From NCBI GenBank assembly GCA_938030665.1, contig CALHHY010000080.1, forward strand, positions 1-37,945: a DNA stretch of 37,945 nucleotides, read 5' to 3'. This DNA is from an uncultured Litoreibacter sp. (lineage in GTDB: Bacteria; Pseudomonadota; Alphaproteobacteria; Rhodobacterales; Rhodobacteraceae). The position numbers and the translations under genes are program-made. The first letter of the stretch is position 1, and each line of letters opens with the position of its first letter. Positions 1 to 37,945 of this stretch are shown here, piece after piece. Under the pieces are notes generated by a model. That model was not told the DNA's origin. It did not search any database and worked only from the letters and a program-made list of their open reading frames with translations.

Positions 1-1071
1 CCTGCGCGCACAGAACATGCCCAAGGGTATGCCGATCACGATGGAAAGGCAGGCCGCCGTGCCCAGCAGCGCCAGCGTCGTCATTGCCTTTTCCCAAAAG
101 CCCAGCAGGCCCATGTAGGCCAGAAACGCGCCGGACCACACAGCCGTCCGCACACCCGCTGTCAGCCAGGTCAACAACACGGTCAGGCTGGCAATCACGA
201 TCCATGGTGTTTCCACCAAAATCACCTCAAGCGCGTCCAGCAGGGTACGGATACCAAAGGTGACAGCGTCAAAGAACACCTCGCTGTTGCGTACACAAAA
301 GGCGATGAAATCCTCGACCCATTGAATGGCGGTCAGGCGAAACACCGTGTCCGTGGGAAAATCGCTGAGCAGGCTGTAGCGGCCCGGAAAGCTGTAGTGC
401 AGCATGGCGGTCAGCGTGATGGCGACCATAAACACAGCCGACAGAACGATATGCGTCACTGGCATGCCAGAGCGGATTGTGCGGTCAGACGTCCATTCGG
501 TAAAGCGCGCTTCAAGCGCCCAGTTTGCCACCACGGCCTGTGCCAGCTTCACAATGATCAGCAGCGCCAGACCCGTGAGGGCGATGGTGGCCCCTTGTTC
601 TGACAGGGCCTGTGCCTCATCGCGGAAACCGCCGATACTGGCCTCCAACCCGTCCACGGCGCGCTGGTAGGCGTCTGCCTTGTCGGATCCGGATTCAAGT
701 GCGGCGGCCAGTTGGGTGCGGCGCAGCTCCAGCGTCCCTTCGATGGAGGCGATACGCTTCATCGCGTCAGCCGCCAGATCACCAAAGAGACCGCGCGCGA
801 TTTGCACAAAGGCAAGTGCTTCGATGATCAGAAACGGCAGCGCCCAAGACCACAGCCCACGCGCCCCGAACCAGATCGGGCCAAAGAGGCCGGCAAAGAA
901 GTTGAACGTTGCTGTGAAACGCGAAGACGCGCCGATTTTGTCGAAATTGCTGATGTAGTAATCAGGGTTGGTGCGCACAAAGGTCCGGATGTCTGCACGC
1001 CGCCCTTCTGCATAGGCCAGTGCCGCCTCCGAAGAGGTGTCTTCGAGCGGGTTCACGCCAAGATCGCTCAT
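1..1071 (-). CDS. proW: ABC transporter permease, ProW-like (3' end outside window)
   Basis: Inner-membrane permease of a betaine/proline-type (ProU/OpuA) importer. The open frame runs from ATG at 1071 to the window edge without a stop (357 residues visible), so the C-terminal part is missing. The start overlaps the proV stop as ATGA, which indicates translational coupling. The visible part is unusual. Residues ~35-85 hold two hydrophobic segments. Next comes a charged helical stretch of about 55 residues (coiled-coil-like), then two more membrane segments. Only at about residue 220 does sequence resembling the start of ordinary ProW appear (WVEDFIAFCVRNSEVFF onward), and the classical permease domain is just beginning at the edge. 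The full protein should therefore be far longer than the ~350 residues of E. coli ProW. The family call rests on this region and on the proV/proX neighbours. The substrate is not determined. Confidence 0.85.
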   Translation of the reverse strand, partial: MSDLGVNPLEDTSSEAALAYAEGRRADIRTFVRTNPDYYISNFDKIGASSRFTATFNFFAGLFGPIWFGARGLWSWALPFLIIEALAFVQIARGLFGDLAADAMKRIASIEGTLELRRTQLAAALESGSDKADAYQRAVDGLEASIGGFRDEAQALSEQGATIALTGLALLIIVKLAQAVVANWALEARFTEWTSDRTIRSGMPVTHIVLSAVFMVAITLTAMLHYSFPGRYSLLSDFPTDTVFRLTAIQWVEDFIAFCVRNSEVFFDAVTFGIRTLLDALEVILVETPWIVIASLTVLLTWLTAGVRTAVWSGAFLAYMGLLGFWEKAMTTLALLGTAACLSIVIGIPLGMFCARR

Positions 1072-2123
1072 GATACTTCGGTCCCCTCGATCACGGTATT
1101 CAGCAGATCAGCGCGCGTAATCACACCGCGGTCCTGCCCGTCTTGGGTCACGACAATCGCGTCGTCATGATCCACCGCAAGGCCAATCAGCGTGCTGAGG
1201 GTCTCTTCGCCACTAACACGCGGACCATCCGCAGGCAGCGGCCCGTATTTGGCAACGTAGCGTTCGACAGGTTGCATCACCGCATGGGCGCGCACCACCT
1301 TCAGCCGCGAGATACCCGCGACAAATTCCGCGACATAATCATCCGCCGGATTCATGACGATGTCTTCGGCCGTGCCGATCTGGACCACCTTGCCATCACG
1401 CATGATGGCGATGCGGTCACCGATGCGCACGGCTTCGTCCAGATCATGCGTGATAAACACAGTCGTCTTTTTCAGGATCTTGCTGAGACGGATAAATTCG
1501 TCCTGCAACTGACGACGAATGAGCGGGTCCAGCGCCGAAAACGGCTCGTCCATCAGCAGCACATCGGGGTTGGCGGCAAGCGCGCGGGCAAGACCCACAC
1601 GTTGCTGCATGCCGCCTGACAATTCGTGGGCAAACTTGGAGCCCCAAGCCCCAAGCTCCACAATGTCCAGGATCGCGGCTGCCTGACGCATCCGTTCGTT
1701 CTTGGCGACCTGCCGGATTTCCAAAGGCATCGCCACGTTGTCCAGAACCGAGCGGTGCGGCATCAGCGCAAAGTTCTGAAACACCATGCCGATCTTTTCG
1801 TTGCGGAAGGTTTGCAGGGCCTTTGTGCCCAGCGCCATAACGTCGGTGCCTTCGATCAGGATTTTACCGGCGGTGGGTTCCAGCAAGCGGTTAAAGTGGC
1901 GCACCAGCGTGGATTTGCCGCTGCCGGAGAGGCCCATGATGCAGAAAATCTCGCCTCGGTTCACCGACAGGCTGACGTCGGCCACGCCTACGACTGCGCC
2001 GTATTTCTCCAGCACCTGCGCCTTGGTCAGACCTTCCTCGCGCACCGCGCGCAGGGCCTCCTCCGGCTTGGCGCCAAAAATCTTCCAGACGTCTGAAATT
2101 TCGATGACGGTGTCATCAGTCAT
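1068..2123 (-). CDS. proV: ABC transporter ATP-binding protein, ProV-like
   Basis: ATPase of the betaine/proline-type importer, 351 residues. Walker A GLSGSGKST (64-72), Q-loop Q116, signature LSGGMQQR (168-175), Walker B VLLMDEPF (188-195) and switch His226 are all present, so it should be active. The N-terminal ~45 residues with GLTKAQVLEKYG match the extension typical of ProV/OpuAA. The C-terminal ~75 residues resemble a CBS-type regulatory region but are short. ATG at 2123 is chosen over an upstream in-frame start at 2237 because an AAGGGG ribosome site precedes it and the extra 38 residues would overlap proX. It sits between proX (70 bp upstream, separated by a strong hairpin) and proW (4-bp overlap). 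Confident as family; substrate open (betaine, proline, or an amino-sulfonate suggested by the cuyA neighbour). Confidence 0.92.
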   Translation of the reverse strand: MTDDTVIEISDVWKIFGAKPEEALRAVREEGLTKAQVLEKYGAVVGVADVSLSVNRGEIFCIMGLSGSGKSTLVRHFNRLLEPTAGKILIEGTDVMALGTKALQTFRNEKIGMVFQNFALMPHRSVLDNVAMPLEIRQVAKNERMRQAAAILDIVELGAWGSKFAHELSGGMQQRVGLARALAANPDVLLMDEPFSALDPLIRRQLQDEFIRLSKILKKTTVFITHDLDEAVRIGDRIAIMRDGKVVQIGTAEDIVMNPADDYVAEFVAGISRLKVVRAHAVMQPVERYVAKYGPLPADGPRVSGEETLSTLIGLAVDHDDAIVVTQDGQDRGVITRADLLNTVIEGTEVS

Positions 2124-2144
2124 GTGCCGCCCCTTGATGCACAT

Positions 2145-2170
2145 GCGACACCGGATCGCTCCGGTGTCGC
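2145..2170 (-). promoter_or_regulatory. Intercistronic hairpin between proX and proV
   Basis: A perfect 10-bp stem (GCGACACCGG / CCGGTGTCGC) with a 6-nt loop fills the gap between the proX stop and the proV start. On the minus strand, the operon direction, no U-run follows it, so it is probably not a full terminator. Such hairpins after binding-protein genes often protect the 3' end of the upstream mRNA, or partly attenuate, giving excess binding protein. On the plus strand it is followed by GGTTTTTGTTT and could stop antisense transcription. Confidence 0.7.
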
Positions 2171-2193
2171 GGTTTTTGTTTGAATGGCGAGGA

Positions 2194-3159
2194 TTACAGC
2201 CCCAACCAAGCGTCCACTTTGTCTGTGTTGGCCGCAACCCATGCTTTGGCTACGTCAGCAGGGTCTTTGCCATTGGCGCTGATCTCGAACGCGAGGCTGG
2301 AGACATCGTCAGCAGACAGTTGGAAGTTGCCGAAGAATTCAGCAATCGCGGGTGAGCGTCCTTCAAGCGAGTTGGACCAGGCGATCTGCACCTGCTTGAG
2401 AGCGTCCTTGGTCGCAACGGAGGACTTCTCATACCAGTCGGCATCGTCGGAGGGCTGGATCATCTTGTACTTGGCCTCATCGAACGTCGGCTCGGTTAGC
2501 ATTTCCACGTCGAACATGAACCACACGGCGTGGGGCTTGTAGCAGTAGAACGCGTAGCCTTCGCCCTTGGCGATGCTGTCCTTGATGCGCGCGGTCTTTA
2601 CACTTTCCTCGGCGCGGATCGGCTCGATAAAGTCCAGTAGGCCATAGTCACGTGTCTTGACCTCGTTGACGTTGGCCGATGCCCAACCGGGTGCGCCGAT
2701 CCACATCTCGCCTTTGCCGTTACCGTCGCTGTCCATCAGTGCTGCCACTTCCGGACGGCCCAGATCAGCGATGTCCGTGATGGAGTTGGCCTTGGCAAAG
2801 TCCTTGGACACGCAGAAGCCCTGATTGCCTTCATAGGGGTTGCTGGACAAGGTCACGGTGCCCGCATCCTTGACGTATTTGTTGGTAAAGCTCTCTTGGT
2901 TGGGCAGCCAGACATCGGGGTGTACGTCAATGTCGCCTTTGCCCTGATCCATCGCCTGAAAGATCGTGGCGTTGTTGCCGGGCACGTATTCGACCGTGCC
3001 GCCAATACGGCTGGTCACAACCTCGCCCAGCACGTGGGCGATGGCCTGTGCGCCTGTCCAGCTTGGGACGCCGATTTTGACTTCTTCGGCCGCGAATGCA
3101 GGCAGCGCAAAGGCGCTGACCATGGTTGCCACAGTGAATGATTTCAGTGTCAGTTTCAT
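2194..3159 (-). CDS. proX: ABC transporter substrate-binding protein, ProX/OpuAC-like
   Basis: Periplasmic solute-binding protein of 321 residues. A Sec signal peptide occupies 1-23 (cleavage expected after ALPAFA). The mature part fits the OpuAC fold. PSWTGAQAIAH near the N-terminus, HPDVWLPNQ, APGWASAN and YKPHAVWFM supply tryptophans of the kind that cage quaternary amines in ProX-type proteins. GGAGG-type ribosome site (TCCTCC on the plus strand at about 3168) precedes ATG 3159. It lies 39 bp downstream of the cuyA-like gene and in the same direction, so the two are probably cotranscribed. Betaine, choline or proline betaine are the family's usual ligands. The genetic linkage raises cysteate or a related zwitterion as an alternative, which is inference only. 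Confidence 0.88.
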   Translation of the reverse strand: MKLTLKSFTVATMVSAFALPAFAAEEVKIGVPSWTGAQAIAHVLGEVVTSRIGGTVEYVPGNNATIFQAMDQGKGDIDVHPDVWLPNQESFTNKYVKDAGTVTLSSNPYEGNQGFCVSKDFAKANSITDIADLGRPEVAALMDSDGNGKGEMWIGAPGWASANVNEVKTRDYGLLDFIEPIRAEESVKTARIKDSIAKGEGYAFYCYKPHAVWFMFDVEMLTEPTFDEAKYKMIQPSDDADWYEKSSVATKDALKQVQIAWSNSLEGRSPAIAEFFGNFQLSADDVSSLAFEISANGKDPADVAKAWVAANTDKVDAWLGL

Positions 3160-3198
3160 TTGGGTTTCCTCCGTTGGATGTGCCGTTTACGGCTTGCT

Positions 3199-4242
3199 TT
3201 AGCTTCGTGAATTCAAGATTTGATCTTGGTAGGCGAACAGGGCTGTCGCCCCGCCCGTGTGCAGGAACAGGACCTTGTCAGTGGGCTTGAAGAACCCCTG
3301 ACGGATCATGCCGATCATGCCTGCCATACCTTTAGCCGAGTAGACGGGGTCAAGCAGAACGCCCTCTTGCTGCGCCGTCAAGTGTATCGCCTCAAGGGTG
3401 CTGTCGGCTGGCATGCCATAGCCTTCGCCGACATAGCCATCGTCGACCAGTATTTTGCTGAGCGGCAGTTCACCCGCGCCCAGTTTCTCAAGCGTGCGAT
3501 TGGTCAGTCCGTGGACGGCGTTCATCTGACGCTCGCGCGGTTGGCGGACGCTGACGCCCATCACAGGCAGGTCGTGGCCGATGGCGTGAAAGCCTGCCAC
3601 AAGCCCTGCTTGCGTACCTGTGCTGCCCGTGCCCATCACCAGCCAGTCGAATTTCTGACCGCTGGCGGCGGATTGATCCATGATTTCTTGCGCGCAATTG
3701 GCATAGCCCAGCGCACCCGTAGGGTTGGACCCGCCACCGGGGATGAAATACGGGCGGTGCCCTTCCGAGCACAGCTTTTCTGTGACTGCTTCCGCCTCGG
3801 CGTTCATGTCCAGACCTGCGGGGCGGAATTCGCGCGTGGCGCCAAAGATGTCATCCAGCAGCACGTTGCCTGTGGCTTCATACGCCTCTGCCCGATCAGG
3901 GACGCGGCGTTCCAGCAGGACATGGCATTTCATGCCAACCTTGGCCGCCGCCGCCGCGGTCTGGCGTACGTGGTTGGACTGCACGGCCCCTTGCGTGACC
4001 AGCATGTCCGCCTTGGCGGCAATCGCCTCGCCCACCAGAAATTCCAGCTTGCGGGTCTTGTTGCCACCTGTCGCCAGCCCTGTGCAATCGTCGCGTTTGA
4101 TGAACAGGTCCGGCCCGCCCAGATGCGCGCTCAGGCGTGGCATCGCCTCGATCGGGGTCGGCTGGTGGCACAGGGCCACACGCGGGAAACGGTCAAAGTC
4201 GATCCGCCCCGCTGGTCTCGATAGGGTCTCGGTGGCAGCCAT
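3199..4242 (-). CDS. cuyA: PLP-dependent lyase of the D-cysteine desulfhydrase / L-cysteate sulfo-lyase family
   Basis: Cytosolic fold-type II PLP enzyme, 347 residues, of the ACC deaminase/D-cysteine desulfhydrase family. The PLP-lysine motif GGNKTRKLEF (Lys62) and the QSNHVRQTAAAAA motif (Ser89-Asn90-His91) are intact. Later motifs are GGGSNPTGALGY, GTGSTGTQAGL and LDPVYSAKGMAG. In marine Rhodobacterales, close relatives are L-cysteate sulfo-lyases (CuyA), which release pyruvate, ammonia and sulfite. D-cysteine desulfhydrase is the alternative, because the two are routinely confused by name. The gene starts at ATG 4242 after GGAGG. It leads an apparent operon with proX-proV-proW and is divergent from a LysR regulator, the usual arrangement for a substrate-induced catabolic gene. 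The symbol is given for the likely subgroup; D-cysteine activity is not excluded. Confidence 0.65.
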   Translation of the reverse strand: MAATETLSRPAGRIDFDRFPRVALCHQPTPIEAMPRLSAHLGGPDLFIKRDDCTGLATGGNKTRKLEFLVGEAIAAKADMLVTQGAVQSNHVRQTAAAAAKVGMKCHVLLERRVPDRAEAYEATGNVLLDDIFGATREFRPAGLDMNAEAEAVTEKLCSEGHRPYFIPGGGSNPTGALGYANCAQEIMDQSAASGQKFDWLVMGTGSTGTQAGLVAGFHAIGHDLPVMGVSVRQPRERQMNAVHGLTNRTLEKLGAGELPLSKILVDDGYVGEGYGMPADSTLEAIHLTAQQEGVLLDPVYSAKGMAGMIGMIRQGFFKPTDKVLFLHTGGATALFAYQDQILNSRS

Positions 4243-4319
4243 GACATTCCTCCGCAGGTATAGAGTCGTCCCCAGAGTGCAAGCGCAGGCCTTTCAAAGC
4301 CAATGCTATGTTCGCCTTA

Positions 4320-4342
4320 CATTATGCAAATTTTGCATTATG
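4320..4342. promoter_or_regulatory. 23-bp near-palindrome, candidate LysR operator
   Basis: The perfect inverted repeat ATGCAAA-T-TTTGCAT (4324-4338) extends to CAT...ATG arms on both sides with one mismatched pair, giving a 23-bp palindrome. It lies between the divergent cuyA-like and lysR genes and ends 8 bp before the lysR ATG. It also contains a T-N11-A arrangement expected of LysR-type sites. Its position suggests autoregulation of lysR and control of the cuyA side. Binding is inferred. Confidence 0.6.
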
Positions 4343-4350
4343 CTACAGTT

Positions 4351-5325
4351 ATGGACATCACCCTGTTTCGCGATCTTGATCAATTACGCCACACGGGCAA
4401 CTTCTCGCAGGCGGCAGAGCTGAGCCATATCAGCCAGCCTGCCTTTAGCCGCCGCATCAAGGGGTTGGAGGTTTGGGCGGGGGTCACGCTTGTGGACCGC
4501 TCGCGCCAGCCGGTCAAGCTGACACCGGCCGGTGTGCAACTGCTGGAGGCGGGCCTGCAGGCCTTTGCGCGGATAGAGGCCGAGCGCAGCCAGATCCTTG
4601 AGGCGCAGTCACTACCTGACAAATACATGGTCACTTTCGGGGCGCAGCATTCCATCGGATGGCGGTTTTACCCCACGTGGTTGCAAGCCTTCGAGCAAGC
4701 CTACGGCCCCATCCTGTCGCGGCTGCGCGCCGACGACCTACCGGTATGTCTGCGTGATCTGCGCGCCGGAGACGTGGATTTTGTGATCGCCTACGCGGCA
4801 CCCGATGATCCCGCAGGCAGCCTTTTGTCAGACCGCGCGCATCCTGTTGAGACACTTGTGATCGGCAAGGACCGTCTTGTGCCAGTGTGCAAACCCGCGC
4901 GCGGCGGCGCGCCGATTTTCAACTTCTACAATGACGGTGTTCAGATGCCCTTCCTGCGGTTTGGCGACAGCGCGCCCATCAGTCTGCACATCGAAAGGCT
5001 GGTCCGCGCCAAGGGCCTCGGGAACCGGTTGCATACAGTCTACGAGAACTCTATGGCAGGCGCTTTGCGGATCAGGGCACGCGATGGCGCGGGCGTGGCA
5101 TGGCTGCCTGAAAGCCTTGTCGCCCCCGATCTGAGCGCCGGTATTCTGGTCCGCACAGGCCCCGCCGACTGGTGTATCGATCTGGATGTCCGCCTGATGC
5201 GCAGCAAGAAGAACACCAACCATCTGACCCGCACCATCTGGAGCTTTCTGGAAGTGCGCAAATCGGTGCCCCTTGTGCCCCCGACCCCCGTTTTGAAAGA
5301 TGACCCCGAAGGAGTAGAGGCATGA
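4351..5325 (+). CDS. LysR-family transcriptional regulator
   Basis: LTTR of 324 residues. The N-terminal winged helix-turn-helix is clear: NFSQAAELSHISQPAFSRRIKGLE within residues ~15-40, followed by the LTPAG motif. The C-terminal part is the usual inducer-binding domain of periplasmic-binding fold. ATG 4351 is preferred to an in-frame ATG at 4303 because homologues begin just before the helix-turn-helix and because a palindrome (4320-4342) occupies the space upstream. No clear Shine-Dalgarno precedes either start. It is divergent from the cuyA-like gene and its stop overlaps the next gene as ATGA, so it is coupled to the alcohol dehydrogenase. Its likely role is control of the flanking transport/lyase operon (compare cuyR near cuyA in roseobacters); the inducer is unknown. 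Confidence 0.85.
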   Translation: MDITLFRDLDQLRHTGNFSQAAELSHISQPAFSRRIKGLEVWAGVTLVDRSRQPVKLTPAGVQLLEAGLQAFARIEAERSQILEAQSLPDKYMVTFGAQHSIGWRFYPTWLQAFEQAYGPILSRLRADDLPVCLRDLRAGDVDFVIAYAAPDDPAGSLLSDRAHPVETLVIGKDRLVPVCKPARGGAPIFNFYNDGVQMPFLRFGDSAPISLHIERLVRAKGLGNRLHTVYENSMAGALRIRARDGAGVAWLPESLVAPDLSAGILVRTGPADWCIDLDVRLMRSKKNTNHLTRTIWSFLEVRKSVPLVPPTPVLKDDPEGVEA

Positions 5326-6485
5326 GCGTTGACAGTATCGGACGCGTGCAATCCCCACGCATCATCCGCATCGGTGGAGGTGCGGCACTGGAGGTTGCCG
5401 AGGTCCTGACCCAACTTGGTCTTTCGCGCCCGCTGATTGTCACGGACAGCAATCTGATCGCACTGGGGCATGTCACGACGGTGACGGATGTACTGGACCA
5501 CGCAGGCATGCGTTGGCAGACATTCGACGAGGTCGTCGAAGACCCCACAGACCTCTGCGTGGATGCGGGGCTGGCCGCGTTCCGCGCAGGCGACTTTGAT
5601 TGCATCATCGGTTTGGGCGGTGGCAGTCCGATAGATACGGCTAAGGCCATCAGCTTTATGTCCGTCAACAAAGGCCATGTGCGCGACTACAAAGCGCCCG
5701 CACAGATTGACCGTTGCGGCCCGCCTGTGATCGCCATTCCCACCACAGGCGGCACAGGGTCGGAGCTGACCCGTTGGTGCGTGATCACCGACACCAAGCT
5801 GACCGAAAAGTACAATCTGTCCGGCCTTGCATGCGTCGCCACAGTTGCCCTGATCGACTGGACGTTTACCGTCACCAAGCCCGCGCGGATTACCGCGGAC
5901 ACGGCTGTCGACAGTCTGACCCACGCGATCGAGGCCTACGTCAGCCGCCGTGCATTCGCCTATACCGATGGGTTCGCGCTGGCTGCGATGCCCGCGATCG
6001 CCACCCATGTGCGCATCGCGTTCCATACCCCCGACAATGCAGAGGCACGCGCCGCCCTCATGTTGGCGGCGTCACAGGCGGGCATGGCGTTCTCCAACGC
6101 GTCCGTCGCTTTGGTGCATGGCATGAGCCGCCCCATCGGCGCGCATTTCCACGTGGCGCACGGCCTGTCCAACGCCATGTTGTTGCCTGCTGTTACCGCG
6201 TTCTCGACCGCAGCGGCGCAAGGGCGCTATGCGACCTGTGCGCGGGTGATGGGATGGGCGGAAGAGGGCGACACAGACGTTACAGCCTGCGAGAAACTTG
6301 TCGACGGGCTGATCGCCTTGAACGCGGACCTGCACGTGCCCAGCCCCAGTGCGCTGGGGCATGTGGCGGACGATGATATGCTGCGGCTGATGGCGGGTCA
6401 GGCGCTCGCCTCGGGCTCACCGCAGAACAACCCACGGGTGCCTACGGCAGAAGAGATTGTTGGCCTATACCACAAGCTTTGGTAG
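5322..6485 (+). CDS. Iron-containing alcohol dehydrogenase
   Basis: Group III metal-dependent NAD(P) oxidoreductase, 387 residues, about the family's usual length. Cofactor loop GLGGGSPIDTAKA (97-109), IPTTGGTGSE (139-148) and metal ligands Asp197, His201 (DSLTH), His266 (LVHGMS) and His280 (VAHG) are all present, so the enzyme should be active. ATG 5322 overlaps the lysR stop and has the strong site AAGGAG 9 bp upstream. Members reduce or oxidise small aldehydes and alcohols; some in sulfonate pathways act on sulfoacetaldehyde. Given the cuyA-like gene across the promoter, a sulfo-aldehyde or related substrate is possible but unproven. The stop is 3 bp from the stop of the convergent cupin gene. 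Confidence 0.85.
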   Translation: MSVDSIGRVQSPRIIRIGGGAALEVAEVLTQLGLSRPLIVTDSNLIALGHVTTVTDVLDHAGMRWQTFDEVVEDPTDLCVDAGLAAFRAGDFDCIIGLGGGSPIDTAKAISFMSVNKGHVRDYKAPAQIDRCGPPVIAIPTTGGTGSELTRWCVITDTKLTEKYNLSGLACVATVALIDWTFTVTKPARITADTAVDSLTHAIEAYVSRRAFAYTDGFALAAMPAIATHVRIAFHTPDNAEARAALMLAASQAGMAFSNASVALVHGMSRPIGAHFHVAHGLSNAMLLPAVTAFSTAAAQGRYATCARVMGWAEEGDTDVTACEKLVDGLIALNADLHVPSPSALGHVADDDMLRLMAGQALASGSPQNNPRVPTAEEIVGLYHKLW

Positions 6486-6488
6486 CAC

Positions 6489-7598
6489 TCAGGCAGTCTC
6501 TGTCGTGAAGTCTGACCCAAGCGCGGTTTCGATCAACTCGCAATCAGGGGTCGCGTCCACATAGCGTGTCTTGAGGAATGGCGGCAGCACAAAGGCATCG
6601 CCCGCTTGCAGGCGGTAGGGTTCCTCGCCCGTGACTTCGAGCGTTAGACCGCCCTCTTTGACGAAGGTAAACAGGATGTCGGTGTCGTGGCTGGTCCATG
6701 CACCATCCGCCTGTTTGGGCCGTGCGACATGCACGCCCGCCACGCCTTGGGTCGCTGTCCCGATCCCTGTGTCGCGGCTTTCCCATCCGGGGATGCGCCA
6801 GGGGGTCCATGTGGCCTCTGCCGCTTTGTGATGGATAAACCGTGTGCCGTCCCAATCACGATCCGGTTCAAAACGGCCTGTGGGCAGTTCCATGTCATGA
6901 TCGATGGTGGTGATATGCTCTGCCGGAACCCCGATTTCGAGAACCTCGACATTGTCCGACGCCTCCAGCACGCGGTGACGGATTTGCGGCGGCTGGATCA
7001 CGCAATTGCCGGCCTCAAGAATGAAGGGATCGCCCTGATCCTCGTACACCAGCCGCACCCAGCCGCGATAACAAAAGATCAGCTGAAACCCAACGGTGTG
7101 GTAATGCACCATGTCCGGCACGGGGCCACCGTCCGGAATGCGGATATGACTGGCAATGATCGACCCGCCCAAACGGTCGGGGATTAGATCGCGGTAACGC
7201 ATGCCTGCGCGCCCGATCACCCAGGAATCGCTGTCCACCAGACGGCGCACCATGAACGAATGCTGCGTTTCGGGCATATCGAGGGGCGGGTTGGCGTCAA
7301 CAATCTCGATCACGTTGCCACTGGGAGAGGTCAGCGTGCCCTGCCCCTCTGCAAAGCCATCAGGATCATCGCACCGCAGGCGCAGCTTGCCCGGAGCGAC
7401 CTGTGCATCGCGGTCCAGCCGGATGCGCACCCCATGCCCCGAAATCAGAGCAACGGCGGGATCATCGGCGGGGAAAATCTCTTCCAGACGGAAACCAAGC
7501 TGGCCCAGAAAGAACGGCATCTCGGTCTTGAGATCATCCACTGGCAAATAGACTTCGGACGCCCTGATACTGTCCGTCTTGGGGGCCTGATCTTTCAT
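6489..7598 (-). CDS. VOC (glyoxalase-like) - cupin - cupin fusion protein
   Basis: Cytosolic protein of 369 residues with three beta-barrel-type parts. Residues ~10-100 look like one VOC/glyoxalase module (ASEVYLPVDDLKTEMPFFLG, then GHGVRIRLDR and SPSGNVIEIVD). A first cupin follows at ~165-250, with VHYHTVGFQLIFCYRGWVRL and a Pro-rich return motif ending in IRHRV. A second, weaker cupin spans ~285-365 and lacks an obvious HxH. The metal site is most credible in the first cupin. ATG 7598 is chosen over an upstream in-frame ATG at 7751 because AGGAGA lies 8-9 bp before it and the longer version would run into glpD. It is divergent from glpD by 141 bp and convergent with the alcohol dehydrogenase. 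I cannot assign a reaction; a dioxygenase-like or sugar/keto-acid binding role is open. Confidence 0.75.
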   Translation of the reverse strand: MKDQAPKTDSIRASEVYLPVDDLKTEMPFFLGQLGFRLEEIFPADDPAVALISGHGVRIRLDRDAQVAPGKLRLRCDDPDGFAEGQGTLTSPSGNVIEIVDANPPLDMPETQHSFMVRRLVDSDSWVIGRAGMRYRDLIPDRLGGSIIASHIRIPDGGPVPDMVHYHTVGFQLIFCYRGWVRLVYEDQGDPFILEAGNCVIQPPQIRHRVLEASDNVEVLEIGVPAEHITTIDHDMELPTGRFEPDRDWDGTRFIHHKAAEATWTPWRIPGWESRDTGIGTATQGVAGVHVARPKQADGAWTSHDTDILFTFVKEGGLTLEVTGEEPYRLQAGDAFVLPPFLKTRYVDATPDCELIETALGSDFTTETA

Positions 7599-7667
7599 GA
7601 CGTCTCTCCTGTCCAGCTTGGGGCAAATCCTAGGCCCGTGCAGCATAATGTGCAACGCGCCGCAAAC

Positions 7668-7688
7668 GGCAGGGGGTTTGCCCCTGCC
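7668..7688. promoter_or_regulatory. Hairpin in the glpD / cupin divergent region
   Basis: The perfect 8-bp inverted repeat GGCAGGGG / CCCCTGCC with loop GTTTG lies 52 bp before the glpD start. No T-run follows on either strand, so it is not an intrinsic terminator. It would fall in the glpD leader or act as an operator; no regulator for it is visible here. Confidence 0.3.
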
Positions 7689-7739
7689 CTGCGTCTGCAC
7701 TATGTCAGCGGTAACAGTCTCAACCGAAAGCGGCCTGAC

Positions 7740-9329
7740 GTGTCCTCTCAAGACCCATATGACCTTTTTATCATTGGCGGTGGCATCAATGGCTGCGGCA
7801 TTGCGCGCGACGCGGCGGGCCGCGGGCTGACTGTCGCGCTGGCAGAGATGAACGATCTGGGGTCCGCGACCTCATCTGCCTCTACCAAGCTGTTTCACGG
7901 CGGGTTGCGATATCTTGAGTATTTCGAGCTGAAGCTGGTGCGTCATGCCTTGCAGGAACGCGAGGTCCTTTGGGCCGCCTCACCGCATATCTCTTGGCCG
8001 ATGCGCTTTGTGGTGCCCTACCATGCCGAGGCGGAATTCGAGACGGACACGCCCGCATCGCGCATTCTGAACATACTGATGCCCTGGAACAAAGGGCGCC
8101 GCCCCGCGTGGCTGATCCGCTTTGGTCTGTTCCTCTATGACAATCTGGGTGGGCGGAAACTGCTGCCTGCCACCAAAACCATCAGCCTGAAGGACACACC
8201 CGAAGGTGCCCCGCTGCAGCCGCAGTTCGAAAAGGCATTCGAGTATTCTGATTGCTGGGTCGAAGACTCGCGGCTGGTCGCACTCAACGCGCAGGACGCC
8301 GCTGAACGGGGGGCCAGGATCATGGTGCACACCAAAGTCACCTCCGCCGCCTGCGAGGACGGCCTTTGGCGTATTACCATCGAGGACGCCCAAGGCACCC
8401 GCGATATCCAAGCACGCATGCTGGTCAATGCAGGCGGCCCATGGGTCGGCGATATCATCCAGCAAAAGGTGCGTATCAACTCGACCGAAGGGGTGCGGCT
8501 GGTGCGTGGCAGTCACATCGTCACGCCGCGCCTTTATGACCACGACAAATGCTACTTCTTTCAGGGCGGCGACGGGCGCATCATCTTTGCCATTCCTTAC
8601 GAGACGGACTTTACGCTGATCGGCACCACAGACGCAGACCATGCAGACCCCGATACACGGCCCACCTGCACCCCGGAGGAGCAATCCTATCTGCTGGATT
8701 TTGCCAACGGCTATTTCAAACAACAGCTGACGGATGCCGATGTGGTCTGGACCTATTCAGGGGTGCGGCCGCTTTATGACGACGGGGCCTCATCCGCGGC
8801 CTCGGCCACCCGTGACTATACGCTCAAGGTGGAGACATCAGGCGGCGCGCCAATCCTCAACATCTTTGGCGGCAAGATCACGACCTACCGCAAACTGGCC
8901 GAAGATGCCCTAGACAAGATCGCCAGGCATCTGCCCGACGTCGCAGACCATTGGACCGCAGGTGTCGCCATGCCCGGCGGCGATTTTGCGGTGACAGAGG
9001 TTGCCGCCAAGATCACCCAGCTGGCGGGAGACTATCCGTTCCTCACCCAGACATGGGCGCGCCGGATGATCCGCGCCTATGGCACCAACGCATGGCATAT
9101 CCTTGGCGATGCAAAGACCGCGACCGATCTGGGCCGCGACTTTGGCGCGACCCTCAGCGAGGCCGAAGTGCGCTGGCTGATGACGCATGAGTTCGCGCGT
9201 CACGCCGAAGACGTGGTCTGGCGACGCTCCAAACTGGGGCTGCGGCTAGACGCGGATGAGGTGGCCGCGCTTGAGGACTGGATGACCTCGGCCCATACTA
9301 GGCCCGCAACGAAAGGCCCTGCGACATGA
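7740..9329 (+). CDS. glpD: Glycerol-3-phosphate dehydrogenase (quinone-linked)
   Basis: Membrane-associated FAD enzyme oxidising glycerol-3-phosphate to dihydroxyacetone phosphate and feeding electrons to quinone; 529 residues. The N-terminal FAD-binding motif [19 protein letters not shown] starts at residue 8. [23 protein letters not shown], the [11 protein letters not shown] region and [13 protein letters not shown] are typical of GlpD. A GTG at 7740 is the only sensible start: the open frame reaches back to 7260, but that part is the antisense of the cupin gene and unlike GlpD. A weak GAAAG lies upstream. Its stop overlaps the glpK start (ATGA), so the two are coupled. No glpF or glpR is visible in the window. 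Confidence 0.95.
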
Positions 9330-10816
9330 CCCATATCCTTGCAATAGACCAAGGCACCACATCCTCGCGCGCATTGATCTTTGATGCAGACATGCAGGTC
9401 ATTGCCACCGCGCAGGAAGAGTTCCCACAACACTTCCCCCAAAGCGGCTGGGTCGAACATGACCCCGAAGACCTGTGGTCCACCACCTTGTCCACCTGCC
9501 GCGCCGCTATCGACACCGCGGGCATCACTGCGGGTGACATTACAGGCATCGGCATCACCAATCAGCGCGAAACAACCGTGGTCTGGGACGCCCAGACAGG
9601 CGCGCCCCTGCACAACGCTATCGTCTGGCAAGACCGCCGCACAGCCGACTTTTGCCGTAGTTTGCGCGAGGACGGACATGACGCGTTGATCACCCGGCAA
9701 ACGGGCCTGCTGGCGGATCCCTACTTTTCAGGCACCAAGCTGAAATGGATCCTCGACCAGACCGACGGTGCCCGTGCCCGCGCCGCCAAAGGCGAGATCC
9801 TGTTTGGCACCGTCGACAGCTATCTGATCTGGCGTCTGACGAACGGGGCGTCCCATGTGACAGATGCGACAAACGCGGCCCGTACGATGCTGTATGACAT
9901 CCATGAAGGCGCGTGGAGCGACGAGATTTGCGCGCTCTTTGACATCCCGCAAGCGATGCTGCCAAAGGTGCATGATTGCGCGGCAGACTTTGGCGTGACC
10001 GACCCTGTGCATCTGGGCGCGGCCCTGCCCGTTCTGGGCGTTGCCGGCGACCAGCAGGCAGCGACCATCGGACAGGCGTGCTTTGAACCCGGCATGATGA
10101 AATCGACCTATGGCACGGGCTGCTTTGCCCTTCTGAACACGGGGGCGACGCCCGTTGCCTCGCAAAACCGCTTGTTGACCACGATCGCCTACCAGATGGA
10201 CGGCACCCCCACATACGCGCTTGAAGGGTCGATTTTTGTCGCAGGTGCCGTGGTGCAATGGCTACGCGACGGTCTGGAGATCATTGAAGATGCCGCTGCA
10301 ACACTGGCCCTGACTGCCAACGCCGATGCAGGTCAGGACGTGATCATCGTACCTGCCTTTACCGGCCTTGGCGCCCCCTATTGGGAAGCGGACTGCCGCG
10401 GTGCTGTCTATGGCCTCACGCGCAATTCCGGCCCTGCCGAATTTGCCCGTGCGGCCCTCGAAAGCGTCGGCTTCCAGACCCGCGACCTGCTGGAGGCGAT
10501 GCACTCAGACTGGTCCTCCGATCATGCGGCACAGGCCACTCTGCGCGTTGACGGCGGAATGAGCGCAAACAACTGGGCTATGCAATTCCTCAGCGACATC
10601 ATCGGCGCGCCTGTGGACCGCCCCACCGTGCTGGAGACGACCGCCATGGGGGCAGCATGGCTTGCCGGACAACGCGCAGGGCTCTTCCCTGACATGGCTG
10701 GATTTGCGGCCAACTGGGCGAAAGAGCGCAGCTTTGCCCCGCAGATGGACCCCCAGACCCGAGACGCCAGATACACCCGCTGGAAACGCGCCGTGACCGC
10801 GACGATCTCTGTCTAG
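9326..10816 (+). CDS. glpK: Glycerol kinase
   Basis: FGGY-family kinase phosphorylating glycerol with ATP, cytosolic, 496 residues (usual length about 500). The N-terminal phosphate loop DQGTTSSRA (8-16), [12 protein letters not shown], the substrate-site stretch [19 protein letters not shown] and [17 protein letters not shown] are all conserved, so it should be functional. It is translated by overlap with glpD and supplies GlpD's substrate. After the stop there is no clean intrinsic terminator: a loose TTGGGG...CCCCAA pair occurs about 10-35 bp downstream but lacks a T-run. Confidence 0.97.
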
Positions 10817-10951
10817 AAAACGGTTGGGGAGGTGCGTGAGCTGCCCCAAATCTCCCGATCAGCGGTCGCAATGGTCGATTTCTTGCTGCGACCTCAACGG
10901 TCAACAGCCCACCGTCATGCACATGACAAGGCGCATCGCTTCAAGCAGTTT

Positions 10952-11028
10952 TGGCGACCCCGGCAGGAATCGAACCTGCAACCTGCCCCTTAGGAGGGGG
11001 CTGCTCTATCCAGTTGAGCCACGGGGCC
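10952..11028 (-). tRNA. tRNA-Arg (anticodon CCU)
   Basis: A complete 77-nt cloverleaf with encoded CCA. Acceptor GGCCCCG pairs with CGGGGTC (one G-U), D-arm GCTC/GAGC, anticodon stem GCCCC/GGGGC with loop CTCCTAA (anticodon CCT), T-arm GCAGG-TTCGATT-CCTGC, discriminator G. It decodes AGG. The 40 bases upstream on the minus strand lack a convincing promoter, and an intrinsic terminator sits just beyond them. Confidence 0.97.
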
Positions 11029-11068
11029 ATTAAGGCCCGTTTTGAGGGTTTCGCGGCCGGCAGGCAAC

Positions 11069-11106
11069 AAAAAAGGGGATGTGCGAATTGGCCCATGCAC
11101 ATCCCC
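11069..11106 (-). terminator. Intrinsic terminator on the minus strand, upstream of tRNA-Arg
   Basis: A perfect 10-bp stem (GGGGATGTGC / GCACATCCCC) with a 12-nt loop is followed on the minus strand by TTTTTT and then GTT. On the plus strand there is no T-run. No protein gene on the minus strand ends here, so it appears to terminate a short non-coding transcript. Confidence 0.8.
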
Positions 11107-11154
11107 CTCTCTTGGATTGCGCGGCACAAAGACCGGGCAATGCCGCAAACTGTT
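11069..11154 (-). ncRNA. Candidate small RNA (~85 nt), divergent from the lacI-family gene
   Basis: Predicted from architecture. A minus-strand sigma70-type promoter (-35 TTGTCC, 17-bp spacer, -10 TATGAT, 11161-11189) points to a start near 11154. A 5' hairpin (GCGGCA / TGCCGC, 11121-11146) comes first, then an unpaired linker containing CCAAGAGAG, then the intrinsic terminator at 11069-11106. No open reading frame with a ribosome site is seen inside. A LacI-type operator overlaps the -10 and the start, so the adjacent regulator probably represses it. The alternative is that this is an attenuated leader of the downstream tRNA-Arg. I do not recognise it as a known RNA family. Confidence 0.5.
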
Positions 11155-11164
11155 AGCGCTATCA
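11151..11164. promoter_or_regulatory. LacI/GntR-type operator palindrome
   Basis: TGTTAGCGCTATCA is a 14-bp palindrome with 6 of 7 pairs matching and the central CG typical of LacI-family sites; it resembles E. coli GntR-type operators. It overlaps the -10 box and predicted start of the minus-strand small RNA and lies 78 bp before the start of the LacI-family gene at 11243. Confidence 0.6.
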
Positions 11165-11189
11165 TAGAGACCAAATCCGGTTTGGACAA
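11161..11189 (-). promoter_or_regulatory. Sigma70-type promoter for the candidate small RNA
   Basis: On the minus strand TTGTCC (11189-11184) and TATGAT (11166-11161) are separated by exactly 17 bp. Both hexamers match consensus in at least four of six positions. It drives transcription away from the lacI-family gene toward the terminator at 11069. Confidence 0.55.
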
Positions 11190-11242
11190 CCCTGTCGATA
11201 GGCGCTACGCTGAAGGCCCTGAATTCTGCGAAAGCCGCGTCT

Positions 11243-12274
11243 TTGACCAGTCGATCTGACCCAGATTACCGACCACAACTGACCTTGAGGGACGTGTCTG
11301 AAGTGTCAGGCGTCTCGGAAATGACGGTCAGCCGGGTTTTGCGAAACCGGGGGGAAGTGTCTGAAAAAACACGCGAAAAAGTACTCAAAGCCGCGCGTGA
11401 GCTGGGGTATGTGCCCAACAAGATCGCAGGCGCCCTGGCGTCCAACCGCGTCAATCTGGTGGGCGTTATCATCCCATCGCTGTCCAACATGGTATTCCCC
11501 GAGGTGATGATGGGAATTTCATCCGTGCTGGATGAGACGCCACTGCAGCCCGTCGTGGGTGTCACCGGGTATGAGCCGGAGAAAGAGGAAAGGGTCATCT
11601 TCGAGATGCTCTCCTGGCGGCCAAGCGGACTGATTGTGGCCGGGCTTGAGCACACCGATGCAGCCCGCAAGATGATGGAAAATGCCAGCGTTCCGGTGGT
11701 CGAGATCATGGATGTCGACGGCGATGCCGTCGATGCCTGCGTGGGTATTAGCCACCAACGGGCGGGCAGGCAAACGGCGACAGAAATCCTGAAACGTGGC
11801 TACCGTCGGATCGGTTTTCTTGGCACAAAAATGCCACTCGATCACCGGGCACGGAAACGGTTCGAGGGGTTCCAATCCGTCCTTACAGAGGCAGGGCTTG
11901 GGTTAATCGACCAGGAATATTACTCCGGCGGTTCGGCACTGGCCAAGGGAAGGGAGATGACCGAAGCCATTCTGAACCGCAATGACGACCTGGATTTTCT
12001 TTATTATTCCAATGACATGATCGGTGCGGGTGGGCTGCTTTACTGCCTTGAGAAAGGCATCTCAGTTCCCGGCGATGTCGGCCTTGCTGGCTTTAATGGG
12101 GTTGAGCTGATCGATGGTCTGCCGCGCAAGCTTGCGACCATGGACAGCTGCCGGGGCGAGATCGGGACCAAGGCCGCCCAGATGATCGTCGCCGCGCTTG
12201 AGAAGACAAAAGAGGCAGCGCCAAAAAGGATCGAAATCTCCCCCATTTTTGCGGCAGGTGACACGGTTCGCTAG
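11243..12274 (+). CDS. LacI-family transcriptional regulator, GntR (gluconate repressor)-like
   Basis: DNA-binding repressor of 343 residues. The N-terminal helix-turn-helix TLRDVSEVSGVSEMTVSRVL (14-33) and hinge region GYVPNKIAGALASNR are canonical. The effector domain has IPSLSNMVFPEVMMGI and EMLSWRPSGLI, which closely echo the E. coli gluconate repressor GntR rather than LacI or PurR. The start is taken as TTG 11243, because no in-frame ATG or GTG lies between it and the stop codon at 11165; the ribosome site is weak. No sugar-acid genes flank it, so its regulon is not local, except for an operator-like palindrome at 11151-11164 over the divergent small-RNA promoter. The effector is unknown; gluconate or a related sugar acid is inferred by similarity. 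Confidence 0.85.
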   Translation: MTSRSDPDYRPQLTLRDVSEVSGVSEMTVSRVLRNRGEVSEKTREKVLKAARELGYVPNKIAGALASNRVNLVGVIIPSLSNMVFPEVMMGISSVLDETPLQPVVGVTGYEPEKEERVIFEMLSWRPSGLIVAGLEHTDAARKMMENASVPVVEIMDVDGDAVDACVGISHQRAGRQTATEILKRGYRRIGFLGTKMPLDHRARKRFEGFQSVLTEAGLGLIDQEYYSGGSALAKGREMTEAILNRNDDLDFLYYSNDMIGAGGLLYCLEKGISVPGDVGLAGFNGVELIDGLPRKLATMDSCRGEIGTKAAQMIVAALEKTKEAAPKRIEISPIFAAGDTVR

Positions 12275-12376
12275 CGCGAAAACCTTAAAGTTTCTGCAGA
12301 ATTTACGGAATTCTTCACGATTGCCCGCTAGGGATGCGGCCTCGCACGGCTGATTGCGAGCTTTGGGGCACCCTTA

Positions 12377-13153
12377 ATGACAGATAGCGCAGGTCGCGTA
12401 GCGGGAGATATTCTTGACGCTGCGATGCCATTTCTGCGCCGGTACGGACGTGCCTTGACCCGTTGCCAGAAGGCAGGCGACAGCTTGGCCATACGGGCGC
12501 GACAGGATACGCGGCGTACGATCTCAGTGATTTCCGCGAAAGAAATCCGCATTTCCCTGTTTCGATCGTTGCATGGCGCCTGGACCAGCCCGTCGGCCAT
12601 CCTGCTCAGCATTGCGGCGGCCCGAAAACGGGTGGAGCAACTGACCCCCGGCGCGCTGGAAACGCTGCTGTTACGCGCCATTGAGGAGTTTTCCTTTGGC
12701 GAAATCGGCACCATCCTGCATCGCAGCGAGGCCGAGGCCTCTGAACTTTTCGAAATCGCCCTGAGGGAACGACCCTATCAGCGCGGCAAGAAGGTTCTGA
12801 TTATCGAGGATGACGCGTTGATCGCCATGGACATCGCCAATTGCATTTCAGAAATGGGCGGCATCATTACCGGCGTTGCCCGCACCGCCACCCAAGCGGT
12901 GGAGCTGGCTGGCACCTACATGCCGCAAATGATCCTGACGAGTCCGGTCCTTGCAGACCGGTCTTCCGGGTTGGAAGCCGCCAAGACCATATCCGCCGGC
13001 AAGGGTGGGATTGACGTGGTGGTAGTCAGCCCCGACCCGCAGACCCTGCTTCAAGGCGAGCCGGCTGAGCCGCTATTTGTGCTCGAAAAACCCTACCTGG
13101 AAGACCAGGTGCGCAGCGCTGTCCGACAGGCCTTCATCCTCAGCCAAAGCTAG
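12377..13153 (+). CDS. PhyR-like protein (sigma-like domain plus degenerate receiver)
   Basis: 258 residues with the architecture of PhyR, the anti-anti-sigma factor of the alphaproteobacterial general stress response. Residues ~10-132 are an ECF-sigma-like domain (LTPGALETLLLRAIEEFSFGEIG) and ~138-255 a receiver domain. In active PhyR, the sequestration of NepR needs phosphorylation of an aspartate in the LADIQLADGSSG motif. Here the equivalent is LTSPVLADRSSG, with Ser189 in place of that aspartate. The acidic pair in IIEDD (144-146) and Lys238 in EKPY are kept, and the switch Thr is Ser218. It may be phosphorylation-independent or act as a decoy. No nepR, ecfG or phyK gene is visible nearby. 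Its stop overlaps the stop of a convergent small gene. Confidence 0.8.
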   Translation: MTDSAGRVAGDILDAAMPFLRRYGRALTRCQKAGDSLAIRARQDTRRTISVISAKEIRISLFRSLHGAWTSPSAILLSIAAARKRVEQLTPGALETLLLRAIEEFSFGEIGTILHRSEAEASELFEIALRERPYQRGKKVLIIEDDALIAMDIANCISEMGGIITGVARTATQAVELAGTYMPQMILTSPVLADRSSGLEAAKTISAGKGGIDVVVVSPDPQTLLQGEPAEPLFVLEKPYLEDQVRSAVRQAFILSQS

Positions 13154-13320
13154 GAAGCCTTCGGCCCCGCGAAATACCAAACCAGGAAACCGATGATCGG
13201 GAAGAGCAGAACACCCAGTATCCAAAGCACCTTTTTCGTGGTGTCGACGCTAGAATTGATGATCGAGGCGATTGCCCAGATGTCGAGGGCAAAGACGATA
13301 AGCCCGAATAACGTTTGCAT
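13150..13320 (-). CDS. Small membrane protein, PLD-nuclease N-terminal (PLDNc) family
   Basis: 56 residues from ATG 13320, preceded by AGGAGA with good spacing. Two hydrophobic helices (about 3-20 and 32-50) are joined by a short polar loop NSSVDTTKK. The second ends in a short aromatic run (WYFAG) typical of the phospholipase-D-nuclease N-terminal family of small cardiolipin-synthase-like membrane anchors. No catalytic HKD motif is present, so it is not an enzyme by itself. Such proteins are widespread and uncharacterised. The stop codon overlaps the stop of the PhyR-like gene. It may be stress-linked by neighbourhood only. Confidence 0.75.
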   Translation of the reverse strand: MQTLFGLIVFALDIWAIASIINSSVDTTKKVLWILGVLLFPIIGFLVWYFAGPKAS

Positions 13321-13419
13321 GACCTGATCTCCTGATATGAGGCGCCGTATCCGCGAAGCGCGTTGCTTTATCGTACCGCGCGCGGCATTGAAAAGTCACG
13401 CGGGTATGTGATTTGACAT

Positions 13420-14115
13420 CTAAACGCCCAAGTAGCGGGTTAGTTTCGCGGGCGTCGATTTTAGATCATCGACCGTGGTGGCCTCGACGTCGCGGCCATT
13501 CTCGATAAAGACCACATGATCGGCGAGCGCCAGGATCGCGTCGACTCGTTGTTCCACTAGCACGATGGCATAACCTTCGGCTTTCATCTTCAGTATCACG
13601 TCGCGTATCTGCGCAATCATCGAGGGTTGCAGCCCCTCCGTCGGCTCGTCCAGCAGCAGCACATCGGGCCGCAGACACAGCGCGCGGGCGGTGGCCAGCA
13701 TCTGCTGCTCGCCGCCTGACAGCGTGCCCGCCATCTGGGTCAAGCGCTCCCGCAGCCGGGGGAACAGTTCCAGTACCCAGTCGCGGGTGTCCTTGCCCTG
13801 CTTGCGTGTCATCAGCCCCATCTCAATGTTTTCCGCAACAGTCAGTTCGGCGAACAGGCGGCGGCCTTGAGGGATGTAGCCCAGACCCTGCCGTGGGATC
13901 AGATGCGGGGCCATATGGGTAATCTCCTCGCCCTTGAACGTCACGCGCCCGGCAGTGATCGGCAACTGCCCCATCACCGATTTCAGCGCCGTTGTCTTGC
14001 CCGCCCCGTTGCGGCCCAATAGGCACAGAATTTCCGACGCTTTGACCGAGAAGGACAAGCCTTGCAGCACCTTCACCGCGCCGTAACCTGAGTGGATGTC
14101 CGTGACCTCAAGCAT
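13420..14115 (-). CDS. livF: Branched-chain-type ABC transporter ATPase, LivF-like
   Basis: Second ATPase of a branched-chain (HAAT) importer, 231 residues. Walker A GRNGAGKT (34-41), the Q-loop region IPQGRRLFAELTVAENI, signature LSGGEQQM, Walker B VLLLDEPTEGL and the switch LVEQR are intact. ATG 14115 is preferred over an in-frame upstream start at 14238 because LivF proteins begin at MLEV..., and this leaves an 8-bp overlap with livG, normal for this operon. It is the last gene of the five-gene cluster at 13420-18026. The substrate of this importer is not known. Confidence 0.9.
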   Translation of the reverse strand: MLEVTDIHSGYGAVKVLQGLSFSVKASEILCLLGRNGAGKTTALKSVMGQLPITAGRVTFKGEEITHMAPHLIPRQGLGYIPQGRRLFAELTVAENIEMGLMTRKQGKDTRDWVLELFPRLRERLTQMAGTLSGGEQQMLATARALCLRPDVLLLDEPTEGLQPSMIAQIRDVILKMKAEGYAIVLVEQRVDAILALADHVVFIENGRDVEATTVDDLKSTPAKLTRYLGV

Positions 14116-14839
14116 CGACACCGGTTCCCAGATACGCGGCTTGGACGGCGGCGTTTGCGCGGACCTCCTCCGGCGTGCCGGAGGCCAGCGTCCTGCCGCC
14201 GTCAAGCACCGTGATGTAATCCGCAACCTCCATGACAACGCGCATGTTGTGCTCGATCAGCAGGATGGTCGTGTCGCCCGCAAGGCCCTGGATCAGCGCC
14301 ATGAAATCGGCAATCTCGCTTTCGGCCAGCCCCTGGGTGGGCTCATCGAGAATGAACAATTTGGGGTCCTGCGCCAGCCCCATGGCGATCTCCAGCACGC
14401 GCTGGTGGCCGTAGCTCAGATCGCTTGCAATCTGATCGGCACGGTCCGTCAACCCGACGCGCGCCAATACCTCGGCCGCTTTGGCCGCATGCAGGTTAGG
14501 CTTGCCCGCCAATAGCCGCCCGGCGGCGAGGCCCACATTGTCATAAACACTGAGCCCCGGAAAGACGGAGGTAATCTGAAACGTGTAGGCCAGCCCCAGC
14601 TGGATGCGTTTATGGGCAGGCAGATGGCTGATATCCCGCCCCTCAAAGAAGACCTGACCCCGCGTGGCTTCGATCCGGCCCGAGAGCATGCCCACAAAAG
14701 TCGATTTGCCCGCGCCATTTGGCCCGATCAGCGCCGTGATCTTGCCGCGCGCGAGTACGAAATCAACGTCCTCATTGGCGGCCAGTCCGCCATAGATTTT
14801 GGTCAGCCCCTTGGTTTCCAGAATGCTCACGGCAGCCAT
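14108..14839 (-). CDS. livG: Branched-chain-type ABC transporter ATPase, LivG-like
   Basis: First ATPase of the importer, 243 residues. Walker A GPNGAGKST (39-47), LivG-type signature LSYGHQR, Walker B LFILDEPTQGL and switch histidine in LIEHNM are present. It overlaps livM by 13 bp and livF by 8 bp, so all are translated together. The non-LSGGQ signature is normal for LivG. Confidence 0.9.
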   Translation of the reverse strand: MAAVSILETKGLTKIYGGLAANEDVDFVLARGKITALIGPNGAGKSTFVGMLSGRIEATRGQVFFEGRDISHLPAHKRIQLGLAYTFQITSVFPGLSVYDNVGLAAGRLLAGKPNLHAAKAAEVLARVGLTDRADQIASDLSYGHQRVLEIAMGLAQDPKLFILDEPTQGLAESEIADFMALIQGLAGDTTILLIEHNMRVVMEVADYITVLDGGRTLASGTPEEVRANAAVQAAYLGTGVDA

Positions 14840-15771
14840 GGCATCACCTTCTGGCGCAGGCTTCCTGCCAGCCCCTGCGGCGCGAAAAGCGTCAGCAGGA
14901 CCAAGACCAGCCCCGCGATCAGCATATAGGCGTTGGTGTAGCCGCTGGAGATATCGATCAGGTAGAACATGAAGAACACCCCGATCAACGGACCGATGGT
15001 CGTCCCGGCCCCGCCCAGAAGCACCCAGAGCAGCGGGAATATCGAATAGGGCACGGCAGCGAAACTGGCGCCGACATAGCCGAAAAGCAGCCCGTAGGTT
15101 GCCCCCGCCATGCCCGATACCGCGCCCGAGGTCACGAAGGCCATCAGCTTGTAGCGTGACGTATCATAACCCAGCATCCGGGCGCGCTCCTCATTCTCGC
15201 GAATGGCGATGAGGCGCTTGCCGAAGGGCAGTTTGATCAGCTTGGCCAGCGCCAGAAAGCAGACGCCGAACAAGACCCATGCGCAGAAATATCGCCCGGC
15301 ATCGGTGCTGAGGTCGATGCCCGCGATCATCCGCCCCTCCCGCGCGACGACGAAACCTTCATCGCCACGGGTGTATTCCCCGAAATACAGCACCACCAGA
15401 TAGGCCGCCTGCGCGAACATCAGCGTTACAATCATGAAGGACACGCCGGCCGTGCGCAAAGCCAGCCCGCCCGCAACCAAGGCCAACGCGGCGGCGACCA
15501 ATATGGCAAACAGGAACGCGACAGGCATCGGAAAACCTGCAAGATTGACGGTCAGCCCGAACCCGTACATGCCGGCCGCAAAGAACATGGCGTGGCCGAG
15601 GCTCAGGAGGCCGGTATAGCCAAACAGGATGTTGAACCCCATGGCGTAGATCGCCAGCACCATGATCCGGGACAGCTGCCCGCTGTGATAGGTGGGCAGC
15701 ACGAAGAACAGCGCGAAGAGCAGCGCCAAAACCCCGCCATGCAGCACCCATGATTTGCCATGCGCGGTCAT
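14827..15771 (-). CDS. livM: Branched-chain-type ABC transporter permease, LivM-like
   Basis: Inner-membrane permease, 314 residues, with about nine or ten hydrophobic segments. GYTGLLSLGHAMFFAAGMYG near residue 50-70 is the typical LivM loop. IRENEERARMLGYDTSRYKL is the cytoplasmic loop contacting the ATPase. LLGGAGTTIGPLIGVFF lies near the C-terminus. The start overlaps the livH stop by 4 bp (15768-15771). It pairs with LivH to form the channel. The substrate is undetermined. Confidence 0.9.
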   Translation of the reverse strand: MTAHGKSWVLHGGVLALLFALFFVLPTYHSGQLSRIMVLAIYAMGFNILFGYTGLLSLGHAMFFAAGMYGFGLTVNLAGFPMPVAFLFAILVAAALALVAGGLALRTAGVSFMIVTLMFAQAAYLVVLYFGEYTRGDEGFVVAREGRMIAGIDLSTDAGRYFCAWVLFGVCFLALAKLIKLPFGKRLIAIRENEERARMLGYDTSRYKLMAFVTSGAVSGMAGATYGLLFGYVGASFAAVPYSIFPLLWVLLGGAGTTIGPLIGVFFMFYLIDISSGYTNAYMLIAGLVLVLLTLFAPQGLAGSLRQKVMPWLP

Positions 15772-16694
15772 GACGGCTTTTTCCCAAGCAGGCCTTGCGG
15801 TCGGAACACCAGCACCATGGCCACCAACAGGGTTGCGATGATCTTGGCCAGCGTGGGCGAGAAGAAAACCGATATGATGCCGTCGCTCATCCCGATCAGC
15901 AGCGCGGCGATCACGGTGCCGGGAAGGCTGCCCAGACCACCGATGATGACGACAATAAAGGCCAGCAGCAGCGGATCACCTCCCATCAGGTAATGGGCCT
16001 GCTGAATGGGTACGACCAGCACCGCCCCAAGCGCTGCCAGCCCCGCGCCAAGGCCGAAGACCCACGAATAAACCCGGCCCACCGGCACCCCGAAGGCCTG
16101 TGCGGTCTCGCTGTCTTGCTGGGTTGCGCGCATGATCAGGCCGATCTTGGTTTTGGTCAGCAGCACCCACAGCCCTACCAGCACGGTCGCGGCGGCAGCG
16201 ATTACGAACAGCTTGTAGGTGGTGATGCTCAGACCCCAGGGCCAAAACAGGGCAAAGCCCTCCTCTCCCCATTCAAACCAAGGCAGGGACAGGCGGGTGT
16301 TGAAGGGCGGCGGCACCGGGCGCGCCTCCGGCCCGAAGGTCATCAGCGTCGTTTGCTGGATGATGTAGAGCATCCCGATCGTGGCCACGATGGTCCGGTC
16401 GGGGTCGTAGTTGATGCGTTTCAGGATCAGACGGTCCGCAAAAGCGGCTAGGCATCCGACCAGCACCGGCGCAATCAAAAGGGCCGCCACGAACCCAAGG
16501 GCCGGGTGGCCGCCGATGGTTGTCGCCACGAACCAGGTCAGCACCGCGCCGAGCATGAAGAATTCCCCATGCGCCACATTGACGACCCGCATCACGCCGA
16601 AAACGATGCTCAGCCCCATGGCCGTCAGCACCAGAATGGCCGAGATCACCGCCCCTTCAAGGGCGGCAAGCATCAGATGGGGGCCGAATTCCAT
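15768..16694 (-). CDS. livH: Branched-chain-type ABC transporter permease, LivH-like
   Basis: Inner-membrane permease, 308 residues. LSIVFGVMRVVNVAHGEFFMLGA is the LivH hallmark (given here as a region near residues 28-50). MRATQQDSETAQAFGV is the ATPase-coupling loop and IVVIIGGLGSLPGTVIAALLIG the conserved late segment. It starts 27 bp after the binding-protein gene stop. The ribosome site is weak, which suggests coupling to the upstream gene. Confidence 0.9.
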   Translation of the reverse strand: MEFGPHLMLAALEGAVISAILVLTAMGLSIVFGVMRVVNVAHGEFFMLGAVLTWFVATTIGGHPALGFVAALLIAPVLVGCLAAFADRLILKRINYDPDRTIVATIGMLYIIQQTTLMTFGPEARPVPPPFNTRLSLPWFEWGEEGFALFWPWGLSITTYKLFVIAAAATVLVGLWVLLTKTKIGLIMRATQQDSETAQAFGVPVGRVYSWVFGLGAGLAALGAVLVVPIQQAHYLMGGDPLLLAFIVVIIGGLGSLPGTVIAALLIGMSDGIISVFFSPTLAKIIATLLVAMVLVFRPQGLLGKKPS

Positions 16695-16721
16695 GGCCGG
16701 TTGCCGCGCCGCAAGGGCGGA

Positions 16722-18026
16722 TCAGAAGGATTGCGTCGTGTAGTCGACCTCGTCCTCATACAACCCGTCCTCGATGGAGGCCGTGTGCACGCAAACCAAC
16801 TTCCCGTCCGTCACTTGGGAGATGAACTGTTTACCAAAGGTCTGGTGTGTTTTGCCGTTGAACCGCTTCGCCCCTTGGGGGTGGTCTTCGGATTCCGGCA
16901 TGTCGGTCATTGCCTCCACCGCCTCGATCAGCTTGGCGCGGTCATGCGGGCCTTGGTAACCGGCGCTTTCCATGCCCTTCTTGATGATGTTGAGCGTCTC
17001 CCAGCAGCCAAACATATGGGCGAAAGTCGACACATCCGCCCCGTCAGCCAGCGACGCGCCACGGTCATCGACGCCAACGGCGGCGCGGTAGGTCTTGTCA
17101 TAGGCGCTTTGGTCGGCCTGCGCGTGGCGCGGCATGCCTTCCCAGAAATAGGTGCCTTCCAGAAATTCCAGCCCGCTGCTTTGAATATCGACGGCCTCCA
17201 GGCTGTCGATAAAGCCGAACAGCTCAGGCCGGTTGGGGCCGAAGAACTCCCCCATTTCCTTCACAAAGGTCAGCACGGCGGGGCCGACCATGACGTGGTA
17301 GATCACCTCCGTCTCGCGCGGGATCGATGGGAAGTAGCGCGTAAACGACGTCTCGGTCGGCGGGATTGCGATTTTGGCGACAACCTCCCCGCCCTGCGCC
17401 TCGATGGCCTCAGAGAAGAAGTCGCGATGGTCATGGCCGAACGCGAAATCAGGGTAGATCATGGTGACCTTCTTGCCCAGATTCTGCGCCACAAACGGCG
17501 CCATGGAGATCACCTGACTTTTCACATCGGTAATGCCCGGCTGCAGCGTGTAGCGGTTCAGCATGCCGCTGGCGACGTGATGGCCTTCGGAGACTACGAA
17601 ATAGGGCAGCTTCAGTTCAGCCGCGCGGGGGGCGGAGCCGATAACGACATGGCTGAACAAGGTGCCGAAGGCGATGTCGCAGCCGTGTTGATTGGCAAAT
17701 TTCTCAAGCACCTCAGCGCCTCTGCCGGGGTCGGTGCCGTCATCTTCGGTGACGATTTCAACAGGCCGGCCGTTGATGCCGCCCATATCGTTGATCCGCT
17801 TGACCGCCGCATCCGTCGTGGCCCCGTACCAGCGCCCATAGGCGGCCCCGATGCCGGTCGCGTGTTTCTGAAAGCCGATCTTGATGGGGGCTGAACTTTG
17901 CGCCTGCGCGAACCCCATGGTGCCCGGCAGCACACCGGCTGACGCCAGCGCTCCGGCAGAAGCCCCCATCCCCAACAGGGCGGTGCGACGATTGATGGAA
18001 GATGTGTTGGCTTTCTTGACGGTCAT
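16722..18026 (-). CDS. ABC transporter substrate-binding protein (Tat-exported, LivK/amide-binding type)
   Basis: Periplasmic-binding-fold type I receptor, 434 residues. A twin-arginine signal is visible: NRRTALLG (12-19), then a hydrophobic stretch and FAQAQ cleavage near residue 41. Tat export suggests folding before transport. The mature protein contains INDMGGINGRPVEIVTEDDG, the usual start of HAAT receptors, and is longer than LivK (~370), closer to amide/urea or short-chain-amide receptors. ATG 18026 (GGGGAG upstream) is preferred over an in-frame start at 18095, whose extra 23 residues would precede the Tat motif. It leads the liv operon. The ligand is unknown; amino acids, amides or urea are plausible. 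Confidence 0.85.
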   Translation of the reverse strand: MTVKKANTSSINRRTALLGMGASAGALASAGVLPGTMGFAQAQSSAPIKIGFQKHATGIGAAYGRWYGATTDAAVKRINDMGGINGRPVEIVTEDDGTDPGRGAEVLEKFANQHGCDIAFGTLFSHVVIGSAPRAAELKLPYFVVSEGHHVASGMLNRYTLQPGITDVKSQVISMAPFVAQNLGKKVTMIYPDFAFGHDHRDFFSEAIEAQGGEVVAKIAIPPTETSFTRYFPSIPRETEVIYHVMVGPAVLTFVKEMGEFFGPNRPELFGFIDSLEAVDIQSSGLEFLEGTYFWEGMPRHAQADQSAYDKTYRAAVGVDDRGASLADGADVSTFAHMFGCWETLNIIKKGMESAGYQGPHDRAKLIEAVEAMTDMPESEDHPQGAKRFNGKTHQTFGKQFISQVTDGKLVCVHTASIEDGLYEDEVDYTTQSF

Positions 18027-18121
18027 GATCCGAGCTCCCCTACGGTCCCTACGCAAATGCGGCAGCGCATCTTGGCGCAGTCTGTGTGTCCACAATTGAG
18101 ATGTCCAGTTTTCTTTCCACC

Positions 18122-19525
18122 CTACGCCCCTCGGGGGCTAGCCAGCAACCACAGGCCGAAAATCGTATAGGCAACCATCAGAACGCCCAAGCCCAGCTGC
18201 AGACGAACCGCCTGTCGCCGGTCCGCGCAAAGATGCTCCGCAATGCTATGGGCCATCAGGACCGACAGGATGTGGGAGGCCACGACAACGCCTGCCTGCG
18301 ACAGCCAGATCACCTGCACGGTGGACGGCGTCGCCAGAAAGCCCGTTTTGATGGTGACGCTGCCGAGCCCGAACAGGTCCCAGCCCCATACCAGCGGATC
18401 CGCCAGACTGGCAGCAACATACTGGATTTGGACCAAAAACGTTACAAGGTAATGCGCGACATGGTAGCCCAGCCCGATAGGCAGCAGGGTGACAGCGAAG
18501 GCCCGCAGCAAAAGGCCCAAGGGCACCGAGGTGGCGGAAATATGCGCCGCCACCCGCCCTGCCCAAAGTGCGCCTGCGAAGAGGAGGACCAGCAGCAGAT
18601 TGGCCGCGATCAGCCCCGCCGTTGTGTGCCAAACCAATGCGGAGCGCCCCGGAAATTCCAGCGGATTGACCCCGATAAGCCCCAGCCACCAGAAGGTTTC
18701 ATGCAGACCGTCAAAGCTGCCGGAGGCCAGCAGGACAAGGCAGAACGCGGCGAAGCTCCCCGTCAAGGGCGCCGCTTGAAGGCCACGCCAACCCGGCACG
18801 CCCAGCTTCAAGCAGCCGCTGCCCCCGACAGGTCGCAACACCCCGATCAGGCGGAACATCACGGTGAAACACTCCACTCGGGTCAGCCATACCTGCCGGC
18901 CGAAAAGGCTCATACCAAGGAAGGTGACAAGCCAATAGCCAAGCGCAAACCGCGCCAGCCGGCCAGGATCATTCGGGGCGATATCGGCCAGAACGAACCC
19001 TTGAAACGCCAGAAAGACCAGAACGGCAGGCCACGCACCCAGCCTGTCAGGCAACGATAACGGCGGCGGCGCGTCCCCGACCACGAGCCGATGCAAGGCC
19101 CGCCACGGGTTGAGCCACCCCCAGATATCCGCAACCAACGCCTGCACGGCAAACAGCGCCACCCACCACAAGGTCCAGACGACCAGTGGCAGCATGTTGG
19201 CTTGCGGATCGCTCGGCCCGTAAAGCCCGACAAGGATCAGCGCACCATAAACCGCCGTCCCCAGCAGGGAGCCTGCCCCGCGCAGCAATGGCCACCCCCG
19301 CCGCCGTATCAACTCGCGCGTCGAAAACAGCCCCGCCGCCGCCCCGAAAGGCAAAACGGCCAGCAGCAGGATTGTCGCGCAAACCGCCAATGTCCCGGCG
19401 GTGATGTAGATGCCCGTAGGGAGCAGCAGTACGAACCCCTGCTCCGCCGCATGGGGCCAGGCCGGTGCGCCCGTCAGCCCCACCATGCCCCCCGCCAAAA
19501 TAATCCTGTAAGCCACCTGCGTCAT
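18122..19525 (-). CDS. Polytopic membrane protein of unknown function
   Basis: 467 residues with roughly ten to twelve hydrophobic segments. The start resembles a signal peptide, then HAAEQGFVLLLPTGIYI, a histidine-bearing motif I recall as conserved in a family of alphaproteobacterial membrane proteins. Some members carry the label fenitrothion hydrolase, which I would not transfer without alignment. No catalytic motif is certain; WGWLNPWRALHRL and LGYHVAHYL are notable. It is divergent from the PCuAC-like gene, with 43 bp between the starts, so they may share a promoter region. It is 95 bp upstream of the liv receptor in the same direction, which makes operon membership possible but unlikely. 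Confidence 0.65.
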   Translation of the reverse strand: MTQVAYRIILAGGMVGLTGAPAWPHAAEQGFVLLLPTGIYITAGTLAVCATILLLAVLPFGAAAGLFSTRELIRRRGWPLLRGAGSLLGTAVYGALILVGLYGPSDPQANMLPLVVWTLWWVALFAVQALVADIWGWLNPWRALHRLVVGDAPPPLSLPDRLGAWPAVLVFLAFQGFVLADIAPNDPGRLARFALGYWLVTFLGMSLFGRQVWLTRVECFTVMFRLIGVLRPVGGSGCLKLGVPGWRGLQAAPLTGSFAAFCLVLLASGSFDGLHETFWWLGLIGVNPLEFPGRSALVWHTTAGLIAANLLLVLLFAGALWAGRVAAHISATSVPLGLLLRAFAVTLLPIGLGYHVAHYLVTFLVQIQYVAASLADPLVWGWDLFGLGSVTIKTGFLATPSTVQVIWLSQAGVVVASHILSVLMAHSIAEHLCADRRQAVRLQLGLGVLMVAYTIFGLWLLASPRGA

Positions 19526-19568
19526 CGCGCTACTTTACGCACAGGCAGCAGGGCGGAGGCAATCAGCA

Positions 19569-20327
19569 GTGACACGGGTTTGGATACCGATCTTGGCCGC
19601 ATTGGCCGGGCTGATCTGGTTTGTGATGATGCCCGGCCCCGTCAGCACGGTGACAATCACGCAAGCCCGCGCGACCCCCGTGGGGCAGGACCGTTTTGTC
19701 GTGACACTGGACATCGCAAATAGCGGCCCGCCGGTGGTCCTAACGGCGGTCTTCTCCCCCTCCGGCGCTACGGTGCAGGTGATGAACCCCGGCCATCGCG
19801 ATGACGCGTTGACCATACCGGGGGACAGCAAGGCCAGTTTCGCGATGGACGGCGCGCATATCATGCTGACCGGTGCTGCGGAGGTGACGGCCGGGGGCTT
19901 CATTCCCCTTGCCTTGATTTTCGACGGCACGGGCGAGGTCACCACGCGGGCGCAACACATGGGCGACGCCGCCATAGCCGCTATTGATCATGGCGCGGGG
20001 CACGGGGTGGAAGCGGTGCCCGCCCCCGCCATCAGGATCGACATGCCAAATGGGGCCGATGCAAGCGGCTTTCCGGTTCAACTCACCATCGACAATCTGG
20101 CACTTGTCGCCGTCCCCGACGGCACGGCCCATGTCGCAGGCGAGGGGCACGCGCATATCTACCTGAAGGGGCTGAAGCTGGGGCGGCTCTATACCGACGC
20201 GCTGACGCTCGGCGCGCTGCCGCCGGGCGGCTACACATTGCGCATCGCGCTTAACTCCCACGATCACCGGCCCTATCTAAAAAATGGCGCGGCTGTCGAG
20301 GCCGTCGCGACCTTCACAATCCCCTAA
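19569..20327 (+). CDS. Exported PCuAC-like copper-binding protein with a His-rich second domain
   Basis: 252 residues starting at GTG 19569 with a CGGAGG site upstream. Residues 5-21 form a membrane anchor or uncleaved signal. Residues ~27-128 look like a PCuAC copper chaperone domain: Met72, His76, then MDGAHIML (Met93, His97, Met99) and PLALIFDGTGEVT. A second domain (~155-252) carries HVAGEGHAHIYLKGLKLGRLY (His188, His194, His196) and LNSHDHRP (His231, His233). It resembles a domain I recall beside metal-handling proteins but cannot name. A periplasmic copper chaperone or sensor role is inferred. The divergent membrane protein may be its partner. Confidence 0.6.
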   Translation: MTRVWIPILAALAGLIWFVMMPGPVSTVTITQARATPVGQDRFVVTLDIANSGPPVVLTAVFSPSGATVQVMNPGHRDDALTIPGDSKASFAMDGAHIMLTGAAEVTAGGFIPLALIFDGTGEVTTRAQHMGDAAIAAIDHGAGHGVEAVPAPAIRIDMPNGADASGFPVQLTIDNLALVAVPDGTAHVAGEGHAHIYLKGLKLGRLYTDALTLGALPPGGYTLRIALNSHDHRPYLKNGAAVEAVATFTIP

Positions 20328-20374
20328 CACCAAGCGGCGGCCATCGCAGGTAGGGCTGGATTCATTTCCACAGC

Positions 20375-20391
20375 TTGGTAAGGTTTACCAA
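20375..20391. promoter_or_regulatory. 17-bp perfect palindrome upstream of the 20419 gene
   Basis: TTGGTAA-GGT-TTACCAA is a perfect 7-bp inverted repeat with a 3-bp spacer, ending 28 bp before the start at 20419 and 48 bp after the previous stop. No terminator features follow. It is placed where an operator would be; the regulator is unknown. Confidence 0.5.
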
Positions 20392-20418
20392 CAAGACTTT
20401 ATTTAGGGGGTTTATTTC

Positions 20419-21807
20419 ATGCGGTATCGCATTTCTGGGGCCATGCGCCAGTTTATCAGATCAACGGTGGTGATTGCCTGCCTTGGCGCGCCTTTTCTGG
20501 CCACGTCTTCTCAGGCGCAGCAATTGAACCTGCAGTCCGGGCTAGCACCGAAGATTGACGTCGTGGCACGCGCGCAAGGTCTGAACATGCAGGACCCCTA
20601 CGCGAGGTCGCTCTACCAGTTCATCCGGGCCAACCCCACGGTCATGGAGAATGCCCAGTTCTACGTGGGCTTTCTGGCCTATCTGCTGTCAACAAGCCCC
20701 AATTTCGAATGTAGCAATGCCTTCGCGAACGAGTTCGAGCGGCGCGACTACTTCACCCAGGCCTTCGGGCTGAAGGAGCAGTTGAAAGCCGCTGTTGGCA
20801 GCGTGACGATCCCGACGCGGTTTGATCTGGCCTACACGATTGACACGGGTCGCTATGACTTCACCGCCTCCAGCCTGCCGCTGCAGAACATCCGCACGGT
20901 CGGCAACAATTTCTCAAACCAGATCAGCGCCGGGCAGGCCCAAAGCTGCGCGCAGCAGATGCTGCAAGGCACCACGGTCGATATCAGCGTTTTCCCGTGG
21001 AATTTTCAGGTGGTCAACGAGGCCGGCGCGTCCCGGCGAGAGGATTTCCCCTTCGGTCGAACGGTCCAGATGCCCTCCACCGACGCCAGGGTGCTGTTTG
21101 AGCGGTTCGGCCGCCAGCTTTACGCCATTGTCAGCTACCAGTTTCAGGCCGCGAATAACGGGGAGGCGAAGGTACAGGTCGTCCCAACCGACGGGCAGCT
21201 GTTCGGGTTGGCTGACGACGCGGTGGTGCGGGTCAAAAGCTTCTCCCACCCCAGCCTCAGCCAGGCGCAGTATTTCGACATCACCAACCCGCTGGAGGTC
21301 GGGGTTGATGTGATCGGCGTTGACGCCAAGCTGGCCTTCACGCAGCAGGGCTTCCGCGCCGTGGGCGAAGGCACGCGGCAGGATGCGGGCACGGATATTA
21401 CTCTTGGCGGCTCCTTCCCGGTTAACGGGTCTGCGGCTGTGGGGAATTCGACCTTCATCATGCGTCTTGCGGGCCCGCAATTGGTCAGCCGGCAGGTGCC
21501 GGGCCTGCGCAACCAAGCCAACACGGTCCAGCCGCAACGGTTCCTGACGCTATTTGGGTCGGTCAATTTCTCTCAGATCACGCAGAATGTCGCACCGGTT
21601 TCTGGCGTTGCGTTGGTCTTGGACGTGGCGGCGGACGGCACGATGACCGAAAGCCAGGCTTTCCCGCTATACGGCGAGTTCCGCCCGCCCCAGCCTGAGG
21701 CCGCCCCGGCTGGCGCTGCTGCCCCTCAACCCGCGGAGACCGCCAATAGCGCGCCAGCGCCCGCCGTCGCGCCAAGCGATGCCGCTGAGGGTAGCGAGAC
21801 GCAATAG
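20419..21807 (+). CDS. Secreted protein of unknown function with Pro/Ala-rich tail
   Basis: 462 residues with a Sec signal (about 1-33, ending SSQAQ), so periplasmic or surface located. ATG 20419 has AGGGGG 8 bp upstream. The middle section (~40-415) looks globular and beta-rich, with two cysteines that could pair (NFECSN and AQSCAQ). The last ~43 residues, from EFRPPQPEAAPAG onward, are a low-complexity Pro/Ala tail suited to crossing or contacting the cell wall. I do not recognise the family with certainty; it may correspond to a DUF of exported alphaproteobacterial proteins. It is convergent with the peptidoglycan-binding gene and shares a bidirectional terminator with it. It begins a run of six exported proteins. 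Confidence 0.75.
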   Translation: MRYRISGAMRQFIRSTVVIACLGAPFLATSSQAQQLNLQSGLAPKIDVVARAQGLNMQDPYARSLYQFIRANPTVMENAQFYVGFLAYLLSTSPNFECSNAFANEFERRDYFTQAFGLKEQLKAAVGSVTIPTRFDLAYTIDTGRYDFTASSLPLQNIRTVGNNFSNQISAGQAQSCAQQMLQGTTVDISVFPWNFQVVNEAGASRREDFPFGRTVQMPSTDARVLFERFGRQLYAIVSYQFQAANNGEAKVQVVPTDGQLFGLADDAVVRVKSFSHPSLSQAQYFDITNPLEVGVDVIGVDAKLAFTQQGFRAVGEGTRQDAGTDITLGGSFPVNGSAAVGNSTFIMRLAGPQLVSRQVPGLRNQANTVQPQRFLTLFGSVNFSQITQNVAPVSGVALVLDVAADGTMTESQAFPLYGEFRPPQPEAAPAGAAAPQPAETANSAPAPAVAPSDAAEGSETQ

Positions 21808-21826
21808 CGCGATTAATCCGCTGCAA

Positions 21827-21869
21827 AACGAAAAAGCCCGGCGGGTACAAACCGCCGGGCTTTTTCGTT
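21827..21869. terminator. Bidirectional intrinsic terminator
   Basis: A perfect 18-bp stem (AACGAAAAAGCCCGGCGG pairing with its complement at 21852-21869) encloses a 7-nt loop. A-tract and T-tract arms flank the GC-rich stem, so it works on both strands. It sits exactly between the convergent genes ending at 21807 (plus) and 21888 (minus). Confidence 0.93.
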
Positions 21870-21887
21870 CTGAGATGTCGGTTGTCC

Positions 21888-23297
21888 TTAGTTCGACCCT
21901 GAGCCGAAGATGTCCAGGCTGCCCGTTGCCGTACTTGGTGCCGGTTGCGCACCTGTCGCGGCAAATGTCTGAACTGCAGGTGAGGTCGTAGGGGCCGGGA
22001 ACAGGGCGGAGCCTGCACCGGCCTGTTGTTGCTGCGGTTGCGCCTGAGGCAGAAGCGGTTGTTGCGCCGTGGCGACCTGAGGTGCCGCGGCGGGTTGCGT
22101 ACCGGGCTGCAGGGCAAAGACGTCAAGCGTTGACTGCGGTTGCTGCGGCGCGGCCTGCGGTTGTTGTGTGCCGGATGCAAAAAGCGCCGTCCCGCCTGAT
22201 TGTGGCTGCGGGGCCTGCGGTTGAGGCGCCTGCTGGAACAAGTTCTGAGCCGGGGCCGGTGCGGCAGGCTGCGCCTGCTGTGGGGCTACGGGTTGCTGGC
22301 CGCCAAACAAACCGGCTGCGGGGTTTGCTTGCTGCTGCGGTAGCGGCGCTGCCGCCGGGGCCGGGGCACCAAAAAGCGCGTTGGCAGGCGGGGCCGCAGC
22401 GGCAACCACGCCGCCGCCCGCGACAGGCGCTTGAGGTGCTGCGGGTTGGCCGAATAGACTGGTCGCAGCAGGCTGCTGCGCCGCCGGCGCGCCGAAACCT
22501 GCCGTTTGGGTCGTGGGTGCGGTGCCGAAAGGGTTTGCCTGTGGCGCAGGGGCCGTGCCGAACGGATTGGCTTGTGGGGCTGCGCCCGCCGGGACGCCAA
22601 ACTGGTTTTGCGGCTGCACGGCTGCAAACTGGGCATGGGCCTCTTGCTGCAGATAGGCAGGCGCCGGGATGCCGGCCGCCTGGCTGACGGCAACGACCGT
22701 CTGCACATGGGTGGTGGTCGCCGGGTTCAGCCCTTGGGTGGCCAGAAAAGTTGTGGTCGCCCCGCGCGTACCCGGCCCGTTGGAGCCATCAATGCCGCTA
22801 CGGTAGAAACCCAGCCGTTGCAGCCCTTGCTGCAACAGCACAACTTCCTGCCGGTTCAGCTGACGGTTGGCGAGCACTGGCGCGGATTGGAAACCAGGGT
22901 TGGTCAGCGCCACGAATTGCCCGCGGGTCAGCTGACCTGTCCGGGGCTCCCCGCGAGAGGCCTGCCACTGGCCGATCGCGTTGCGGCTGTTTCTGCCCAG
23001 CACACCGTCGATGCTGCCGATGTTGTAGCCCAGCCCCGTAAGCGAGGATTGAATCTGGATGCGTTCTGCGCGGACGTATTGGCTGTTCAGCGTCGCAGGC
23101 GCAGGGGCGCGCTTGGGGGATGATTTGGCAACCCTCTTAACCTTGCGCTTCTTGGATTGCTGGTTGCGCGCGGCCTCGTTGATGATGACCCCGCCAATGA
23201 CGCCCAGCAGGACGTCCTTCGCATCGGCGCGTGCGGCCTGCGGGACGGTAAATGTTAATGACGTCATTAATAATGCAGTTAGCGTTCTATTCTTCAT
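21888..23297 (-). CDS. Exported peptidoglycan-binding protein with FG-rich low-complexity tail
   Basis: 469 residues from ATG 23297 (GAGGTG upstream). An in-frame start at 23477 would overlap the neighbouring gene and precede the signal peptide, so it is rejected. Layout: signal peptide 1-24; hydrophobic glycine-rich stretch VLLGVIGGVII (29-39); basic linker 49-65; two PG_binding_1 domains at ~72-132 (IDGVLGRNSRNAIGQWQ) and ~147-208 (IDGSNGPGTRGAT); then 260 residues rich in Gln, Ala and Pro. Eight FG dipeptides occur in that tail, in nucleoporin-like contexts (PFG, SLFG, ALFG, GLFG), plus repeats such as LDVF and LDIFGSG. Catalytic residues of an amidase or lytic enzyme are absent, so it is a wall-anchored structural or scaffold protein by inference. 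Confidence 0.8.
   Translation of the reverse strand: MKNRTLTALLMTSLTFTVPQAARADAKDVLLGVIGGVIINEAARNQQSKKRKVKRVAKSSPKRAPAPATLNSQYVRAERIQIQSSLTGLGYNIGSIDGVLGRNSRNAIGQWQASRGEPRTGQLTRGQFVALTNPGFQSAPVLANRQLNRQEVVLLQQGLQRLGFYRSGIDGSNGPGTRGATTTFLATQGLNPATTTHVQTVVAVSQAAGIPAPAYLQQEAHAQFAAVQPQNQFGVPAGAAPQANPFGTAPAPQANPFGTAPTTQTAGFGAPAAQQPAATSLFGQPAAPQAPVAGGGVVAAAAPPANALFGAPAPAAAPLPQQQANPAAGLFGGQQPVAPQQAQPAAPAPAQNLFQQAPQPQAPQPQSGGTALFASGTQQPQAAPQQPQSTLDVFALQPGTQPAAAPQVATAQQPLLPQAQPQQQQAGAGSALFPAPTTSPAVQTFAATGAQPAPSTATGSLDIFGSGSN
22512..22577 (-). repeat. Two tandem 33-bp coding repeats (PQANPFGTAP units)
   Basis: Residues 241-251 and 252-262 of the peptidoglycan-binding protein are two copies of an 11-residue unit, PQANPFGTAP followed by A or T. 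The two DNA copies differ at several third codon positions while the peptide is kept, which suggests selection on the protein motif rather than a recent DNA duplication. Confidence 0.85.
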
Positions 23298-23406
23298 GAT
23301 AATCACCTCTGAAAAGACCCAAAGACCGCCACAGAGCAGCCCACCCATATCCAAAAGTAGTAGAAAGGACCGTAAGCGTCCAACAAAAACTAGGAATGGC
23401 GCCGTT

Positions 23407-24408
23407 TCAGGAAGCGTCCCTGTCCCCGTCAAAGCGTGCAATTCGCACGGCCGCTTTTGGCGGCGCGAAGTAAGCATTTGATAAGGCTATCATCGTGGCG
23501 ATCAGGCCCAGTAATGTGGCAATGGCGACCGGCACGCCGTCCCCAAGCAGTCTTTCGGTCCAAGGCACCGGGATCAGGGTAGGTTGGCCGCCGACTCGGG
23601 TCAAAAGCAGGTTGGCATAGGCGGGCTCCGTAGTGGCCACCAGATCAAACCCTTCGCCACCCGCCACGAGGTCGGTCACAAACACCCGCGCCAGTGCGTT
23701 TGTGCGCCCCGGGCCTTCCTTCGGGCGCGCTGCATCCCCAGGCACGAACCAGGGCCTGTCGCCCAAGGCAAAGCTGATCCGGTCACCGGGAAACAGCCGC
23801 CCCTCCCCCACCAGATGGGACCGATCACGCCGCAGCCCAAGGTTCTGTTTGATCTCGTAGCGGCCATCCAGCAGCAGCAAACTGTCGGAGGCATCCGGCA
23901 CGTCGCCAATGCTGACATAGCCCCGCAAAGGCAGCACCGTTCGCTCCCCAGCTACCCGGTACGGGATGTAGAGCAGGCTGTCAGGCGTCAGAACCCGGTC
24001 GCCCAATGTGACCACCGGAATTTTCATTTCGCCCCGCCGCTGCTCATTGGGCGCATTGTCAGGCGCTGGCAAGGCGTCGGGATTATGCTCCACCAGCACC
24101 TCGATCATATCGGCGGTATAGGCACGGAATGTCAGCCGGTAGCCCTCGGTCCAACGCAGCGTGGGGTAGTCGTCCTCGATCACGCCTTCATAAAGGCCCA
24201 TTGCGCATCCCTGAACCTTCAGCTCCCTCTTGGGGGCATCGGTGCGAATGCAGGCCTCGATCCGCGGCACCTCCCATTCGGTGACGCCGTCGCTGACGGG
24301 ATCAATGGTCAGAACCTCGGTCGTGGCGGTCACCGTAAAAGACTGCTGCCGGTCCGGCACGTAGTAGATCACCATGGCAATCAGAAGCAGCACGCCGAAA
24401 ATACGCAC
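23407..24408 (-). CDS. Membrane-anchored protein of unknown function
   Basis: At least 333 residues. A hydrophobic segment at 4-18 (GVLLLIAMVIYYV) and another near the C-terminus (~293-318, VPVAIATLLGLIATMIALS) flank a ~270-residue soluble region predicted to face the periplasm. No known motif is recognised. The start is uncertain. GTG 24408 is the only common start codon, but the frame stays open for 49 more codons upstream without ATG, GTG or TTG, and the last ~27 of those codons read like protein (KFGAIARWLFGFRFLW). A rare start codon or an N-terminal extension is therefore possible. It follows the 24489 gene by 80 bp in the same direction and precedes the peptidoglycan-binding gene by 109 bp, so the three could form an operon. 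Confidence 0.7.
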   Translation of the reverse strand: MRIFGVLLLIAMVIYYVPDRQQSFTVTATTEVLTIDPVSDGVTEWEVPRIEACIRTDAPKRELKVQGCAMGLYEGVIEDDYPTLRWTEGYRLTFRAYTADMIEVLVEHNPDALPAPDNAPNEQRRGEMKIPVVTLGDRVLTPDSLLYIPYRVAGERTVLPLRGYVSIGDVPDASDSLLLLDGRYEIKQNLGLRRDRSHLVGEGRLFPGDRISFALGDRPWFVPGDAARPKEGPGRTNALARVFVTDLVAGGEGFDLVATTEPAYANLLLTRVGGQPTLIPVPWTERLLGDGVPVAIATLLGLIATMIALSNAYFAPPKAAVRIARFDGDRDAS

Positions 24409-24488
24409 GATCAGCCCACCACGCCCCCAAAGGAACCGGAAGCCGAACAGCCAGCGGGCAATCGCGCCGAACTTCTGTGCCGGAAGTG

Positions 24489-25250
24489 CTATAACCCTGA
24501 CCCGATCAGAATCTTGGCAGACCGCGTGGCGGAGGGGCGGCCACGGTAAATGCGCTCATATTCGAATTTCAGCTCCCGCCCGGCGGGGTCATCGACCGCG
24601 TCAGTTGGGACCGCGACAATGCACCTGTAATTGAAGGCCAGCGCGTCGGGGTCCGTGAGCTTGTTGCAGGACGTGTCCAAAACCCCTTCGGCGGGTGAGC
24701 CGCCCAGATAGGTCCGTGCGTCCAGCTCATCGGCACGCGCGATATTCATGTTCAACACAAGCTGCGCCAGCCCCGGCCCCATGGATACCGGCTCAGCCAG
24801 CTCATTCCAGTAATTCGCCACGAATGAACCGCCGGTAGGGTTAAGATTGTCCCCGATGCAAGGCCCCTGCTCGATCGAGACGCCGCTGTTTTCGGGGGTC
24901 ACTTGCGTGGGGATCGGGCTTGCGGGCGCGAAGCGCAGACTGGCCCGCTCCCTTTGCGACATTTGCGGCACTTCGAATTCGACCATGGCGCTATAGTCGC
25001 CGGACATGGAGGTCACCCGCGCGCAGATTAACTTGCCCGACCATTGCATGGGAAGCACCGTGCGCAGCTCTGGCTGTTCGGGCGTGGGCATTTCCTGACC
25101 TGCAAAATGCAGGCCACGCAGCCAGCTGGGTTTGGAGATCAAAGTGCGGTCCAGCTCGGACTCGCCTCGGATGGTGCCATCAAGCTCAATCTCTGCCATG
25201 GCACCCTGCCCGGCCAGCATCACCGCGGAAATAAAAATTGACAGCCGCAT
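24489..25250 (-). CDS. Secreted protein of unknown function with four cysteines
   Basis: 253 residues. ATG 25250 is chosen over an in-frame TTG at 25265, since the signal peptide (1-19, cleaved after GAMA) begins directly there and GCGAGG precedes it. The mature protein has four cysteines (in LICARV, GPCIGD, DTSCNK and YRCIVA), consistent with two disulfides in the periplasm. No family is recognised. It is the first gene of a minus-strand set with 23407 and 21888, and is divergent from the trypsin-fold-like gene with 53 bp between starts, which probably hold both promoters. Confidence 0.75.
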   Translation of the reverse strand: MRLSIFISAVMLAGQGAMAEIELDGTIRGESELDRTLISKPSWLRGLHFAGQEMPTPEQPELRTVLPMQWSGKLICARVTSMSGDYSAMVEFEVPQMSQRERASLRFAPASPIPTQVTPENSGVSIEQGPCIGDNLNPTGGSFVANYWNELAEPVSMGPGLAQLVLNMNIARADELDARTYLGGSPAEGVLDTSCNKLTDPDALAFNYRCIVAVPTDAVDDPAGRELKFEYERIYRGRPSATRSAKILIGSGL

Positions 25251-25303
25251 GGGGCCTCGCTTCAACTAATCATCTATTACATCCCAAACGATAGGCCAAT
25301 CAG

Positions 25304-26341
25304 GTGCTTCTGCGAAAGCTATTTATCTTGTTCTGGTTCGCGCTGCCTGCGGCGGCGGCCGATGTTGCGTTGGTCGATGACGAGCTGGGACAAGCCGTTT
25401 TGTTCAAGAACCGGGGGCTGTGCTATGCGGTGCTGCCTAATCACGTCTCTGCTGACCGCAACCGCATCGCGCTGTCTGTGCCCAACCCGGCGGAGGTTGG
25501 CGGCGCGGAGATTTTCTGGCGCGACCCGGAGAATGACGTGGCACTGGCCTATGTGGAAGGGGAGCTGGCGCAGCGCTGCCAGATCGAGTTCACCACCATG
25601 CGCCGCGACCTGTCGGACCTGCTGCAAACCGCAGAAGCCGGGATGGTAAAAAGCGTGCATTTCGGCGGTGCGTTTTTTGACCGGATCGGGGTCAATCTTG
25701 TGGATGTGGATGAGAATTTTGTCAGTATCAAAACCTCTGACGCAGGCATTGATGCCGACGTGATGCAAGGGCTGTCGGGGGCCATGCTATCAGTGCGCGG
25801 CACGTTGACGGGCATTGCCATCGACGCCAGCAGCACCGGGGAGGCGCGGTTCCTGCGCATGGACCGCATCGCCACCATGATCGGGCGCAACCTCAGCGAC
25901 GACCACCCCAGCACGCGGGAGATCGCGACGCCTGAGGCAGGGCTGGGCTTTCGCGTCACCGGCTTTGAAAGCGGCGACAAGGCGGGCGTTATCGCGCTGG
26001 AGCCGGGCAGCTTGTCGGCCCCATGGGTCGCCGATTGGACGGGTAAGTCCATCGCCTTTGAGATCACGCTGTCCAATGACGCGCTGGTGCCGATCAAGCA
26101 GATCAGGATGCGCAGCCTGCTGTCTAAGGAGACAACCTCCCCCCGCCGCGTCGCGGTCGAGATTGATCGCGGCATGCCCGGCAATGCCTATTGGACCAAG
26201 CTCGCCACCCCGGACATGTCGCCCACCGGCGTGTTTGAAGCGCCAACAGGCGGCACCGTGGGGCGCCGGTTGCGGCTTCGCATCATGGATGTGTGGCAGC
26301 CCGACCGGCCTGTGCGCATCGACGGACTGCGGATCGAATAG
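25304..26341 (+). CDS. Exported trypsin-fold-like protein (putative serine protease)
   Basis: 345 residues from GTG 25304 (weak ribosome site), with a signal peptide at 1-19 (ALPAAAA). Residues ~20-190 show the order of a trypsin/HtrA-type domain: CYAVLPNHV (His47), ENDVALAYVEG (Asp78, in the DxALxxV context) and MQGLSGAMLSVRGTLTGI (Ser158 in GLSGA). The spacing and context suit a catalytic triad, although the serine motif is not the classic GxSGG. The C-terminal half (~205-345) looks like a beta-sandwich. If active it would cleave periplasmic substrates; a degenerate, non-catalytic domain is the alternative. It is divergent from the 24489 gene and its stop is 3 bp from that of the convergent 26345 gene. 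Confidence 0.6.
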   Translation: MLLRKLFILFWFALPAAAADVALVDDELGQAVLFKNRGLCYAVLPNHVSADRNRIALSVPNPAEVGGAEIFWRDPENDVALAYVEGELAQRCQIEFTTMRRDLSDLLQTAEAGMVKSVHFGGAFFDRIGVNLVDVDENFVSIKTSDAGIDADVMQGLSGAMLSVRGTLTGIAIDASSTGEARFLRMDRIATMIGRNLSDDHPSTREIATPEAGLGFRVTGFESGDKAGVIALEPGSLSAPWVADWTGKSIAFEITLSNDALVPIKQIRMRSLLSKETTSPRRVAVEIDRGMPGNAYWTKLATPDMSPTGVFEAPTGGTVGRRLRLRIMDVWQPDRPVRIDGLRIE

Positions 26342-26344
26342 CCG

Positions 26345-26965
26345 CTATTCCTTGAGGTCGATCTGAACCTGCACCACCTCGGAACCCGCATGCGTCAGCG
26401 TCCCCCGCAGCACGCCGTCATTGCCCAGATTGGTCGTTAGATTGATCTGATTGGTGTAGTTGCCGGGGTAATAGGGGTTGAATTGCAGCGTCGTGCCTAC
26501 CTGACGGAAGACGCAATGTTTCTCATTCCCCCAGCAAGCGTCATTAACCACGTCCGACGCTTTCACCAGCAACTCCCCGCGTTTGTTGATGAAGGTCCCG
26601 CCGCTTTTCAGCACCCAATCCCCGATCTTCTCATAGGTCTCGCCGGTGCCGGCCAATTGGATGCGCAGCGTCGCCCCGCTATCCAGAATAGCTTTAATCG
26701 CCGCCTCCCGCATCACCGGGTTGGTCGAAAACAGCGCGTGTTCCTTCGCGATGCGCTGCAAGGCGGGATCTTTCAGCTTCAGCATCTGCTGGACAAGCGC
26801 GTATTGCAGCCGCTGGTCGGGGTTTTGCAGCGCTTGCTGGTACTTCTCGATATCGCCAACCGAGCCTTGGGCGGCGGACATCACTTCCTCAAAAGTCTGG
26901 CCGGTGGCGGCGCTGGTGAACAGGGCCGCAACGGCGCTTAACAAAGCCAATCTACACATCAACAT
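26345..26965 (-). CDS. Secreted protein of unknown function with HEAT-like helices
   Basis: 206 residues from ATG 26965 (GGGGA just upstream). Signal peptide about 1-22 (ATGQTF boundary). Residues ~25-95 are predicted helical and read like short HEAT-type repeats (NPDQRLQYALVQQMLKLKD, then NPVMREAAIKAIL). The rest is beta-rich, with a cysteine pair in NDACWGNEKHCVF. No enzyme motif is seen. It is convergent with the trypsin-fold-like gene and, like the 20419 gene, has TATTTAGGGG in its leader. Confidence 0.7.
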   Translation of the reverse strand: MLMCRLALLSAVAALFTSAATGQTFEEVMSAAQGSVGDIEKYQQALQNPDQRLQYALVQQMLKLKDPALQRIAKEHALFSTNPVMREAAIKAILDSGATLRIQLAGTGETYEKIGDWVLKSGGTFINKRGELLVKASDVVNDACWGNEKHCVFRQVGTTLQFNPYYPGNYTNQINLTTNLGNDGVLRGTLTHAGSEVVQVQIDLKE

Positions 26966-26993
26966 CTTCCCCTAAATAGTCCCTTGGGGAAAT

Positions 26994-27022
26994 CTTGCCT
27001 CAGCAATGGCGCGTTAGGCAAG
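26994..27022 (-). terminator. Weak stem-loop downstream of the HIBADH-like pseudogene
   Basis: A 7-bp perfect stem (CTTGCCT / AGGCAAG) with a 15-nt loop, followed on the minus strand by ATTT only. It lies between the 3' end of the dehydrogenase-like gene and the start of the 26345 gene. It may slow or end transcription but lacks a proper U-run. Confidence 0.3.
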
Positions 27023-27067
27023 GCCGTCATCGGTCCCTCTGCCCTACCGCACGTGGATTTTACCGGG

Positions 27068-27963
27068 CTACGACGCCTTGCCCGGAAGCTTTAGCCCCGC
27101 GTTGCGTGCGTAGACCTTGGCCACGGCGGCGTCATCTTCCCCGCCCAGCCCCATGCCTGCGGCCGCCACGAATTGCTGCAACGCCACCGCCGTGATGGGC
27201 GCGCTGAACTGGGCGGATTTGGCGATGTCGAGCACGATGCCCAAATCCTTGGGCCAAATGTTGACCGAGCTAAGTGGCGTGTAGTCGCCATCTACGATAT
27301 GCGGCGCGCGGTTTTCGAGCATCCAGCTGGAGCCTGCGCATTTGCTGATGACCTCCACAAATTTCTCCGGCGCGACACCTTGGGTCATGCCAAATGTCAG
27401 CGCCTCGGCCATGGTCGCAATATGCACGCCCGCCAATAGCTGGTTAACCGCCTTCATCGCGGACCCCGCCCCGGCGCTGTCGCCCAAGGTGAACACCGTC
27501 TCGGCCGCGGCATCCAGCACCGGCTTGGCCGCCACAAACGCCTTGTCGCTGCCTGAGGCCATCACCGAAAGCTGGCCGCTGGCCGCCTTCGCCGCCCCTC
27601 CCGAGATCGGGGCATCAAGGTATAGCACGCCATGCGCGGCGCAGCGGGCCTCCATATCGCGGGCAAAATCGGGGGGTACCGTTGCGCATGCCAGAACCAC
27701 CCCGCCGGGTTTCAGAAGCGAAACGATCCCATCAGGGCCAAAAAGCACATTCTCCGTCTGCGCGGCGTTCAGGACCACGACAACGACCGCATCAAGCGTG
27801 CCTGCCACCTCACCAACCGCTCCTGCGGCACCACTTTCGTTCGGAAGCGGTCAACCTGCGCCGGTACGACGTCAAACCCATGGGTGACGTGGCCCGCACG
27901 CAGAACCGATGCGGCAATTCCGTAGCCCATGGCCCCCAATCCGAAAACGGCGATATTGCTCAT
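27068..27963 (-). pseudogene. 3-hydroxyisobutyrate-dehydrogenase-like oxidoreductase, frameshifted
   Basis: Two reading frames together encode one complete protein of about 298 residues. ATG 27963 (TAGGAG upstream) gives the Rossmann start AVFGLGAMGYGIA through GFDVVPAQVDRF. The frame then fails, and continuation in another frame gives NESGAAGAVGEVAGTLDAVV to the end at 27068, with DAPISGG and the catalytic-lysine region GAGSAMKAVNQLL intact. One base is missing near 27838-27843 (between cgcttccg and aacgaaagt on the minus strand). Family members (3-hydroxyisobutyrate, tartronate-semialdehyde, L-threonate dehydrogenases) need both halves. It is either a recent pseudogene or a sequencing error. 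It lies downstream of hyuA-hyuB and the TauE-like gene. Confidence 0.85.
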
Positions 27964-28150
27964 GATCTCAGTCTCCTAGCTCTGTTGGTCGACGATAGTG
28001 TGGTGCAGCCTTGGCCCGGAAAATAGCACGTCAAGGCCTGCATGAAACAGAGGGCTGACCGTTGGACAGGTTCTCCGCCAAGGCGTCTCAACCGTGTCAG
28101 CGCCCAAAAGGCCCTGCATGCCAGGCGGCACTGCAGCGTTTGCTGGCAGT

Positions 28151-28978
28151 TCAAAAGAACGCCTCTGACAACATTTTGGCGCCGCTGATGCCAAGGAACA
28201 CCGCGAAAGCAAAACGCAGGTGACGCGGGTTCAGGCGATGCGCAATCTTCACGCCAAGAGGCGCAAAAATAAACGTCGCAATCGAGATAATGACTGCGGC
28301 AGGCAGGTTCACATAACCGATGGAATAGGGCAGCAGTCCGGGGATGTCCTGCCCGGCCAGCACGTACCCCAGAACACCCGGCACCGCGATCATCAGCCCG
28401 AACAATGCTGCTGTTCCCACCGCGCGGTGCACCGGGAAGGAAAGCAGCGTCATCACCGGCACTGATAAAGTGCCGCCGCCAATGCCCATCATCGCCGAGA
28501 AGACCCCGATGGGCCCCGCGATAACCGCCCGAGATACGACGCCCGCAGGCGGGCTTTCGGCAAGGGAAAAAGGCTTGGGGTTCAGCATATTCAGCACAAC
28601 GATCAGCGCGATCAGACCGAAGACGCCCGACAGCATGGCAGCATCGACATTGGCAGCCAGCACGCCACCCAAAAGCGCGCCTGCCACGATGAACGGTGCC
28701 CAGGCCCGGAACATTTCAAGGTCAATCGAGCCCTTTCTGTGATGCGCGCGAGCAGATGAAATCGACGTTGGGATGATCGTAAAAAGCGACGTTGCCACCG
28801 CGAAGTGAATCGCGGCATCGGCACCTACATCCAGAAAACCGACCTCGGTCAGCCAATAGAGTACCGGCACAATGACGATCCCGCCACCGACCCCCAGAAG
28901 GCCCGCCAGCGTGCCGGCAACAGCGCCCACGGCCAGCAGAATTGGGGCAATCAGCAGCCAGGTTGCGGGGTCGTCCAT
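28151..28978 (-). CDS. TauE/SafE-family membrane permease
   Basis: 275 residues with about eight hydrophobic segments and the two family glycine motifs, AGLLGVGGGIVIVPVL near the start and MGIGGGTLSVPVM in the second half. Members export sulfite, sulfoacetate or organic anions, or import them; the direction is not fixed by sequence. ATG 28978 with AAGGAAACAGG upstream is preferred over an in-frame TTG at 28996. It is 78 bp after hyuB in the same direction. It is not beside the cuyA-like gene (24 kb away), so a link to sulfite release is speculative. Confidence 0.88.
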   Translation of the reverse strand: MDDPATWLLIAPILLAVGAVAGTLAGLLGVGGGIVIVPVLYWLTEVGFLDVGADAAIHFAVATSLFTIIPTSISSARAHHRKGSIDLEMFRAWAPFIVAGALLGGVLAANVDAAMLSGVFGLIALIVVLNMLNPKPFSLAESPPAGVVSRAVIAGPIGVFSAMMGIGGGTLSVPVMTLLSFPVHRAVGTAALFGLMIAVPGVLGYVLAGQDIPGLLPYSIGYVNLPAAVIISIATFIFAPLGVKIAHRLNPRHLRFAFAVFLGISGAKMLSEAFF

Positions 28979-29056
28979 ACCTGTTTCCTTGTCCAAAGCG
29001 GGCGTCAGATGAGCAGGGTTAACGCCACAATGACAGGCAGCGCAAGCGCCGGGGCG

Positions 29057-30766
29057 CTAGACTGGTTCCCCGTTCCTCACCGCCGCCTCGACCGCCGCGA
29101 TATCCTCCGCACCTAGTCCGTAATCGAGCGCCGCGGTCTCAGCCGAGATATAACCAAGCGCCAGATCCCTCATGACCTGTGCTTTTGGCCGCTCCGCCGC
29201 ATCGCCGTAGCCCGCGCCGCCGGGGAAGGCCATCACGACTCGGCGGCCATGCGGGACGAACTGCTTGCCCTTGCCGCGCATCGCGTCCCCGTCGTCCCGA
29301 ATGATCGTGGTGGGCGCACCGCCCCTGCCGCCGCGCCGCCCCCTTGCGGGATGGTCAACGCGGTCAAACATCGCCTGAATGTCGAACTCGTGACCCTCCT
29401 GCGCGCCGACCTCCATATATTGGCCCAAACCGCCGCGGGTCTTGCCCGCACCGCCCGAATCCGGGCGTAGTTCCTTCCGCCAGATGATGACGGGGCCTGC
29501 ATGTTCAGTGGCCTCGATCGGCATCGTCATCACGCCAGACGGGAAGGCGGTAGCGTTCAGCCCGTCATACATTGGACGTGCGCCGGAGCCCCCGGAATTG
29601 AAGGTCAGCACCTCCGACCGCCTGGCATCGGCGGGAGCCGCCGCATCGGTGCGGGGACGCAGCGACACCTGGAAGTTGCATAGGCACCCTGCCCCCTCGG
29701 CCGGGACCAGCCCCGGCACCAGCTTGTCAAAGGCGTCATAGACCGCGTCCGGCACGAAATGGCCCACGATATGGCGCAAGGCCACGGGCGCGGGATGCAG
29801 CGCGTTGACGATGGTGTTCTCGGGCGCGGTGACCTCGAACGGCGCGAGAGAGGCCGCGTTATTGGGTATCTCCGCCGCGATGGCCACTTTCAGCGCATAG
29901 CAGGCATAGGCCTTGGTGTAGACCAGCGGGCAGTTGATGCCTTTCTTGTCCACCCCCGATGTGCCGGTGAAATCGGTGACAATGCGGTCGGCCTCGATGC
30001 GGACGGACACTTTGAGGGTGATCGGCGCATCGAACCCGTCCATCGTCATCGACCCGTCGGCCGAACTGCGGGGCAGCGCCGCGATCCGTTCAAGCGTTGC
30101 CCGGCGGGAGTTCTCAAGGATGAAATTCGCCACGTCGTCCAGATGGTCGAGCGCGAATTCCTCCATCATATCGACCAGCCGCCGATGCCCGATTTCGTTG
30201 CAGGTCGCCAGCGCGTAGATGTCGCCGATCAGCTGATCAGGCTCGCGCACATTGCCGCGAATGATGCGGGTCAGCGTCTCGTCAACCTCGCCTTGCACGG
30301 CGAATTTCATGATCGGGATGTAGAGCCCTTCCTCGTAGACGCTTTGTGCATCCGCCCCGAACCCGCGCCCGCCTATGTCGACAATATGCGCCGTGCAGGC
30401 AAAAAACCCCACCAGCACCCCCTTGTGAAAGGAGGGCGTGACCATAGTGATGTCATGCAGGTGGCCGGTCCCCTCCCACGGGTCGTTGGTGATGTAGATG
30501 TCACCTTCCAGAATGTTCTGCCGCCCGATGCGCCGGATGAAATGCGCCACCGCGTCGGCCATCGCGTTGACATGGCCCGGCGTGCCGGTGACGGCCTGCG
30601 CGAGCATCTGGCCCTGCGTGTCATAGACGCCTGCAGACAAATCGCCCGCTTCCCGCACGGAGGTCGAAAATGCGGTGCGCACCAGTGCCTGCGCCTGTTC
30701 CTCTACGACGGAGATCAGGCGGTTCCACATCACCTGATAGGCCACGGTCGAATGCTGCTGGCTCAT
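29057..30766 (-). CDS. hyuB: Hydantoinase/oxoprolinase family, subunit B
   Basis: 569 residues, HyuB type. Typical start VMWNRLISVVEEQAQALVRTAFS, then EAGDLSAGVYD (39-49), GHVNAMADAV, NDPWEGTGHLHDITMV and FNSGGSGARPMYDGLN. It pairs with HyuA to hydrolyse cyclic amides such as N-methylhydantoin or 5-oxoproline using ATP, or, in the related acetone carboxylase class, to carboxylate ketones. A third acetone-carboxylase subunit is absent, so a hydantoin/oxoproline-type reaction is more likely. It overlaps hyuA by 4 bp (ATGA), with AAAGGAG upstream. The precise substrate is open. Confidence 0.9.
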   Translation of the reverse strand: MSQQHSTVAYQVMWNRLISVVEEQAQALVRTAFSTSVREAGDLSAGVYDTQGQMLAQAVTGTPGHVNAMADAVAHFIRRIGRQNILEGDIYITNDPWEGTGHLHDITMVTPSFHKGVLVGFFACTAHIVDIGGRGFGADAQSVYEEGLYIPIMKFAVQGEVDETLTRIIRGNVREPDQLIGDIYALATCNEIGHRRLVDMMEEFALDHLDDVANFILENSRRATLERIAALPRSSADGSMTMDGFDAPITLKVSVRIEADRIVTDFTGTSGVDKKGINCPLVYTKAYACYALKVAIAAEIPNNAASLAPFEVTAPENTIVNALHPAPVALRHIVGHFVPDAVYDAFDKLVPGLVPAEGAGCLCNFQVSLRPRTDAAAPADARRSEVLTFNSGGSGARPMYDGLNATAFPSGVMTMPIEATEHAGPVIIWRKELRPDSGGAGKTRGGLGQYMEVGAQEGHEFDIQAMFDRVDHPARGRRGGRGGAPTTIIRDDGDAMRGKGKQFVPHGRRVVMAFPGGAGYGDAAERPKAQVMRDLALGYISAETAALDYGLGAEDIAAVEAAVRNGEPV

Positions 30767-32850
30767 GACGCGGCTCCTTTCGCGGTGATGTCGATGCAGC
30801 CATCCGGCTGACGCAAAGCCGTGCGGCTGGCGGGGATGATGATCGTGGTCTCGGCTTCGGTAATCGCGGCAGGCCCCTGCGCGTGCTGCCCGTCTTGCAT
30901 GGCATCCCGATCAATGACCTGCGCGCCCAGATAGCTGCCGCGAACCGGGTCAAACACCTGCCGCGTGCCGACATGTGCGGCCTCACCGCCCATGGGCACC
31001 CTCGCGACGCGGCGCACCGTTTCTGAGGGGGTGTTGGCGTTAACCGACCAGACGGTGATCTCGATATCCATGCCTACAACGGGCCTGCCAAACAGTTTGG
31101 CGTAATCTTCCTCGAACCGCGCGGCGAAAGTCGCCGCGTCCGGGGCAGTCGCCTGCGCCTCGTTTAATGCCACGGGGATTTCCCAGCCTTGGCCAGAATA
31201 GCGCATGTAGGCCTTGTATTCCGAAAGTATCGGGCTTTCGGCGTCGCAGCTGCGCACAAACCCCTCGGCCTCGGCTTTTAGCTCTGCCAATAGCGCGGTG
31301 ATCACATCAGGGTCAAAATCGCTGAGTTGCATGTAGACGGAGCGGTTTGCCTCGAAACTGAAAGGCGCGCGCAGAAAGCCGATGGCGGAGCCGACGCCCG
31401 CGCCGGGCGGCACCAGCAGCCGGTCAACGCCCAGCTTCTCGCACAGGCGACCGGCATGTAACGGGGCCGCGCCGCCGAAGGCAATCATGGTGTATTCGGA
31501 CAGGTCTTCGCCATTTTCCACCGCATGGACGCGGGCAGCGTTGGCCATGTTCTCGTCCACCACCTCGGCCACGCCAAACGCGGCCTCTTGTGGGTCCATC
31601 GCAAGTTTGTCGCCAATATGCACCGCCAGGGCCTTCTTGGACTGGTCGGGATGCAGCTTGATGGACCCGCCCGCAAAATTATCAGGGTCCAGCTTGCCAA
31701 GGACGAGGTCCGCGTCGGTGACGCCCGGACGCTCCCCCCCGCGGCCATAGCAGGCGGGTCCAGGCTCAGACCCCGCGCTTTCCGGGCCGACCCGGATTTG
31801 CCGCATTGCGTCAACATGCGCCAGCGAACCGCCGCCCGCGCCAATTTCCACCATATCAATCACCGGGATCGAGATCGGCATGCCCGACCCTTTCTTGAAC
31901 CGGTAGGTGCGCGCCACCTCGAATACCCGCGCGGTTTTGGGGGTCTGGTTCTTGATCAGGCAGATTTTGGCCGTGGTGCCGCCCATGTCAAAACTCAGCA
32001 CTTTGTCTAATCCGTATCGCGCGGCGATATGGGCTGCGAACACCGCGCCGCCCGCCGGTCCGGATTCAACCAACCGCACCGGGAAGTCGGCCGCGTTCTG
32101 GATGGAGATGATGCCGCCGCCCGAATGCATCAGAAAAATGCGGCCGTCGGTGCCTTCGGCTTTCAACCGCGCTTCCAACCGCCCCAGGTAAGAGGCCATG
32201 AGCGGCTTGATATAGGCGTTGGCCACGACCGTGTTGAACCGCTCATATTCGCGCATCTGTGGGCTGACCTCTGACGAGATCGAGACGAAGATATCCGGCA
32301 GTCGCTCCAGCAGCACCTCGCGCACCAGTCGTTCATGGGCGGGGTTGAGGTAGCTGTGGATCAACCCGATGGCCACGCTGTCGAACCCGGCCTCCGCGAT
32401 GCGGTCCACAACGGCCTCGATATCTGCGCGGTCGAGCCTCACAAGAATTTTCCCCTTCGCATCCACCCGACCTGGCACGGTGAAGCGCATGTGGCGCGGC
32501 AACAGCGGCTCCGGCAGGTTAAGGTTCAGATCATATTGCTCGAACCGGCTTTCAGTGCGCATCTCGATCACGTCGCGGAAGCCTTCGGTGGTGATCAACG
32601 CGGTCTTTGCCCCGCGCCGCTCAATCAGCGCGTTGGTGGCCAGCGTGGTGCCGTGAATGATCTGCCCGATCTGCGACGGCGACACGCCCGCCTTGGTGCA
32701 GACCCGGTGCATTCCGTCAATGATCGCGTCCTCGGGGGCGGCATAGGTTGTCAGCACCTTGGTGGAAAAGAGCGCATCACCTTTCTCCAACACAACATCG
32801 GTAAAGGTGCCGCCGATATCGACACCAAGCCGGATCATTGAGGAAGTCAT
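30763..32850 (-). CDS. hyuA: Hydantoinase/oxoprolinase family, subunit A
   Basis: 695 residues, HyuA type, with an ASKHA-like ATP-binding fold. DIGGTFTDVV (11-20) and FDMGGTTAK (about 293-301) bind phosphate; HGTTLATNALIERRG and GGGSLAHVD are also typical. It starts at ATG 32850 with AAGGGG upstream; an alternative in-frame ATG four codons later is possible. First gene of the hyuA-hyuB-TauE unit. The upstream 229 bp shared with fbpB contain a FadR-type palindrome. Substrate unknown; the same neighbourhood lacks dihydropyrimidinase or carbamoylase genes. Confidence 0.9.
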   Translation of the reverse strand: MTSSMIRLGVDIGGTFTDVVLEKGDALFSTKVLTTYAAPEDAIIDGMHRVCTKAGVSPSQIGQIIHGTTLATNALIERRGAKTALITTEGFRDVIEMRTESRFEQYDLNLNLPEPLLPRHMRFTVPGRVDAKGKILVRLDRADIEAVVDRIAEAGFDSVAIGLIHSYLNPAHERLVREVLLERLPDIFVSISSEVSPQMREYERFNTVVANAYIKPLMASYLGRLEARLKAEGTDGRIFLMHSGGGIISIQNAADFPVRLVESGPAGGAVFAAHIAARYGLDKVLSFDMGGTTAKICLIKNQTPKTARVFEVARTYRFKKGSGMPISIPVIDMVEIGAGGGSLAHVDAMRQIRVGPESAGSEPGPACYGRGGERPGVTDADLVLGKLDPDNFAGGSIKLHPDQSKKALAVHIGDKLAMDPQEAAFGVAEVVDENMANAARVHAVENGEDLSEYTMIAFGGAAPLHAGRLCEKLGVDRLLVPPGAGVGSAIGFLRAPFSFEANRSVYMQLSDFDPDVITALLAELKAEAEGFVRSCDAESPILSEYKAYMRYSGQGWEIPVALNEAQATAPDAATFAARFEEDYAKLFGRPVVGMDIEITVWSVNANTPSETVRRVARVPMGGEAAHVGTRQVFDPVRGSYLGAQVIDRDAMQDGQHAQGPAAITEAETTIIIPASRTALRQPDGCIDITAKGAAS

Positions 32851-32957
32851 GAAAGCGCCCCTTGCGTAGCTTCTGCGCCGGCCATCAAGTCAGAGGTGCA
32901 GGCCGTAATCAATTCGATTGCGACCCGGGTGGCAAAAATTGTGCGCACTGAAGCGAT

Positions 32958-32968
32958 TGGTCGGACCA
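32958..32968. promoter_or_regulatory. FadR-type (GntR-family) operator candidate
   Basis: TGGTCGGACCA is a perfect 11-bp palindrome matching the core TGGTCnGACCA of FadR-subfamily GntR sites. It lies 108 bp upstream of hyuA and 111 bp upstream of fbpB. By metabolic logic, hyuA is the likelier target. No GntR regulator is encoded in the window. Confidence 0.5.
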
Positions 32969-33016
32969 GATGCCCCAGTCATTGACCCCCTGCGCACGGG
33001 CATGCCGGTCAATCCC

Positions 33017-33040
33017 GACAAAAACAATCAGAGCTATAAT
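33017..33040 (+). promoter_or_regulatory. fbpB promoter region: shared motif plus -10 box
   Basis: GACAAAAACAATCAGA (33017-33032) is followed by a perfect -10 hexamer TATAAT (33035-33040), 39 bp before the fbpB start. No good -35 precedes it, suggesting that a regulator binds the motif. Copies of the motif also flank the fbpA start. Confidence 0.6.
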
Positions 33041-33078
33041 TCCAGATTTTTCCGCGTTAAACCGTCGGACGGATAAGA

Positions 33079-34731
33079 ATGGCACGGGCTGCACGGCGCA
33101 TGGACAGAAAGGTCATCTCGGGAACCGCGTTGCTGGTGGCGGCCATCTGCCTGCTGCCACTGGTGGGCGTCCTGGCGGCTGCGATGTTAGGCAGTTTCGA
33201 CACGCTCGCGCAGCTGGCAGAAACGGTTTTGTGGCGCTACACCTGGACCACGCTGGTGCTGGTGGTCTGCGTGGCGACCGTGGCCACGATTGTCGGCACC
33301 GTCACGGCCTGGCTGGTCGTCGCGACCGAGTTCCGGTGCCGCCGGGTTTTCGAAGTTGCGCTGGTTGTGCCGCTGGCCTTCCCGGCCTACGTGCTGGCCT
33401 ACGCCTACACGGACGTGCTGGACCATCCCGGCATTGTGCAGACCACGCTGCGCAACGTCATGAACTGGGGGCCGCGCGACTACTGGTTTCCTGAGATCAG
33501 GTCCTTGGGCGGCGCGGTTGGGATGCTGGCGCTGGTCCTTTACCCTTACGTCTATCTGATGGCCCGCGCGGCCTTTCGGATGCAGGCGGCGACGCCGTTC
33601 TACGCAGCCCGCTCGCTTGGGGTGGCGCCGGTGCGGGCGTTCCTGACCGTGTCCCTGCCCATGGCGCGGCCAGCGATTGCGGCGGGGGCGTTACTGGTTG
33701 TGATGGAGACGATCGCCGATTTCGGCACCGTCGCCCATTTCAGCGTGCAGACCTTTGCCACGGGGATCTACACAAGCTGGTTCGGCCTGGGCGACCGCGG
33801 GGCGGCGGCGCAGCTTGCGGTTGGGCTGCTGGCCTTCGCCCTGCTGATCGCGGCGTTGGAATATATCAACCGGGGCAACGCGGCTTTTGCAACAAAGGGC
33901 AGACAGGAGGCATTCGTGCGGTTCCCGCTATCGGGGGGCAAAGCGCTGTCCGCGCAGATCGCCTGCCTGCTGCCGGTACTGCTGGGAGTGATTGTGCCGA
34001 CGATCACGCTGATCCTGATGGGCCTGCGGTCGGAGCAACAGATTTTCAGCCCCCGCTATCTGGGCTTTATCCAGAACTCCCTGACTTTGGCCGGCATCGC
34101 GGCCCTGGTGACGGTCGGGGCGGCCGTGCTGCTGGGCACCTTTAACCGGGTCCTGTCGGGCAAAACAGCGCTGACCACGCTTTTCATCGGACGGCTGGGT
34201 TACGCCGTACCCGGTGGGGTCATTGCTGTGGGGCTACTGGTGCCGTTCGCCCGGTTTGACAATTGGCTTGATGACCGGATGGAGGCCTGGTTCGACATCT
34301 CGACAGGACTGCTGATATCGGGGTCCATCTGGCTGCTCGTAGCCGCCTACATGATCCGCTTTCTGGCCGCCGCTATCGGCGCATATGACAGCGGCTTGGC
34401 GACGGTGACGCAGAATATCGACGCGGCCTCCCGCGTTCTTGGGCGGTCGGCCTGGGGGACGGTGCGCAGCATCCATATGCCGATCTTGCGCAGCAGCATC
34501 CTGACCGCCCTGCTGATCGTCTTTGTCGATACCGTCAAAGAGCTACCCGCGACGCTGATCCTGCGCCCGTTCAACCATGACACGCTGGCGGTGCAAGCGT
34601 TTCGGCTGGCATCAGACGAGCGGTTGGAGGGGGCAGCGGTGCCGAGCCTCATGATCGCCGCGATTGGCCTATTGCCAGTTATTCTGCTCTGCGGCCAAAT
34701 TAGCGACTGGCGGACCACGCGCCACACATGA
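33079..34731 (+). CDS. fbpB: Iron(III) ABC transporter permease, FbpB-like (fused double permease)
   Basis: 550 residues with two permease halves of about six membrane segments each. Each half carries an EAA-type ATPase-coupling loop: ARSLGVAPVRAFLTVSLPM (about 175-195) and ASRVLGRSAWGTVRSIHMP (about 450-470). This fusion is typical of FbpB/FutB iron permeases. It is convergent with fbpA, 48 bp apart. No FbpC ATPase is in the window, so it must be encoded elsewhere or provided by another system. The start at ATG 33079 has a weak site; ATG 33100 is an in-frame alternative. Likely induced under iron limitation. Confidence 0.9.
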   Translation: MARAARRMDRKVISGTALLVAAICLLPLVGVLAAAMLGSFDTLAQLAETVLWRYTWTTLVLVVCVATVATIVGTVTAWLVVATEFRCRRVFEVALVVPLAFPAYVLAYAYTDVLDHPGIVQTTLRNVMNWGPRDYWFPEIRSLGGAVGMLALVLYPYVYLMARAAFRMQAATPFYAARSLGVAPVRAFLTVSLPMARPAIAAGALLVVMETIADFGTVAHFSVQTFATGIYTSWFGLGDRGAAAQLAVGLLAFALLIAALEYINRGNAAFATKGRQEAFVRFPLSGGKALSAQIACLLPVLLGVIVPTITLILMGLRSEQQIFSPRYLGFIQNSLTLAGIAALVTVGAAVLLGTFNRVLSGKTALTTLFIGRLGYAVPGGVIAVGLLVPFARFDNWLDDRMEAWFDISTGLLISGSIWLLVAAYMIRFLAAAIGAYDSGLATVTQNIDAASRVLGRSAWGTVRSIHMPILRSSILTALLIVFVDTVKELPATLILRPFNHDTLAVQAFRLASDERLEGAAVPSLMIAAIGLLPVILLCGQISDWRTTRHT

Positions 34732-34779
34732 AAAGGCGCACCGATCCGGCGCGCGTTTGGGTCAATTTATGGTGCGGCT

Positions 34780-35793
34780 TTACTTCCAACCGGCTCCGTT
34801 CAGGATGTTCTGAGCCGCGCCAATATTGTCCGCGATATCACTCAGCGGGATCGCATCCGGGCGGAAAATGCCCAACTTGGCGACGGAGGGCGCAAGCCCG
34901 ATGCCCGGAACAGCGGGATATTCGTCATTCCCGGCGGAGAAATATTGCTGCGCCTGCTCTGACGCCAGATACTCCAAGAATTTGACGGCGTTCTCCTTGT
35001 TGGGCGCATGCGCGGCCACGCCGCCGCCCGAGATATTCATATGCGCGCCAATATCGTCCTGATTGGGGAATACCCAGCCGATCTGGTCAATGCTGTCGGA
35101 CAGGCCCGAGACGTCCCGGCGCAAGGCGCGGGCAAAGTAATAGGTGTTGGACATCACCACGTCACACTCCCCCGACACAATGCCGCGCAGCTGGTCGGTA
35201 TCGCCGCCCTGCGGGTCGCGGGCGAAGTTGGCAACGACGGCTTTCGCCCAGTCGCTGGTCGCTTCCTCACCCAGATGCGCGGTCAAGGCGGCGGTGATGT
35301 TCTGGGTGTAGACGTTGGAGGACGAGCGGATGCAGACTTGGCCCGCAAATTCAGGCTTGGCCAGGTCCTGATAGGTTTTTGGCGGGTTCGGCACATCGTT
35401 CTTGTCATAGAACAGGATGCGGGCCCGTTGGGAGAAGGCGAACCACTGATTGTCCTCGTCCTGCAGGTAGGCGGGGATCGCGGCTTCCAAAACTGGGCTC
35501 TCGATGGATTGCAGCAGCCCCAGTTCCTTGGCGCGGGTGATGCGTACCGTGTCGACTGTCAGGAAGACGTCCACAGGGGAGTTGTCGCCCTCCGCCTCCA
35601 TCCGCGCGATCAACTCGTCAGCGTTGCCCTCGATACGGTTGATGGTGATCCCCGTCGCGTCCGTGAAATCGGAATAAAGGCGTTCATCCGTGTCGTAGTG
35701 GCGCGAGGAGTAGAGGTTGACCTCTCCGGCGGCATAGGCGGCCCCTCCGGTTCCGGCCAACGTGAGGGCGATAATTGACGTCCTGGCGATCAT
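34780..35793 (-). CDS. fbpA: Iron(III) ABC transporter substrate-binding protein, FbpA-like
   Basis: 337 residues with a Sec signal (1-21, ending AYA). The mature protein starts AGEVNLYSSRHYDTDERLY, the iron-binding FbpA/FutA opening. VVMSNTYYFARAL supplies the tandem tyrosines that bind ferric iron, with DVFLTVD earlier. ATG 35793 has AAGGAG 7 bp upstream. It lies convergent to fbpB rather than in one operon, which is unusual. Two copies of the motif shared with fbpB flank its upstream region. Periplasmic capture of Fe(III) for FbpB is the predicted role. Confidence 0.93.
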   Translation of the reverse strand: MIARTSIIALTLAGTGGAAYAAGEVNLYSSRHYDTDERLYSDFTDATGITINRIEGNADELIARMEAEGDNSPVDVFLTVDTVRITRAKELGLLQSIESPVLEAAIPAYLQDEDNQWFAFSQRARILFYDKNDVPNPPKTYQDLAKPEFAGQVCIRSSSNVYTQNITAALTAHLGEEATSDWAKAVVANFARDPQGGDTDQLRGIVSGECDVVMSNTYYFARALRRDVSGLSDSIDQIGWVFPNQDDIGAHMNISGGGVAAHAPNKENAVKFLEYLASEQAQQYFSAGNDEYPAVPGIGLAPSVAKLGIFRPDAIPLSDIADNIGAAQNILNGAGWK

Positions 35794-35815
35794 CCCGATC
35801 TCCTTTGAATCTGTA

Positions 35816-35882
35816 TCCGACTGTTTTTGTCAATTACAGGTCTGAGCGCATAGATCAAGCCTATCCGACAAAAATAGTCAGA
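35816..35882 (-). promoter_or_regulatory. Two inverted motif copies upstream of fbpA
   Basis: GACAAAAACAGTCGGA on the minus strand (35831-35816) and GACAAAAATAGTCAGA on the plus strand (35867-35882) each match the fbpB promoter motif at 14 of 16 positions. Each contains GAC-N7-GTC, a small palindrome. The first sits 22 bp before the fbpA start, over the promoter. Most likely iron-responsive sites; the regulator (RirA, Irr or other) is not determined. Confidence 0.55.
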
Positions 35883-35977
35883 CAATTATGCGCACCGCGA
35901 AATCTGCCCTTTGATTGACCAATCTGGCGGCAGATCAGGTGTGGAGATCACATATCAGCGGTTCGGCAGCACCTGGA

Positions 35978-36562
35978 CTAGCGACGCGCATACATGCGCT
36001 TCTTGCGGGCCCGGATGCGGTCCGTGGCAGCGCGGCTGCCATCATGAAAGCTGCCAAACCAGCGGTCCATCGGGATCTCTTCGAAGCCGTAATTACAATC
36101 GAAATACCGGTGGCGCAGCTTATGATGGATGGAGCCCGCCTTGATCGCCTGCTTGCCGCGTACCACTAGCTTGTCAAGACCCGAATGCGAATAGATCGCG
36201 CCAAGGTTCAACGTGAACATATAAAAAATCACATGGTTCAGATGGGACGGCAAAACGAAGTAGATCAGGATGCCAGAATAATACAGCACATGTTCGACCG
36301 GGTGCATGGCCAGGCAGGACCACGTGCCGACATTGACGTTGCGGTGATACAGATGGTGCACCTTCCTGAACAGCCACGGGGTATGGATCAGGCGATGTAT
36401 CCAATAGAAATGGAATGACTGCCAGAACCTGATGACAAAGAAGAACAGAATGAACCAGCTCGGCGCAGCGCTGATCGTATCTAGTGAGCGGACCCAGCCA
36501 TTGGCGGCCAGCCAGATTAATGCGGTCCTGGGCTTCGGTGGCAGATCAAAAACCGGCGACAT
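35978..36562 (-). CDS. Sterol desaturase / fatty acid hydroxylase family protein, short form
   Basis: 194 residues, integral membrane, with the histidine boxes of this di-iron family: H56RLIH60, HHLYH (69-73) and HHKLRH (146-151), plus WSCLAMHPVEH. C-terminus WFGSFHDG is typical. The family usually has about 300 residues. Here the N-terminal signature PVFDLPPKPRTAL (3-15) is followed directly by IWLAANGWV, which belongs near the middle in the homologues I recall, so about 100-150 residues may be missing in frame. A stop codon lies 9 bp before ATG 36562, so no upstream extension exists. It may be a deleted, non-functional or divergent member. Confidence 0.75.
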   Translation of the reverse strand: MSPVFDLPPKPRTALIWLAANGWVRSLDTISAAPSWFILFFFVIRFWQSFHFYWIHRLIHTPWLFRKVHHLYHRNVNVGTWSCLAMHPVEHVLYYSGILIYFVLPSHLNHVIFYMFTLNLGAIYSHSGLDKLVVRGKQAIKAGSIHHKLRHRYFDCNYGFEEIPMDRWFGSFHDGSRAATDRIRARKKRMYARR

Positions 36563-36685
36563 GGAAATTGGCTAGGCCGGGTGAAAATTCCATTCCCGCG
36601 ATTGGCCGGCGGGTCGATGTTCCGCGGTCGCTTCGTCGGCCTATGTCGCTGCCTGTGATTTCACCAGTTCCCCCACAGAGCAGGC

Positions 36686-37048
36686 TCAGGACTCCGACGC
36701 GACCGAAACAATCCCCCATTGCTTCTTGACGTGGTTCTGGACCGTCCAGACGGGCTGCAGACCGTTATCCATGACAAAGCCGTCGCCTGCCTTCACATTG
36801 AACTCCTTCCCGTCCTGAGTACGGATCGTCGCCGCCCCCTCCAGGATGTAGCAATACTCGATCTGGTCGTTTTGCGGACCATGAAAGACGCCCGCTGTGC
36901 TCTGCCACACTCCTGCGCGCACGGCATCATCGGCGCCTTTGAAGTGGACCCAGACCGTATGTTCAGGGTTGCCCGAAATGGTGTTCGCACTGGTGTCTTG
37001 GCGGATAGCAGGCGGAGCGCCATCTGCGAATTTCGTCAGGGTGGTCAT
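36686..37048 (-). CDS. Small cupin-domain protein
   Basis: 120 residues, a single cupin of the DUF861 (EutQ/ureidoglycine aminohydrolase-like) type: VWQSTAGVFHGPQNDQIEYCYILEGAATI followed by FNVKAGDGFVMDNG. ATG 37048 has AGGAGA upstream, and a longer in-frame version from 37075 is rejected. It is 51 bp after the amine oxidoreductase gene on the same strand; such cupins commonly accompany polyamine or amino-acid oxidase genes. Metal-binding residues are incomplete, so a binding or regulatory role is as likely as catalysis. Confidence 0.8.
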   Translation of the reverse strand: MTTLTKFADGAPPAIRQDTSANTISGNPEHTVWVHFKGADDAVRAGVWQSTAGVFHGPQNDQIEYCYILEGAATIRTQDGKEFNVKAGDGFVMDNGLQPVWTVQNHVKKQWGIVSVASES

Positions 37049-37099
37049 GGTCTTCTCCTGAATTTCAAGCAACATGCGCCCCGAATGATGGCGGCGATG

Positions 37100-37945
37100 T
37101 CAGATCTTGTTTGTCATAGTCTCGAACCGGTCGCGCAAGGTCATGGCGGGGGCCGCCAGCGGGATCAGGCGTCTGGCGATTCCGTGGAAAGGGACCGGCG
37201 TCACGGGAAGCACCGGGAACGGCAGCTCACCGGCCGGGGTGCCAAGCAACCTGGTCGAGAGGGTGCGCCCCATGACAGAGGTCATCGCGATACCACGCCC
37301 ACTGAAGCCGAGGCCCGCCAATACCCCAGGCGCGGGTTCATGCAGATGAGGCATCATTTCCGGCGTCACGGCGATGCAGCCGGCCCATTTTCGTTCAATG
37401 GGGATGTCGGCAATTTGCGGGAAAACCGTCTGCAACCCGCGCTTCACGCGCCGGTATCCCCCCAGATCATCGACCCGCTCGCTGCTGCCGACGCAGCCGA
37501 AAATCAGCCGGCCATCCCGGTCGTATCGGGCAAAATAGATCGCAAGCCGGGAGTCCGATATCGTGACCTTGCCCGGCAGAACCTCGCGTTGCTGCGCTTC
37601 TGACAAGGGCTGTGTGGCAAGCGCGATGCTGAAAAGGCCGTGAAACGTCTTCTCAAGATTTGGCCAGATGCCCTTGCTGTAGCCGTTGGTCGTCAGAACG
37701 ACGTTCTCGGCGGTGATATGGCCTTTGCCGGACGCGGCGCGCCATTTGCCATCTACCCGCTCAAGCTTCGTGACTGGCGTTCTTTCAAAGGCGTGCGCAC
37801 CAAGCGCAATGGCCGCCCGCGCATAGCCCCGCGTCAGCGACAGCGGCTGCACATGTCCGCCTGCCGCGTGGCGCAGGGCGAACCCATAGGCCGGTGATCC
37901 GCTCGCCTCCCGGACGGCGTCGCCTTCCAGTTCCTGAATGTCGAG
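37100..37945 (-). CDS. FAD-dependent amine oxidoreductase (PuuB/DadA-like), N-terminus outside window
   Basis: 282 residues of the C-terminal part; the frame is open to the window edge. GGHVQPLSLTRGYARAA is the conserved mid-protein motif of gamma-glutamylputrescine oxidase (PuuB) and related enzymes. VVLTTNGYSKGIWP, IYFARYDRDGRLIFGCVG and the FAD-closing LAGLGFSGRGIAMTSVMGR follow. It would oxidise an amine or amino acid with release of ammonia or hydrogen peroxide. The adjoining cupin gene, same strand, supports an amine-degradation operon beginning beyond the window. The GTG at 37852 is internal, not the start. Confidence 0.88.
   Translation of the reverse strand, partial: LDIQELEGDAVREASGSPAYGFALRHAAGGHVQPLSLTRGYARAAIALGAHAFERTPVTKLERVDGKWRAASGKGHITAENVVLTTNGYSKGIWPNLEKTFHGLFSIALATQPLSEAQQREVLPGKVTISDSRLAIYFARYDRDGRLIFGCVGSSERVDDLGGYRRVKRGLQTVFPQIADIPIERKWAGCIAVTPEMMPHLHEPAPGVLAGLGFSGRGIAMTSVMGRTLSTRLLGTPAGELPFPVLPVTPVPFHGIARRLIPLAAPAMTLRDRFETMTNKI

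What the first reader, a model, noticed from the sequence alone, without database searches (positions are those of the whole stretch)
11069..11189. A possible undescribed small RNA under LacI-type repression
Between tRNA-Arg and the lacI-family gene the minus strand has, in order, TTGTCC-N17-TATGAT, a LacI-type palindrome over the -10/start, a 5' hairpin, and a 10-bp-stem terminator with T6. No protein gene uses this terminator. The whole unit is about 85 nt, divergent from its likely regulator. This is a coherent transcription unit that no protein or known RNA explains. The alternative is a leader for the tRNA.
Basis: partly seen in the sequence, partly recalled or inferred. Interest (0 to 1): 0.75.

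Follow-up and report, generated by a model that had tools for sequence, protein, structure and literature searches.

The report
Sugar-repressor-controlled small RNA gene
Next to the gene for the likely master switch of sugar metabolism (CceR) in this bacterium and some relatives lies a small gene that appears to make a short non-coding RNA, with that switch's binding site sitting on its promoter, so the switch probably also controls a hidden RNA regulator.

Summary
On the minus strand (11189-11069) lie a promoter, a LacI-type operator over its -10, a 5' hairpin and a terminator (10-bp stem, 12-nt loop, T6). The predicted RNA is about 87 nt. The adjacent lacI gene is most likely cceR (gapR), regulator of central carbon metabolism: the other three operators found in this genome lie upstream of gap, edd and zwf. 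A covariance model of the terminator found strong matches in 49 of 394 family genomes; in 47 of 49 the operator scores at least 12/16 and in 47 of 49 a cceR-like gene lies divergent beside it. GGGCCAA in the terminator loop is present in all 49 and the stem covaries. No ORF is conserved; no Rfam sRNA family matches. In 14 of 49 no tRNA lies directly downstream, so it is not a tRNA leader. Best explanation: a CceR-repressed, probably base-pairing sRNA made when sugar is used. Transcription, repression, Hfq binding and targets are not shown; my target searches failed. A 2014 paper read a site upstream of this regulator in five genomes as autoregulation.

The parts
11184..11189 (-). -35 hexamer TTGTCC of the sRNA promoter; it overlaps a TTGGAC on the + strand that may serve cceR
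   Evidence: CTTGTCCAAG is the majority word at this place in the 49 loci
11161..11166 (-). -10 hexamer TATGAT (TATGTT in most relatives)
11151..11164 (.). CceR/LacI-type operator TGATAGCGCTAACA over -10 and start
   Evidence: 4 sites in the genome, 0 control; 15 of 15 sRNA loci at 13/16 or more; background 2 in 1,312,712 positions
11068..11154 (-). predicted sRNA, about 87 nt, start inferred from the -10
11114..11144 (-). 5' hairpin, sequence not conserved outside close kin
11075..11106 (-). intrinsic terminator hairpin, 10-bp stem with covariation, 12-nt loop
11088..11095 (-). conserved loop TGGGCCAA, candidate recognition element
   Evidence: GGGCCAA in 49 of 49, TGGGCCAA in 45 of 49
11069..11074 (-). 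T6 run of the terminator
11243..12274 (+). cceR (gapR), inferred: LacI-family regulator of central carbon metabolism, divergent
   Evidence: regulon sites; match in 334 of 394 family genomes at E <= 1e-100
11182..11211 (+). possible cceR promoter TTGGAC-N18-TACGCT, back to back with the sRNA promoter
   Evidence: sequence; inference
10952..11028 (-). tRNA-Arg(CCT), 40 nt downstream, separate unit

Best explanation
The element is a small non-coding RNA gene under direct repression by CceR. Without sugar flux, CceR sits on the operator over the -10/start and blocks it together with zwf, edd and gap. When 6-phosphogluconate rises, CceR lets go and an RNA of about 87 nt is made, ending at its own terminator. 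The conserved terminator loop (UGGGCCAA) and, in many relatives but not in this genome, a second conserved loop (UGCAAGCUCUC) probably pair with mRNAs, perhaps with Hfq, and most plausibly damp gluconeogenic, TCA or organic-acid functions. Shown by sequence: the anatomy, its conservation, its linkage to cceR and the operator. Inferred: transcription, repression, inducer response. Hypothesis: base pairing, Hfq, targets.
For: Terminator model R1 gave matches at E <= 1.8e-4 in 49 of 394 family genomes, one such copy each. Operator at 12/16 or more in 47 of 49; L097 and L107 scored 11 and 10 in my scan (which took another site) but carry GATAGCGCTAACG at the expected place. A divergent cceR match in 47 of 49 fetched stretches, one of them (L115) only 46.5% identical. 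Exceptions: L112 keeps operator and tRNA without cceR beside it (its genome G330 has a match at E 1.8e-113, place not listed), and L242 lies at a contig end. The two next-weaker family hits (L244, L245) and all 11 hits outside the family in the class search have neither operator nor cceR. Genus: 11 of 21 genomes hold it, each with operator and cceR; the five weaker hits have neither. Stem covariation: 5 of 10 pairs changed on both sides (13 of 500 shuffles as high), 19 such cells against 6.6 (sd 2.6) in shuffles, 0 of 500 as high. Second alignment of 31: 8 of 15 predicted pairs with changes on both sides. Loop GGGCCAA in 49 of 49. 24 of 49 transcripts hold no ATG at all. Regulator: sites at zwf, edd, gap, close to the motif GTT-N6-8-AAC predicted for RSP_1663 (PMC4344238, passages).
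Against: No transcript data. 334 of 394 family genomes have a cceR match but only 49 a strong sRNA match, so it is dispensable. The window copy lacks the second loop motif. No consistent target emerged from exact seed-complement searches. R1 was trained on 20 cceR-anchored loci; all 15 positive named loci are training members, and some of the 49 genomes share sequence with training loci (for example L098 with L040), so the counts are not fully independent. One covariation measure, further pair types, was not above shuffles (12 against 10.9, 173 of 500). Of 10 transcripts folded, L108 (z -0.21) and L118 (z -1.16) are hardly more stable than shuffles. That this LacI protein is CceR rests on regulon and motif; the R. 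sphaeroides protein was not aligned.
Confidence: 0.7

Rival explanations
1. Leader of tRNA-Arg(CCT): the promoter drives the tRNA and the terminator attenuates it.
For: Same strand, 40 nt apart in the window; tRNA-Arg(CCT) lies within about 200 nt downstream in 35 of the 49 loci.
Against: In 14 of 49 sRNA loci no tRNA-Arg lies directly downstream (in one, L103, the fetched stretch ends about 200 nt on), yet promoter, operator and terminator hairpin remain. 60 of 80 cceR loci have the tRNA within 600 nt, while only 15 of 80 have the sRNA. A complete terminator separates them.
Confidence: 0.04
2. The operator serves only cceR autoregulation; the divergent transcript and terminator are by-products or an insulator.
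For: Ravcheev et al. 2014 (PMC4052901, passages) report a motif upstream of gapR in five genomes and infer autoregulation. Operator and cceR start are about 80 nt apart in the window.
Against: The strong operator lies over the sRNA -10 and goes with the sRNA: 15 of 15 sRNA loci against 5 of 65 without; of these five L043 and L053 sit nearer cceR and L023, L055, L057 keep the sRNA-like promoter. In L112 operator and sRNA stay together without cceR beside them. A by-product would not be expected to keep an invariant loop on a covarying stem.
Confidence: 0.12
3. A non-coding RNA under CceR that acts by binding or titrating a protein, or by loop-loop dimerisation (GGCC is self-complementary), rather than by pairing with mRNAs.
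For: The most conserved element is a hairpin loop; target searches found nothing consistent.
Against: No protein or dimer signature was tested. The second loop UGCAAGCUCUC could pair with GAGAG-type ribosome sites in many relatives (inference).
Confidence: 0.12
4. A small protein is encoded in the transcript.
For: Some relatives can be read as short open frames across the second loop (my reading).
Against: 24 of 49 transcripts hold no ATG, and I see no shared peptide in the others (ATG starts only); stem lengths differ by single bases.
Confidence: 0.02

Closest known systems
CceR (GapR, RSP_1663) regulon of Rhodobacteraceae
   Same: Same regulator type, operator motif and target pathway (zwf, edd, gap); regulon and a site upstream of the regulator described by Ravcheev 2014 (PMC4052901, passages), predicted in PMC4344238 (passages); P. 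denitrificans CceR studied in PMC11323563 (passages). That it senses 6-phosphogluconate is stated in PMC5507952 (passages).
   Different: No small RNA target was found there: 0 occurrences of sRNA or small RNA in the main text of PMC4052901 and PMC11323563; the one sRNA mention in PMC4344238 is PcrZ.
SgrR-SgrS of enterobacteria (recalled)
   Same: sRNA gene divergent from its own sugar-phosphate-responsive regulator.
   Different: SgrR activates and SgrS also encodes a peptide; here a LacI-type repressor and no conserved peptide seen; no sequence comparison was made.
Spot 42 (recalled)
   Same: sRNA tied to glucose status, about 100 nt, acting on carbon metabolism.
   Different: Controlled by CRP; targets here unknown; no sequence comparison beyond Rfam was made.
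Known Rhodobacteraceae sRNAs (StsR, PcrZ, UpsM, Pos19, UdsC, Cis2_sRNA RF02645)
   Same: Short RNAs in the same family.
   Different: Other loci and regulators (recalled or from search listings); Rfam finds no sRNA family at this locus in the window (gathering scores) or in 7 relatives (E up to 1).

Membership tests
CceR/GapR regulon | LacI-family regulator | tested here: met
   Pfam LacI PF00356, 68.4 bits over cutoff 27
CceR/GapR regulon | Operator motif GTT-N6-8-AAC palindrome | tested here: met
   met with one base off in the window (GAT for GTT); consensus of relatives fits fully
CceR/GapR regulon | Other operators at ED and glycolysis genes in the same genome | tested here: met
   zwf, edd, gap
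CceR/GapR regulon | CceR binds and represses in vivo, released by 6-phosphogluconate | not testable with these tools
   needs gel shift and expression data
CceR/GapR regulon | Direct orthology with R. sphaeroides RSP_1663 | not tested
   that sequence was not fetched
Trans-acting base-pairing sRNA | Own promoter and intrinsic terminator with U tail | tested here: met
   by sequence only
Trans-acting base-pairing sRNA | Conserved unpaired stretch on a conserved structure | tested here: met
Trans-acting base-pairing sRNA | mRNA targets with conserved complementarity | tested here: inconclusive
   exact seed searches, only partly read, gave no consistent gene
Trans-acting base-pairing sRNA | Hfq (or other chaperone) binding, expression | not testable with these tools
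   needs RIP-seq, RNA-seq
Known Rfam RNA families | Score at or above a gathering threshold | tested here: not met
   only the tRNA in the window; in 7 relatives no sRNA family at the locus up to E 1
tRNA leader | tRNA always downstream | tested here: not met
   not directly downstream in 14 of 49

The most novel reading that the evidence does not exclude
CceR has an ancestral RNA arm: a 6-phosphogluconate-induced sRNA with up to two independent recognition loops that switches off gluconeogenic, TCA or uptake mRNAs as sugar arrives. It was present early in the family and lost in a large Roseobacter clade. Operators that were read as cceR autoregulation may partly be the sRNA promoter.
Probability: 0.45. 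Interest if true: 0.75.

Novelty: new member of a known kind. Interest (0 to 1): 0.6.

Why it matters
[quoted passage not shown] A conserved RNA under its direct control could explain CceR effects that lack a binding site, and gives an sRNA family with a likely inducer, a promoter and two candidate seed loops that can be tested in cultured strains. In the literature library searched here no paper holds both whole words CceR and sRNA, and the titles and abstract starts listed for sRNA with Entner-Doudoroff and Rhodobacter show nothing of this kind.

Tried and rejected
Target search. Complements of the two loops were sought in 8 relatives: GAGAGCTTGCA (12 places, the sRNA genes' own included; loci not read further), TTTGGCCCACC (19 places, likewise), GAGAGCTTG within 14 nt of ATG (27 places, all read) and TTTGGCCCA within 20 nt of ATG (loci not read further). 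Most sites read lie within or antisense to longer frames; a few open long frames (L162, L166, L168, L270), but I saw no gene recur as a true start, so no target is claimed. The reversed-pattern control of these searches does not keep ribosome-site bias, so its lower counts are not evidence.

Small protein: rejected (ATG starts only). tRNA leader: rejected. Known RNA family: none. Occurrence outside the family: 11 of 384 other genomes of the class draw matched at E <= 0.001, none with operator or cceR, so taken as chance. Plain DNA similarity found matches in 8 of 101 genomes including the window's own, two of which (L006, L007) looked unrelated on reading.

Dropped or weak rows: of 93 family genomes with E <= 0.01 I counted the 49 at E <= 1.8e-4; of the other 44 I fetched two (L244, L245; both false) and did not fetch the rest. 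L023 (promoter kept, terminator degenerate) is left out of the counts. In one search two operators (L097, L107) scored 11 and 10 of 16; the longest transcript (151 nt, L097) rests on such a misplaced operator.

Full report
WHAT IS THERE. On the minus strand between tRNA-Arg(CCT) (10952-11028) and a LacI-family gene (11243-12274) lie TTGTCC-N17-TATGAT (11189-11161), the palindrome TGATAGCGCTAACA (11164-11151), a 5' hairpin (about 11144-11114) and a terminator with a 10-bp stem, 12-nt loop and T6 (11106-11069). Taken alone the promoter is no better than chance (2 found, 1.7 expected); the terminator scanner, limited to loops of 3-8 nt, does not list the hairpin. The fold has z -3.45.

THE REGULATOR. 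The operator pattern occurs at 4 places in the assembly and its control at none. The other three lie upstream of gap, edd and zwf; the zwf site has the same 14 bases as the window's. These are targets of the regulator called GapR (RSP_1663) by Ravcheev et al. 2014 (PMC4052901, passages), for which PMC4344238 predicts GTT-N6-8-AAC (passages); that GapR and CceR are the same protein is recalled. PMC5507952 (passages) says CceR senses gluconate-6P. PMC11323563 (passages) supports CceR as repressor of glycolytic and activator of gluconeogenic enzymes in P. denitrificans. The protein is LacI-family and nearest to gluconate regulators among NCBIfam models, below their cut-offs. CceR identity is therefore well supported but not proven by direct alignment. 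In the window a one-mismatch operator also lies at 7703-7716, just before the likely glpD-glpK genes.

CONSERVATION. Of 80 cceR loci from named records, 60 have tRNA-Arg(CCT) within 600 nt and 15 have the terminator hairpin at E <= 1.4e-7 (these 15 are members of the model's training set, picked by motif). All 15 carry an operator of 13/16 or more, against 5 of 65 without the hairpin, with a background of 2 in 1,312,712 positions. The model (20 sequences) was then run over whole genomes: 93 of 394 family genomes match at E <= 0.01, 49 at E <= 1.8e-4. Inspection of those 49 (30, 18, and the window) gave an operator of 12/16 or more in 47, a divergent cceR match in 47 (L115 only 46.5% identical), and tRNA-Arg directly downstream in 35. 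L112 keeps operator, sRNA and tRNA without cceR beside it; its genome has a cceR match at E 1.8e-113 whose place was not listed. The next two weaker hits and 11 hits outside the family have no operator and no cceR. In the genus 11 of 21 genomes hold it. Some of these genomes share sequence with training loci, so the counts are not fully independent.

STRUCTURE. In 20 transcripts the terminator stem shows 19 cells with changes on both sides against 6.6 in shuffles (0 of 500), and slid controls give 0 to 4; further pair types, however, are not above shuffles (173 of 500). The loop GGGCCAA is present in 49 of 49. 28 of 49 also match, by a loose pattern, a second motif around UGCAAGCUCUC. In an alignment of 31 it sits in the loop of a middle hairpin of 4 consensus pairs, three of them with changes on both sides; over both hairpins it is 8 of 15 pairs. 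The window and the close kin folded have another middle hairpin and lack this motif. Eight of 10 transcripts folded have z of -2.87 or lower; L108 and L118 do not. Predicted lengths run from 70 to 136 nt, leaving out L097. No ORF is conserved. No Rfam sRNA family matches the locus.

PROMOTER LAYOUT. CTTGTCCAAG is the majority word at -35 in the 49. It is nearly palindromic, so a TTGGAC for cceR overlaps the sRNA -35 on the other strand. I infer two back-to-back promoters. Several relatives show a second, weaker operator nearer cceR (for example L024, L025, L072), which fits separate control of cceR. The site that Ravcheev et al. reported upstream of gapR in five genomes and read as autoregulation may in part be the sRNA operator; I did not check which genomes those were.

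HISTORY. On a cceR tree of 81 rows the presence of the sRNA needs 6 changes against 14.8 in shuffles (0 of 500 as low). It occurs in several separate groups, and a branch of 42 rows (Roseovarius, Ruegeria, Leisingera, Marivita, Salipiger and kin) has none. This fits one early origin with losses, but the root is not inferred and gain and loss cannot be told apart by the count. The tree is a quick one with 28 weak branches of 78.

FUNCTION. The most likely reading is a sugar-induced, CceR-repressed trans-acting sRNA. Steps shown by sequence: anatomy, conservation, linkage. Steps inferred: transcription, repression, induction. The base-pairing role is a hypothesis, since exact seed searches gave no consistent target. 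Protein binding or loop dimerisation is not excluded.

NOVELTY. Full-text searches found no paper with both whole words CceR and sRNA, 6 with CceR and Rhodobacter, 2 with RSP_1663, and, judged from listings, nothing fitting for sRNA with Entner-Doudoroff, tRNA-Arg, glucose or LacI-type terms or for sRNAs of the family. Of the P. denitrificans sRNA paper PMC5107571 I saw passages and one section; its supplementary list of 167 sRNAs could not be read. The main CceR paper (Imam et al. 2015) was not held. An unnamed entry in such lists is therefore possible. I rate it a new member of a known kind (bacterial sRNA under a metabolic repressor).

Noticed in passing
window 7703-7716: TGTCAGCGGTAACA, a one-mismatch CceR-type operator, lies about 24 nt before an in-frame GTG of the ORF 7260-9329, which looks like glpD (my reading; glpK-like FGGY kinase follows), with TATGTC at the -10 place as in the sRNA promoter; glycerol catabolism may be in the regulon here.
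   Followed up: partly
window 11062-11067: TTGCCT right after the sRNA terminator may be the -35 of a separate tRNA-Arg promoter; the same word recurs near this place in relatives without the sRNA (L013, L014).
   Followed up: partly
window 12377-13153: PhyR-like anti-anti-sigma response regulator downstream of cceR (Pfam PhyR_sigma2, PhyR_sigma-like and Response_reg above cut-off; NCBIfam below cut-off).
   Followed up: no
L055 and L057 (Celeribacter), upstream of cceR: The sRNA-like promoter and operator are kept but the conserved terminator is not; perhaps a diverged or decaying sRNA.
   Followed up: no
L070, L120, L125, L238: A different shared motif GTGTAGACTCCGATC stands where others have the UGCAAGCUCUC loop.
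   Followed up: no
L120:2843-2989: Match to Rfam Cis2_sRNA (RF02645) about 1.3 kb from the sRNA, on the far side of cceR.
   Followed up: no
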